Source: an uncultured Prochlorococcus sp. (GTDB lineage: Bacteria; Cyanobacteriota; Cyanobacteriia; PCC-6307; Cyanobiaceae). From it: a DNA stretch of 64,000 bases. The stretch spans positions 124,001 through 188,000 of the forward strand of contig CACOMD010000001.1 of the NCBI GenBank assembly GCA_902628235.1, written 5' to 3'. How positions within the stretch are numbered: the first letter of the stretch is position 1; each line of letters opens with the position of its first letter. The notes under the pieces were generated by a model. That model saw nothing but the letters and a program-made list of their open reading frames with translations. It had not been told where the DNA came from and ran no database searches. Shown in pieces: positions 1 through 64,000 of this stretch. The position numbers and the translations under genes were made by a program.

Positions 1-81
1 CGAGTCTTGATTCGAAGCTTTCTCAAGAAACTCAACAAACTGTTTTTGCTTATCAGAAAGTTCATTATCAGGTTTATCCAT
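1..81 (-). CDS. Hypothetical protein, N-terminal fragment cut by window edge
   Basis: Reverse strand reads MDKPDNELSDKQKQFVEFLEKASNQDS..., open to base 1. Confidence 0.5.
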   Translation of the reverse strand, partial: MDKPDNELSDKQKQFVEFLEKASNQDS

Positions 82-153
82 TACATTACTTTATTTATTG
101 AACTATCAGCATAGTTTTAGTTTGGCATGATGTGAAGGAAATTTTTAACAACC

Positions 154-531
154 TTATGCAGAATATGTACCATCAGTTTCTCTTCTAGCTTTAGCTAATA
201 TAATTTCATCAACAACTTTTTCAATCATATATGCAGTTTTTATACCATAGCATTCCTGGTTAAGACTATTTTTGAAATCACTTTGGGAAACGTAACTATA
301 TTCACAACATTCACATTTCAAATCTATTTTTTTACCCTTATATATTTCAAGTGCCCTTTCAAAAACCCATCTCTGAAAAATAATATTTTCCCATTTATCA
401 AAATCAGACCAGACTTCAAAATCATTTTCAAAAGTAGAACTTAAATCATCCACCTCATTAAGAGAGGCTAAGAGAGAATCTTTTCTTGGATTCTGTTTTT
501 TGCCAATTAATTTTATGGAATCCTGAATCAT
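154..531 (-). CDS. Hypothetical protein
   Basis: 125-aa ORF, no overlapping alternative. Confidence 0.6.
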   Translation of the reverse strand: MIQDSIKLIGKKQNPRKDSLLASLNEVDDLSSTFENDFEVWSDFDKWENIIFQRWVFERALEIYKGKKIDLKCECCEYSYVSQSDFKNSLNQECYGIKTAYMIEKVVDEIILAKARRETDGTYSA

Positions 532-573
532 TAGATCAAAATCTTTAATTTAGTTTCAAGAAAATAAAAAAAT

Positions 574-786
574 TTAGCAGCATGAGCAATTAATTTCCGA
601 TTCAGGATGAGCAGAGATTAATGCATCTGCGATATCTCTTAGCATATCCGCTACATATTCAGGTGGACATTGAAACTCATTAATTAAGTGGACACTTTGC
701 TTTGCCATTTCAGTATATGCAGGAAGTATTTGATTATCGATCTGTTCTTGAGTTGGTTCCCATTTTGCTTTACGAGTGTTAGTCAT
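574..786 (-). CDS. Small hypothetical protein with C-terminal CSCC
   Basis: 70-aa ORF; shares a '..MLRDIADAL' type motif with the ORF at 9023-9148. Confidence 0.6.
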   Translation of the reverse strand: MTNTRKAKWEPTQEQIDNQILPAYTEMAKQSVHLINEFQCPPEYVADMLRDIADALISAHPESEINCSCC

Positions 787-981
787 TTAATTATTGAATA
801 TTTATCACAATACTTTAATCATAAATAATAACTACATAAAATAAGCATTTTAAAAATGAATTGGAAAATATATAAAGTTACAAACCTTAGAAAAAGTTTC
901 CTTAATAGAAATAAATTTTTTGATATTCTCTGAAATAAATTAAGCAGTACTCTCTAATCCTCCAACAGAAAGGTCTTTGAT

Positions 982-1332
982 GTAAATCAGCATAAACACT
1001 GATTTACTAAATAATATGCAAAGTATTAAATTGTATTCATTGAGTTGGAGGCAATCTTTTTATGATTGAAAGTCCGCCTGAAATTTAGTGTATTCCCGAG
1101 AAAGGGAATATCTTGATAACTAAAGTTCATCAATTAGTCTGATAAGACTTCGTTTTATAATTACTAACGATATCAGGACAAAATACAATCGAGATTTTCC
1201 CTATGAACTTGCTTTTAAAGATCATGATTAAGTGAACTTTAAAAAGAAAAAGCAACGCTTTTAATAAGCAAATACTATTTCAAATTGATTCTAAAGAAGA
1301 GGACTGATAAAATCAGTTCTCTTTTTTTTTTT
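982..1332 (+). ncRNA. Candidate structured non-coding RNA ending in an intrinsic terminator (5' end uncertain)
   Basis: No long ORF. Perfect stems: GTAAATCAG/CTGATTTAC (982-1007), TATTCCC/GGGAATA (1091-1110), AGTCT/AGACT (1136-1149), long-range AAGTTCAT/ATGAACTT (about 1124-1131 with 1203-1210), AAAAGC/GCTTTT (about 1247-1261), then a terminator. Confidence 0.5.
1303..1332 (+). terminator. Rho-independent terminator
   Basis: AGAGGACTGATAAAATCAGTTCTCT followed by an uninterrupted T tract; no T tract on the other strand. Confidence 0.8.
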
Positions 1333-1400
1333 AAAGTAAAATGTTATTTCTTCAAATTTTAATGATATAAAAATTTATATTTTTCTAACAATCTGCAAAA

Positions 1401-2588
1401 TTATGTTTTTGTCATTACTCTATTAATTTCCCAACAACTTATATCGAAACTACAATATTTATTTAAAGCTTTTTCAGCTAGACATTTACCTATTAGTGGT
1501 GCAAATTTGAATGATTGACCTGAACCTCCTGAAAAAACAGTAATATTTGGCTTAGGTTTATCAAGAATAAAATTCACATCGCTAGTCATTGTATAGGGGC
1601 TTACAAAAGTTTCATCACAGGCTATTACGCCATTTATATTATTTAAAATAAAATCATCCAGCATTTGTTTCAAAGGATCCATAAAAGGATTTTCCATTGA
1701 CTTGTTATCTATTCCAATAATATTTGGTGGGGCCCAGTCTATTCCAACTTTTATTCTTGGGATATCATTTTTATTTCTACTTAATACAGGGAAGCCGTAA
1801 TATAGTCCGCCATCATCATTCTTTGATTTTTGAAAACAAAACCATTGAGGATAACTATTTATAAATTTTTCTTCAACCAAATAATGAGCCCAAAGCATTG
1901 GCCATATTTTAATGTCAAGCTTTAATCCTATATTTTCCAATAGCTCGTTGGTCCACATACCAGAAGCTACAATTAATTGTTCAAAAGCAACAGAATTATT
2001 TTCAATAATTTCAAGTTGATTATCTTTTTCATTAATTTTTTTTATTCTGCAATCTTCAAATATTTGATTACCATTTCTTTTTATAATTTGTATCCAATTA
2101 TCGATAGCTTTATCACTTAGAATTGCACCTGCGCTTGGTTCAAATAGACCTACAAAATGGTCTTTAGGTTTAATAGGAAATCTTTTTGAGATCTTTTCTG
2201 AAGAGAGAAACTCATATGGAATGTTCTGTTCATCCATGACTTTTTGAGCTCCAGGAATAGAACCTTCAATGGTTTCTTCATCCCAAGATTCCCCATAAAA
2301 CAATAAACCATGCTCCTTCCTGAGAGGTTTATTTGATAATGATTCTTGCTTTGACCATAATTTATTTGATTCTTTTGCAAGTTTACAAAGAACAGGATCT
2401 GAGTACATTTCTCTATACATTCTTGACTCACCGAAACTACTTCCATTAGCGTTAGCAAGTTTTTGAGCTTCAAATAAAGCAATATTTTTTATTCCCATTT
2501 CACTTAGTGCGGCTGCAGCACTGAGGCCAGCCATCCCACCACCAATAATTGCTATATCTACATGTTTTGGAATACTAAGATTATTCAT
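1401..2588 (-). CDS. FAD-dependent amine/amino-acid oxidase, monomeric sarcosine oxidase/N-methyltryptophan oxidase-like (DAO superfamily)
   Basis: N-terminal GGGMAGLSAA Rossmann motif; GSSFGESRMYREMYSDPVLCKLAKESNKLW; C-terminal YTMTSDVNFILD and FSGGSGQSFKFAPLIGK. Confidence 0.8.
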   Translation of the reverse strand: MNNLSIPKHVDIAIIGGGMAGLSAAAALSEMGIKNIALFEAQKLANANGSSFGESRMYREMYSDPVLCKLAKESNKLWSKQESLSNKPLRKEHGLLFYGESWDEETIEGSIPGAQKVMDEQNIPYEFLSSEKISKRFPIKPKDHFVGLFEPSAGAILSDKAIDNWIQIIKRNGNQIFEDCRIKKINEKDNQLEIIENNSVAFEQLIVASGMWTNELLENIGLKLDIKIWPMLWAHYLVEEKFINSYPQWFCFQKSKNDDGGLYYGFPVLSRNKNDIPRIKVGIDWAPPNIIGIDNKSMENPFMDPLKQMLDDFILNNINGVIACDETFVSPYTMTSDVNFILDKPKPNITVFSGGSGQSFKFAPLIGKCLAEKALNKYCSFDISCWEINRVMTKT

Positions 2589-3637
2589 TAATTGAAAAAT
2601 GACTTACCTATTATTTCTTGTCTATCATTTTGCATTAGACTTAAAATTTCTTTAGATTCTAAACCACTTTGTTCAAGAGATAAATAGGTAAAACATTTCT
2701 TTCTAACTTCCTCTTGCACGAAATTATAAACTTTTTCAGGAGAGGTTCTAGTCCATGCATCAGGGGCATATTTCTCAATAGAGTCAGCAATTACTGCACC
2801 TGCATTAACAAGTGGATCAGGAATTATAACAACATTTGAATCTGTAAGTTTTGCAGGAATTACATCATTACTAAAAGGTCCATTAGCGGCTGAAATAATC
2901 GCTTTGGTTTTAAGAAGGAATTGAGCAATATTTGTACTTATAAGACCTGAAATAGAGCATGGAAATATTACATCAAAATTCTTTCGATACCAATTCTTAT
3001 CATTTCCAAGTGATATTACTCCAGGTATATTTGTCCTTTCAGTATCAATATCAACTACAAAAGTTTTTATTTTTCTTTTAACAAGTTCTGAAGCAACAAT
3101 TCGTCCAACCGATCCGCATCCATGAACCAGAACTCCATCGGTGAAATCTTGCGAAAAACATTTTTGAAATGCTTCAAACGCTCCAATAACACCCATACCA
3201 GTTGCTGTACTCGCATCAACCCTACTATTAATAGCTGCTAAAACATGAGGAGTTAGTTTAAATAATTTCTCCATATCATTTATATTCGTATTCAAATCAC
3301 ATCCTGTAATCATCTTCCCCTGAAGATTTTCAAGAAGTTTAGATGTTATAGATATAAGTTTATCTTTGACGGAAGAAATATCCGCAGATCTAGCAACAAC
3401 TTTTCCACCCGAAAAACCAGTAGCGTAAATGCTATGCTTACTCTTCATGAGATTTGCTAATTTAAAACCATCCTGGATACATTCCATATCTGTTTCATAA
3501 TTAAGAAGTCTTAATCCTCCATTAGCCGGATGATCTTCAAGATTATTTTCTGCCACTATAAAAATAGATAATTCCTCACTGATATATTCGGCAAGTATAC
3601 CAACTTCACTTTTCTGTTGAGTCTGTAAATTAACCAT
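2588..3637 (-). CDS. Glu/Leu/Phe/Val-type dehydrogenase-like protein
   Basis: Lys motif ATGFSGGKVVAR, Rossmann VHGCGSVGRIVASEL, AANGP/NAGAVI. Start placed at internal ATG 3637 because it overlaps the upstream stop (TAATG); the track start at 3685 is less likely. Confidence 0.75.
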   Translation of the reverse strand: MVNLQTQQKSEVGILAEYISEELSIFIVAENNLEDHPANGGLRLLNYETDMECIQDGFKLANLMKSKHSIYATGFSGGKVVARSADISSVKDKLISITSKLLENLQGKMITGCDLNTNINDMEKLFKLTPHVLAAINSRVDASTATGMGVIGAFEAFQKCFSQDFTDGVLVHGCGSVGRIVASELVKRKIKTFVVDIDTERTNIPGVISLGNDKNWYRKNFDVIFPCSISGLISTNIAQFLLKTKAIISAANGPFSNDVIPAKLTDSNVVIIPDPLVNAGAVIADSIEKYAPDAWTRTSPEKVYNFVQEEVRKKCFTYLSLEQSGLESKEILSLMQNDRQEIIGKSFFN

Positions 3638-4689
3638 TAAACTCTCTCCATCATTAGGTGATGTTCTACATAATCGAGACTCCAATTTTCAGGATCGTTA
3701 CTAATTCTTTTTGTTAAGCGATGAAAAAGTGTATCAACTGGATTTAAGTTTGTATGACTATTTTTATCCAAAGCAGAAACAAAGCTATGCCTACTCCAGC
3801 TTCTTATCGTTTCCATTAATCCAATTGCGAACTCTTCCGTATTTTTATTTTCTTTCCACTTTTTCTTATATGGGCAATCTACATATACGGTTCTTTCCTT
3901 AATTAGTCTTAAACCTTTTTTATATGCTGAAGAATCCTTATTAATTAAAGGTGAAATAAATTCTTCTGGAGACTTATAAAAATTCTGGATGGTACCTTTT
4001 TGATACTCAGCTTCTGTAATGAGTTTTTCTTCTAATAACTCTTTCCAAATAGAATGAATTTCATCATGAACATTCACTGTCTTACCACCATTATTTCCTA
4101 AATATCTATTTTCATTATCTCTAGATAAATTAACTGTAAGTAGTTTGCCACCAATTTTAAGCTCTTTACTTCTAATATCTAGGATTTGATTCCAGTCAAA
4201 TAATGCTTGCTTCAAAAAATCATTTCTTGCTGTTTGATTACTTGAAGCAAGTACATGCGTATGATCATTAAGATTTTCAACCTTTTTATTAAGCCAATGC
4301 ATAGCAGTAGCTGAGAATCCAAAATCTATAAATTCAGAAGGAACAAGCTGATCATAAAAACTACCTGCACATAAAAAAGTCTTTACTAATTTATTATTAT
4401 TAGATTGGATTGATAAATTATTAATTAAAGCCTGATTATCATTTGAATAAAGATCATTTCCTATCAAAGTAATCTCAGTAGATTTATTATTTTCTTGTAT
4501 ATTATTTATTATCTTCCCCCAAAATTCAGAAGCCGTGCCACCATCGGCAGCGCCATAATCCATTAAAAATACATTTTCACTTATATCTATATCAGAAATA
4601 CATTCTGCACCCCAGTCACTTGCAAGATCAATACAGAGCTTAGCACCAGCTGTCTGCTCGCTGTAGCCCTTGGTCATTGCTATAGCCAT
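3637..4689 (-). CDS. SABATH-like SAM-dependent carboxyl methyltransferase
   Basis: LMDYGAADGGTASEFW SAM motif, FGFSATAMHWLNKK motif, overall length and layout of the SABATH family. Confidence 0.75.
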   Translation of the reverse strand: MAIAMTKGYSEQTAGAKLCIDLASDWGAECISDIDISENVFLMDYGAADGGTASEFWGKIINNIQENNKSTEITLIGNDLYSNDNQALINNLSIQSNNNKLVKTFLCAGSFYDQLVPSEFIDFGFSATAMHWLNKKVENLNDHTHVLASSNQTARNDFLKQALFDWNQILDIRSKELKIGGKLLTVNLSRDNENRYLGNNGGKTVNVHDEIHSIWKELLEEKLITEAEYQKGTIQNFYKSPEEFISPLINKDSSAYKKGLRLIKERTVYVDCPYKKKWKENKNTEEFAIGLMETIRSWSRHSFVSALDKNSHTNLNPVDTLFHRLTKRISNDPENWSLDYVEHHLMMERV

Positions 4690-4857
4690 AAAATATTAAG
4701 AAATTATTAAGACAGCTCAATCCTACATGGTTAATTTTGTTTCTGCGGTTATTTTCTAAAATGACGTTTAATAAGGCACATTTAATTAGATCATATTCTC
4801 ATATTATTTCCTATGAAAAAATTTTTTGAATTTCAAGTTTGCTGGAACAACAAAAAT

Positions 4858-5010
4858 TTACCAATCAGGATATTTAAAATCATCGCCAATAGGCTCTTCG
4901 TAGAAATCGCCTGATTTAAGCCCTTTTTTGTAGATATTTATCGCTTTTTGATAAGTTGCGACTGAAGGGATTATATCTCCTACATATACTGGGTTATCAT
5001 TGATATTCAT
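4858..5010 (-). CDS. Small hypothetical protein
   Basis: Read from sequence: MNINDNPVYVGDIIPSVATYQKAINIYKKGLKSGDFYEEPIGDDFKYPDW*. Confidence 0.6.
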   Translation of the reverse strand: MNINDNPVYVGDIIPSVATYQKAINIYKKGLKSGDFYEEPIGDDFKYPDW

Positions 5011-5123
5011 CAGTATAAAATTCAATTTAAGTTTTTAACATTTTAAAGCCTAAATTCACAGTTGCGGTTTTTTTATTTATCAAAAAATTATTTTTCTTAA
5101 GATTAGTTATTAATGGAAATAAT

Positions 5124-5339
5124 TTATTTACGAAGAGGTGATCCTCCTTTTCCAAAAAGTAATTTTAATATTTGTTTAAAAATACTCGAATCAATTTTCT
5201 CATAATTTTCATTTTTAGATAAATGTGAAAGATCCCTATAAAATTTTCTTGTCACTTTATCTTCTTCTTCTGAGGGCCAAAGTAATTCTGAACCTTCATC
5301 AAATTCTTCTTTATATCTTTCTTTAGACTTTCCCATCAT
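5124..5339 (-). CDS. Hypothetical protein
   Basis: 71-aa ORF. Confidence 0.55.
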   Translation of the reverse strand: MMGKSKERYKEEFDEGSELLWPSEEEDKVTRKFYRDLSHLSKNENYEKIDSSIFKQILKLLFGKGGSPLRK

Positions 5340-5392
5340 TTATTAATAAATTGATGTAGTTAAATAAATATAATACTACTTTCAAGTTTTTA

Positions 5393-5749
5393 TTAATTTA
5401 GTTTTACATTTCTTTTATTTTTTAATTTTCTTAGATTATCTGATAATGAGTATCCAAAATACATTGCAAAGTATCCAATCACTAAAAATAAACTTACCCT
5501 TAAAAAAAATAATGAATATAAACCTTTATTCAAAATATTTAATAAATCTAAAATCCATCCACTAAAAGTAGTTAGAGATCCACAAAAACTAAAGCAAAGA
5601 AATAATTTGATTTTTTTCGAAACATGAAGATTATTTATAAATCCAAAGATGAAGCATCCTAGAATATTTACAAAAAAAATATTGTTAATCTTCCACCGAA
5701 TTAAAGAACCTAAAATAGAACCTACTGAAATAACAAAAAGCTCAAACAT
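5393..5749 (-). CDS. crcB: CrcB/Fluc fluoride channel subunit
   Basis: FFVNILGCFIFGF and FCGSLTTFSGW signature; four TM segments. Confidence 0.8.
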   Translation of the reverse strand: MFELFVISVGSILGSLIRWKINNIFFVNILGCFIFGFINNLHVSKKIKLFLCFSFCGSLTTFSGWILDLLNILNKGLYSLFFLRVSLFLVIGYFAMYFGYSLSDNLRKLKNKRNVKLN

Positions 5750-6175
5750 CTAAAAATTAACCACTAATAATCCAAGAGAAATTGATAACAATCCTAAAAA
5801 TAAAGATAAAAAAATAATGATTAAAATATCTTTATATTTTCTTTTAATTGATAATTTGAATAAATCATTAATAAATGAGGAAAATGTACTTAAGCTTCCA
5901 GCAAATCCAAAAAGAAATAAAACAACTAATTCTCTATAAATTTTCATATCACTTTTATTATTTAATGATAATGAGGCACCCAAAATTACTGAAGCAATTA
6001 AATTTACCAGTAGCAATCTCCTACTCTTACTTAACTTTATTGAACAAAATTTAGTTATCAAGCAATATCTTAAATTTGCGCCTAGCAATGATCCAGTTGA
6101 AATTGCAGAAAAATCAATTAAAGGAGAAATATTCATTAATTTTTTAAATATTTTATGATTTAAAACTAAATTCAA
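5750..6175 (-). CDS. crcB: CrcB/Fluc fluoride channel subunit (paralog)
   Basis: GANLRYCL and FGFAGSLSTFSSFINDLF; stop TAG directly abuts the ATG of the next crcB. Confidence 0.78.
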   Translation of the reverse strand: MNLVLNHKIFKKLMNISPLIDFSAISTGSLLGANLRYCLITKFCSIKLSKSRRLLLVNLIASVILGASLSLNNKSDMKIYRELVVLFLFGFAGSLSTFSSFINDLFKLSIKRKYKDILIIIFLSLFLGLLSISLGLLVVNF

Positions 6176-6220
6176 TATTTTTGAAAATAATAATTTTTAT
6201 TATTTCTTGTAAATAACCAT

Positions 6221-6604
6221 TCATTTCTTATCAAACAGTTGAAAAAAATCATTTGAATTCATATCAGGATAACTTTTATCTTTAACAGCATTTATTGCTT
6301 TTGAATAATATCTATATTTCATTTGATAATCACATAACAAAATAACTATCCTCCAATATTTAATGAGAAATCTATGATTTATTTCTTTAAATTTATATAG
6401 GTCTCTTTCTTTTAGCTCAGATTTATTATTTAAATATTTTTTTTCTATCCAATTAAACATATCTTTAGCTTTACCATTAATTTTCCCATTTTTAATCCAT
6501 TTTTTAATATATAATTCATCTCCTTCTTCAACAATCAGGCATTTCTCAGGAGAGGGTAGGGAAAGTGTATGAAACTTCTCTATAAAATTTTCAATAAGCT
6601 TCAT
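6221..6604 (-). CDS. Hypothetical protein
   Basis: 127-aa ORF. Confidence 0.55.
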   Translation of the reverse strand: MKLIENFIEKFHTLSLPSPEKCLIVEEGDELYIKKWIKNGKINGKAKDMFNWIEKKYLNNKSELKERDLYKFKEINHRFLIKYWRIVILLCDYQMKYRYYSKAINAVKDKSYPDMNSNDFFQLFDKK

Positions 6605-6671
6605 ATCAATTATTATTTCTTTAATTTTACTTAAAATTTATGCAAAAATTGGATATTAAAATCAATACTTT

Positions 6672-7043
6672 CTATTGCGAATATATTATTAAAACTTCAT
6701 TTATAGGTAAGTTAGTTTTTATTAGCTTACTAAATACTGCCCATTCTTTTATTTCATCTTCTGAAAGTTTATAAAATCTTTTTGAAAAACATTTATTCAA
6801 CGCCTTTGGTTTAACTTTAAAAAGCTCCTCAATATCTTGGGCACTATAAATATCATTCAGATCACAAAAATTCCAATTTTGCTTTTCTTCATCGGGAAGT
6901 ATTTCATAAATTGATTCTGGTACTATTACTTCTTCAGTCCAATCTTCTGAATAAATTTTTTTATCAACTTTAAGTTGATCAGTCATTCTCCTATTAACTA
7001 ACTTCAGCCATTCGCAAAAATCTTTTATTTCAACTTCATTCAT
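6672..7043 (-). CDS. Hypothetical protein
   Basis: 123-aa ORF. Confidence 0.55.
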   Translation of the reverse strand: MNEVEIKDFCEWLKLVNRRMTDQLKVDKKIYSEDWTEEVIVPESIYEILPDEEKQNWNFCDLNDIYSAQDIEELFKVKPKALNKCFSKRFYKLSEDEIKEWAVFSKLIKTNLPINEVLIIYSQ

Positions 7044-7058
7044 CTTTATTATCGATTT

Positions 7059-7163
7059 TTAATCATTTTTTAAACCAACTCCAAGCCTCAAAGCGAGTGT
7101 CCCAGCAAAAATTACTATCAGTAAAGCAGTCGCCATCAGGATTAGTTGTTGAGAATTTTCCAT
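7059..7163 (-). CDS. 34-aa single-TM protein, possibly PsaM-like
   Basis: MENSQQLILMATALLIVIFAGTLALRLGVGLKND*; size and 'A.RLGV.L' end resemble PsaM, not certain. Confidence 0.5.
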   Translation of the reverse strand: MENSQQLILMATALLIVIFAGTLALRLGVGLKND

Positions 7164-7316
7164 TAAATTATTTTTATCTGATAAATAATATAACTTAAAT
7201 ATATTAGTAAGTATTTATAAAACTATTAAAAAGTAATATTTATGTCTCTTGCATTGTTATTAAATTATTAGATACAGATAAAAGTTGAGATATATTTATT
7301 ATGTTGTTTATATTCT

Positions 7317-8507
7317 TTGATGAATATAGTTTTATTACTAATTTCAATCTTAACTTTTGTACTAGGTATTAGTTGTCTTTTAATAGAAATTTATATCTTT
7401 AAAAAAGCACCTTTTCTAGAAGTTAATTGTTCTAATAATCCAATCAATACAAGTCTTACAGTAATCATTCCTGCTTATAATGAAGAAATAAATATAATTA
7501 AATGCTTAAATTCATTAAATAAGATATCAAGACCTAGTATTCAATTTAAGATTTTAGTAGTGGATGACTCGAGCATTGATAAAACCCTTCAACAGTGTGA
7601 AAATTTCAAAAATCAAGTCTATAAGAATCCAGAAGAATTATTAATCATTTCATCTGGTCCAAGACCAACTGATAAAAAGTGGGTAGGAAAAAATTGGCCA
7701 TGTTATGTAGCTTCTAAAGAGATCAATTCTGAATGGGTACTATTTATTGATGCAGATGTTGTAGTTGGTGAAAATTGTATACGTAAAGCCTTAGCGAAAG
7801 CATCCAAAGACAATATAGATTTATTATCACTTGCACCAAAAGTAAACTGTAATTGTTTAGCAGAGTGGATGGTTCAACCCATAATGACTAGTTTATTAAT
7901 GATAGGTTTTCCAATCTCTGATACCAATGATAAGAGTAGTGATATCGCCTTCGCTGCAGGTCCTTTTATGCTTTTCAAAAGCGATTCATATAAATCCATT
8001 AAAGGACATGAAGGTACTCATGATGAGGTTGTTGAAGATCTTGCCTTAGCAAAAAAGATTAAAGATAGTAATTTAAAATTAAATTTTCTACTAGCAATTA
8101 ATGATATCTCTTTGAATATGTATAAAGATATCAATGCCTTAATCGAAGGATGGAGCAAAAATTGGTTTTTAGGTTTAGAAAAAAGTTTACTTAAGTCAAT
8201 ATCAGCATCTGTATTTGTTTTTTTAACTTATAGTATGCCATGGTTACTATTTGGGATATCAATTATTATTTCTTTAACAAATCAAACTACTAGTTTTTTA
8301 CCTGTAGGTTTTATTTCATTTCTATCAATATTTACTTACATATTCAAAAGGTATTGGTTAAAAGCTCAGTACAATATTTCAGAAAAATATTGGTTTTTAA
8401 GTGGTCTAGGTGGAATAATTGTAATTTATATAAGCTTACTTTCTATTTTTAAAACATATACAGGTAAAGGTTGGACTTGGAAGGGAAGAAATTTATCCAA
8501 TTCTTAG
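7317..8507 (+). CDS. Family 2 glycosyltransferase, membrane-associated
   Basis: VIIPAYNEE, VDDSS, FIDADV motifs plus C-terminal TM helices. Confidence 0.85.
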   Translation: MMNIVLLLISILTFVLGISCLLIEIYIFKKAPFLEVNCSNNPINTSLTVIIPAYNEEINIIKCLNSLNKISRPSIQFKILVVDDSSIDKTLQQCENFKNQVYKNPEELLIISSGPRPTDKKWVGKNWPCYVASKEINSEWVLFIDADVVVGENCIRKALAKASKDNIDLLSLAPKVNCNCLAEWMVQPIMTSLLMIGFPISDTNDKSSDIAFAAGPFMLFKSDSYKSIKGHEGTHDEVVEDLALAKKIKDSNLKLNFLLAINDISLNMYKDINALIEGWSKNWFLGLEKSLLKSISASVFVFLTYSMPWLLFGISIIISLTNQTTSFLPVGFISFLSIFTYIFKRYWLKAQYNISEKYWFLSGLGGIIVIYISLLSIFKTYTGKGWTWKGRNLSNS

Positions 8508-8588
8508 CAATCAATCTAAAATAAACATTTAATTTTAAAAATAATCAAAGATTTCTTGCTAACTATTAATTAGAGCATTAATTATTTA

Positions 8589-8759
8589 TGAAATTGAAAA
8601 AATTGTATTTTAATAATCAAATATTTGAAAACAGGTCAGTTTTTATTTCTTTATTTGCAATTTCAGCTTTAGTATTTTTTTCAGTAAAACTATTTTTTAA
8701 TATGTACCTTAACAATCCTAATTTTCATATGTTTATTCAAAGCAAAGGTATTTTTCTTT
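8589..8759 (+). CDS. Small membrane protein
   Basis: MKLKKLYFNNQIFENRSVFISLFAISALVFFSVKLFFNMYLNNPNFHMFIQSKGIFL*. Confidence 0.4.
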
Positions 8760-9022
8760 AATCTCGATTTTACGAATTTTATAGGGTATTAGATTTATTT
8801 ACCTTATAAATAAATTTATTTTTATAAAGTATTCTTGTTGTCCAAAATATTTTCTGAGAAAAATCTATCTTTCCTAGAATTTGCTTCTATAAAAACTTAT
8901 TTGATTAGATTAGTTCATAATTAAATATTCTAAAGATAGTTATTAGGATTTTCTATGATAGAAAGCTCCATATATTTCATATAAACCTTGAAAAAACAAA
9001 ATAAAGGAATCTTAACTTGCTT

Positions 9023-9148
9023 TTATCCCTCTAATCTATCTGCGTAATCTCTTAATATCTCTGCCATAATTTCAGGTTTAATTTCTTCCTGATATTTTTT
9101 ACATAATTCAAAAAACTGATCTAAAAAATCTTTCATTGGTGATGACAT
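9023..9148 (-). CDS. 41-aa hypothetical protein
   Basis: MSSPMKDFLDQFFELCKKYQEEIKPEIMAEILRDYADRLEG*. Confidence 0.5.
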   Translation of the reverse strand: MSSPMKDFLDQFFELCKKYQEEIKPEIMAEILRDYADRLEG

Positions 9149-9223
9149 AAATTAAGTTTAAATTACTAATATTATCAAGAATCTATTTAATAAAAATTTT
9201 ATTAACATTTCTTGTGAATTATC

Positions 9224-9475
9224 TTGCTTATTTATAAGTTATGTTTAAGAAGTAAAATTAACATGCCAAAGATTTTTAAAAAGAATAAGTTTGCTTTATT
9301 AGGAGCAAATATTATTAGTATTGCAATTTGGATATTTATATCATCATTTGTGATTCAATTAATAACATATGAAGACGCGCCTTTCTATATATATAAATTA
9401 GGGGAATTATTTAAGTATCTACCACCAATTTGGCTAACTTATTATTTATGGATAGTAAGAAAAGGATTTAATTAG
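9224..9475 (+). CDS. Hypothetical membrane protein
   Basis: 83-aa ORF with TM segments; start may be the internal ATG (MPKIFKK...). Confidence 0.5.
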   Translation: MLIYKLCLRSKINMPKIFKKNKFALLGANIISIAIWIFISSFVIQLITYEDAPFYIYKLGELFKYLPPIWLTYYLWIVRKGFN

Positions 9476-9513
9476 TGTACAAAATTTATATTTAATAAAT
9501 CTTAAAAAGTAAA

Positions 9514-9720
9514 TTAAATTCCTTGATAAACAGGAGTCAAAATTCCCCCATCAAAATCATCATCATCATCGTTACTGTCATCAGAAAAGATAATTTGACC
9601 AACCTCCAAACCTAAATATAAACAGAATATCCAAACGAATACATCGCCACCTGAAAGCCCGTATATCCAGCTAATTATTAAACCAATTAGTAAACCTATT
9701 CCGACAACAAGTATTTGCAA
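9514..9720 (-). CDS. Hypothetical membrane protein with Asp-rich tail
   Basis: 68-aa ORF. Confidence 0.5.
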   Translation of the reverse strand: MQILVVGIGLLIGLIISWIYGLSGGDVFVWIFCLYLGLEVGQIIFSDDSNDDDDDFDGGILTPVYQGI

Positions 9721-9863
9721 TTTTAAAATTTAAGTTCTTAATACCATAACTTAATGATCACAACATCCGAGTACCAAAATTATCAAAGTATTGTGTAAAT
9801 TGATTATTAAGAAATAAAATTATAACTTAATCAAAGAACTCTTATTTTTAAGTAAATCAATAT

Positions 9864-10118
9864 TTATTTCTTGGTGAGAATAAAATTTAAAACCACCCCA
9901 AATAGAACCAGCATTGATGCCACTAATATAAAATTAAATAAGTCAATAAATGATTTATCATTATTGATCCTTAAAAAGGTAATTAAAAATATAGCAGTTG
10001 GAAATAATAAAATAAATTTTGAGAACAAATCTTCATTCCATTTTTTAAAACTAGTATTCTCTTCATCTTCTTGAATCTTTTCTATAATTTTTTCTAAAGA
10101 TTTTTTATTTTTTGTCAT
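9864..10118 (-). CDS. Hypothetical membrane protein
   Basis: 84-aa ORF. Confidence 0.5.
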   Translation of the reverse strand: MTKNKKSLEKIIEKIQEDEENTSFKKWNEDLFSKFILLFPTAIFLITFLRINNDKSFIDLFNFILVASMLVLFGVVLNFILTKK

Positions 10119-10349
10119 TTATTAAGGTTTTTTAAAAAAGTCAATTAATATCAATTAGATAAATTAAAAACTTCTATAAGTTTACATAAAATATAGAATA
10201 TTTGTTAAGAGAAGTAATATGTAAATCATATCAATAACCAATTTGTTTATGTATTTTTGAAAGATAATTATTATTTAGATAAACTAGATATAAATACTGA
10301 TGCATTATAAAAATAAATTTGTCAAATTAAAAATATAATTTTATTTTAA

Positions 10350-10517
10350 ATGAATTTTATAGCCGCATTTGAATTTCTTTTTTTATTGATGATATTTGGA
10401 ACGATAAACTATTTTTTAATGCTGAAAAGATATCATCATGATATGAAAAAGAAAAAATTCACCCAATTTCAAAAGATTGCTAAACTTTATCCGAAAGGTA
10501 CTTTTATAAGTACTTAG
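10350..10517 (+). CDS. 55-aa small membrane protein
   Basis: MNFIAAFEFLFLLMIFGTINYFLMLKRYHHDMKKKKFTQFQKIAKLYPKGTFIST*. Confidence 0.45.
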   Translation: MNFIAAFEFLFLLMIFGTINYFLMLKRYHHDMKKKKFTQFQKIAKLYPKGTFIST

Positions 10518-10524
10518 TATATTT

Positions 10525-10674
10525 TTATTTCTTATCAGGAGGAATTTCCATTTCACTCTGAATAATCAGTTCTTCTGCAGATAAGAACTCTTCTTCTGTT
10601 ATGAGTCCTTTTTTCATTAAAGAAGAGAGTCTTTTAACACCTGCTTCAATAGTTATGCCTTTTTGTTGTTGCAT
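10525..10674 (-). CDS. SHOCT-like small protein
   Basis: MQQQKGITIEAGVKRLSSLMKKGLITEEEFLSAEELIIQSEMEIPPDKK*; 'L..L...GLIT.EEF' pattern. Confidence 0.5.
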   Translation of the reverse strand: MQQQKGITIEAGVKRLSSLMKKGLITEEEFLSAEELIIQSEMEIPPDKK

Positions 10675-10857
10675 TGATTAATTGTCTTGTTGAAAACAAT
10701 AAAAAAACTTGTTTTCTTTGTCAAGAAAAATATTTACAAATTCGGGAGATAGATTAATGTAATATACGATATTTATTTGTTTTAAACAAAATTATTTGAT
10801 TTATTTTAAAAAGATCTATTATCGGAAGTTAATTCTCAAAATAATTTAATAATTATT

Positions 10858-11280
10858 TCACTCGAAATATCTAAATCTTCTTTTATTCTTCAATTCACTC
10901 CTTTTCTTTTTTTCTTCAATTCTCTTATTTTGGGCTGATCTTGATGGTTTAGTTTTTATTCTAAATATTTGTTTTTTATTTAAAGCCTCTTTTATTAACT
11001 TAGCCATTCTTTTTAAAGCTAATTGACGATTATGTCCTTGAGTCCTTTGATCTTCAACAACAATGGAAATACAGTCATTTACTAGTTTCTTGTTAATATT
11101 ATTTCTTAATTTTATTTTCTGAAAATCATTTAAGAATTTTGAATTCTTAATATCAAAAATAATTTCAACTTTACTATTAGTTTTGTTTACTTTTTGTCCT
11201 CCTGATCCAGAAGATCTAGAGAAACGCCATTTAAACTCTTTATAGGGTATTGATAAATTAGTATTTATTAATAAATTCAC
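10858..11280 (-). CDS. arfB: ArfB-like peptidyl-tRNA hydrolase (GGQ domain)
   Basis: FSRSSGSGGQKVNKTNSKVEI, Lys/Arg-rich C-terminus. Confidence 0.8.
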   Translation of the reverse strand: MNLLINTNLSIPYKEFKWRFSRSSGSGGQKVNKTNSKVEIIFDIKNSKFLNDFQKIKLRNNINKKLVNDCISIVVEDQRTQGHNRQLALKRMAKLIKEALNKKQIFRIKTKPSRSAQNKRIEEKKKRSELKNKRRFRYFE

Positions 11281-11577
11281 AATCTAATCAAAACTTATTT
11301 GAAAATAAATTAAATATATTCTTCACCAATTAAATGTGAATAATTAATGCATATATTAAATATACATATATTAAATAAAATATATATATTAAAAAAACTT
11401 TTTAAATACGAGTTGATTATCAATACTCATATTTTTTTATGTAAATTCTAGAGAAAAATAAACCTAATTTGTTTTAACTTAATTTGCATACTCTATCATA
11501 AGTGTTTTTTACAAGTTACTAATCATTATCATGTGATAAAAAAAAATGATGTATGATTAAAAAAATCTTCTGAAAAC

Positions 11578-11694
11578 ATGGCACTTATTCCTTTTAAATC
11601 TACCGATAAAAAAGGTAAAGCTAACGGCAAGAGTTTATTTGCACTAGCAGTATTTCTCTTTGCGGTGACTGGGTGGGCTTTAGTATTCAAATAA
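11578..11694 (+). CDS. 38-aa single-TM protein
   Basis: MALIPFKSTDKKGKANGKSLFALAVFLFAVTGWALVFK*; the opposite-strand track ORF 11529-11717 is probably spurious. Confidence 0.55.
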   Translation: MALIPFKSTDKKGKANGKSLFALAVFLFAVTGWALVFK

Positions 11695-11761
11695 ACATGA
11701 AATAAAATTATTTCCAATTTTGTAATTTATAACTTTAGAATAAACCAAATTATTAAATACC

Positions 11762-12073
11762 TTGAAAAATATAAACAAAGATCAAATTTTGGCTTCATCC
11801 AGTGGTTGGGTTGCATCACTATTAAATTTTTTTCCTGGATTAGGTACTGGCTATATTTACCAAAGGCGATGGTTGCCTTATTTTCTTACCGCTGGAGCGG
11901 TTCTAGTATGGTTCGCTCTAGGAATATTTTTACAAGGAGATAAGGAACCAAATCAATCAGACCAATTAATAGGCTTAGCTGGATTATTTTTTATTTCAGT
12001 AGTAACAGTAATTGAAGCATATTTAGCTTACAAAAAATCTTTAAAACTTCTTGAAGTAAAAGATAAAAAATAA
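11762..12073 (+). CDS. Hypothetical membrane protein
   Basis: 103-aa ORF with 2-3 TM segments. Confidence 0.6.
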   Translation: MKNINKDQILASSSGWVASLLNFFPGLGTGYIYQRRWLPYFLTAGAVLVWFALGIFLQGDKEPNQSDQLIGLAGLFFISVVTVIEAYLAYKKSLKLLEVKDKK

Positions 12074-12132
12074 ATTATATTATCCTTAAAAAGCTAAGAA
12101 TTTATTTTAAAGAAAAATAAGAAAATAAATAT

Positions 12133-12300
12133 TTATCTTTGTTTTTTTAGTTTAGGTTTTCTTGTATCGAAAAAGATTGATCTTATGCCAAGCAGCAAAA
12201 CTATAGCAGAAAGGACAGGAATTATAACAAGAATAAAATCACTATTCATTCCTGATGCTTGACCAAAAAGTATATGCATTAAGTAAGAAGTGGTAGACAT
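12133..12300 (-). CDS. 55-aa single-TM protein
   Basis: MSTTSYLMHILFGQASGMNSDFILVIIPVLSAIVLLLGIRSIFFDTRKPKLKKQR*. Confidence 0.5.
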   Translation of the reverse strand: MSTTSYLMHILFGQASGMNSDFILVIIPVLSAIVLLLGIRSIFFDTRKPKLKKQR

Positions 12301-12378
12301 TAGATTTTATATTTCTACTTTCATAAGTAGCAATTATTTTAAATTCCCAACATCTATTTGTTCCCTATTCAAAATAGT

Positions 12379-12552
12379 TTATTTATTCTTTTTAGGTTTT
12401 TCCATCATCCACCCATACACTGCCTCAGCATCAAAATTCTTTGAAGAAATAAAAAAAGTAATTGGAAAAACAATAAAGCTTATGCTCATTGTTATTATTT
12501 GCCATTTACGTAATCCCATTTCACTAAATGCAACTGCAAAATCATTAAACAT
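12379..12552 (-). CDS. 57-aa membrane protein
   Basis: MFNDFAVAFSEMGLRKWQIITMSISFIVFPITFFISSKNFDAEAVYGWMMEKPKKNK*; antisense to track ORF 12290-12565. Confidence 0.55.
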   Translation of the reverse strand: MFNDFAVAFSEMGLRKWQIITMSISFIVFPITFFISSKNFDAEAVYGWMMEKPKKNK

Positions 12553-12668
12553 TTTTTATTTATAATTCAAACAATTATTGCCCAAATCTATTTTTAAAGC
12601 TAGATTGTTTATTTGTTTTAATAAATTAGTTTAAATTTTACATTAAATTAAATCAAATTTATAAGAGA

Positions 12669-12872
12669 TTAAATTTCATTTTTAATTTCATTAGTTTCTT
12701 TTATAAGCCTATCTTTCAATTTATTTGTAATTAGTCCATTTTCAAAGCAATCTAAAATATCTTTAATAGGATCAGTAGATTGATCTCGATCAGACATCCA
12801 TCCTTTAGTACATTCCTTACAAGCTAAATTATTTAGCTTTTCTGCTATTTCTCTAATATTTTTATCAATCAT
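12669..12872 (-). CDS. Hypothetical protein
   Basis: 67-aa ORF with CxxC-type pair. Confidence 0.5.
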   Translation of the reverse strand: MIDKNIREIAEKLNNLACKECTKGWMSDRDQSTDPIKDILDCFENGLITNKLKDRLIKETNEIKNEI

Positions 12873-12913
12873 TTTTCAAATAAGAATTACGAATTTGCGA
12901 TATTGTTAAAGTT

Positions 12914-13186
12914 TTATCCATAGAAAAAAGTAATCTCCTTTTCTTTTAGACCCTCCCAGCCTGCATCTATCAACATACTATTTAAGGTGTCTTTATCAAA
13001 ATGTTTTGATCCTGTTTTCACACATCTATTTCTCATTGATTTTTTTACTCCACTTCTCTTTCTTTTATTTTCTTCAAACATAATTTTGTTATATAAATTA
13101 AGCATTTTGGATGGAATAGCTGTTCCATCAAGATCAACTCCATTCGCGATGGCTTCATCAACTGCCTTTAAACCAACTTGATTCAT
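12914..13186 (-). CDS. Hypothetical protein
   Basis: 90-aa ORF. Confidence 0.6.
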   Translation of the reverse strand: MNQVGLKAVDEAIANGVDLDGTAIPSKMLNLYNKIMFEENKRKRSGVKKSMRNRCVKTGSKHFDKDTLNSMLIDAGWEGLKEKEITFFYG

Positions 13187-13246
13187 TTTAAAATTTTCAG
13201 CTTTTTATAATTTACATATGAATTTTAACATCAAGAATATAAGCAG

Positions 13247-13696
13247 TTATTGATTTTGAAGTTCTTTCAATACTCTTATTGCCTCTTTAATATGTGCCGG
13301 ACCATTTAATAAATCTCTATAGATATGTCTAACTATTCCTTTTCTATCAATTACATATGTAACCCTACCATCTAGTAAACCAAGTACTTTTGGAACTCCA
13401 AAAATTTTGCGTAAAGAGTCGTTAGTATCGCATAGAAGGGGATATTGTAATTTATTTTTATTTGCGAATGCTAAATGACTAGCAGTATTACCATTACTAA
13501 CTCCCCATACTTCCGCTCCAAGTACCTTAAAAAGATCATATTTATCTCTAAATCCGCAAACTTCAATAGTGCAACCCGGGGTATCGTCTTTAGGGTAAAA
13601 AAATAGTACTAAAGGTGATTTTAATTTCTTATTAGTTCTCTGAATTCCATTTTGATCAAGCATTTGAAATTCAGGAACTTTTTCTCCAATGTTCAA
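13247..13696 (-). CDS. bcp: Peroxiredoxin (Bcp/PrxQ family)
   Basis: LVLFFYPKDDTPGCTIEVCGFRD. Confidence 0.9.
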   Translation of the reverse strand: MNIGEKVPEFQMLDQNGIQRTNKKLKSPLVLFFYPKDDTPGCTIEVCGFRDKYDLFKVLGAEVWGVSNGNTASHLAFANKNKLQYPLLCDTNDSLRKIFGVPKVLGLLDGRVTYVIDRKGIVRHIYRDLLNGPAHIKEAIRVLKELQNQ

Positions 13697-13815
13697 GATA
13701 ATATATATAAAAACATATATTAAATAATTTTTTAAACTTTTTGCAAACGAGAAGTAAAAAATACTACAAAAAAAATGCTTAAATACAAAATAATATACAG
13801 CTTATCGGATGATGA

Positions 13816-14055
13816 TTAAAATTCTATTTTTTCATTTGGCGTAAATACAGAACAATATTTTTTTACTTTCGCTTTTGCTTCTATTTGATTATTTTTATTA
13901 TTTTCTAATTTAAGCTTTTCAAGAGCCTGAAAAGCATCTAATTCATTAATTCTGTATCTAGCACAAGTATCTAAAATTCTGAACATCCTTGTTGTTACGG
14001 CATTTGCAGGAGAAAATAAAAATATAATCGAAAATGATAAGATAATTTTTTTCAT
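13816..14055 (-). CDS. Hypothetical exported protein
   Basis: 79-aa ORF with N-terminal signal-peptide-like sequence ending ANA. Confidence 0.5.
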   Translation of the reverse strand: MKKIILSFSIIFLFSPANAVTTRMFRILDTCARYRINELDAFQALEKLKLENNKNNQIEAKAKVKKYCSVFTPNEKIEF

Positions 14056-14230
14056 TTCTTAAAAGATAATCATAATCCATTTAAGGATAATACATTCAAC
14101 AAACGAAAATGACATTAGATACTGTATAAAAGATAAATATTAAGCATTTAGCTAAATTTGAATATACTTATCCCTTTCAAAAATGAAATTTAAGGTATAA
14201 ATTTAAATAAGAATTAAGGTAAAATTAATT

Positions 14231-14374
14231 TTGAACAAATTTATACTAACTCACAAAAGATTGATTTCCTGGTATCAAAAGAAATTGAGATTAAGTGATT
14301 ATGCTTTACTTTGGTTCGTTTTTTTCAAAGGTGCATTGACTGCGATAATTATTGAAAAAATATTTTTTAATTAA
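14231..14374 (+). CDS. 47-aa membrane protein (TTG start)
   Basis: LNKFILTHKRLISWYQKKLRLSDYALLWFVFFKGALTAIIIEKIFFN*. Confidence 0.4.
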   Translation: MNKFILTHKRLISWYQKKLRLSDYALLWFVFFKGALTAIIIEKIFFN

Positions 14375-14461
14375 TATTTAAATATAATTTATAAGATACT
14401 AATAGCTTCTTAAGTATATTTATCAAATATCTAATATATAATCAAAAAAAAGCTTTTCATT

Positions 14462-14701
14462 ATGAATATTTTTGGAGTAGGCTTACCTGAAGTTACAGTT
14501 ATACTTGTACTTGCACTACTCATATTTGGTCCTAAAAAACTTCCAGAACTAGGGAAACAGCTTGGAAAAACTCTTCAAAGCCTTAAAAATGCTTCCAACG
14601 AATTTCAAAAGGAATTAAATAATGCAGTTAATGAACCTGAGAATTTTAAAACTAAAAATATGAGTGAAAAAAATGAAGCCGAAGATACAAAAAAAAATTA
14701 A
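14462..14701 (+). CDS. tatA: Twin-arginine translocase subunit TatA/E
   Basis: MNIFGVGLPEVTVILVLALLIFGPKKLPELGKQLGKTL. Confidence 0.92.
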   Translation: MNIFGVGLPEVTVILVLALLIFGPKKLPELGKQLGKTLQSLKNASNEFQKELNNAVNEPENFKTKNMSEKNEAEDTKKN

Positions 14702-14796
14702 TGTTTAAAGTTTAAATTAATAACAATAATTACTTCTAAATCACAATAAAAACTTCTGGATAATATAGTTTTTAAATAAGTTTCTTATTTTTCAAA

Positions 14797-14925
14797 ATGG
14801 ATGCTCAAGCATTAGGGGAATATTTTTCAACCTTAAGTTATCATGCCCCAGTAATGATAATTACTACGGGAATATTTTTCTTTATTAGAAGAAAATTTAT
14901 TATTGATGGTAAAAATAAGGCTTAA
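14797..14925 (+). CDS. 42-aa membrane protein
   Basis: MDAQALGEYFSTLSYHAPVMIITTGIFFFIRRKFIIDGKNKA*; its stop is immediately followed by the ATG of the next ORF. Confidence 0.55.
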   Translation: MDAQALGEYFSTLSYHAPVMIITTGIFFFIRRKFIIDGKNKA

Positions 14926-15327
14926 ATGATAAAAAGGCCAATAACTCCTGTAGATCAATTTGAAATAGCTTTAAAAGAAGCTAACCTTTCAGAAAAAGAT
15001 TATGAGTTAATAGAGTATATACGCTATACAAGTGTTTTCACTCAGCCAAGCTTAATAAAAGATCTTAAAAGGCCTTCAAAGCCACCGATTTTAACAAATA
15101 TTTGTCAAATTTCGAGAAAGATAGGATCATTTATGCCAGAACATTTTGAAAAAGTTATTGATTGGTCAATTCAAATCAGTGAACATAACACAAGATGGGA
15201 TGGACACTTGTTATGTGCAGAAGCCTTTAATGTAGATCAGATTGCATTAACGCCAGCCGCAGGTACATGTTTATTCGATGTTCTTGTTGTGCACAAAGAA
15301 TTATTTATGGGTTTTGAATTTGAATAA
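14926..15327 (+). CDS. Hypothetical protein
   Basis: 133-aa ORF. Confidence 0.65.
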   Translation: MIKRPITPVDQFEIALKEANLSEKDYELIEYIRYTSVFTQPSLIKDLKRPSKPPILTNICQISRKIGSFMPEHFEKVIDWSIQISEHNTRWDGHLLCAEAFNVDQIALTPAAGTCLFDVLVVHKELFMGFEFE

Positions 15328-15484
15328 TTTAATAATTAACTTAATTATTAATAAATTAAAGTTCAGATTACGGGAATTTTGATATTTAGCATTTATGAAA
15401 CATAAATTCAAGATAAAAATTGATAATTACAATTAAATGTATTTCTAAAATATATTTTTTAGTTTAAGTAGAGTAATTTCCTTA

Positions 15485-15660
15485 TTATTCCTTAGTTTCT
15501 TTTGGCTCTTCCTTAGTTTCCTTTGGCTCTTCCTTAGTTTCCTTTTGCTCTTCCTTAGCTTCTACTTTTAGCTCTTCCTTTGCTTCTTCTTTTGGCTCTT
15601 CCTTTGCTTCTACTTTTGGCTCTTCCTTTGCTTCTACTTTTGGCTCTTCCTTTGCTTCTC
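15485..15660. repeat. Tandem repeat tract encoding (KEEPKxxA/T)n
   Basis: Repeated 'gcttctacttttggctcttcctt' and 'cttccttagtttccttttggct' units. Confidence 0.85.
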
Positions 15661-15748
15661 TTTGTTTTCTACCAAAATCGTCTTTTCCTACAACAAAGAA
15701 AATCAATGCGAAAAGGAAGAAGGAGGCAAATAATAATATTTCCATCAA
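15485..15748 (-). CDS. Membrane-anchored Lys/Glu repeat protein
   Basis: One TM helix then tandem KEEPKVEA / KEEPKET repeats. Confidence 0.6.
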   Translation of the reverse strand: MMEILLFASFFLFALIFFVVGKDDFGRKQREAKEEPKVEAKEEPKVEAKEEPKEEAKEELKVEAKEEQKETKEEPKETKEEPKETKE

Positions 15749-15855
15749 ATAATTACCAATTAGAATTAGGGTTAAGTTAAATTAAAAATATATTATTAAT
15801 CAACATCAAATAATACAGAATTAAGTTAATTTTGTTTCAATGAAACCCAATTTTA

Positions 15856-16176
15856 TTAATCGTCAACTGGATAGGACTCTGTATCAATAACCTCTTTCTG
15901 GGAATCTATAAAATTAAATTTAGTTTCTACCCAATTATTTATTAATGAAACTAAAGGCTTAGAACCTCTAAATATAAATATTGAAGTTGGCAGAGCAGAA
16001 ACTATACCAATAACTGGGCTTTTAAAGAGTAATCTACCTGCCTTAACATTAAATAAAATAATTAAAAAAGAAGGAACAATAATACTTATTACTGTTTTTA
16101 ACGCCGCAAGCCAACCTACTTTGTATACATACCAAATTAGTAATAAACCAATTAAATATAAAAATACATATGTCAT
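15856..16176 (-). CDS. Hypothetical membrane protein
   Basis: 106-aa ORF. Confidence 0.6.
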   Translation of the reverse strand: MTYVFLYLIGLLLIWYVYKVGWLAALKTVISIIVPSFLIILFNVKAGRLLFKSPVIGIVSALPTSIFIFRGSKPLVSLINNWVETKFNFIDSQKEVIDTESYPVDD

Positions 16177-16261
16177 AATTTAATTATAATTTTAAAAAAT
16201 TAATTTGTTTGTCATCTTCAAAAATTTTTTATATTAATATTTTACATAAACAAAATTTACA

Positions 16262-16477
16262 ATGAGTTTCGCTGAAATAAAAAAATTTCTTCAAAAAATG
16301 CAAACAGATGAGTCTCTCAAAAATAAAGTAATTTCTTCAGCTACTGCTGATGATGTAGCTTTGATAGCGCAAGAATTGGGATTTAGCTTTTCAGGAGACG
16401 ATCTATTAAGATTTAATGGACAAAAAGTTGACAAAGTAACAGTAAGGAAAGTGCAACATCCAGGCGAATATCATTAA
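16262..16477 (+). CDS. Nif11-like (RiPP leader-type) domain protein
   Basis: FLQKMQTDESLKNKVISSATADDVALIAQELGFSFSGDDLL fits the Nif11 pattern; no Cys-rich core or GG cleavage motif. Confidence 0.75.
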   Translation: MSFAEIKKFLQKMQTDESLKNKVISSATADDVALIAQELGFSFSGDDLLRFNGQKVDKVTVRKVQHPGEYH

Positions 16478-16486
16478 TAAATTGCT

Positions 16487-16987
16487 TTAGCCACTAATCC
16501 AAATTGCTAGACCTCCTCCTTTCCCTCGAGCACATAACCATTTTTTTTCTTTTCCCAAAGCTATTAGTGAGAAAAAAGGTCTTTTTTTAGGATCAGTATT
16601 TTTTAAAGAGGTATTTATTATCGGTATATTTAAAATCTTTATTAATAATTGCTCAAAATAAAAAGGTAAAAGTGGGCGAGTTCCCTTTAGATATGCTTTC
16701 CCAGAAAAATTAATAGAGAGAACTCCAAATTTTATTGAATTGCTTATTTCAAAAGTCGGTTCATTATTTTGCCCTATAGATTTGCTTAGTTTTAGAGATG
16801 CAGAAAGAACTTGAAGAATAGAACTTGATACATTATCAATACTTGTATCTCCCTTTTTATAAACATATTGAAATTTCCAAAAACCTAATAAATCATCAAA
16901 TTCAATACCACTTCCATCCTTATTTGCTATTTTCTCCAAATTTTTAATTTCATCAAAATTTGGAAAACTATATTCCTTAATAATCAT
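16487..16987 (-). CDS. Hypothetical protein, possibly PAP/fibrillin-like
   Basis: LLGFWKFQYVYKKG and C-terminal ARGKGGGLAIWI. Confidence 0.5.
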   Translation of the reverse strand: MIIKEYSFPNFDEIKNLEKIANKDGSGIEFDDLLGFWKFQYVYKKGDTSIDNVSSSILQVLSASLKLSKSIGQNNEPTFEISNSIKFGVLSINFSGKAYLKGTRPLLPFYFEQLLIKILNIPIINTSLKNTDPKKRPFFSLIALGKEKKWLCARGKGGGLAIWISG

Positions 16988-17074
16988 GTCTTAAAATGAG
17001 GCTAAATTATCCGCTATAAAAATAATTTAATAAAATGAGTCTAACTAAAAATTCTAGCTAAATATCAATTTATT

Positions 17075-17701
17075 ATGAACTTATCTAAACATTTATGGGA
17101 TAAAAATAAAGATCTTGCATTTGCAAGTTTAAACAGCAAATTTGTTCAAGGAATTAAAAATGGTAATTTACCAAAAAATAATTTTCAATCTTATGTTGCT
17201 CAAGATTATTTTTTCTTAGAGAGTTTTGCTCGCGCATATGGATTAGCTATATCTAAATGTTTTGATATTAATGCAATAAGAACATTAAGTGAACTTCTCC
17301 TTGGAGTATCAGAGGAACTAGTCCTCCATGAAAAATATGCAAAGGAGTGGGAAATTAATTTAACTAATAATAAGATAGAAATTCCTACAAAAGCTTATAC
17401 AGATTTTCTAAGGAAAATATCTTTAGAGTCAAGTTGTATTGAAATTTTAGTTGCCATGACTCCCTGCATGAAATTATATGCATGGATTGGAAAAAAATTA
17501 TCCGATTCAACTTCAAATAATATTTATAAAGATTGGATAGTAACTTATTCAGATGAAAATTTTGAGAAACTTGCGAACTCTCTTGAAGAAATAATTGATA
17601 CCTACAAAGGCTCTTATGATTTAGATCAATTAAATTATTTATACCAAGAAGCGATGAATTTAGAAGTAAAATTTTTTGAGGCTTATTCTGATTTTAAATA
17701 A
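17075..17701 (+). CDS. tenA: TenA/THI-4-type thiamine salvage protein
   Basis: FQSYVAQDYFFLESFARAYG; adjacent to thiD. Confidence 0.85.
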   Translation: MNLSKHLWDKNKDLAFASLNSKFVQGIKNGNLPKNNFQSYVAQDYFFLESFARAYGLAISKCFDINAIRTLSELLLGVSEELVLHEKYAKEWEINLTNNKIEIPTKAYTDFLRKISLESSCIEILVAMTPCMKLYAWIGKKLSDSTSNNIYKDWIVTYSDENFEKLANSLEEIIDTYKGSYDLDQLNYLYQEAMNLEVKFFEAYSDFK

Positions 17702-17733
17702 ACTTAAAATTAAAGATTATTTTTAATAATACT

Positions 17734-18522
17734 ATGTACTCAAAAATATCTCTTACAGTTGGAGGAAGTGATTCAGGCGGAGGCGCAGGCATACAAGCAG
17801 ATTTAAAGACTTTTATGTCTCATAACGTCCATGGATGTTCAGTAATTACATGTGTAACAGCACAAAATAGCGTAAATGTAATTGATGTAGAGGCAATAGG
17901 AACTCAAATGCTAAATAATCAGTTTGATGCCGTTTTTACTGACTTTAAAATTAGCGCTCTGAAAACAGGCATGCTTTTTAATGAAGAAATAATTTTTAAT
18001 ACTGCTTTAAAACTAAAAAATCAATCCATACCAAAAGTAATTGATCCTGTAATGTGCACAAGAACTGGAGCAAGATTGTTAGAAGAAAGCGCAATTAATG
18101 CCTATAAAGAATTTCTTATTCCTCAGGCAGAAATATTAACACCGAATATTTTTGAGGCAAATCTTCTTGCAAATACAAATATTAAAAATATGAATGATAT
18201 GGAAAAAGCTACTGAAAGAATTCTTGACTATGGTTGTAAATCGGTACTTATAAAAGGAGGGGGCATTCAAGAACTTAAAGGTAAAGATTTTTTTGTAGAT
18301 AAAAAAGGTAACAGTTATTGGCTTAAAAATAAATTTATAGATACTCAAAATAGCCATGGTAGTGGTTGTACATTAAGTGCAGCCATTTGCAGCCATCTTG
18401 CCTTAGGTCTAGATTTATTAGAATCAGTTAACAAGGCTAAAACTTTTATTGAAAAATCTTTAATAAATTCTTATAAAATTGGAGCTGGGCCTGGTCCTCT
18501 TGGACATTGTCAATCGTTTTAG
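17734..18522 (+). CDS. thiD: Hydroxymethylpyrimidine kinase/phosphomethylpyrimidine kinase
   Basis: TVGGSDSGGGAGIQADLKTF, HGSGCTLSAAI. Confidence 0.92.
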   Translation: MYSKISLTVGGSDSGGGAGIQADLKTFMSHNVHGCSVITCVTAQNSVNVIDVEAIGTQMLNNQFDAVFTDFKISALKTGMLFNEEIIFNTALKLKNQSIPKVIDPVMCTRTGARLLEESAINAYKEFLIPQAEILTPNIFEANLLANTNIKNMNDMEKATERILDYGCKSVLIKGGGIQELKGKDFFVDKKGNSYWLKNKFIDTQNSHGSGCTLSAAICSHLALGLDLLESVNKAKTFIEKSLINSYKIGAGPGPLGHCQSF

Positions 18523-18637
18523 CCCCCAAGAAACAGATTAATTTTCTTTATTTCGAAATATTTCATATTTTCTTTATATGAGACACACAATTGTGACAAA
18601 TAAACGCTAGTATCTTTACATAAAGTAATTAAGAAAA

Positions 18638-18748
18638 ATGGATTTCATCTCTAAAAAGCAAGGTTATGTTCCCTTAAAAGCAGTACCTTACATATTTGTA
18701 TTAGCTTTTGTTTTAAGTATCACTACATCTTCAACAACATTCGTTTAA
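18638..18748 (+). CDS. 36-aa single-TM protein
   Basis: MDFISKKQGYVPLKAVPYIFVLAFVLSITTSSTTFV*. Confidence 0.5.
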   Translation: MDFISKKQGYVPLKAVPYIFVLAFVLSITTSSTTFV

Positions 18749-18787
18749 ATTTAAATCATCAAAAAATAGTGTTTACTATTTTAATAA

Positions 18788-20314
18788 ATGGACAAATTTG
18801 ATGTAGTTATAATTGGTAGTGGAATAGGTGGATTAAGCTGCGGTAGTTTACTTGCTTCTCGTGGGAAAAAAGTTTTAATATGTGAATGTCACTCTCAACC
18901 TGGCGGAGTAGCTCATAGCTTTACTAGGAATGGTTATAAATTTGAATCCGGACCATCTCTATGGAATGGATTAGAAAGCATCTCAAACACATCCCCGCTT
19001 GGGCAAATACTATATTTATTAGAAGAACAGATAGAAGTAAAGAAATATAAAGGTTGGAAAGTTATAGTTCCCGAAGCGGAATTTGATTTAGAAGTTGGAG
19101 ATTTATCCTTTAGAAAAAAAATACAGGAATTAAGAGGTGATGAAGCGTTAAATCAGTGGGATACTTTTATGAAAGCTGTTAAACCACTAAGCAGAATCAT
19201 TGATAAAATGCCTCTTTTAACAACTTCTCCCGAGAATTTAAATTTACAAGAAATTTTGAAACTCACAATAAAGTTTTTGCCTGAAATTAATCATGCTAAT
19301 AATCTTAGAAAAGGTTTTGGGGAAATTGCTAATAAATTCTTAACTGATCCTTTTTTAAATAATTGGGTTGATTTACTAAGTTTCTTAATAAGCGGAATGT
19401 CAATGGATGATACAAATACAGCCGCCATGGCAACTTTATTTAATGAATGGTTCAAACCTAATGCTCACTTGGAGTATCCTCTTGGTGGGAGTGAAAGTGT
19501 TGTAAATGCATTAGTAAGAGGATTCAAGAAAAATGGCGGGAAATTACTTTTATCATCAAAAGTTAAAAATATTAATTTCACTAATAATTTTGCTACCGGA
19601 GTGACCTTAGAGAATAATGCAACAATTAACTCCGAATTCATAGTGGCCAATTGCGATATTTGGAATAAACATTCTCTTATACCAAGTCCTCTTATTAGAA
19701 AATTCAAAGATAAAGAATTTAATGTAGAAAAATGCAAATCATTCCTTCATATACACTTAGGTTTCGATGCAAGTAACCTTAAAGATCTTCCCATACATAC
19801 AATATGGGTTGATGATTGGGAAAGAGGTATAACAGCAGAGAGAAATATCGCTGTTTTTTCTATTCCCTCTGTACTTGATCCAAGTATGTCACCAAAGGGG
19901 AAACATGTACTACATGGGTATACACCGGCTAATGAACCCTGGGAAATTTGGGAAAATCTTAAACCTAATACAAAAAAATATAACGATCTAAAAGAAAAGA
20001 GATGTGAAGTATTTATGAAACCATTAAGAAAAATTATTCCAGATATTGACAGGAGGATTGAACTAAAAATGCTAGGAACTCCAGTTACACATCAAAGATT
20101 TACAAACACCCATTCTGGAAGCTATGGTCCAGCAATTTCAGCCAAAAAAAGTTTGTTTCCAGGTTATAAGACTCCTTTTAAGAATGTATTTGCTTGTGGT
20201 GCTAGCACTTTCCCTGGAATAGGCATTCCTGCAGTAGCTGCAAGTGGCGCGTATACGGCTGAAGCAATCTTAGGTAAAAAAGAATTTAAAGAGATTATTA
20301 GCAAACTTAATTAA
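18788..20314 (+). CDS. FAD-dependent carotenoid isomerase/phytoene dehydrogenase-like oxidoreductase (CRTISO-like)
   Basis: VVIIGSGIGGLSCGSLLASRG, PGGVAHSF, C-terminal FACGASTFPGIGIPAVAASGAYTAEAIL. Confidence 0.8.
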   Translation: MDKFDVVIIGSGIGGLSCGSLLASRGKKVLICECHSQPGGVAHSFTRNGYKFESGPSLWNGLESISNTSPLGQILYLLEEQIEVKKYKGWKVIVPEAEFDLEVGDLSFRKKIQELRGDEALNQWDTFMKAVKPLSRIIDKMPLLTTSPENLNLQEILKLTIKFLPEINHANNLRKGFGEIANKFLTDPFLNNWVDLLSFLISGMSMDDTNTAAMATLFNEWFKPNAHLEYPLGGSESVVNALVRGFKKNGGKLLLSSKVKNINFTNNFATGVTLENNATINSEFIVANCDIWNKHSLIPSPLIRKFKDKEFNVEKCKSFLHIHLGFDASNLKDLPIHTIWVDDWERGITAERNIAVFSIPSVLDPSMSPKGKHVLHGYTPANEPWEIWENLKPNTKKYNDLKEKRCEVFMKPLRKIIPDIDRRIELKMLGTPVTHQRFTNTHSGSYGPAISAKKSLFPGYKTPFKNVFACGASTFPGIGIPAVAASGAYTAEAILGKKEFKEIISKLN

Positions 20315-20409
20315 ATATATTTTTAACTTTATTCTTGCTTCAAATTATTTAGTTGGTTAAGAAATAAAAAAATTGATATGCAAACCTAGCTAGAGATGAT
20401 AATGTTTAA

Positions 20410-20643
20410 ATGATCATTAATTTAACTAATAGGTCTTATATGTTTTTCTTATCAATTCCACAGGCTTGGCATTTAGTAGGCACTTGGTCTGAACAGGTTC
20501 CGAGTGAATCAAGCCTTATTGGAATGGGCGAAGTGGAATTGATGATGACTCTTCATTCAATATTTGTACCAATATTATTAGTAATTGGAGCATATTTTTT
20601 TATCACCCTATCAAGAGAAGAGAGAAGAAAGGCAAAAAGCTAA
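20410..20643 (+). CDS. Hypothetical membrane protein
   Basis: 77-aa ORF; true start may be MFFLSIPQAWH... Confidence 0.6.
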   Translation: MIINLTNRSYMFFLSIPQAWHLVGTWSEQVPSESSLIGMGEVELMMTLHSIFVPILLVIGAYFFITLSREERRKAKS

Positions 20644-20646
20644 ATA

Positions 20647-20973
20647 CTACTTAGCAGAACTTCTTCTAACCACCTTCCGACCACTAGAAGAGTCTAAAGA
20701 AATATTTTCATCGTTTTTAGTGTTTTGACGACCATTATTATCTAATTGATCCATTTCGGAGCAAATACCTACAACCATAGCAGCTTCTACATGATCAGGA
20801 AGATCACCGATAGTAATTAGAGCTTTCAAAACTAATTGGAGTCTTGTGTCTTTATCTAATTCAGGTCTAAGCTTTTTAACTGTACTCCAAAGCTCTTTAG
20901 TTACTTCTTTAAGAAGTTCACGATCTACTGACAAATTTACATCCTTTATTACTAATTTAAATTTAACAAACAA
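20647..20973 (-). CDS. Hypothetical protein
   Basis: 108-aa ORF. Confidence 0.6.
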   Translation of the reverse strand: MFVKFKLVIKDVNLSVDRELLKEVTKELWSTVKKLRPELDKDTRLQLVLKALITIGDLPDHVEAAMVVGICSEMDQLDNNGRQNTKNDENISLDSSSGRKVVRRSSAK

Positions 20974-21028
20974 TTGGGTTTATTATTATGCTTAAAACAT
21001 AATTCAGTATCAGATTGAAATTTATTAA

Positions 21029-21265
21029 TTAAGCAAAAGAAAGTTGAATTAATTTAGTTTTTTTAATTTCATTTCTAACAGAATTCTTAACATCATATTT
21101 TTTTAAATTTTTATAGTAATACTTTTGCAAATTACATTTGCTTTTTTTATTAAATTTTTTGCGACTATTTATAAGAGAGTCCCACTCTTTTGCGTTAAAT
21201 ACAGCATAGGGAGAAGAAGGCAAGATTTTCATTTCATTGAGCCACGTATCCATATAATAGTACAA
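21029..21265 (-). CDS. Hypothetical protein
   Basis: 78-aa ORF. Confidence 0.45.
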   Translation of the reverse strand: MYYYMDTWLNEMKILPSSPYAVFNAKEWDSLINSRKKFNKKSKCNLQKYYYKNLKKYDVKNSVRNEIKKTKLIQLSFA

Positions 21266-21853
21266 ATTTACTATTAAGCAAGTTTTATTTGCACAAGTAT
21301 ATAAATATAATTAAACCTAGGTTTTATATTTAAAAATTTAAATCTACTAAATTATAATTACATATTTTTTCAAATATTTTCATTTATCAATTAAGACTTA
21401 ATACGATAGTTGAAGTTTAAAAAACGATTCACTAAGATACTAAGTTTATGTAAAAATATTTCTTCTATTTGGATCTTCTTAAAAAGGACGATAAGTCTAA
21501 GAAGACATGGTGATAAAAAATCAATTGAGCATTAAGGGTCTATTAAATAAATAGCAATTAGTGCTTTAGAACTTGAAAATTAGTTTAATCCCAACAAGTG
21601 ATGATATTTATTAAGGGTTCAATAGCTCTCCAGAGTGGATCAAGATAGACTAAGTTAGAATTAACATATCCAAGCATTTAAATAAAACCAAATGCTAATT
21701 ATTGATATACCAAACCAAAATATAATTGGAACTACTTTAATTGGCAAAACATATTTATCTGTAAGTGTTTTCACTAAATTTTATAAATATATGTTTTACA
21801 ACTTTAAAAAAAATATCAAATCTTGAGAATAGGTTTATTTGCTCTAAAAGTTG

Positions 21854-22000
21854 CTACGAGGTAATATTTGTAAGCTCAATTTTAGATTGTTTAGAAAAAT
21901 GAATATTTTCACCTTTTTGGGATTTGTTCCAATATTCAATGAGTTCTTCTAATTCATTAATTCTTTTTTTAGCATTTTCAATTTTTTCAGTAACTTTCAT
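21854..22000 (-). CDS. 48-aa predicted coiled-coil protein
   Basis: MKVTEKIENAKKRINELEELIEYWNKSQKGENIHFSKQSKIELTNITS*. Confidence 0.4.
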   Translation of the reverse strand: MKVTEKIENAKKRINELEELIEYWNKSQKGENIHFSKQSKIELTNITS

Positions 22001-22207
22001 TTTGTAAATTTAATCTATATAAAATATGCATCAATAAAAAAATTTATCAAGTGATTAATGTTGATATATTTTAAAATTAGGTAATTTTTCTCAAAATGAT
22101 TCCTCTTTAATTTAGATTTTTGATCTTAACTTGAAAATATTTACTTTCGAAAACTCTCAAAAAATATTTTTCATCCTTCTAAATTTATTAAATAAATAAA
22201 AATTTAA

Positions 22208-22642
22208 TTAGAAATATTTATGAATATCTATAAAGAGAGTTCCTGAGATTAATAAAGAAGTAATAGAACCTATGGCAACCATAAATAAAACATAGCCATT
22301 TTGTCTGGGTAATTTAGCAACAGAATATAAAATAATAGAAGAAGAAATTAATCCAAGAATAATTATTATCTTTTCTGTTAATTCATTTAAATGAATTTCT
22401 AAATTGAAACTTTTTAAAACTGATAAAATATTGGGAACAGGAATATTTCCTGAAACATGATTTAAAAAAAAGTACAAGCTTAATAATGTAGACATTAATA
22501 TTGAAACCAATAATAAAACACTTATTGGTTTAGTTAATCTATTTATTGTTCTATTAAAGGATCTCAATAAAATTAATATAAAAATGCTCATTCCTAAGGG
22601 GAATATCGGAAGAAAAATAGAAAGGTTTATGTAATCTTCCAT
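22208..22642 (-). CDS. Hypothetical multi-pass membrane protein
   Basis: 144-aa ORF, several TM segments. Confidence 0.65.
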   Translation of the reverse strand: MEDYINLSIFLPIFPLGMSIFILILLRSFNRTINRLTKPISVLLLVSILMSTLLSLYFFLNHVSGNIPVPNILSVLKSFNLEIHLNELTEKIIIILGLISSSIILYSVAKLPRQNGYVLFMVAIGSITSLLISGTLFIDIHKYF

Positions 22643-22778
22643 AAAATTAAAAATTAGAAAATATAGTTTTATCTTAAGACCTTTAAAGAAGAGCGTCTAA
22701 AATTTTATTAATTTTGCGGATATTTTACCTATTGCCTTTTATCATTTCAGGTATCAAACTATTAATAAAAGAAAAATT

Positions 22779-22880
22779 ATGTTAACTGTTTCTGAAATCA
22801 TTCTCGCCAGCAGTGTTTTTCTTCTAATAATTTACTTTGAAGTTCGTCTTCTTTATACAAAATCCAAAACGGCTAAATAA
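22779..22880 (+). CDS. 33-aa single-TM protein
   Basis: MLTVSEIILASSVFLLIIYFEVRLLYTKSKTAK*. Confidence 0.45.
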   Translation: MLTVSEIILASSVFLLIIYFEVRLLYTKSKTAK

Positions 22881-22992
22881 TGCAAAAGAGGTAACTCGAT
22901 CTAACTATAAATTAAAGAATATTTAATAATCTCATAGAACCAAAAACTAATTTAATGTGAGAGAATAAACACAATAATATCAATTCGATATC

Positions 22993-23139
22993 ATGAGCCA
23001 ATCATCAGAAGAAAGTCTCAAAGAATCAACTCATTTAAAACAGCAGACACAATCTAATCAAACTTCTTCTTCAGAAGCTATTATAAGCGCCTCTGAAATC
23101 GAAAAATTATATTTAAGAATCAAAGAAGATTGGTTATAA
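22993..23139 (+). CDS. 48-aa Ser/Gln-rich protein
   Basis: MSQSSEESLKESTHLKQQTQSNQTSSSEAIISASEIEKLYLRIKEDWL*. Confidence 0.5.
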   Translation: MSQSSEESLKESTHLKQQTQSNQTSSSEAIISASEIEKLYLRIKEDWL

Positions 23140-23274
23140 ATATTCCTTGACAGTAATTGACAATAAATAGCCTAAATCATATATGAGACTTTTAGTTTAC
23201 TAAAATAATTTACAAACAGGTAGCAACACTATTTACACCCTATTAGTATATATGTACTAATTCAAATTTATGCT

Positions 23275-23505
23275 TTGGATCGTCAGTTAAGTCCAGATTT
23301 TCTCTCCGTAAAATCAGGGGATTATATTGCAATAAAAGCTGAGGAGAATAAAAGTCATTGGTTTGGCCAAGTTATTAATTGCATAGGAGGAGCAAGAGAT
23401 CCAAATGCCTGGACTTTGTTTCAGGTAATGAATATTGATAGCGGAGAAATCATGATAATAAATGCAGATACAGTTGAAATGATTCTTAAAACATCTAATT
23501 TATGA
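23275..23505 (+). CDS. Hypothetical protein, resembles DUF3104
   Basis: LSVKSGDYIAIKAEENKSHWFGQVINCIGGARDPNAWTLFQVMNIDSGEI. Confidence 0.65.
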   Translation: MDRQLSPDFLSVKSGDYIAIKAEENKSHWFGQVINCIGGARDPNAWTLFQVMNIDSGEIMIINADTVEMILKTSNL

Positions 23506-23542
23506 ATAATTTTTCTAAACTAGAAAATAAAAGATAAATAAA

Positions 23543-24466
23543 TCAACCTAGTTCTAAACAAGCAAGCCCATATACCTGATTCATTGGAGTTAATGGCTGG
23601 ATACCTTTGTACATTCTAAAAGTTTTTGACATTTCATGGAAACCTAAATTAGAAAGCAGATAATTAGAGTAAGGATTTAACACTGAACAATCCAACAGTA
23701 TCTCATCATCTAAATCTCCGACTAATTCTCTAATAAGCAATTCTGCGAAAGGCGGAGTATCTGCCAACAAAGGACCTATTCTCCATCCCTTTTTATCATC
23801 TACTAAGATGCATGGTCTTATCCTACCGAAACCATGACACATACCATTCTTATCAACAATAGCCTTTACCATGCCAAAAGAATTCTTAAGCCAGTGATTA
23901 AGGAAATGAGGTCTAGGGCTTGGTTCTCTTTGTGAGTCATAAAGAATAACAGCTTCAGATGATATTTGATCCCCAGGGACAACTCTAAATTCCGAATGAG
24001 AATCATTATAAAAATTAGATTTAGGCAAATTTTTATTTCCGTATAACTTCCATCTATTAGTTACTGATGACTCCTTAAATCCCCATTTTTGATAATCATG
24101 AATTCTTACAGGAGCAGCTTCTAAACCAATACAATCAATATCTTTTAAATAATTTAATCCATGCTGCCACAACTTTACTCCATACCCTTTATTTCTATAT
24201 TCCTTTTTAACAATAAATAAACCGAGGAATCCATAAGAAGAATTATATTTAATGCAAGCGATGCTTCCTATTGGAATATTGTTTAAACAACCAACCCATA
24301 CTCCTTGCTTATCAGTATTTTTATAAATAGAAATATCATCTATACCAGGAGCAAAACCCTCTGATTTGGCCCAATCAGTAACTTGTTCAAGATCATCATT
24401 AGATATAGTTCTAATAGTAAAATTTTCATCCATATATATAACTTTAGCTAATTTAAAAAGAAACAT
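23543..24466 (-). CDS. GNAT-family N-acetyltransferase (two GNAT-like domains)
   Basis: FIVKKEYRNKGYGVKLWQHGL; YSNYLLSNLGFHEMSKTFRMYKG. Confidence 0.8.
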   Translation of the reverse strand: MFLFKLAKVIYMDENFTIRTISNDDLEQVTDWAKSEGFAPGIDDISIYKNTDKQGVWVGCLNNIPIGSIACIKYNSSYGFLGLFIVKKEYRNKGYGVKLWQHGLNYLKDIDCIGLEAAPVRIHDYQKWGFKESSVTNRWKLYGNKNLPKSNFYNDSHSEFRVVPGDQISSEAVILYDSQREPSPRPHFLNHWLKNSFGMVKAIVDKNGMCHGFGRIRPCILVDDKKGWRIGPLLADTPPFAELLIRELVGDLDDEILLDCSVLNPYSNYLLSNLGFHEMSKTFRMYKGIQPLTPMNQVYGLACLELG

Positions 24467-24740
24467 TATAAATATTTAATAAATTCTTAGAAAGATAATA
24501 GTTAATAAAGTAATAAAGTATATTAGTTATCCAATTAGCATAAAATTAACATTTTATAATGATATTAATTATTTATTATCTATGTTAAAAAGAGGTTTAT
24601 TTCTAAAATAATGATACATTAAGAAGTTAATATATAACTATATTTAAAGATAAAATTAAATAATATAAATTCAATAAATAATTTTTATTTATTTTTACAA
24701 GTTATCTGATATATTAATCAATATAAAAATTCTTATAAGG

Positions 24741-26132
24741 ATGAAATATAATAAAGAAAATTTTAATTTAAAAATTAATCTATTAAAACAAAAAGTAAAT
24801 TCAGGAGAAACAGAGAAATATAATTGGAGAATAGAACAACTTAATAAAATCGATAATCTTCTCGATAAGTATAAATTTGAGATAATAAATGCTCTTAACT
24901 TAGATTTAGGTAAGTCAAAGATTGAAGCTCTCGCAGAAATTCTTTTAGTTAAAGAGGAAATTTCACTAGTAAAAAGGAAACTCAAATCCTGGATGAGACC
25001 CAAAATAGTTAATGCACCAATATATTTATTACCCTTATCTTCAAAAGTTATATTTGAACCTATCGGATGTGTTTTAATTTTAGGTCCATATAATTATCCA
25101 CTTTTATATATTCTTAAACCTTTGGTGAATATTTTTTCAGCTGGTAATACTGCGGTTATAAAACCATCAGAAAAATGTCCAAACACATCAAATTTATTAA
25201 TTAAATTGACAGATAAATATTTTTTGCATGATACTTTGATTGCATACGAAGGAGATTATAAAGAAGCTGAAAAGCTTACCTCAGAAAATTTTGATCATAT
25301 CTTTTTTACTGGAAGCAGTAAAACAGGAAAATTAATTATGAAAATTGCTGCTAAGAATCTTACTCCTGTAACACTAGAATTAAGCGGAACAAATCCAGTT
25401 GTGATTTTAAAAAATACAAACCTCGCGATAGCTGCAAAGAGAATAATTTGGGGCAAATTCTTCAATTCTGGCCAATCTTGTATGGCTCCGAATCATATAT
25501 TTATAGAAAAAACTATCGAAGAAAAATTTATAAAAGAATTAAAAAAATCAATTGAAGAATTTTATGGGAAGAATCCAATTAAATCAGAAAATTTATCAAG
25601 ATTAGAAGAAAAACAATTTTTTAGAACTTTAGAGATATTAAAAAAGAATAAATATAAAAAACAAATTCTATGTGGAGGAAATTTTGATAAAAAGCTTTTA
25701 AAAATATCACCTACACTTTTAAAGATAAATAATGAAAAAGATTTCCTTATTAAAAATGAGCTATTCAGTCCTTTACTACCATTAATAGCAATAGATAACT
25801 ATCAAGATGCATTTTGCAAAATAAATAAAAATGCAAAGCCCTTAGCTATTTATATTTTTGGAGGAAATAATAAGATCCATCAAATTTTATCTCAAACTAC
25901 TAGTTCAGGATCAATATGCATAAATGATGTAATGCTTCCTGTATTAATTCCAAACTTACCATTTGGAGGAGTTGGAAAAAGTGGAATGGGAAAATTTCAT
26001 GGTCATGAGGGTTTTAAAAATTTTTCAAATCAAAAATCCATAACACGTAAAGATTATTTTCTAGATATAAATCTTAGATATCCTCCATATACAAAAGTTC
26101 TTAAATTCTTAAAAATCTTTCTTAAGATTTAA
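24741..26132 (+). CDS. Aldehyde dehydrogenase (class 3/fatty aldehyde type)
   Basis: GNTAVIKPSEKCPNTS, FFTGSSKTGKLIM, LELSGTNPVVI, FNSGQSCMAPNH. Confidence 0.9.
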   Translation: MKYNKENFNLKINLLKQKVNSGETEKYNWRIEQLNKIDNLLDKYKFEIINALNLDLGKSKIEALAEILLVKEEISLVKRKLKSWMRPKIVNAPIYLLPLSSKVIFEPIGCVLILGPYNYPLLYILKPLVNIFSAGNTAVIKPSEKCPNTSNLLIKLTDKYFLHDTLIAYEGDYKEAEKLTSENFDHIFFTGSSKTGKLIMKIAAKNLTPVTLELSGTNPVVILKNTNLAIAAKRIIWGKFFNSGQSCMAPNHIFIEKTIEEKFIKELKKSIEEFYGKNPIKSENLSRLEEKQFFRTLEILKKNKYKKQILCGGNFDKKLLKISPTLLKINNEKDFLIKNELFSPLLPLIAIDNYQDAFCKINKNAKPLAIYIFGGNNKIHQILSQTTSSGSICINDVMLPVLIPNLPFGGVGKSGMGKFHGHEGFKNFSNQKSITRKDYFLDINLRYPPYTKVLKFLKIFLKI

Positions 26133-26203
26133 TTCATTAAATTGTTTAATACTACATATTCAATCAATTAATAAATAATATCAATGCATAAGTTAGAAAC
26201 TTT

Positions 26204-26959
26204 ATGAGATTAAAAAAATTTGCATTTATGCTATTAATAACTTTTTATAACCACTCCTTACTAAGCGAGGAAAATAATAGATCAAAAAATTTTTATCATG
26301 AAAATGACATTCAAAGCACATTGAAGAACAAAAATTTTAGTGAAATAATCATACATGTAGTCAAAAAAGGAGATACTCTATCAAGCATCTCTAAAAAATA
26401 CTCAATAAAAAAAGAATCAATTATTAAAGTAAATAAATTAATTGACGAAAACTATATATTTATTGGACAAAATTTAAAAATAGTAGAAAATTTAATTCCA
26501 GTAAACAACAATAATACCTATTATCATGAAATTAAAAAAGGGGAAAATTTAACTGAAATTGCAAATAAATACAATTTATCATTAAGTAAATTGGTAGAGA
26601 TTAATGGCATAGAGAATCAAAATATATTGAAGGTTGGAACAAAACTAAAATTAAAAGATGAAATTTCTACAAACAAAAATTCTCCGATAAATAAACAATC
26701 AGATCTAATTGAACTAGATAAAATAATAAAAAATAAATACGGCCCTCTAGTAATAGAATTCGACAAAACAAATATTGAAAAAAGAAAAAATTTTTTAAAG
26801 GCAACTCATAAAAATGGAAAGAAATTTATACTTCACTTAAATTGTGAGAAAAAAGAAATTAATTTAAGAGGTATTGGAAGAAAATGGAAAGGTTGGATGC
26901 CTGCTAGAGAAGAATTTGAAGATGAATTATTAAATGATTTTTGTAGAGGATTTGATTAA
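26204..26959 (+). CDS. LysM-domain protein (two LysM repeats)
   Basis: VVKKGDTLSSISKKYSI...NLKIV and EIKKGENLTEIANKYNLSL...LKLK, N-terminal signal. Confidence 0.85.
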   Translation: MRLKKFAFMLLITFYNHSLLSEENNRSKNFYHENDIQSTLKNKNFSEIIIHVVKKGDTLSSISKKYSIKKESIIKVNKLIDENYIFIGQNLKIVENLIPVNNNNTYYHEIKKGENLTEIANKYNLSLSKLVEINGIENQNILKVGTKLKLKDEISTNKNSPINKQSDLIELDKIIKNKYGPLVIEFDKTNIEKRKNFLKATHKNGKKFILHLNCEKKEINLRGIGRKWKGWMPAREEFEDELLNDFCRGFD

Positions 26960-27029
26960 TATGTGTAAATTACTCTCATAGAATTATATTTCTATCAGTT
27001 ATTGTTGTTATATATATCGTAAAAACAAA

Positions 27030-27239
27030 ATGGAAATTAAAAGAGGAGATATTGTTCGAATCAAAAGACGTGAATCTTATTGGTACAACGAGCAAGGAAA
27101 AGTTGCATCTATAGATAAATCAGGTACAAAGTATAATGTAACTGTCAAATTCGAAAAAACTAATTTTTATGGAATTAGCGGAACAGATGGAGGAAATACT
27201 ACTGCTAATTATGCAGAAAGTGAATTAGAACTTTATTAA
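27030..27239 (+). CDS. psaE: Photosystem I subunit PsaE
   Basis: [29 protein letters not shown]. Confidence 0.95.
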
Positions 27240-27243
27240 GAGT

Positions 27244-28122
27244 TTGCCAGAACTACCTGAAGTTGAAACCGTCAGAAGAGGTTTAGAAAAAAAACTTAAA
27301 AATTTTATTATTCAAGATATTGAAATTTTAAGATCTTCAACTATAGCTTTTCCAAAAGATAACATAGAGTTCATTCAAGGAGTAAATAACTCAAAAGTTT
27401 GTAAATGGAAAAGAAGAGGTAAATATCTAATTGCAAATTTAGAAAAATATTCAGACTCTTCTAAAAAGGATATCAATACTTCTTTTAAAGATAACGGTTA
27501 TTTAATTATTCATCTAAGAATGACAGGGTATTTTAATTGGCTTAAAATTAAAAAACCTCCTTGTAAACATACAAGAGTAAGATTCTTTGACAAGAATAAT
27601 AATGAACTACGATTTGTAGATGTTAGGAGTTTTGGGCAAATATGGTGGATAAAAGAAGGATTAAATCCAAAAAAAATTATTAATGGTCTTGGTTCTCTTG
27701 GACCAGAGCCTCTCGAAAAAAATTTCAATTTAAATTACTTAAACAAGGAATTTTCTAAACGTACTAAATCTGTAAAATCTGTTTTATTAGATCAAAAGAT
27801 AATTGCTGGAATAGGAAATATCTATGCAGATGAAAGCCTATATGAGGCAGGAATATCCCCCTTTAGAGAAGCTAGAACAATTAATAATGAGGAGTTAATA
27901 AGATTGAAAGATTCAATTATTAAAGTTTTAAAAAAAAGCATTGGTTCAGGCGGAACAACTTTCAGTGACTTCAGAAATATAGAGGGTACTAATGGGGATT
28001 ATTCTATGCAAGCAAATGTTTATAGAAGAGCTGGCGAAAAATGTAAAAAATGTAATAATTTAATTCAAAGAAAAAAGCTGTCAGGAAGAGGGACACATTG
28101 GTGTGATTTTTGTCAGAAATAA
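27244..28122 (+). CDS. mutM: Formamidopyrimidine-DNA glycosylase (TTG start)
   Basis: [23 protein letters not shown]-terminal zinc finger [25 protein letters not shown]. Confidence 0.95.
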
Positions 28123-28126
28123 AAAA

Positions 28127-28160
28127 AGGGCATACGTAAAATGTATACCCTTTTAGAATT
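28127..28160. terminator. Hairpin between convergent mutM and 5S rRNA
   Basis: GGGcATAC..GTATaCCC flanked by A and T runs on both sides. Confidence 0.6.
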
Positions 28161-28165
28161 TTTTA

Positions 28166-28282
28166 CCTGGCATTGAGCTATTTTCTCAAGGGGCTACCCC
28201 CTAAATATTTTCGCCGCTTATGCGTTTCACAACCGAGTTCGAGATGGATCGGAGTGGTTCCACATCGCCATGAACACCAGGA
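28166..28282 (-). rRNA. rrf: 5S ribosomal RNA
   Basis: Position downstream of 23S; complementary CCTGG ends; conserved '..acaaccgagttcgagatgg' segment. Confidence 0.9.
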
Positions 28283-28341
28283 TAGGATGAACCTTGAGAA
28301 CTGCATAGATTTTTATAATTCAATTCAATAAAAAGAGTTTA

Positions 28342-31220
<2,879 letters not shown>

Positions 31221-31479
31221 AACTTCATTAAATTGAAGCATCAGCTCAATAGAATTGTTATTAATGCATAAGCACCAATAATAAATCTGCATCTATAAAA
31301 GATGCTTATTGTCTTGAAAAAATCTATGCAGTTGTCAAGGTTCTCTGAAAACAAAGAATAAAAAATTCTTTGAGTCCAGCATCTTATTAATTAATAAATT
31401 AATTAAATAATAGGAAGCTAGATTCACTCAGAGTAAGTCAATCCCATATATTCCTTCTAATTGGAGAGGTGGTTTTCAG

Positions 31480-31552
31480 TGGAGGTAAGCGGACTCGAAC
31501 CGCTGACATCCTGCTTGCAAAGCAGGCGCTCTACCAACTGAGCTATACCCCC
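31480..31552 (-). tRNA. tRNA-Ala(TGC)
   Basis: Reverse strand GGGGGTATAGCTCAGTTGGTAGAGCGCCTGCTTTGCAAGCAGG...; cloverleaf, anticodon TGC. Confidence 0.95.
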
Positions 31553-31563
31553 AATATAGAGTA

Positions 31564-31637
<74 letters not shown>

Positions 31638-31756
31638 AGGAAATATGGGTGACCTAGAAAAAACTTAGAAACTGAAATTTTCAATATATGAAAATCTGAG
31701 ATACCGATCGACCTAAGGTGACAAAATTTATATCAAAACATTTTGTTGTCTCCCTG

Positions 31757-33239
<1,483 letters not shown>

Positions 33240-33854
33240 GTGTCACAAATCCTATTGCAGGTTATCTACTCAATTTGCTTTGCTTTGACTAAATACGTAA
33301 GTGAAATTACTAGATTTAGCTTCAGCTTCCTTAAATGATTTAAGGTTTCAAGAGTGCATTAGTGCGTTAGCAAAAATGACTTTCCAGATCTCAGATCCGT
33401 TGGCCTAGAAAAGTGACTATAAATTTAAGTCAGCGATTCAAGACATTTATATATATTTGACGGGACCTCACACCTTTATTGCAAATACATCTCAATTGGA
33501 TTGAAATAAAATCCAACCAATATCGACGCAATAAAAGCATCAGTTCCTAAGTTTTTAAGTTTTCTAGGTGCAGTGTTTAATTAAAGAAACTAATTAAACA
33601 AAATGAGGGAAATCCCTCTCCTGGATGAAAATTTAGAATAAATCAAAATTTTCAAACATCTCAACGTTTTTTCTAAAAATAACTTCTAGATCAAATTATG
33701 AGTTGTGCAAAAAAATTAATTTCTGCCCAGAAGAAAATATTAGACCATTAATCTATGTTTGTGCAACCATTTAATAAATATTTTTTATTAAATTTTTTGA
33801 ACTGCTCATTTTTGATTAACGAACTAGGCTGTAAATAGTAGGAATTCCAGCAAA

Positions 33855-35294
33855 ATGGCAGAAAGATTCAGTCAAAAAAATTTAAGAGTTCGGCCAAGTT
33901 CTGACGAGGACAAAATTGTAACAAAAGCAAAAGAACACTTTGAAAAAACACTTGTTGAAATTTCAGGGGAAATTGTAGGGAGTGTAGCCGCACTAGAACA
34001 TCCAACAAAAAATTTAAAGTTAAACTACGGGGAAATCTTTTTAAGAGATAATGTCCCAGTTATGATTTATCTCATAACTCAAAAAAGATACGAAATAGTA
34101 AAAAAATTTTTAAGTGTTTGCTTAGAACTTCAGAGCACAAGTTATCAAACAAGAGGTGTATTCCCTACAAGCTTTATAGAAGAGGGAGGAAAATTGATTG
34201 GCGATTATGGTCAAAGATCAATTGGAAGAATTACTTCTGCAGATGCAAGCTTATGGTGGCCAATATTATGTTGGTTTTACGTAAACAAGAGTGGGGACCA
34301 TTCATTTGGGAAAAGTCAAAGTGTTCAAAGAGGCATTCAATTACTTCTTGATTTAGTATTGCACCCAACATTGGAGGGTACCCCGGTTTTATTTGTACCG
34401 GATTGTGCATTCATGATTGATAGACCAATGGATGTTTGGGGTGCACCATTAGAAGTTGAAGTTTTACTTCATGGTTGCCTTAAAAGTTGCATTAATCTAA
34501 TGGAATTGAGTCGAGAAGATCATGTGAGTAGATTATTAGATCAACGATTAATTCTTACTAGACAATGGGTAGAGGATTTAAAAGGATTTCTACTTAAACA
34601 TTACTGGGTCACCAGCAAAACAATGCAAATTTTGAGGAGAAGACCTACTGAGCAATATGGAGATGATCAACATTTTAATGAATTTAATGTACAGCCTCAA
34701 GTTGTTCCATCATGGTTACAAGATTGGTTAGAGAATAGGGGTGGGTACTTAATAGGCAATATAAGAACAGGTAGGCCAGATTTTAGATTTTATAGCTTAG
34801 GTAATTCTTTGGCATGCATGTTTGGTGTATTACCGGCTCCAGAGCAAAGGGCTTTATTTAGATTGGTATTACATAACAGGCAACATTTAATGGCTCAAAT
34901 GCCGATGAGAATTTGTCATCCACACATGGATGTAGAGGAATGGCAGAATAAAACAGGATCAGATCCCAAAAACTGGCCATGGAGTTATCACAATGGTGGA
35001 CATTGGCCAAGCTTATTATGGTTTTTTGCGGCATCAGTACTTCTGCATCAAAAAAGATTTCCAACAGAGGATGTAATTTTAATGGAGGAAATGAGTTCTT
35101 TGATCGAAGAATGTTATTGGTGCCAATTAAATCAACTCCCGAAGCAAGAGTGGGCAGAATATTTTGATGGACCAACAGGTACTTGGGTTGGACAACAATC
35201 TAGAACTTATCAAACATGGACAATTGTAGGATTTCTTCTGATGCACCACTTTCTTAGAGAAAGTAAAGAAGATATAAACATACTTAATATTTGA
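33855..35294 (+). CDS. Alkaline/neutral invertase (GH100)
   Basis: IGDYGQRSIGRITSADASLWWPIL, DFRFYSLGNSLACMFGVL, WPWSYHNGGHWPSLLW. Confidence 0.9.
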   Translation: MAERFSQKNLRVRPSSDEDKIVTKAKEHFEKTLVEISGEIVGSVAALEHPTKNLKLNYGEIFLRDNVPVMIYLITQKRYEIVKKFLSVCLELQSTSYQTRGVFPTSFIEEGGKLIGDYGQRSIGRITSADASLWWPILCWFYVNKSGDHSFGKSQSVQRGIQLLLDLVLHPTLEGTPVLFVPDCAFMIDRPMDVWGAPLEVEVLLHGCLKSCINLMELSREDHVSRLLDQRLILTRQWVEDLKGFLLKHYWVTSKTMQILRRRPTEQYGDDQHFNEFNVQPQVVPSWLQDWLENRGGYLIGNIRTGRPDFRFYSLGNSLACMFGVLPAPEQRALFRLVLHNRQHLMAQMPMRICHPHMDVEEWQNKTGSDPKNWPWSYHNGGHWPSLLWFFAASVLLHQKRFPTEDVILMEEMSSLIEECYWCQLNQLPKQEWAEYFDGPTGTWVGQQSRTYQTWTIVGFLLMHHFLRESKEDINILNI

Positions 35295-35297
35295 AAA

Positions 35298-35780
35298 TCA
35301 GAATAAACCTAAAGTTAATGATTTATCTATTGGTAAACAAGCACCAATACCAAGATAAATGGTTAGAAATGTTCCAAAAAGGAAAACTGACATCGCAACT
35401 GGCCTCCTAAATGGATTAGAAAATTTATTTACATTTTCAATAAATGGTAAGATCATTAATCCTAAAGGTATAAGAGTTTGTAAAGCAATTCCAAGCAATT
35501 TATTAGGCACAACTCTTAGAATCTGAAAAACGGGATATAAATACCACTCAGGTAAAATCTCAAGAGGCGTGGCAAAAGGATTAGCTTTATCTCCAAGCAT
35601 GGCAGGATCCAATACAGCCAGTCCTACTACACAAGCTATAGTTCCCAAAATAACAACTGGAAAAATATAGAGGAGATCATTTGGCCAAGCAGGTTCTCCA
35701 TAATAATTATGGCCCATACCTTTAGCGAGTTTAGCTCTCAATTTTGGATCTGATAAATCAGGTTTTTTTAAGGTAGACAT
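35298..35780 (-). CDS. petD: Cytochrome b6-f complex subunit IV
   Basis: [36 protein letters not shown]. Confidence 0.96.
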
Positions 35781-35821
35781 ATTTCTTTTAAATTAAGTAG
35801 TTATATGAAATATTATATATT

Positions 35822-36478
35822 TTATAATGGTCCTGAAATACCTTGTTTACGAATCATTAGAAAATGCATAAGCATAAATACTGCTAATGACCATGGCAAA
35901 ACAAATGTGTGTAAACTATAAAACCTAGTAAGAGTTGACTGACCAACACTTTCACCACCTCTTAGGAGTTCTACCATAAAATCTCCAATGATAGGTATGG
36001 CAGCAGGAACACCTGAAACAATTTTTACTGCCCAATATCCTACTTGATCCCAAGGCAAAGAATAACCAGTAACGCCAAAAGCAACAGTAATGACTGCCAT
36101 GACTACTCCTGTCACCCAAGTTAGTTCTCTTGGCCTTTTAAATCCTCCAGTTAAATAAACTCTAAATACATGGAGAATTAGCATTAAGACCATCATTGAG
36201 GCGCTCCAACGATGAACTGACCTTATTAACCAACCAAAACTAACGTCAGTCATTAAATAACTCACAGAATTATAAGCTTGCGTTACAGTAGGCTTATAAT
36301 AAAAAGTCATTGCAAAACCTGTTGCAAATTGGATTAAGAAGCATACTAATGTTATGCCTCCTAAACAATAAAAAATGTTTACATGAGGTGGAACGTACTT
36401 TGAAGTTACGTCGTCAGTTATGTCTTGAATTTCAAGTCTTTCTTGAAACCAATCATAAACGGATGAAGAATTCGCCAT
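35822..36478 (-). CDS. petB: Cytochrome b6
   Basis: [35 protein letters not shown]. Confidence 0.96.
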
Positions 36479-36491
36479 CCAAAAAAAAGCT

Positions 36492-37865
36492 TTGATACTA
36501 GGAGCTTACTTAAAAATCACTAATTTGGTGTTAACACTTAACCCAATGCCATCAACTTTTAACAAATTTTTATTATTCAAAAAATGGGTCATGATCTTCA
36601 TGATCGTATTTTGTATTACTACATTTTTTGGTATTCCTAGTGCCTACGCGCTAAGTGACAGTAAACAGATTGTTCTTGATGCTTGGACATTAGTGAATGA
36701 AGGATATTATGATCCAGAAATTTTTGATGAAATTAAATGGAAGAAAATAAGACAAAAAACTTTACAAAAATCTATAGAAACAACTGATGATGCTTATTCA
36801 GCTATTGAAGAAATGCTAAAGCCTCTTGAAGATCCTTACACAAGAGTTCTTAGGCCTAAAGATTATGAATTGCTTAAGTCAAGTAATTTAGGCAGCGAAA
36901 TAAATGGAGTAGGATTACAATTAGGAGTTGATGAAAGTAGTAGGAAAATCAAAGTAATATCAACATTAGCTGGCTCCCCTGCTGAAGATGCTGGAATAGC
37001 TTCAGGCTTTTTTATCGAAACAGTGGATGGACTATCAGCTTTAGAACTTGGACTTGCTAATACAGCCTCTAAGCTAAGGGGCGAAAAAGGTTCCAAGGTT
37101 CTTGTGCAAATTTCAACTGATGAGGGTGAAATAAAAGAGATAGATCTTGAGAGAAGATCAGTTGATCTTAGGCCAGTAAGAACAAAAAGATTAAGAGATG
37201 AATCACACACATTGGGTTATTTGAGAATTACTCAATTTAGTGAGAGTGTCCCAAAAAAAATTGAGGAAGCTCTGCAAGAATTGAATGAAAAAGAAGTTGA
37301 AGGAATAATTCTTGATCTTAGAAATAATTCAGGAGGTCTTGTTAGCTCGGGTATAGCAGTAGCAGATTCATTTTTGAAGGAAAAACTTGTAGTTGAAACC
37401 AAGAATAGAGACGGAATAAAAGACTCGATAATTTCAGAAAAAAATACCTTTTTTGATGGACCCATGGTCACAATCGTAAACAAAGGAACAGCTAGTGCAA
37501 GTGAAATTCTTGCAGGAGCATTACAAGATAACAAAAGGTCTGCTCTTATCGGTAAACAAACATATGGGAAAGGTTTAATTCAATCATTGAAAAGTTTAAG
37601 CGAAGATAGTGGAATAGCAATAACTGTTGCGAGTTACTTAACACCTAATGGAAATAATATTCAAGGGAGAGGAATTACTCCAGATAAAATATTAGATTTT
37701 TCAGAAGCAAAAGATTTTGGAAGCTCAGATGATAAATGGGTAAAAGATTCGGAAATTTATTTAAATTCTTTATTAGATAAAGTCGATGAAAAGTACGCAA
37801 AGGATCCAATAGTAATAACTAATGAAATAAAAGAATTTTCAAAAGATGATGAATTAATTAATTAA
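36492..37865 (+). CDS. ctpA: Carboxyl-terminal processing protease (S41)
   Basis: [13 protein letters not shown] segment, [40 protein letters not shown]. Confidence 0.92.
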
Positions 37866-37885
37866 AATTTCCAAGGTTTAAATAA

Positions 37886-39142
37886 ATGCACAAAAAAAGA
37901 ATTTTTCATGATCCTATTCATAAAGAAATAGTTATCGATAGTTCAAAAGATGAGGAAGTTATGATAATGGAATTAATAGAAACTGATGTATTTCAAAGAC
38001 TACGTAGAATTAAACAACTTGGAACAGCTTCGTTGGTATTTCATGGCGCTGAATCAAGCAGATTTACGCATTCTATAGGTGTATTTTGTGTTGCAAGAAA
38101 AATTTATAAAAGACTTCTAGAAATTGATCCTAAATTTGAAACTCATAAATTCACACTATTTGGTGCAGCACTTTTACATGATATTGGGCATGGACCTTTG
38201 AGTCATACAAGTGAGCAAGTTTTTTCTCATAAACATGAAGACTGGTCAAAACTTTTAATAAATAATCATGAGCCTATAAATACAATTTTAAAAAAATATG
38301 ATGTTGCCTTACCAAAAAAAATTGGTGAATTATTTTCCTCTAAAAATTTAATATCACATCCTCTAAAAACTTTAATTAGTAGTGAAATTGACTGTGACAG
38401 ACTAGATTATCTTTTAAGAGATAGCTACAATACAGGCACAAAGTATGGTTTAGTTGATTTAGAAAGAATTATTTCCGCACTGACATTCTCTCCTGATGGA
38501 GGTATTGCCATAAAACCAAAAGGGGTTATAGCCATAGAACATTTTTTAATACTTAGAAATATAATGTATAGAACTATCTACAATCACAGAATTAATGAAA
38601 TTTGTACTTGGATTTTAGAGAATATATTTAAAATAATTAGAAGTGAATTTAATCCTAAAATTTGGCTTGATGAATGTTTGAGAAGTTGGATCTTTAACCC
38701 TCAATCACTTGATGTTAAGGATTTCTTATCTAATGATGATGTTAGGCTTTATTATCATTTAAACAAATGGAAAGATGAGGCTCCAAAGCCATTATCAACA
38801 CTTTGCGAAATGTTTATGAATAGAAGTTTACTTAAAGCAGCAAATATAAATTTTCTAAGCAATATCGATAAACTTAAGTTGCTTGCTTTTGCAAGAAAAA
38901 AGGCTGCTAATTTAAATTTTGATCCAACATTATTTTGCGGTATTAAAGAGAAGAAGTTTAATGGTTTTGAATCAAATAATTCTTTAAAAGTTTGGAACGG
39001 TAATACTTTAAAAGAATTGGATTCAGAATCTCCATTAATAAAAATTCTTATCCAAAATCAAGAAAATTCATTATTAATTTATCCATCATGTATCAAGGAG
39101 GATATCTCAAAAGAAATTATTAACTTAAAAGAAAAAATTTAA
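37886..39142 (+). CDS. HD-superfamily phosphohydrolase
   Basis: RFTHSIGVF, LLHDIGHGPLSHTSE, SEIDCDRLDYLLRDSY. Confidence 0.9.
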   Translation: MHKKRIFHDPIHKEIVIDSSKDEEVMIMELIETDVFQRLRRIKQLGTASLVFHGAESSRFTHSIGVFCVARKIYKRLLEIDPKFETHKFTLFGAALLHDIGHGPLSHTSEQVFSHKHEDWSKLLINNHEPINTILKKYDVALPKKIGELFSSKNLISHPLKTLISSEIDCDRLDYLLRDSYNTGTKYGLVDLERIISALTFSPDGGIAIKPKGVIAIEHFLILRNIMYRTIYNHRINEICTWILENIFKIIRSEFNPKIWLDECLRSWIFNPQSLDVKDFLSNDDVRLYYHLNKWKDEAPKPLSTLCEMFMNRSLLKAANINFLSNIDKLKLLAFARKKAANLNFDPTLFCGIKEKKFNGFESNNSLKVWNGNTLKELDSESPLIKILIQNQENSLLIYPSCIKEDISKEIINLKEKI

Positions 39143-39793
39143 ATGCATTTAATTATAAAAGATAATAATAAATTCATTAGTTTTTACTCAAACTCGTTAG
39201 TAGGATTTAATAATTCCATAAATCAAATTGATAAAGTTAATAAAAAAATTAGCGCAAGTTTACACTGTTATGAAGAAAAAATCTCTTGTAACGAATTATT
39301 GGTATTAAAAGAGTTATTACTGAAATCAAATATCAAATTGACAAATATTTATTCATCCTCCAGAGAATCAGTCATCTCAGCAAAATCTTTAAAAATAAAT
39401 GGCATCTACTCTAATAAAAATTTTGACGAATTTAATCCAAAAATTGAAGATCAAATTGATGAAAAAGATCTTACACATTTTGGAATGGTACGTTCAGGAG
39501 ATCAAATATCTTCAAACGGTAATCTTTTCATCATGGGAGATGTAAATCCTGGAGCACAAATATCAGCCAAAAAAAACATTTATGTTTGGGGAAAACTATG
39601 TGGCGTCGCATTCGCTGGGAAAAACGGTAAAGACGACTCAACAATTTCATCTTTATATTTAAATGCACTGCAACTAAGGATTAATGAAACTGTGGCAATA
39701 GGTCCTAAAGAAAAACCTAAAAATAATTATCCAGAAATTGCTCTTCTTGAAAAGGGAAAAATAGTAATCAAACCTTTAATAATAAATTTTTAA
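39143..39793 (+). CDS. minC: Septum site-determining protein MinC
   Basis: VRSGDQISSNGNLFIMGDVNPGAQISAKKNIYVWGKLCGVAFAG; upstream of minD. Confidence 0.9.
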   Translation: MHLIIKDNNKFISFYSNSLVGFNNSINQIDKVNKKISASLHCYEEKISCNELLVLKELLLKSNIKLTNIYSSSRESVISAKSLKINGIYSNKNFDEFNPKIEDQIDEKDLTHFGMVRSGDQISSNGNLFIMGDVNPGAQISAKKNIYVWGKLCGVAFAGKNGKDDSTISSLYLNALQLRINETVAIGPKEKPKNNYPEIALLEKGKIVIKPLIINF

Positions 39794-39912
39794 AATAAAG
39801 CATGATTTTGAAAAATAAATTAATTACAAATAACAATTTTAGATTTACTTAATTTTTGTTGTTTTTAATATCAAAAATTTAACTTATCATCTACACAAAG
39901 TATTAATTTATT

Positions 39913-40728
39913 TTGGCGAAAACTAGCCGCACAATTTTAATTTGTTCAGGGAAGGGTGGTGTTGGTAAAACAACCTTGACGGCAAATCTTGGAATTGCAT
40001 TAGCAAACAGTGGAGCATCAACTGCTGTTCTTGATGCTGATTTTGGTTTAAGAAATCTAGACTTACTATTAGGGCTAGAGAATCGAATAATTTACACAGC
40101 ACAAGATGTATTAGATAATAATTGCCGATTAGATCAAGCATTAGTAAGGCATAAACAAGAACCAAATTTAGCTTTGTTACCAGCTGGAGATCCAAGAATG
40201 CTTGACTGGATGAAGCCTGATGATATGAAAAAAATAAGTAATTTACTAAGTGAAAAATTTGAATATGTTCTGATTGATTGCCCCGCAGGCGTAGAAGATG
40301 GTTTTAAAAATGCTCTTGCAGCCTCCAAAGAAGCAATAGTAGTTACTAATCCAGAATTATCAGCAGTAAGAGATGCAGATAGAGTTGTTGGAATTTTAAA
40401 TACTTGTGATATTCATCCAATTCAACTAGTAGTTAATAGGGTAAGGCCTACTATGATGGCTAATCAAGAAATGCTTTCTATTGATGACGTTACTTCTATA
40501 CTGTCTTTACCGCTTTTAGGAATAGTATTAGAAGATGAGCAAGTAATTATAAGCACAAATAGAGGAGAACCATTAACTTTAAGTGGTAAAAAATCTCCAG
40601 CATCAAAATGTTATTTAAATGTTTCTAAACGACTTAAAGGTGAAGATGTTCCAGTAATAGATCCAAACAAAGAGAACACAAGCTTAAAAGATAAGTTTAT
40701 AAAACTAATGCAAACCAAGATTTTTTAA
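39913..40728 (+). CDS. minD: Septum site-determining ATPase MinD
   Basis: CSGKGGVGKTTLTANLG deviant Walker A. Confidence 0.96.
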   Translation: MAKTSRTILICSGKGGVGKTTLTANLGIALANSGASTAVLDADFGLRNLDLLLGLENRIIYTAQDVLDNNCRLDQALVRHKQEPNLALLPAGDPRMLDWMKPDDMKKISNLLSEKFEYVLIDCPAGVEDGFKNALAASKEAIVVTNPELSAVRDADRVVGILNTCDIHPIQLVVNRVRPTMMANQEMLSIDDVTSILSLPLLGIVLEDEQVIISTNRGEPLTLSGKKSPASKCYLNVSKRLKGEDVPVIDPNKENTSLKDKFIKLMQTKIF

Positions 40729-40731
40729 AAA

Positions 40732-41049
40732 ATGACTCTTCGTGACCTTATTAACAAATTATTAGGTAGAGAAACTGCAAGTGCTAATACTGCGAGAGAA
40801 AGACTTCAACTAGTCTTAGCGCATGACCGAGTTGATATGAGTTCATTATCAACAGATCTCCTTGATAAAATGAGAAAAGAAATTCTAGATGTAGTTGCAA
40901 AATATGTCGAAATTGATTTCGATGAAGTTGCGGTAAGCTTAGAAACTGAGGACAGAATGACTGCTCTCGTAGCAAATTTACCCATTAAAAGAACACTTTC
41001 TGGAGAAATACAATTTAAAAATATTGAAAAAAAAAATAAATCAAAATAA
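40732..41049 (+). CDS. minE: Cell division topological factor MinE
   Basis: [32 protein letters not shown]. Confidence 0.95.
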
Positions 41050-41090
41050 ATTTTTAAAATTTACCAATCTTTATGTAATATAGATTCTGT

Positions 41091-41162
41091 GCCGGCTTAG
41101 CTCAGCGGTAGAGCAGCGCTTTTGTAAAGCGAAGGCCATCAGTTCAAATCTGTTAGCCGGCA
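41091..41162 (+). tRNA. tRNA-Thr(TGT)
   Basis: GCCGGCTTAGCTCAGCGGTAGAGCAGCGCTTTTGTAAAGCG...TAGCCGGCA cloverleaf. Confidence 0.95.
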
Positions 41163-41167
41163 TATTT

Positions 41168-41326
41168 TTAGTCTTGTTGTCTGCTGAACAAAAAAGAAAA
41201 AATTATTAATAAGATGATACCCAATAGTCGAATCTCAAAGATACCACTAAAAAATTCAGAAAGGGGTCTAATAATCCAATAAAAAAATGATTGCAATAAA
41301 ATAATAAAAAAAATTAAAGAATACAT
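41168..41326 (-). CDS. 52-aa membrane protein
   Basis: MYSLIFFIILLQSFFYWIIRPLSEFFSGIFEIRLLGIILLIIFSFLFSRQQD*. Confidence 0.5.
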   Translation of the reverse strand: MYSLIFFIILLQSFFYWIIRPLSEFFSGIFEIRLLGIILLIIFSFLFSRQQD

Positions 41327-41914
41327 CTATATGATTTCTGACATAGGAATTTGTCCTTCTCTAACTAATCTCCATTTTCCAACTTTTGTCCAAGATATTA
41401 TGGTACTGCCAAGACCACTACATTCTTCCCAAGGGATGGGTCCTAAAAGATCAACTTCTGGCAAATCATTAGAAACTGATTCTGCATCAAAAGATGTTTT
41501 TATTCCAGAAATATTAGCACTTGAGGTAGCCAAAGGACCAGTTTCTAATATTAGAGATCTCGCGCTTAAAGAATCAGGAATCCTTATCCCTAAAGTATTC
41601 TCATCAGTAATAAAATTTAAACTTTTATTTTTTCTAATAGGAATTATTAGAGTGAGTGGACCAGGCCAAAACTTTTCTGCAACTTTTTGAAAATCATCTA
41701 TGGCATCATTGTCAACATAATCTAAAACTTGCTGAATTTGAGAACCCATTAAAATTAATGCCTTATTTTTATCTCGTTTTTTTACTTTGTAAATCATTCC
41801 AGAATACTTTGGCATGCAACCAATTGCGGGAAGAGTATCAGTCTGGAATATTATGGGTTTACCTATCTTTAATTTTTCAAGAGCTTGGATTTGACTAATT
41901 ATTTTCATACACAA
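41327..41914 (-). CDS. YrdC/Sua5-family threonylcarbamoyl-AMP synthase
   Basis: IFQTDTLPAIGCMPK, WPGPLTLIIP, LGIRIPDS, ATSSANISG. Confidence 0.9.
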   Translation of the reverse strand: MCMKIISQIQALEKLKIGKPIIFQTDTLPAIGCMPKYSGMIYKVKKRDKNKALILMGSQIQQVLDYVDNDAIDDFQKVAEKFWPGPLTLIIPIRKNKSLNFITDENTLGIRIPDSLSARSLILETGPLATSSANISGIKTSFDAESVSNDLPEVDLLGPIPWEECSGLGSTIISWTKVGKWRLVREGQIPMSEII

Positions 41915-41931
41915 TGAAAATTTGACTTAAT

Positions 41932-42801
41932 TTATTTATATCTTCCAATTGTAAATCTTCCAATACCAAACATATCATTGATAGTCTTCAAGGAGTCAAA
42001 TCCATTTTCTTGCAATAGATTTTGGATTTTCTTAGATTGATCAAAATGATTTTCCAAGATAAGCCAACCACCTTTTACTAGAAATTTTGGAGCATCTGAA
42101 ATAATTTGTTTGATATGATATAAACCATCTTCCCCTCCATATAACGCTTTCTTGGGTTCAAAATCCATCACTGAAGAAGGTAATTTTTCATAAACTTCTC
42201 TTGGTATATACGGTGGATTGGAGATAGCTAAATTAATCATTCCGGCATAATGAATTAAAGGTTCCCACCAATTACCGCAATAAAAATTTAATTTTGACCC
42301 TGAAGAGATTTTTTTATGATTTTTTTTAGCTATATCAATAGCATTAGTATCTATATCGGTAGCTAAACCTTTCCAACTTCTATTCTCTGAGACTAAAGCA
42401 ATTGCAATTGATCCTGATCCTGTACCTAAATCGGCAAAAATTATATTTTTATCTTCAGGATCGATAATATCGGTGGCTATCTCAACGATTTGCTCTGTTT
42501 CTACGCGCGGTATTAAAACATCAGTGGTTAATTCAAATTTAAAATTACGCCAGTATGAACTTTTACTTATGTATTGAATTGGTTTTGAATGTTGATTATG
42601 CTCTATCCATTTTTTCTTGAGAGAATGAAAATCTATTTTTAAACATACTTTCTCATTAGAATTTATCCTTAACAAAAATAAATCAGATTTAGAAATACCT
42701 CCTATCAAATCTAGTAATAAATAAAAATTATCGATATCCTGTTTTTTATTTTTGATATCTTTAATCCACAAAAAAAGATCCTTTGTGGAAATTTCAAACA
42801 T
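41932..42801 (-). CDS. prmC: Release factor glutamine methyltransferase
   Basis: LIPRVETEQIVE, FADLGTGSGSIAIAL, ISNPPYIP. Confidence 0.93.
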   Translation of the reverse strand: MFEISTKDLFLWIKDIKNKKQDIDNFYLLLDLIGGISKSDLFLLRINSNEKVCLKIDFHSLKKKWIEHNQHSKPIQYISKSSYWRNFKFELTTDVLIPRVETEQIVEIATDIIDPEDKNIIFADLGTGSGSIAIALVSENRSWKGLATDIDTNAIDIAKKNHKKISSGSKLNFYCGNWWEPLIHYAGMINLAISNPPYIPREVYEKLPSSVMDFEPKKALYGGEDGLYHIKQIISDAPKFLVKGGWLILENHFDQSKKIQNLLQENGFDSLKTINDMFGIGRFTIGRYK

Positions 42802-42818
42802 TACTTAAATTAAATTTT

Positions 42819-42977
42819 TTAATTTTTTGGTTTTGGTCCAAGCCTACCTTTACTTGAGTCAGAATAAAAGCTTGATTTTTCACCATCACTAGTTGATATA
42901 AATAATCCAATTAAAAAAATCGTTGGTACTCCTACAAAAAGTAAACTTGCAACGAATCCAAAATTTGTTGTTTCCAT
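42819..42977 (-). CDS. psbM: Photosystem II subunit PsbM
   Basis: METTNFGFVASLLFVGVPTIFLIGLFISTSDGEKSSFYSDSSKGRLGPKPKN*; not in ORF track. Confidence 0.88.
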   Translation of the reverse strand: METTNFGFVASLLFVGVPTIFLIGLFISTSDGEKSSFYSDSSKGRLGPKPKN

Positions 42978-43329
42978 TTAGATAAGATCAAATTGATAAA
43001 TAAACTATAAACAGTAAAATGTATTTAAAGTGGAAAAATCAATAAAGAACTTCAACTCATTAACAGTCTTAAACAATTTCTAAGATAAATATCAACTTTT
43101 AAAGATTAATAATTTTAAAAATTTGTTTAAATATTTTGTTAAATATTTGTTTTTTTGCAATATTTACTCATGAAACTTTGAGAATTGTGACCAAAATATT
43201 AACAAATTTTCCTCAATTATTTAGCTAAAAGGTAGTTATACTATGGTTTAACACGAATCTTACAAAATAATTTAATTAATTACAAAATCCACTGAACTAG
43301 TAAAAAAACCCTTACTATCATGATGTTTA

Positions 43330-43343
43330 GCTGTTAAAACAGC
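43330..43343 (+). promoter_or_regulatory. Stem-loop in psbB 5' leader
   Basis: GCTGTTAAAACAGC 21 nt upstream of psbB ATG. Confidence 0.35.
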
Positions 43344-43364
43344 ATCTCTATTAAGAATTGACCG

Positions 43365-44888
43365 ATGGGATTGCCCTGGTATCGAGTGCACACAGTAGTT
43401 ATAAACGACCCAGGTCGTCTACTCGCTGTGCATCTCATGCATACTGCATTATTAGCCGGCTGGGCCGGCTCTATGGCCCTTTATGAATTGGCCATTTTTG
43501 ACCCTTCTGACCCTGTTTTTAATCCAATGTGGAGACAGGGTATGTACGTTATGCCATTTATGGCAAGACTAGGAATTACTAGTAGTTGGAACGGATGGGA
43601 TATCACCGGAGCAACAGGCGTTGATCCAGGTTTTTGGAGTTTTGAAGGTGTTGCCGCTGCCCACATTGTGTTTAGCGGACTTTTAATGCTCGCTTCAATT
43701 TGGCATTGGACATACTGGGACTTGGATCTCTGGGAAGACTCAAGAACTGGTGAACCAGCTCTTGATTTACCAAGAATATTTGGTATTCATTTACTTTTAG
43801 CTGGTTTAACTTGTTTTGGCTTTGGAGCTTTTCATTGTGCGAACGTAGGTATATGGGTTTCAGATCCATATGGACTTACTGGGCACGTTGAACCAGTTGC
43901 CCCATCATGGGGAGCAGAAGGATTTAATCCTTTCAATCCAGGTGGAATAGTTGCCAACCACATAGCTGCTGGCCTTATGGGTATCATTGGGGGAATTTTT
44001 CACATAACCAATAGACCAGGAGAAAGACTTTATAAAGCTTTAAAGCTTGGAAGTCTTGAAGGGGTATTAGCAAGTGCTCTTGCGGCTGTTTTGTTTGTCT
44101 CATTTGTTGTAGCAGGAACCATGTGGTACGGTTCAGCAACTACTCCAATTGAGCTTTTTGGACCAACAAGATATCAATGGGATTCAAGTTACTTCAAAAC
44201 AGAAATAAATCGAAGAGTTCAGACAGCTATTGATAATGGAGCAACAAAGGAAGAAGCTTATGCTTCAATCCCTGAAAAACTTGCTTTCTACGACTATGTA
44301 GGAAATAGCCCAGCTAAAGGTGGACTTTTCAGAGTTGGAGCTCTTGTCAATGGTGATGGCTTACCAACAGGTTGGCAAGGTCATATTTCCTTCCAAGATA
44401 AAGAGGGTAATGAACTTGAAGTCAGAAGAATTCCTAATTTCTTTGAAAACTTCCCAGTTATCCTTGAAGACAAAGAAGGAAACGTCAGAGCTGACATTCC
44501 ATTTAGAAGAGCTGAAGCTAAGTATTCATTCGAACAAACTGGTATTACAGCAACTATTTATGGTGGTGATTTAAATGGTCAAACATTTACAGACCCTGCT
44601 GTAGTCAAAAGATTAGCTAGAAAAGCTCAACTTGGTGAAGCCTTTAAATTTGATAGAGAAACCTACAAATCAGACGGTGTATTCCGTAGCTCCCCACGAG
44701 CATGGTTCACTTATGCACATTTATGCTTTGGTTTGCTCTTCTTATTTGGTCATTGGTGGCATGCTTCAAGAACTCTATACAGAGAGAGATTCGCAGGAAT
44801 TTCTGCAGATTTTGGAGATCAAGTAGAATTTGGTCTTTTCAAGAAGCTTGGTGATGAAACCACAAGAAGAATACCTGGAAAGGTTTAA
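43365..44888 (+). CDS. psbB: Photosystem II CP47
   Basis: [43 protein letters not shown]. Confidence 0.98.
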
Positions 44889-44912
44889 TTAACATTATTT
44901 ATTTATTTTCTT

Positions 44913-45017
44913 ATGGAAGCATTTGCTTACGTGCTAATTTTAACTCTCGCAGTAGTTACTCTATTCTTTGCCGTAGCCTTTAGAGATCCTCCTAAATGGG
45001 ATCAAAAAGATAGGTAA
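44913..45017 (+). CDS. psbT: Photosystem II subunit PsbT
   Basis: [34 protein letters not shown]. Confidence 0.95.
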
Positions 45018-45020
45018 AAA

Positions 45021-45057
45021 AAAACCTCACTTTCTAATTTAAGTGAGGTTTTTTTTT
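45021..45057 (+). terminator. Rho-independent terminator after psbBT
   Basis: AAACCTCACTT...AAGTGAGGTTTTTTTT. Confidence 0.85.
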
Positions 45058-45121
45058 GTGAAGCTTTTCATTGCATATAAAATTGACTAGTATTAGGGTT
45101 ACATCTTTTTTATTTGACTAG

Positions 45122-45601
45122 ATGCAGTGTCCAAATTGTCAAAATACAGATAGCAGAGTTTTAGAATCTAGATCTGCTGACACTGGTAAAAGTGTAAGGA
45201 GAAGGAGAGAATGTTTAAATTGCAGTTCAAGATTCACTACTTATGAAAGAATTGAATCAATGCCAATAGCAGTAATTAAGAAGGATGGAAGTAGAGAACT
45301 TTTCAATAAAGATAAACTAATTAAAGGCATATCACGTGCTTGTGAAAAAACAACGTTTACAAGTGAGTCCATTTTAAATTTTGTTGACTCCATAGAATCA
45401 CAAATTATTCAAGACTCAAATAAAGATATTAAATCTTCAGAAATTGGAGAATTAATTCTTAATAATCTTAGAAATGAAAATGAAGTTGCCTATATAAGAT
45501 TTGCATCGGTTTATAGAAAATTCAATGGAGTTAAAGATTTTATTGCGACGCTTCAATCTTTGAAAAATACATCCAAGAATGAATTAGCTTCAATTCTCTA
45601 A
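45122..45601 (+). CDS. nrdR: Transcriptional repressor NrdR
   Basis: [45 protein letters not shown]. Confidence 0.96.
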
Positions 45602-45703
45602 AATTAAGCATATTAAAGTGTAGAATATAAAAAATTTAGTGTATTTATACGGCAGGCTGAATACACCTCTTTCTCACTACCTAAGGTAGACTGCTTAAAA
45701 CAA

Positions 45704-46798
45704 ATGAACGAAAATTCTCCCCAAACATCAACAGAATCAATTGGTGAAGTTAACACAATAGATGTTAAAGAGGATGAAAAAAATCCAGATAGTACTGCGA
45801 ATCATGAATTAACTTACAAAGATAAAGAAATACCCCCTGCAGACGAGTCTTCTAGTAGAAGAAATAATGATTTAGAAAATGCTGGTTTTACTCAAGAGGA
45901 ATTTGCTTCATTATTAGGGAAGTATGACTATAATTTTAAGCCAGGCGATCTTGTAAAAGGAACAGTTTTCGCTCTCGAACCCAAAGGAGCGATGATAGAT
46001 ATCGGAGCGAAAACTGCAGCATTTATGCCAATGCAAGAAGTCTCTATTAATAGAGTCGAGGGATTAAGTGATGTTTTACAGCCCTCTGAGTCAAGAGAAT
46101 TCTTCATAATGACTGAAGAGAATGAAGATGGGCAACTTGCATTATCAATCAGAAGAATCGAATACCAGAGAGCTTGGGAAAGAGTTAGGCAATTACAGAA
46201 AGAGGATGCAACTATTTATTCTGAGGTTTTTGCTACAAATAGAGGAGGTGCTTTAGTAAGAGTAGAAGGTTTAAGAGGTTTTATACCTGGCTCTCATATA
46301 AGTGCGCGTAAAATCAAAGAAGATCTTGAAGGGGAACATTTACCATTAAAATTTTTGGAAGTTGATGAAGAAAGGAACCGATTAGTACTAAGTCATAGAA
46401 GAGCATTGGTTGAGAAGAAAATGAACAGATTAGAAGTTGGTGAAGTAGTTGTAGGCTCAGTGAAAGGAATCAAACCATATGGAGCTTTTATAGATATTGG
46501 TGGAGTAAGTGGACTGCTTCATATTTCTGAAATTAGTCACGAACATATTGAAACTCCACATAATATTTTAAACGTTAATGATCAAATGAAAGTTATGATA
46601 ATAGATTTAGATTCTGAAAGAGGTAGAATTTCACTATCTACAAAAGCTCTAGAACCTGAACCAGGTGATATGCTCACGGATCCTCAAAAAGTTTTTAATA
46701 AAGCTGAAGAGATGGCTGCCAAATATAAGCAAATGTTATTTGAACAAACAGATGAAAATGAAGAACAATTAGCTGCAACAAATCAAGAAAATGAATAA
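45704..46798 (+). CDS. rpsA: 30S ribosomal protein S1
   Basis: Three S1 domains; GDLVKGTVFALEPKGAMIDIGAKTAAFMP, GEVVVGSVKGIKPYGAFIDIGGVSGLLHISEIS. Confidence 0.95.
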   Translation: MNENSPQTSTESIGEVNTIDVKEDEKNPDSTANHELTYKDKEIPPADESSSRRNNDLENAGFTQEEFASLLGKYDYNFKPGDLVKGTVFALEPKGAMIDIGAKTAAFMPMQEVSINRVEGLSDVLQPSESREFFIMTEENEDGQLALSIRRIEYQRAWERVRQLQKEDATIYSEVFATNRGGALVRVEGLRGFIPGSHISARKIKEDLEGEHLPLKFLEVDEERNRLVLSHRRALVEKKMNRLEVGEVVVGSVKGIKPYGAFIDIGGVSGLLHISEISHEHIETPHNILNVNDQMKVMIIDLDSERGRISLSTKALEPEPGDMLTDPQKVFNKAEEMAAKYKQMLFEQTDENEEQLAATNQENE

Positions 46799-46911
46799 TT
46801 TAATTTAAATTTTTGATTTAATATAAATAAGCCAAAACATTAAAATTAAAGTTAATAAAACAATAGTATAAAACTATTTTGTTAACCTAATTTGTATAGA
46901 TAAATAATTAA

Positions 46912-48159
46912 ATGAGTAGCTTTGTTTTCACTTCTGAATCAGTTACAGAAGGTCATCCTGATAAAATATGTGACCAGATAAGTGATGCAGTTCTTGATGC
47001 TCTTCTTTTCCAAGACCCCGAAAGCAGAGTAGCATGTGAAACAGTTGTAAATACTGGTCTTTGTCTATTAACAGGAGAGATTACAACTAAAGCAAAAGTT
47101 GATTATATCAAAATCGCAAGAAATGTTATTGATCAAATTGGGTATAAAGGTTTTAAGGCTGGAGGCTTTGACGCAAATAGTTGTGCCGTTTTAGTTGCAT
47201 TAGATGAACAGTCTCCTGACATCGCTCAAGGAGTAGATGAAGCTGACGACAATAACGAGGATTCCAAAAATAACATTGGAGCAGGAGATCAAGGGATAAT
47301 GTTTGGTTATGCTTGCGATGAAACTCCTGAGCTGATGCCTCTGCCAATTAGCTTGGCTCATAGATTAGCTAGACAACTATCAAAAATTAGACATGAAAAT
47401 ATTCTTAACTATCTTTTACCTGATGGAAAAACTCAAGTCAGTGTTAATTATCAAGAAGACAAACCAGAATCAATTAACACAATTTTAATTTCGACACAAC
47501 ACTTATCTGAAGTTGAAGGATTAACAAATGAAAAAGAAATAAGAGAAAAAATTACTAAAGATCTTTGGGATAAAGTAGTACTCCCAGCCACTCACGACTT
47601 AAAAATAAAACCTCAAAAAGACAAGACAAGATTTCTTGTAAATCCTACAGGAAAATTTGTGGTAGGAGGACCTCAGGGTGATGCAGGCTTAACTGGTAGA
47701 AAAATCATTGTTGATACTTATGGAGGCTATGCCAGACATGGTGGAGGAGCTTTCTCAGGCAAAGACCCTACAAAAGTTGATAGATCAGCAGCGTATGCTG
47801 CAAGATACGTTGCGAAATCAATTGTGAAAGCAAAATTTGCTAAAAAAGCAGAAGTTCAATTAAGTTACGCAATTGGTGTAGCTAATCCAATATCAATACT
47901 TATAGAAACTTTTGGAACTGGAATATATTCTCAATCTGACTTGATTGAGATTATTAATAATAATTTTGATCTAAGACCTGCCTCAATTCTAGAAGAATTT
48001 GATTTAAGAAATTTACCTAAGAAATTGGGTGGTGAATTTTTTGTTAAAACTGCTGCTTATGGACATTTTGGAAGAGAAGATTTATCGTTGCCATGGGAAA
48101 ATGTAGATGAGAAGGTAAAAGATTTAATTAAATTTGCTAAAAATTACTCAAAAATTTAA
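46912..48159 (+). CDS. metK: S-adenosylmethionine synthetase
   Basis: [44 protein letters not shown]. Confidence 0.97.
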
Positions 48160-49391
48160 TGGATAATGAATATTTTGGGGGCTTAGATTTTGGATCTAGC
48201 GGAGCCAGAATATCTATCATCAATAATTCCAAAGAGATCATCTTTGAGGATTCTTGTAATTATGATTATGAATTTAAAAATCCAGAAGGGTGGATAAATT
48301 CTTGTATTAAATTATTTGAAGGCATACCAATTCAACTAAAAATAAATTTATTAAGATTATCTATTTCTGGCACTTCAGGGACACTTGTACCTTGTGAATC
48401 AAGTGGCAGTATTTTAGGAAATTCAATACCTTATAACGAAGCGTGCATTTCAAATTCTAAAAAATTAAAATTAATTGCTGGGGATAATAAATTTTTAAAT
48501 AACCCATATAGTAGCTTGGCAAAAGCGATTAACTTAATCGATACTTTTGGTGAAGATATTATCATAAGGCATCAATCAGATTGGATATCTGGATGGTTTT
48601 TAAATGACTGGAAATTCGGCGAAGAAGGAAACAATATAAAACTTGGTTGGAATATTGCAACTAACTCATGGCCTAAAAGTTTTGACTCATTTTCTTTAAA
48701 GAAATCAATACCAGTGATAAAAAAAAGTGGAAGCATTTTAGGTAAAATCAATCAATCAATCGCAAATTTACTTGGAATAAGCGAGCATCTTTTACTAATT
48801 TCTGGCACAACTGATTCTAATGCAGCATTTATTGCTGCTGAAGTAAAAGACAATGAGGGATTAACAATATTAGGTACGACAATTGTTTTAAAAAAAATAA
48901 TTAAAAAAACTTTTAACCACCCTGGAATTACAATGCATAGAGTTAATGATGAATGGATTTGTGGTGGATCTTCAAATGCTGGCTGTGGAGTTTTATCAAA
49001 ATTTTTCTCTGATCTAGAAATTAAAGAATTAAGCCAACAAATAAATCCGAGAAAAAACACAACTCTTAATTATCTTCCTCTAAACTCTCTGGGAGAAAGA
49101 TTTCCAACTGATGATCCATACTTAAAGCCAATAATTGATCCAAGACCTGTTAGTGATGCATTATTTCTTCAAGGATTACTTGAAGGTCTGGCCAAGATTG
49201 AATTAAATGGATGGCTAAAACTTAAAACTTTTTCAGGATATTTTCCAAAAAAGATAATCACAATAGGAGGTGGTGCAAAAAACCCTCAGTGGAAATCAAT
49301 TAGAGAGAAAACACTAAAAATACCTATCATAAACTCTAATAAATCTACTTCATTTGGATCAGCTCTAATTGCTTTGCAGTCTTATTTTTAG
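48159..49391 (+). CDS. FGGY-family carbohydrate kinase
   Basis: GGLDFGSSGARISII; C-terminal ITIGGGAKNPQWKSIRE. Confidence 0.85.
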   Translation: MDNEYFGGLDFGSSGARISIINNSKEIIFEDSCNYDYEFKNPEGWINSCIKLFEGIPIQLKINLLRLSISGTSGTLVPCESSGSILGNSIPYNEACISNSKKLKLIAGDNKFLNNPYSSLAKAINLIDTFGEDIIIRHQSDWISGWFLNDWKFGEEGNNIKLGWNIATNSWPKSFDSFSLKKSIPVIKKSGSILGKINQSIANLLGISEHLLLISGTTDSNAAFIAAEVKDNEGLTILGTTIVLKKIIKKTFNHPGITMHRVNDEWICGGSSNAGCGVLSKFFSDLEIKELSQQINPRKNTTLNYLPLNSLGERFPTDDPYLKPIIDPRPVSDALFLQGLLEGLAKIELNGWLKLKTFSGYFPKKIITIGGGAKNPQWKSIREKTLKIPIINSNKSTSFGSALIALQSYF

Positions 49392-49499
49392 AATTTTTAT
49401 AAATCAATCATTTAATTTTTCTTCAAATAAACATAATTCATAAAAAATTTATTGATAAGGGTTCCGCAAATTACATTCACTATCTAGAGTATAAATAAG

Positions 49500-49572
49500 G
49501 CCGGGATAGCTCAGTTGGTAGAGCAGGCGACTGAAAATCGCCGTGTCCCCAGTTCAAATCTGGGTCCTGGCA
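49500..49572 (+). tRNA. tRNA-Phe(GAA)
   Basis: GCCGGGATAGCTCAGTTGGTAGAGCAGGCGACTGAAAATCGCCGTGTCCCCAGTTCAAATCTGGGTCCTGGCA. Confidence 0.96.
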
Positions 49573-49813
49573 CCTTCATTTTTTATAAAAATGGGGACAA
49601 ATTAGCACTCCTTAGGGGGTGCTTTTTTGTTGGAAATAGAGTGTTTGCAAGGGGTCTGAGAAGACAAAAATATACACTCAAAAGGTATAAAAGAGCATTT
49701 AAGTGAGAATAATTTTGGGAATGTTAGTGGAATGTTAGTTAAGCAAGAAAGTAACTATTGATATAGTCCCCAGAACTAACATTCCAAGTAGTGTTCAAAA
49801 TTACAATTTCCTA
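49553..49813 (+). repeat. Direct repeat copy R1 (3' end of tRNA-Phe, terminator, downstream block)
   Basis: ttcaaatctgggtcctggcacc ... gcactccttagggggtgcttttttgtt ... aactattgatatagtcc..agaactaacattcca; matches R2. Confidence 0.92.
49604..49628 (+). terminator. Terminator downstream of tRNA-Phe (copy 1)
   Basis: AGCACTCCTTAGGGGGTGCTTTTTT. Confidence 0.75.
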
Positions 49814-49893
49814 AATTAGAAAATAGATCAACATTCAAAACCCTTTAATATATCAAACCTCTGCTTTTCATAAAAAACTTTTTCACAAGTTTA

Positions 49894-50232
49894 TTAATTG
49901 ATCTTAGGGATATGAGCTTCAGTAATGGGATAAGGGGTATTCATATAGTGAAAGATTTGAAAAATTACAGTTTTATCTGGATCTAATTTACCTTCCTTGA
50001 GTCCTTTTAAAATGCTTGCTGTAGTTGCATAAGCATTACATTCAGTACAACATCTTTTTTAAACTGATTTTTCATCTTCAGCTGGCTTCTCTTCTTCAGC
50101 TGGCTTTACATCCTCAACTGGTTTTTCATCTTCAGCTGGCTTCTCTTCAGGTGAAATGCTTTTTAAAAATTTAATAAGTTTATTGTAAAGATCTTTTAGA
50201 AAATTAAAAATTTTTAGTAGGAAATCTTTCAT
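49894..50232 (-). pseudogene. ORF interrupted by one in-frame TAA: Pro/Glu-rich 57-aa N-part (50059-50232) and Cys-motif C-part (49894-50058)
   Basis: Same frame reads MKDFLLKIFNFLKDLYNKLIKFLKSISPEEKPAEDEKPVEDVKPAEEEKPAEDEKSV*KRCCTECNAYATTASILKGLKEGKLDPDKTVIFQIFHYMNTPYPITEAHIPKIN*. Confidence 0.55.
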
Positions 50233-50525
50233 ATTAAAATCCCTCTATATTCTGTAAAATTTTTGTTGACTAAAAATAAAACATATATTTTTTTTAAAGC
50301 CTTTTAGAAATAATACTTAATACTTTATTAAGCCAACTAACATTTAATGGAGTAAATAACATTCCATTTTGTAATAGAAATTAGCCTGCACACCCCTTCT
50401 AATTAAATGGATATGGAATGTTAGTGGAATGTTAGTAAAAATATTTAATTAAAAAACAGGTCTTTTCTGTATAGTTATGATACCAAATATGTCACTTTTT
50501 GAGAGGTTTATAAAATTGTCTCCCA

Positions 50526-50760
50526 TTCAAATCTGGGTCCTGGCACCTCTATTCTTTATATGAATGGGGACAAATTAGCACTCCTTAGGGGGTGCTTTTT
50601 TGTTAAAAATGAAGTGTTAGCAAGGGGTCAAAGAAGACAAAATATACACTCAAAAGGTATAAAAAGTCATCTTGCTGAGAATAATTTTGGGAATGTTAGT
50701 TGAGTAAAAAAGTAACTATTGACATAGTCCACAGAACTAACATTCCAGGCAGTATTCACA
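50526..50760 (+). repeat. Direct repeat copy R2 with partial tRNA-Phe 3' end
   Basis: ttcaaatctgggtcctggcacc at 50526-50547, exactly 973 bp after R1; same terminator and downstream block. Confidence 0.92.
50577..50601 (+). terminator. Duplicated tRNA-Phe terminator (copy 2)
   Basis: AGCACTCCTTAGGGGGTGCTTTTTT. Confidence 0.75.
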
Positions 50761-50893
50761 ATAAAGTTTGGTAATAAAAAAAAAAAGCTAGTATTAAGTT
50801 AGTATTCTTTTCTAATCTATTACTAGTAATTACTCTGGTTATAGTTTAAAGACCCTTGCTTCAAGCAAAGTATGGAAATCCATTTATAAGAAG

Positions 50894-53800
50894 TTGACTT
50901 TAGAAAAAATTCCAAGAAATATATTAGCGTTGAGAAATAATATCCAAAAAGGAGTGCAGGATATACACTGTAACTTAAAACTTTCTCTGGATAAGCCCTC
51001 CAAAGGTAAGCTTCATAGACCGAGTAAAAAAGTAAATAAATTTCCACCAAATTACAAGTCGAAGAGCCTTTTACTTTCAAGCAGAATTTACGAAATTGGC
51101 GATGTGTGTGTTAATAAAAAAAATTCTAAGATATATAAAGAAATAATCAGGTCTATTGATATAAAAAAAGCTTTATCTAATTCTTTAATTGGCTTAATTT
51201 CAATTCAATTTATACCTTTTGGAGTTAACGAGGCATTCGCAAATAAATTATTCACTATTCCAGAGACTTCTACTAATCGTAAATTCGAAGGAGGTTGGGG
51301 AAGAGGTTATTGGTTTACAGCTCCTTCAGATTTCGAAATAACAGGAGCAGAAGTATGGACTCCAACCCCAAGTGGAGGGAAAACATGGGTAAATATCTAT
51401 TTAATTAATCATTCAGATCCACTTCCTCAATGGACAAACCTCATGTATGGAAATCAAGGCCATATATCTACTTTGAAATTGTCGGAACAAGATCTTACTA
51501 ATGGAAGACAGCATACTTTTTCTCAAGCAGTAAGCATTACCGCAGGACAAAAAATTGGTGTTATAGGTCTGTATCAAAGGGATAATAGTAATACTAAAGG
51601 GATCGGCTATACAGACACAACAGCAGGTTTAGGTAAGAGTATTAGTTTAATGGGAAGCAATGTGAACTTCAAAGCATTTGGAACACAACGTGCAATAAAT
51701 GGAACAACTGCAGCTCCTGATGTTTGGACTACTAATCACTATTTAGGAAGAATCGAACTTTATGGTGGAACTGGCGGAATATCTGGTACAAAAGCCATCT
51801 CCGCACTTCCAAGTAATAAAAATTGTAAAGGTGCAACGATATTTATAGATAACTCAGGCACTTATTCAGATGCTATTAATACTGGCACGGGATGCGCAAT
51901 TGATAGTAAATCTAAATTAGGAGTTCTTTCAGGGATATACTCTGGATCTGGTTCATTAACAATTAAAGAATCTATATCAGCAGGAAAAGTGACTTTAAGT
52001 AATACAAATACATATACAGGGGAAACAATTATAGAGAACAAGGCTCACTTAAAAGTTACTGGTTCAATTGCCAACTCTTCAGGGATTACTGTTCAATCAG
52101 GAGGGAAAATTTCTGGCTCATCTTTTGAGGTTTCAAATAAAACCCCAACTACAACATTCACAGGCGGAACATTTCAAGCAGAAGCTTCTAATACATATGC
52201 TAAATCTTTTGTCGCAGGTAGCGGTGGAGCAATTATTGACAACAAGACTTATAGCCCAACTATGAGCGGTGTATTCTCAGGTTCAGGTGGCCTTTCTATT
52301 ACCAATTCTGGTTCTGGTGGTAATACTACTTTATCTAATACAAATACATATACTGGCGCTACAACGGTCGGTAATGGTGCTCACTTAAAAGTTACTGGTT
52401 CAATTGCCAATTCCTCTGGTCTTACTGTTCAATCTGGTGGAAAACTTTCTGGCTCTGCTCTAACAACAAATAGCAAGCTTCCAACTACAACATTCACAGG
52501 CGGAACATTAGAAATCGACTCTCAGGATACTTATCAAAAATCTTTTGTCTCAGGTACTGGCGGAACTAATATTGATAGCAATTCATATACTACAACTCTC
52601 GCAGGTAATATCTCTGGCTCAGGTGGTCTTTCTATTACCAATTCTGGTTCTGGTGGCTTAATTAATTTAACTGGAAACAATACTTATTCAGGTCCCACTA
52701 CTGTAGGAAATGGAGCCCACTTAAAAGTAAATGGATCGATAACTTCTTCATCTGATTTATCTATTGCTTCTGGGGGAATTATTTCAGGAATCGGTAGCTA
52801 TCCATCAACGACGCTAACAACTGGAGCGACTATTTCGCCAGGTAATTCAATTGGAACGCAAAATTTTAATAGTCTAAATTTAAATGGAGGATCATTAGAT
52901 ATTGAAATTCAGGGGCCTCAAAATGATAAAATTTCAGTAACTGGTAATGTCACAAACTTTACGGGAGAAGTCAATATAATTCCATTTGGTGGGGGAACAT
53001 TATGGCCTAATTTTAATTATTCAATAATTACTGCACCTAATAGTTCTGATTTCGCATTAACAAATAGTCTTAAACTAATTCCTAGCGGAATAACAAGTGT
53101 CATATTAAATAGAGGAGCAACTTTATCTCAAGAAAATGATGGGAACCTCAAAACATTTGACATAAAATATTTACCCAAAAATGGTTCTGGAGTAATAGCA
53201 TCAGCCTTAGAAGATCTAGGAAGGCCTTCTTCAGCAGCATCACTATTTGATATTGCTTTCAACTCTTTAGCAACGCAAGCAGAAAACAATGCGAATAATA
53301 CTGGTTCTCTTATCAGTAATACAGGTTTTACAACTGGACAGATCGCGGCAGCAGGAATTTCTGAAGATTTCTTCACTTCATTAAACAAACTACTTTCTAT
53401 AACAAATGATAATGATCTAATAAATTCAATAAATTCAATGTCATCTGAACCCTATTCTGCTTTTCAAAGCGTTGGATTAGAAACAATAAAAGATCGCAGG
53501 GATCTGCTTATATCTAGCGCAGGAAATTGTTTAGCAAAAGGATTAGTTTTAAATAATCATGTACAAAATCCTTTATGCTTTTTCACAAATAGTTCTAATA
53601 CGATCCAAGAAATCAGCGGTAAAGGAGGACTATCTTCGTATCAATCTAATATATTCTCTACTCAATATGGTCTTGAATTTCTCAAATCAAGAAATTTAAT
53701 ATTGGGAGCAGCTTTTGGATATGGAAAATCTAATTTAGATAAAATGTCTATTGATAGTTCTCATGTCAGCTCTACAGTTAAAAGCGGTTCTATTTACTCA

Positions 53801-54460
53801 ATACATATACCATCTATTGGACTACAACCTTTATACCCAGGTAGAACAAAAGTAATCGGATTAATAAGTTATAGCCATTTTGATATTAATGGTACAAGAC
53901 CAGCACCGCCAGGCATCCTTTGGACCAATCCAACAAATTTCTCAGCACATTATGAGGCTGATGGACTAACAACTGCCTTACAAGTAGATCATACATTTAC
54001 AAAAAGCTCAAGGGATGTGTATGTAAAGCCATTAATTGGCATTGCTTATAGTCATTTCGATCAACCAGGATTTACGGAATCAAGCTCCAACCCAATAAAT
54101 CTTAAGATTAAAAATAATAATGAAGAAAGCTTACTAGCAACATTTGCTTTAGAAATTGGGACCAACAAAAAAGCATTAGCAAAAAGAATAATTGCATCTA
54201 AATTTCGACTTGGATATGAAATTGAAATTTTAAAGAATGCAAATAGAACGTCATCTTTAGATTCTTCTTTTGAAGAGGCCTCAGGGCTTGGTTCTTTTAC
54301 AACTAAAAGTCAATCAAGAGGAAGAGATACAGTCTTTGTTGATGGTGAAGTTCAAATTAAAATAAATAAAAGCTCTACTCTCTATGCGAATGCGAGTTAT
54401 ACAGGCTTCGAGAGAGGTTCTGACTATTCATATGGAGGAGGAATAAGAATAAGATTTTAA
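50894..54460 (+). CDS. Large autotransporter-like protein with passenger beta-strand repeats and C-terminal beta-barrel
   Basis: 'LSNTNTYTGATTVGNGAHLKVTGSIANSSGLTVQSGGKLSGS' repeats typical of autotransporter-associated beta strands; C-terminal barrel-like segments ending SYGGGIRIRF. Confidence 0.82.
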   Translation: MTLEKIPRNILALRNNIQKGVQDIHCNLKLSLDKPSKGKLHRPSKKVNKFPPNYKSKSLLLSSRIYEIGDVCVNKKNSKIYKEIIRSIDIKKALSNSLIGLISIQFIPFGVNEAFANKLFTIPETSTNRKFEGGWGRGYWFTAPSDFEITGAEVWTPTPSGGKTWVNIYLINHSDPLPQWTNLMYGNQGHISTLKLSEQDLTNGRQHTFSQAVSITAGQKIGVIGLYQRDNSNTKGIGYTDTTAGLGKSISLMGSNVNFKAFGTQRAINGTTAAPDVWTTNHYLGRIELYGGTGGISGTKAISALPSNKNCKGATIFIDNSGTYSDAINTGTGCAIDSKSKLGVLSGIYSGSGSLTIKESISAGKVTLSNTNTYTGETIIENKAHLKVTGSIANSSGITVQSGGKISGSSFEVSNKTPTTTFTGGTFQAEASNTYAKSFVAGSGGAIIDNKTYSPTMSGVFSGSGGLSITNSGSGGNTTLSNTNTYTGATTVGNGAHLKVTGSIANSSGLTVQSGGKLSGSALTTNSKLPTTTFTGGTLEIDSQDTYQKSFVSGTGGTNIDSNSYTTTLAGNISGSGGLSITNSGSGGLINLTGNNTYSGPTTVGNGAHLKVNGSITSSSDLSIASGGIISGIGSYPSTTLTTGATISPGNSIGTQNFNSLNLNGGSLDIEIQGPQNDKISVTGNVTNFTGEVNIIPFGGGTLWPNFNYSIITAPNSSDFALTNSLKLIPSGITSVILNRGATLSQENDGNLKTFDIKYLPKNGSGVIASALEDLGRPSSAASLFDIAFNSLATQAENNANNTGSLISNTGFTTGQIAAAGISEDFFTSLNKLLSITNDNDLINSINSMSSEPYSAFQSVGLETIKDRRDLLISSAGNCLAKGLVLNNHVQNPLCFFTNSSNTIQEISGKGGLSSYQSNIFSTQYGLEFLKSRNLILGAAFGYGKSNLDKMSIDSSHVSSTVKSGSIYSIHIPSIGLQPLYPGRTKVIGLISYSHFDINGTRPAPPGILWTNPTNFSAHYEADGLTTALQVDHTFTKSSRDVYVKPLIGIAYSHFDQPGFTESSSNPINLKIKNNNEESLLATFALEIGTNKKALAKRIIASKFRLGYEIEILKNANRTSSLDSSFEEASGLGSFTTKSQSRGRDTVFVDGEVQIKINKSSTLYANASYTGFERGSDYSYGGGIRIRF
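51992..52999 (+). repeat. Intragenic 336-bp (112-aa) tandem repeats in the autotransporter passenger, about 3 units
   Basis: Unit starts at 51992, 52328 and 52664, spacing 336 bp each; third unit diverges toward its end. Confidence 0.85.
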
Positions 54461-54500
54461 ATAAATAATTAAAAAGTAGAATAATTAATTAGTATTTAAA

Positions 54501-54562
54501 AAAAACTATTGATATAGTCGTCGGATCAAATATTCTCTAGAGTGTTTAAAATACAATTTCCA
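54501..54562 (+). repeat. Degenerate repeat copy R3 (tail part only)
   Basis: aactattgatatagtc identical to R1 followed by agtgtttaaaatacaatttc vs R1 agtgttcaaaattacaatttc. Confidence 0.7.
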
Positions 54563-54648
54563 CAAAATATTAACTCATCAACGCAAATAATCAGTTAGGG
54601 TTAATAAATTTTTTAAAAGGATAAATTTTTATAAATAAAGACAACCAT

Positions 54649-54840
54649 ATGCCCAAGATTCCGCCACATTTCATTATAGAGAAGGAGAAAAAGGTGGTTT
54701 TTTTAATTAAAGGTGTCTTTCCTGAAAATTTAATCTTGAAAAAATATATGCCTTACTTTCCAAAAGTGTTTAAAGGTATGGTTATAAGATGTGAAGAAAG
54801 TTTTTATAAAATGAGGATGAAAGTCAATTCAAAAAAATGA
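54649..54840 (+). CDS. Small hypothetical protein, paralog of the next ORF
   Basis: PPHFIIEKEKKVVFLIKGVFPENLILKKYMPYFPKVFKGMVIRCEESFYKM. Confidence 0.55.
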   Translation: MPKIPPHFIIEKEKKVVFLIKGVFPENLILKKYMPYFPKVFKGMVIRCEESFYKMRMKVNSKK

Positions 54841-55088
54841 TAAGAAAATCAAAATATACAGCTGAATACAAAAAAGGGAAGAGTAAAAATCCTATACCAT
54901 TTCCTCATATTGTGATATTGAAAAGGAAAGAGGTTTATTTTAGGATTGATTCTGGTTGGCCCGCCTCTTTAACCATAAAACCAATTATGAGAGAACATTT
55001 CCCTGATGATTTTAAAGGGATTATTGCTTCAGTTGAGACTTGGGAAAAATTGATGAAAGAATTAGACCCTAATAGAAAAACTGATTAA
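54837..55088 (+). CDS. Small hypothetical protein, paralog of the previous ORF
   Basis: FPHIVILKRKEVYFRIDSGWPASLTIKPIMREHFPDDFKGIIASVETWEKL; ATGA overlap with upstream stop. Confidence 0.6.
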   Translation: MIRKSKYTAEYKKGKSKNPIPFPHIVILKRKEVYFRIDSGWPASLTIKPIMREHFPDDFKGIIASVETWEKLMKELDPNRKTD

Positions 55089-55219
55089 AATTTTAAGTAT
55101 AAAAATATCTTTTAAATTTATTTTAATAGCCTTTGATTGACTTTTTAGAAATTTTTATAAATTATCAATTTAATATTCTATTCAAAAATCATGCAAGGTT
55201 TAAGATAACTTTAGTTAAT

Positions 55220-55531
55220 ATGCAATATTTGTTAATTATGTTTGTAAGTATAGATTTATGCTTAGTTCCGATCGGAGTTGGAACTTCTTTGTCACCCTAT
55301 ATTAAAGAATGCAAAAAAATTATTGAAGATAGTAATTTAACTCATCAAATGGGGCCAAATGGAACTGCTATAGAGGGTGATTGGGAAGATGTATTTAAGT
55401 GTGTAAAAAAATGTCATGAGAAAATCCATCAAAAGGGGGCTCCAAGAATATATACAACTATCAAAGTAAATACAAGAATTGACAAGTTACAAAGATTCGA
55501 AGATAAAATAAAAAGCGTTTTAGAGACTTAA
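55220..55531 (+). CDS. MTH1187/YkoF-type thiamine-binding family protein (DUF77-like)
   Basis: VSIDLCLVPIGVGTSLSPYIKECKKIIEDSNLTHQMGPNGTAIEGDWEDVFKCVKKCHEKI; start shifted to internal ATG from track start 55133. Confidence 0.75.
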   Translation: MQYLLIMFVSIDLCLVPIGVGTSLSPYIKECKKIIEDSNLTHQMGPNGTAIEGDWEDVFKCVKKCHEKIHQKGAPRIYTTIKVNTRIDKLQRFEDKIKSVLET

Positions 55532-55603
55532 ATAAGACTCTTAAATATAGAACTTTTAAAATATAAACTCATCTATGTATGTCTTATAAAACAAAAAATA
55601 TAT

Positions 55604-56011
55604 TTATTTTTCAAAACTACAAACTTGATTTATAACACCTAACAAAAGTTTATCACCGTTTGGATATTTCCATTTTGCATTGATATTTTCAAATTCATTA
55701 AATTCATCGGCACCTACAGCAACATCTCTAAAAGTCTTTTCAGTACAATTAATGTCCATTGTGTATAAGATATCTTTAGTTATGTCACTTTTTGTTTTTG
55801 GTATAAATTTACTTAATACTCTTATAGTCCCATCTTCATTTATTTGAATACTTTGCTTATCCCATACTTGTTCACCATACTTACTTCTAGGGACTTCTAC
55901 CCAATTATGTGAAAGCGCATTTAATTCTATAGGAAAAATATTAATTAAAAATATCAAAAGGTAAGCTAATAAAATTTTAAAAGTATTCAAAATTAAGTAG
56001 GCAATCTGCAT
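55604..56011 (-). CDS. Hypothetical exported protein
   Basis: N-terminal hydrophobic segment, 135 aa. Confidence 0.6.
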   Translation of the reverse strand: MQIAYLILNTFKILLAYLLIFLINIFPIELNALSHNWVEVPRSKYGEQVWDKQSIQINEDGTIRVLSKFIPKTKSDITKDILYTMDINCTEKTFRDVAVGADEFNEFENINAKWKYPNGDKLLLGVINQVCSFEK

Positions 56012-56261
56012 TTAGCATAGCAACTTAAAACTTCTAAAAGTTAATAACTAATTTTAATTAAACTTAGTTTGGACAATCAATAATTAATATATCTAAAAAC
56101 AAATATCTAAAAGAAGAACAACAATTATTCGTAAAATAAATTTATTAAGATTTTGTTGTTTACAAATATTTGATAGACTCAAAATCATTATTAATTTTAT
56201 ATGTAAATATGCAGTTTACATTTACTACATACCTTAAGAAATTCAACTTAGATAATTAGAT

Positions 56262-56900
56262 ATGATGAAGTTTAAAAAGTTCCTTTTAATATCTCTATGT
56301 GTATTAGCTGCAATCCTTTTTTATTATTATATAGTCATTGAGTGGAAAGAGGAGATTAATCAGATTGTTCAGAGTATGGGTCCATGGGCACCTATAGGAA
56401 TATTTATCCTAAGAGGTATTAGTACAATCTTTCCAGTAATTTCAAATCTACCATATGCAATTCTTGCAGGAACTGTTCTTAATTTCAAAACTGCCTATTT
56501 AACAATATTTCTTTCTGATTTTATTTCATGCCAAATTGCTTTCTTAATAGCAAGAAAGTTAGGGAGAGATCCAGTAAAAAGATTAGTTGGGAATAAGGCA
56601 ATGAAGAGAATTGAAAGTTTTAATGAAAATCAACTTGAGGGAAATTTCTTTTTAATGACTGGAGTATTAATGACAGGACTTTTTGATTTTCTTAGTTATG
56701 GATTAGGCCTAGGTGGAACCAAATGGCGAATATTTACTTTTTCTTTGCTCCTCTGTCTTGTGATATTTGATGCTGTAGCTGTCGCAGTAGGGGCAGGTTT
56801 AGCTGATGCGGTTTATATAGGTTTTGCAATGATAGGAATGTTTGGACTTGCCATAATTACTGGTTTAATTAAAAAAAGGGTTTCAATATCAAATAGATAA
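56262..56900 (+). CDS. TVP38/TMEM64 (VTT-domain) membrane protein
   Basis: GPWAPIGIFILRGISTIFPVISNLPYAILAGTVLNF; multi-TM. Confidence 0.8.
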   Translation: MMKFKKFLLISLCVLAAILFYYYIVIEWKEEINQIVQSMGPWAPIGIFILRGISTIFPVISNLPYAILAGTVLNFKTAYLTIFLSDFISCQIAFLIARKLGRDPVKRLVGNKAMKRIESFNENQLEGNFFLMTGVLMTGLFDFLSYGLGLGGTKWRIFTFSLLLCLVIFDAVAVAVGAGLADAVYIGFAMIGMFGLAIITGLIKKRVSISNR

Positions 56901-57112
56901 TATGAAAATTTCTTCAGAATTTAGGTAAATATAAAATTATTTGCCCAAACTTTCTCTGTAAAGAATTTAGTCTTTATAAATAATCTGTATTTCTCAGAAT
57001 TATCTTCACTAACTAATTTAAATATAAAAGATATGACATTTTGCAAAAAAAATTTTTGATGGTATAAATTTATGCAAGAATATGTAGTTGTAAAAGAAAT
57101 TGAAATTAACGA

Positions 57113-57292
57113 ATGACCCAATTTAGACCGACATCTTATAAGCGTCCTGGAGAACAAATATCAACTACACCATCTGGAACTAAAATAACTTCTGCTAAAA
57201 ATTTAATGATAGATTCAATGGTAAGAATGATTCAAAAAGCGACAAATCATTCAGTGGAAGAAAAACTTGAAGAAGAATTTAATAACAATTAA
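57113..57292 (+). CDS. 59-aa hypothetical protein upstream of cpeS
   Basis: MTQFRPTSYKRPGEQISTTPSGTKITSAKNLMIDSMVRMIQKATNHSVEEKLEEEFNNN*; overlaps start of next ORF. Confidence 0.6.
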   Translation: MTQFRPTSYKRPGEQISTTPSGTKITSAKNLMIDSMVRMIQKATNHSVEEKLEEEFNNN

Positions 57293-57806
57293 AGAATTTA
57301 TTGATAATAGTATTGGGGAGTGGAAATCTATAAGGAGCACACACACTTTAGCTTTCCAAGAATTTGAAAATACTAACAGCAGCTTAAAAATCTCATATCA
57401 AAGTATAAGCAGTAACAAGGTCTTAGAAATTAAAAATAAATTTAACTCCTCTATGGATATTTCATTCGCAATTAAAATTACATGGAAATCTTTAAGTGAA
57501 TGGGCAACTGAAAATAAATCTCACGAAAGTAATACAATTTTAATTTTTGTTCCAAAAGATGAATTTTCAGGAATATTAATAAAGGAGAAGGGATATGCAG
57601 AGCAAATACCTTCATCTTCTCGATATATTATGGACGAAAGCAATACTTTTAATATTCATACCGAATATAACTCAACTATAAGTGAGGAAAAAATTTGGTT
57701 TCTATCTAAAAATGTTCGCTCTAGATATTCAGTTATTAAAAATAAAATAAATAAGGGGATTTTGCAAACATCCCATGCTACTGAAATAAGAAAAATAATT
57801 ACTTAA
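57267..57806 (+). CDS. cpeS: CpcS/CpeS-family phycobilin lyase-like protein
   Basis: GEWKSIRSTHTLAFQE motif, adjacent to cpeB relic. Confidence 0.75.
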   Translation: MKKNLITIKEFIDNSIGEWKSIRSTHTLAFQEFENTNSSLKISYQSISSNKVLEIKNKFNSSMDISFAIKITWKSLSEWATENKSHESNTILIFVPKDEFSGILIKEKGYAEQIPSSSRYIMDESNTFNIHTEYNSTISEEKIWFLSKNVRSRYSVIKNKINKGILQTSHATEIRKIIT

Positions 57807-58326
57807 GTAAATTGACTATTTTCTCAAAATAAATTCTAGTTTCATTAATTAGATTTGACATTATAATTTTGTTTTCAGCAGTTAAATTCATTGTGGTTTT
57901 TATATCAGATATAGTTGCATCTCTAATCAGCTCTACAACCCGTATTGCGTTAGTGAGAGGCACACCTAAAGATAAATAAGTATTTTTAAGATCTTTTAAG
58001 CAGCTTTTTTCTAAAATAGAATTATCGTTAGTAATTAATAAATAAGTAACATATCTAAGAATAATTTCACCATCTCTTAAGCAGACAGACATCTTGTTTG
58101 TAGTATTAATTGAATTATTTGAATTTAAAGAATCTTCATTCTCACAAATCATCGCTGTAACAGCATCTGCAGCAATAGCATGTGAATTAATTGTTATTGA
58201 ATTAATTGCATCCAATCTGGTATTTGCAGTATTTACAAATTCTTGAATACTTTCAAAATTGTTATCAAGAAAATTTGAAATTTGAAGATGTTTTGCAACA
58301 AGTTTATTATCGCTAAGATTTGGCAT
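57799..58326 (-). CDS. cpeB: Divergent phycoerythrin beta subunit
   Basis: TRLDAINSITINSHAIAADAVTAMICEN and MSVCLRDGEIILRYVTYLL (beta-82 Cys context). Confidence 0.85.
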   Translation of the reverse strand: MPNLSDNKLVAKHLQISNFLDNNFESIQEFVNTANTRLDAINSITINSHAIAADAVTAMICENEDSLNSNNSINTTNKMSVCLRDGEIILRYVTYLLITNDNSILEKSCLKDLKNTYLSLGVPLTNAIRVVELIRDATISDIKTTMNLTAENKIIMSNLINETRIYFEKIVNLLK

Positions 58327-58545
58327 CCTTTTAAATCGGAAGTAATTTCAGTCACTTATATAAAAGGGACTTTATAACAATAGTACAAACTCTTTATTTT
58401 TAAACCTTAATAAAGCGATAAAGCAACTCTTCTTAATGAAAAAAAGAAGATAAAACTATAAACTTTGATATTTATAAAAAATTATATATAGTAAAATTTT
58501 CTGAATAATACGCTATGGTAATCACATAATGGCATTAATTAAATT

Positions 58546-58752
58546 TTGGATAAGAAAGACATCCTATTATCAAAAAAATTGATTTCTTCCTATAAAGAAA
58601 GGTTAGAAAATGAAATTATTAATAGAAGTAATAAGTTAAGAATACCTCAGAAATTATTCCAAGAAATTATCGAAAATAATTCTGAGATTAATGAATTAAA
58701 AACAATATTAAAAAGTTTAGAAACACCCCCATCTTCAAGAGTAGAAGGTTAA
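58546..58752 (+). CDS. Hypothetical protein
   Basis: 68-aa ORF, non-ATG start. Confidence 0.45.
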   Translation: MDKKDILLSKKLISSYKERLENEIINRSNKLRIPQKLFQEIIENNSEINELKTILKSLETPPSSRVEG

Positions 58753-58773
58753 TCCTTTTTTATAATTTAAACT

Positions 58774-61182
58774 GTGTCTCCACAAAACAATTTCCTTTTT
58801 GAATCACTTAATAAAGAACAATTTGAAGCTGTAAATCATGTTTATGGACCATTACTTGTAGTAGCCGGTGCTGGTAGTGGAAAGACTAAAGCTCTTACTC
58901 ATAGAATCGCTAATTTAATTGAAAATAATCAAGTAAATCCATACAACATTTTAGCAGTGACTTTTACCAACAAAGCGGCTAAAGAGATGAAACAAAGACT
59001 TGAAATCATACTTGCAAAAGAGCTTGCAACTATACGCTTTGGTCAGCCATGGTCAACATTAAAAGAATTTGATCAAAATCAACTGAGAACTGCTATACAT
59101 CAAGAAAGATTGCAAGACTTATGGATAGGGACATTTCATTCACTATTTTCGAGATTATTAAGATTTGATATTGATAAATATAAAGATCCAGATGGCCTTT
59201 CATGGAACAGACAATTTTCAATATATGACGAAATAGATTCCCAAACTCTTTTAAAGGAGATTATTACCAAAGAGATGCAATTAGATCCAAAAAAATTCAA
59301 CCCAAAAAAAATAAAATGGGCCATTAGTAATGCCAAGAATCAATGTTTAACTCCAAAAGAACTTGAAGAAAAATCTGAAAATCAAATCGATAAACTTATT
59401 GCCGATGCATATATGAGATATAGGATTGCACTTTCAAGAAACAATGCTCTTGATTTTGATGATCTATTATTATTACCAGTATTTTTATTAAAGCAAAATC
59501 ATAAAGTTAGAGAATATTGGCATAAAAGATTTATGCATATTCTTATTGATGAATATCAAGATACAAATAGAACCCAATATGAGCTTATTAAATTAATTAC
59601 AACTGGGAATACAGATTCAGAACAATTCTTTGAATGGAAAGATAGATCAATATTTGTTGTTGGTGATGCAGATCAAAGTATATACAGCTTTAGAGCTGCA
59701 GATTTCAGAATACTAATTGGTTTTAAAGAAGATTTTAAAAATAAACCAAATGATAAAAGTGATTGCGTTATAAAATTAGAAAATAACTATCGATCGACAT
59801 CAAATATCCTTAGTGCAGCAAATTCATTAATTGAAAATAATACTGAAAGAATAGAAAAAGTACTAAAAGCAACCAAAAGCGATGGAGAGCCATTAAAACT
59901 AATAAGCTGTGATGATGAGATATCCGAAGCAGAAGCCATTACGAGTAAAATAAAAAATTTAAGTAGTAAGAACAATTCACCAAATTGGAGTAAATTCGCA
60001 ATTTTGTATAGAACCAGAGCTCAGTCAAGAGTGATGGAAGAATCTTTAGTTAGGTGGAGGATTCCTTACACCATTTATGGAGGATTACGTTTTTATGATC
60101 GCAAAGAGATAAAGGATGCTATTGCATATTTAAAAGTTCTTATAAATAATGCAGATAATATTAGTCTTTTAAGGATTATCAATGTTCCTAGGAGAGGTAT
60201 AGGTAAAACCACAATAGAGAAACTTAATGAGATAGCTAATAAACTGGAATTACCTTTGTGGGAAGTTATTAATAATAAAGAGTGTTTAATCTCTACTATA
60301 GGAAGATCTTCAAAAGGAATAAATCAATTTACAGAAATGATGAATGAATTAATTTGTTATGTAGAGAATTCAGGTCCATCTCAACTCTTACAATTAATCC
60401 TAGAAAAAAGTGGATATCTTAATGAATTAATCATGAGTGGAACTGATGAGTCAGAGGATAGAAGAAACAATCTCCAAGAATTGGTCAATGCTGCTATTCA
60501 ATATGAGGAGGAAACTGATGATGGAGATGCTGAGGGTTTTTTAGCTACTGCTGCTCTAACTACTGACAGCGATGATAATAAAAAAAATGTATCAAATTCT
60601 GTTACTTTAATGACTTTGCATAATAGTAAGGGCTTGGAATTTCAAAATGTTTTCATAACAGGACTTGAGCAAGGTCTTTTCCCGAGCTATAGGTCGATTG
60701 ATACACCATCATTATTAGAAGAAGAGAGAAGATTATGTTATGTAGGACTAACTAGAGCTAAAGAAAGACTATTTTTAACTCATGCTAGAGAGAGAAGATT
60801 ATGGGGAGGAAATAGAGAAGTTACAATACCTTCTATATTTCTTCAAGAGATTCCAGAAGAATTAATTGATGGAGAGATACCTCAGAGTGGTGGAATTTCG
60901 TTAAAAAGAGATTTTCATTTAGATCGTTTAACAAGAGTTGATCGAAATAATAATTCTGTTAAAAATACGCCGATTAATTCTGTTAGAAGACTTTATTCTG
61001 GTCCTACTAAAGGAGAAAAATGGAAACTTGGAGATCAGTTATTACATTCAAAATTTGGTAAGGGCGAAATTATTCATATTTTTGGAAGTGGAGAAAGAAT
61101 TTCATTAGCAGTTAAATTTGGTGATAAAGGTAGTAAAATCCTAGATCCACGAATCGCACCAATAAGGTCTATTAATTCTTAA
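58774..61182 (+). CDS. pcrA: UvrD/PcrA-type superfamily I DNA helicase
   Basis: VVAGAGSGKTKALTHRIANLI, DEYQDTN, VGDADQSIYSFRAAD, TLHNSKGLEFQNVF. Confidence 0.95.
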   Translation: MSPQNNFLFESLNKEQFEAVNHVYGPLLVVAGAGSGKTKALTHRIANLIENNQVNPYNILAVTFTNKAAKEMKQRLEIILAKELATIRFGQPWSTLKEFDQNQLRTAIHQERLQDLWIGTFHSLFSRLLRFDIDKYKDPDGLSWNRQFSIYDEIDSQTLLKEIITKEMQLDPKKFNPKKIKWAISNAKNQCLTPKELEEKSENQIDKLIADAYMRYRIALSRNNALDFDDLLLLPVFLLKQNHKVREYWHKRFMHILIDEYQDTNRTQYELIKLITTGNTDSEQFFEWKDRSIFVVGDADQSIYSFRAADFRILIGFKEDFKNKPNDKSDCVIKLENNYRSTSNILSAANSLIENNTERIEKVLKATKSDGEPLKLISCDDEISEAEAITSKIKNLSSKNNSPNWSKFAILYRTRAQSRVMEESLVRWRIPYTIYGGLRFYDRKEIKDAIAYLKVLINNADNISLLRIINVPRRGIGKTTIEKLNEIANKLELPLWEVINNKECLISTIGRSSKGINQFTEMMNELICYVENSGPSQLLQLILEKSGYLNELIMSGTDESEDRRNNLQELVNAAIQYEEETDDGDAEGFLATAALTTDSDDNKKNVSNSVTLMTLHNSKGLEFQNVFITGLEQGLFPSYRSIDTPSLLEEERRLCYVGLTRAKERLFLTHARERRLWGGNREVTIPSIFLQEIPEELIDGEIPQSGGISLKRDFHLDRLTRVDRNNNSVKNTPINSVRRLYSGPTKGEKWKLGDQLLHSKFGKGEIIHIFGSGERISLAVKFGDKGSKILDPRIAPIRSINS

Positions 61183-61188
61183 TTAAAT

Positions 61189-62436
61189 ATGGATAATTTA
61201 AATTCATATCTTTATGGAGAATTAAAGAATATACCTTTTAATCTGTTCACAATTCTTACAAGTTACTTAGAAATCCACAAAGATATAAAAGTTGCATTTG
61301 TAGGAGGCTATATAAGAGATTTACTAATTAAAAAATTTCATTCAAATCATTTATTAAAAAGTCTAGATTACGATCTTATTATTGAAGGATCGTCATTATC
61401 GTTGGCAAGATTTATAAAAAAAAATATTAAAAATGTAAAAATTTGTTTGATAAAAGAATTCGAACTTTACAATACTGTAGAAATAAATATTGACAATATT
61501 AAAGTTGATATCGCTTCTGCTAGAGAGGAAAAATATCTTGCCGCTGGATTAAATCCTGCAGTATTTGATTCAAGTATTGAAGATGACTTAAAAAGAAGAG
61601 ACTTTAGTATAAATTCAATCGCTTATGAAATTTCAGAGAAGAAGTTATATGATCCATTTAATGGTATAGAGCATATTAAAAAAAAGGAGCTTAATCTTTT
61701 ACATGAAAACAGCATCAAAGATGATCCAAGTAGATTATTAAGATGTTCAAAATATGCAACAAGATTTGGTTTTAAGATATCAAAAGATTCTTTACATCAG
61801 GCACAAATAGTCCTTAATAAATGGCCATGGAAATACACTAAAAATAAGTATGGTTTTAAATTCCCACCAGGTATAAGTATAAGAATAAGAATGGAACTTA
61901 CTGAAATATTTAAATATGATGATTTAGCAGAAATACTTAAAACTTTAGAAGAATGGAAAGTTTTATCAATATTAAATGAAAATATAAAACTTCATAATAA
62001 ATTTATCAGAGGTTTAAATTGGATAAAAAGGCTCAATGGAAACTATATTCTTTTTCTAATTAAAGATTCAAAATCATTAGAAATAATTTCAGATAGATTT
62101 TTAATAAATCAAAAAGAGAAAAAACATTTAAAAGAATTCTTAGAAATAAGAAATTCTTTACTAGAAAATGAAAAGTCTTTTTATAAATTTTCTCCATCAA
62201 GCTGGACCAATTTTATTGAAGAAAAGAATTTAGATACTGAAACCGTAAAGTTAATTATTTGTGATGGAGGTAAATTTTGGCGTAATTTTTTAAGATGGTT
62301 GCTTACTTATAGATATATACAAAGTGACAAGAATGGAAAGATATTAAAAGAGGAGGGCTGGAAACCTGGGAAAGAGATGGGAGATGAGCTGAAAAGATTA
62401 AGATTTATACAAATAGATAACCTAAGGAAGTATTAA
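61189..62436 (+). CDS. cca: tRNA nucleotidyltransferase/poly(A) polymerase family
   Basis: FVGGYIRDLLIKK, LDYDLIIEG, RRDFSINSIAYE, DDPSRLLRCSKYATRFGF. Confidence 0.88.
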   Translation: MDNLNSYLYGELKNIPFNLFTILTSYLEIHKDIKVAFVGGYIRDLLIKKFHSNHLLKSLDYDLIIEGSSLSLARFIKKNIKNVKICLIKEFELYNTVEINIDNIKVDIASAREEKYLAAGLNPAVFDSSIEDDLKRRDFSINSIAYEISEKKLYDPFNGIEHIKKKELNLLHENSIKDDPSRLLRCSKYATRFGFKISKDSLHQAQIVLNKWPWKYTKNKYGFKFPPGISIRIRMELTEIFKYDDLAEILKTLEEWKVLSILNENIKLHNKFIRGLNWIKRLNGNYILFLIKDSKSLEIISDRFLINQKEKKHLKEFLEIRNSLLENEKSFYKFSPSSWTNFIEEKNLDTETVKLIICDGGKFWRNFLRWLLTYRYIQSDKNGKILKEEGWKPGKEMGDELKRLRFIQIDNLRKY

Positions 62437-64000
62437 TTATTCTTAATATCCACTATCCCAACTTTATACCAACTGTTATCAAGATATTTCTCAAATTTCT
62501 CACTACAACTTATTAATAAAGGACCACAAGTTTGTGGATCGCACAATAGTTTTTTTATTGTTTTCCCCTCTTCAGGAGTAATGCTGTTCCCCAGAACAAA
62601 ATCAATGATTGGTTCATCATATTTGTATCTTAAAAAATCTAAAATTTTATAATTTTCCTCAAACAAGGAACTTTTAATTCCTTTATTTATTAAATCAATT
62701 ACACCTGGATAAGCTTCAAATGAATTCAGATTCAAAACGACCTTGATATCTTCAAGATTTTCTTTTCTTCTATTTATATTAGTTGCCTGAATCATTTCAT
62801 TCAGATGACCTAAAAATCCATAACCAGTAATATCAGTAGCTGCATTAACTATTTGAATTTCAAACTTTTCTTGAATACTGTGAATATTTTCAACTAATTT
62901 TTGCTGACTAGAAACTAAATTTTTAAAAATCTCACCATAACTTTCATACACATTTGTATTTTGCATACATGCTGCAAAAAAAATACCCACTCCCAAAGGT
63001 CTTGACATTAGAAGAACATCTCCAGGCTTCATCCCATATTTATTCCAGGGGTTTTGGTCCGCTTTTAATACACCTTGTACTGATAGAGCCAGTTCAACTC
63101 CAAGAGTATAAGGCTTATGTGAATAATTTCTTGATTCAAAAGTATGTCCTCCTATTATTTCTGCTCCTAACTCATCAAAGATAGATCTTATACCATCAAG
63201 ACTTTGAGAAAAAATATATTTCTGAAAACCATTTTCAATCTTAGGAATTGATATTAAAACTTGTCCAGATATCAATTTGGCTCCGCAAGCCCATAAATCA
63301 GAACATGCATGTAATGCAGTGATTTTTGCATTTAACCAAGGATCACTTACTAGCGAAGGGAAACCATCTACACTCTCAAAAATAATATCTTTATCACTTC
63401 TATATATTTCAGAAGCATCTTCTGGGAATTCAGTAAATGCTTTTAACTGTGAATTTATTAATGATTCATTAAGTACATTTTGAGGAATTTTTGCAGCACA
63501 ACCCCTGCAATCCATAACATCAAAATTTGAGTTACTTTCATTAAAGTTCATCAAAGGTTTTTTGAATTGTTGCAAAAAGTTAGTATCTAAAATATTTTTT
63601 AAAACCCAAAACAGACGAGATGGACCTACTACTAATTTCCCATAAATAGCAAAAGCCATTGGTTGATTATTATTAAATAAATTAACTATTTGTAAACCGC
63701 GTTTTTGAGGGAACCATTTCCTCAAATCTTTATTAACAAAATCATTATTTATATTATTGCATAGAGTTTTAGATGATTTAACGGCTATTATCCCCGATGA
63801 TTTTCGTTTATTGATTCCAACAGAGGCACAATCACCTACAGCATATATATTTAAAAAATCTTTTGCTCTTAAATATTGATTAGTAATAATCCTACCTTTA
63901 TTATCTAATTTTAAAATATTATTTTTGATCCAAGAATGTGGACTATTACCAGTACATAAAAGAACTTTCTTATACTCAAAATTCATATCTTCCTTAATTT
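62433..64000 (-). CDS. selD: Fusion of NADH-dehydrogenase-like flavoprotein with selenide water dikinase (SelD), 5' end beyond window
   Basis: AVGDCAS flavoprotein segment then CRGCAAKIPQ...DAAEIY-like SelD body; frame still open at base 64000 (IKEDMNFEYKKVLLCTG). Confidence 0.85.
   Translation of the reverse strand, partial: IKEDMNFEYKKVLLCTGNSPHSWIKNNILKLDNKGRIITNQYLRAKDFLNIYAVGDCASVGINKRKSSGIIAVKSSKTLCNNINNDFVNKDLRKWFPQKRGLQIVNLFNNNQPMAFAIYGKLVVGPSRLFWVLKNILDTNFLQQFKKPLMNFNESNSNFDVMDCRGCAAKIPQNVLNESLINSQLKAFTEFPEDASEIYRSDKDIIFESVDGFPSLVSDPWLNAKITALHACSDLWACGAKLISGQVLISIPKIENGFQKYIFSQSLDGIRSIFDELGAEIIGGHTFESRNYSHKPYTLGVELALSVQGVLKADQNPWNKYGMKPGDVLLMSRPLGVGIFFAACMQNTNVYESYGEIFKNLVSSQQKLVENIHSIQEKFEIQIVNAATDITGYGFLGHLNEMIQATNINRRKENLEDIKVVLNLNSFEAYPGVIDLINKGIKSSLFEENYKILDFLRYKYDEPIIDFVLGNSITPEEGKTIKKLLCDPQTCGPLLISCSEKFEKYLDNSWYKVGIVDIKNN

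Follow-up and report, generated by a model that had tools for sequence, protein, structure and literature searches.

A short conserved ORF and a shared upstream palindrome suggest that Yfr8 of Prochlorococcus belongs to a co-regulated family of tiny translated RNAs

What is encoded by an intergenic region that is dense in stem-loops, holds no long open reading frame and ends in a terminator on the strand opposite to the flanking genes is the question raised by positions 960-1335 of the DNA analyzed here, a 64,000-nucleotide stretch from an uncultured Prochlorococcus sp. (the window). The original prediction considered this region a candidate for a novel structured non-coding RNA, while allowing that it could be one of the described Yfr RNAs, and it is the latter suggestion that proved correct. 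A covariance-model search with Rfam matched RF02360 (Yfr8/Yfr9) to 1039-1243 of the minus strand over the full model (1-226), with 80 bits against a gathering threshold of 40, which refutes the novelty of the RNA. RF02360, though named Yfr8, models the strand that was called Yfr9 in the original paper: in MED4 the model matches 339952-340177 of the minus strand, and the positions given in the main text of that paper are 339952..340241 on the forward strand for Yfr8 and complement(339887..340176) for Yfr9 (Steglich et al., 2008, PMC2518516). The genome used here as MED4 (G152) is taken to be that strain on the basis of its exact agreement with the coordinates published for Yfr8, Yfr11, Yfr16 and Yfr19. 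Because RF02360 lies on the Yfr9 strand, the plus-strand RNA of the window with its terminator near 1332 is Yfr8, and the region is, by homology, the Yfr8 gene, the ortholog of an RNA verified in MED4 by Northern analysis and RACE.

The ends of the RNA in the window are set by homology with MED4 Yfr8 and by the position of the terminator, which aligns with the terminator of MED4 Yfr8, and give a length of about 294 nt compared with the 290 nt mapped in MED4, the one strain for which the main text of the 2008 study documents detection of the transcript (Northern/RNA-seq; PMC2518516). The window copy has in common with the Yfr8/Yfr9 loci of other strains the orthologous position, an RNA on the 290-nt scale, the terminator, the head-to-head layout and the genes of genomic island 1. 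It differs from them in its score (80 bits vs 235-265) and in the absence of a 21-nt insert that follows the mini-ORF described below in most HL strains. A plus-strand match to SpF25 in the same Rfam search was below threshold and is regarded as AT-rich chance, and a cyanophage origin was rejected, since neither a search of 50,697 phage records nor two scans of viral contigs yielded a copy. Two copies of Yfr8, separated by 12.5 kb, are present in the close relative G309 (L085:1828-2032 and 14355-14559). The adjoining genes of the window form a minus-strand cluster of three (1401-4689), encoding a DAO-family FAD oxidoreductase, an ELFV dehydrogenase and a SAM-dependent carboxyl methyltransferase (PF03492), and this cluster is common to relatives in the same island by synteny.

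That a structured RNA is transcribed from the plus strand and ends near 1332, as had been proposed, is supported by covariation as well as by the mapped 290-nt RNA of MED4 described in the main text of PMC2518516. The individual stems and the T-tract terminator were all found where they had been predicted (982-990/999-1007, 1091-1097/1104-1110 and 1123-1130/1203-1210 among them), and the terminator stem at 1293-1327 with its T tract occurs once, against 0.1 expected in shuffled sequences. Relative to shuffles, folding is strong for the plus strand over 960-1335 (z = -5.59) and over the RNA itself, 1039-1332 (z = -4.88), and weaker for the minus strand over 960-1243 (z = -2.88). A consensus structure was derived from an alignment of 22 divergent homologues, and the compensatory changes for which covariation analysis had been recommended are present on the plus strand: the Yfr8-strand consensus has 54 pairs, 19 of them with changes on both sides, and an energy of -40.4 kcal/mol with a covariation term of -4.26, whereas the minus strand of the same DNA yields 32 pairs, 6 of them doubly changed, with -23.3 and -0.85. 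On the Yfr8 strand 97.1% of cells are paired and 0/500 shuffles reach the observed values on any measure, a comparison that is inflated by the relatedness of the sequences; sliding destroys the pairing signal on this strand. G-U pairs of the plus strand become broken A-C on the minus strand, most clearly in the terminator helix. Covariation and folding thus favor the plus strand and point to selection for structure on Yfr8.

Not all of the predicted stems belong to this consensus. The 8-bp pair AAGTTCAT/ATGAACTT and the stem at 1247-1261 are present in the window but lie outside the 22-sequence consensus, and in place of the 1091-1110 hairpin the consensus has a long-range pairing in which its GGGAA segment takes part. 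The stem at 982-1007 is also genuine, but homologues place it outside the RNA, as an upstream DNA element that is shared with other genes and is considered below. The features of the locus are collected in the following table.

Table. Positions in the window of the Yfr8 gene, its parts and its antisense counterpart
Feature	Position	Strand	Basis and remarks
Yfr8 RNA	1039..1332	+	Homology to MED4 Yfr8, terminator, covariation, folding
Palindromic element about 30 nt upstream of the RNA; candidate transcription factor site or part of a promoter	982..1007 (core 985-1007, AATCAGCATAAACACTGATTTAC)	+	Shared across the family
5' hairpin pairing the Shine-Dalgarno sequence with the mini-ORF, group A only	1039..1089	+	z -2.53; helices 1-3 almost invariant
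Shine-Dalgarno sequence GGAGG, perfect	1047..1051	+	Pattern, homologues
Mini-ORF of eight codons, ATG ATT GAA AGT CCG CCT GAA ATT TAG (MIESPPEI, stop)	1062..1088	+	Conservation
Conserved long-range helix GGGAA	1104-1108 with 1197-1201 (1104..1201)	+	Consensus helix 4
Invariant hairpin AGTCT-GATA-AGACT	1136..1149	+	Stem search, consensus
Hairpin TCGTT/AACGA, compensated TCGCT/AGCGA in other clades	1150..1170	+	Helix 6
Long irregular hairpin with the most covariation	1209..1249	+	Helix 7; 8/13 pairs changed on both sides
Intrinsic Yfr8 terminator	1293..1332	+	Helix 9; 6/11 pairs with double changes
Counterpart of antisense RNA Yfr9	960..1243	-	Promoter box and terminator T tract unrecognisable; 40-44 aa ORF absent

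A riboswitch or leader serving a neighboring gene would also be a structured plus-strand RNA, and the 3' part of the region does match the L20 leader (RF00558) at 1238-1336 with 34.9 bits; this score is below the gathering threshold of 58.7 in AT-rich sequence, and because the next downstream gene lies on the opposite strand (1401-2588, minus) a leader is refuted in the window by gene orientation, leaving it a negligible probability. Far from this locus, at 45616-45697 of the plus strand, the window carries a match to the Cyano-S1 ribosomal protein leader (RF03151, 45.1 bits).

A second account of the locus centers on the other strand. In the main text of their paper Steglich et al. suggested a type I toxin-antitoxin system, in which a toxic peptide encoded by Yfr9 is countered by Yfr8 as the antisense antitoxin, and reported both that the two MED4 RNAs overlap head-to-head and that Yfr9 rises early in phage infection, along with frameshifts in the proposed 40-44 aa Yfr9 frame (PMC2518516). 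A Yfr9 peptide was rejected in the present comparison as well, since the frame is not conserved and is absent or shifted in many homologues, the window among them. MED4 has a TATAAT before the Yfr9 start, whereas in the window and its nearest relatives (L026-L029) this start lacks a TATAAT-like box and the 982-1007 hairpin is not followed by a T tract. The antisense partner looks degraded in the clade of the window, which nevertheless keeps Yfr8, the RNA favored by structural selection. Because the Yfr9 signals are unrecognisable in this clade and its ORF is not conserved, the toxin-antitoxin proposal is lowered to a very improbable one.

The statement that the region holds no convincing ORF is valid for long ORFs but overlooks the eight-codon ORF at 1062-1088, which is preceded by a strong Shine-Dalgarno sequence, and the designation of the RNA as purely non-coding is unsupported given the conservation of both at its 5' end. 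In Yfr8, Yfr11 and Yfr16 of MED4 the Shine-Dalgarno sequence sits 8-9 nt from the 5' end of the RNA. It is intact, together with the ORF, in 62/62 distinct copies of Yfr8 (group A), at spacings of 8, 9, 10 or 11 nt from the ATG; these copies were collected with the Shine-Dalgarno and ATG pattern, although loci L001-L054 had initially been identified through similarity in sequence or to Rfam. Neither a Shine-Dalgarno sequence nor ribosome binding is mentioned in the main text of PMC2518516, supplements aside, and a literature search for 'MIDSPPE' and 'MIDSLPEIS' found no published mention of either.

The same Shine-Dalgarno sequence and a MIDS(P/L)PE start occur in Yfr11, in Yfr16, in a short Yfr11-like RNA and in an RNA without an Rfam match. 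A degenerate pattern for the Shine-Dalgarno sequence plus ORF recovers further copies from almost all genomes of the genus (the reversed control gave 0 there, and one match in 300 genomes of the family), which fall into three further RNA groups with in-frame MIDSPPEK/E/N... or M[IV]DSLPE.... MED4 has four copies, of which Yfr8, Yfr11 and Yfr16 contain one each, and the fourth, at 979907, belongs to the RNA without an Rfam match (group B). In a scan of one genome per species over 84,980 species there were at least 119 matching stretches, and among the matches listed 116 are from Prochlorococcus or picocyanobacterial single-cell genomes; those in Nitrospinaceae, a Eubacterium MAG and Alkalicaulis (L249, L330, L336) were judged to be chance.

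The group B RNA, about 310 nt long, has a terminator and a structure with covarying pairs, and its mini-ORFs read MIDSLPEISE, MVDSLPEIS or MIDSLPAISE before the stop. It is present in nearly all genomes of the genus, including that of the window (L090:686-1000, G000:C23) and MED4 (G152:C1:979884-980211), and has a hairpin loop AAGGATCNATGATTTAGGTGC; a second ORF within it (ATGTCTAA...) was dismissed on inspection of the alignment as it is frameshifted between clades. Group C comprises Yfr11 and Yfr16, with the mini-ORF MIDSPPEKFIRLV and a stop, and C' is a shorter, Yfr11-like relative in most other HL genomes (MIDSPPEELNYKI and a stop; L196-L234, e.g., G300:C1:695206), for which the one copy scored reaches 34.5 bits with RF02363, below its gathering threshold of 44. 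Yfr11 and Yfr16 resemble Yfr8 in the position of the Shine-Dalgarno sequence, the MIDSPPE start and a palindrome at equal distance upstream of the mapped 5' end, and differ from it in a longer mini-ORF (12-13 aa) and another RNA body (138-149 nt); the RF02363 covariance model has no match in the window, so that the upstream element, Shine-Dalgarno sequence and mini-ORF are all that is common to them. Tandem C copies 405 bases apart, at L351:758 and L351:1163, read MIESPPENL and MIDSPPENL before the stop. Two C copies in the genome G419 were reached through the AACAAGGATC hairpin, which is another part of the RNA, and the mini-ORF there is therefore no product of the search pattern. A divergent copy in the genome of the window (group D, L090:4295, MDCNPPEYLQKK...) adjoins a match to Yfr10; in this paralogue (L090:4207-4735) a 26-codon ORF lies directly upstream of the Yfr10 match, and G309 has an orthologue (L381).

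It might be argued that Yfr8 is an ordinary structured sRNA acting purely as RNA, with its ORF-like 5' end serving as a base-pairing or protein-binding module. Group A copies indeed hardly vary at the 5' end, where the Shine-Dalgarno sequence is paired in the fold, and MED4 Yfr8 is long-lived, with a decay of 19.7 min (PMC2897979). Between groups, however, third codon positions change while the amino acids stay: groups A and C have four differences in codons 2-7, of which 4/4 are synonymous, and over A, B, C and C' 6/7 changes are synonymous, with P from 2e-5 to 1.5e-3 depending on the assumptions, the upper value being conditioned on codon positions fixed by the search pattern and all of these values resting on few codons because the mini-ORF is very short. 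The frame is also kept among homologues while the spacer and the position of the stop vary. A shared hairpin around the Shine-Dalgarno sequence was rejected as the cause of the conserved mini-ORF, as it folds in group A only; the 5' ends of B and C fold no better than shuffles, and the group A hairpin thus does not explain the shared peptide. On balance a purely RNA-based role seems unlikely, and Yfr8 is a candidate for a translated, dual-function sRNA, whose translation we infer from the conserved Shine-Dalgarno sequence and ORF with their bias to synonymous change. The dual-function sRNAs SgrS/SgrT and RNAIII likewise combine a structured regulatory RNA with a short ORF close to its 5' end. 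The ORFs there have 26-43 codons as opposed to 8-13 here, where the ORF is common to several RNAs with different bodies.

If the mini-ORFs are translated, their products could be functional peptides of 8-13 aa that act outside the RNA, and the conservation of the N-terminal heptapeptide MIDS(P/L)PE in several RNAs per genome would fit this view. The residues after position 7 nonetheless drift freely within one group (EELNYKI, KSNNKI, KLK, NLNKINLL), and the same peptide is found with at least four conserved RNA bodies. The drift beyond codon 7 is the reason for preferring ribosome passage to a longer peptide product, and independently acting peptides are rather less probable than an untranslated sRNA.

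The palindrome upstream of these RNAs has the form AAATC(A/G)GCAT-N4-AC-N-(G/C)AT(T/A)TAC in A, C, C' and D and is weaker in B, and in all groups it ends 38-41 nt before the Shine-Dalgarno sequence. In MED4 the distance from its end to the 5' end mapped by RACE is 30 nt for each of Yfr8, Yfr11 and Yfr16 and 29 nt for Yfr19. A pattern search found one to four palindromes per genome over ten genomes and 0 in the reversed control. Yfr19 (RF02366) follows the element (L377:1501-1523, with an RF02366 match; MED4 1086192-1086214), and inspection revealed no Shine-Dalgarno sequence or mini-ORF downstream of it; at 82 nt and with an unrelated body, Yfr19 is linked to the others by the palindrome and by published co-regulation with Yfr11 and Yfr16. 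These three RNAs were grouped by expression in the main text of PMC2518516, being lowered by light and raised by DCMU, and Yfr8 itself is absent from the light/DCMU-regulated set reported there. Another palindrome (L382:1501-1523) lies between divergently oriented small ORFs, one of 60 aa (MIIMYFLDFQMRSIISWLSKMLESMANAF...). Within 950-1040 of the window neither the RpaB HLR1 motif (with up to 3 mismatches) nor the NtcA consensus GTA-N8-TAC was found, and comparison by eye showed no match of the element to the PedR motif RWWTRGGYNNYY (PMC13421787). In most HL genomes a T tract follows the palindrome on the minus strand, so that the palindrome could serve there as the Yfr9 terminator, which counts against its being an operator.

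The reading that we favor, with a probability of roughly two in three, is that Yfr8 is one of a family of short, translated RNAs that differ in their bodies and are under light/redox control, for which we infer both the translation and the regulator from sequence comparison. A candidate light/redox-responsive factor would act at the palindrome and control all members together, and each RNA would be translated at its 5' mini-ORF, gated in Yfr8 by the hairpin that hides the Shine-Dalgarno sequence. What is selected would be the passage of the ribosome over codons 1-7 (MIDSPPE), which may tune the stability or folding of the structured body; this body would be the effector, and Yfr9 a dispensable antisense partner. 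Pro-Pro-Glu is an established slow, EF-P-dependent context and suggests ribosome pausing; group B has Leu-Pro in place of Pro-Pro, which weakens the case for a universal polyproline stall and makes pausing a hypothesis only. A broader version, put forward tentatively and at somewhat less than even odds, is that each HL Prochlorococcus genome encodes a family of three to five short RNAs that are regulated together through a common operator (Yfr8, the Yfr11/16-like RNAs, the unannotated B RNA and, by its promoter only, Yfr19), all of which but Yfr19 share a translated M-I-D-S-P/L-P-E mini-ORF before different structured bodies, such that the mini-ORF might be a common translational sensor or ribosome-loading device that couples several light/redox-controlled sRNAs to the state of translation.

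In Prochlorococcus, the most abundant phototroph in the ocean, the Yfr RNAs have since 2008 been catalogued as non-coding and of unknown function. What is new, from comparison over hundreds of genomes, is that Yfr8 has a conserved eight-codon ORF and a putative control element, both of them found with other 'non-coding' RNAs as well. This points to a family of tiny translated RNAs under common regulation and argues against the toxin-antitoxin interpretation of Yfr8/Yfr9. If this is true, several Yfr RNAs would form one regulon, linked by their shared operator and shared translated start, their annotation would be corrected, and their function would become testable as the work of one factor and one translation event.
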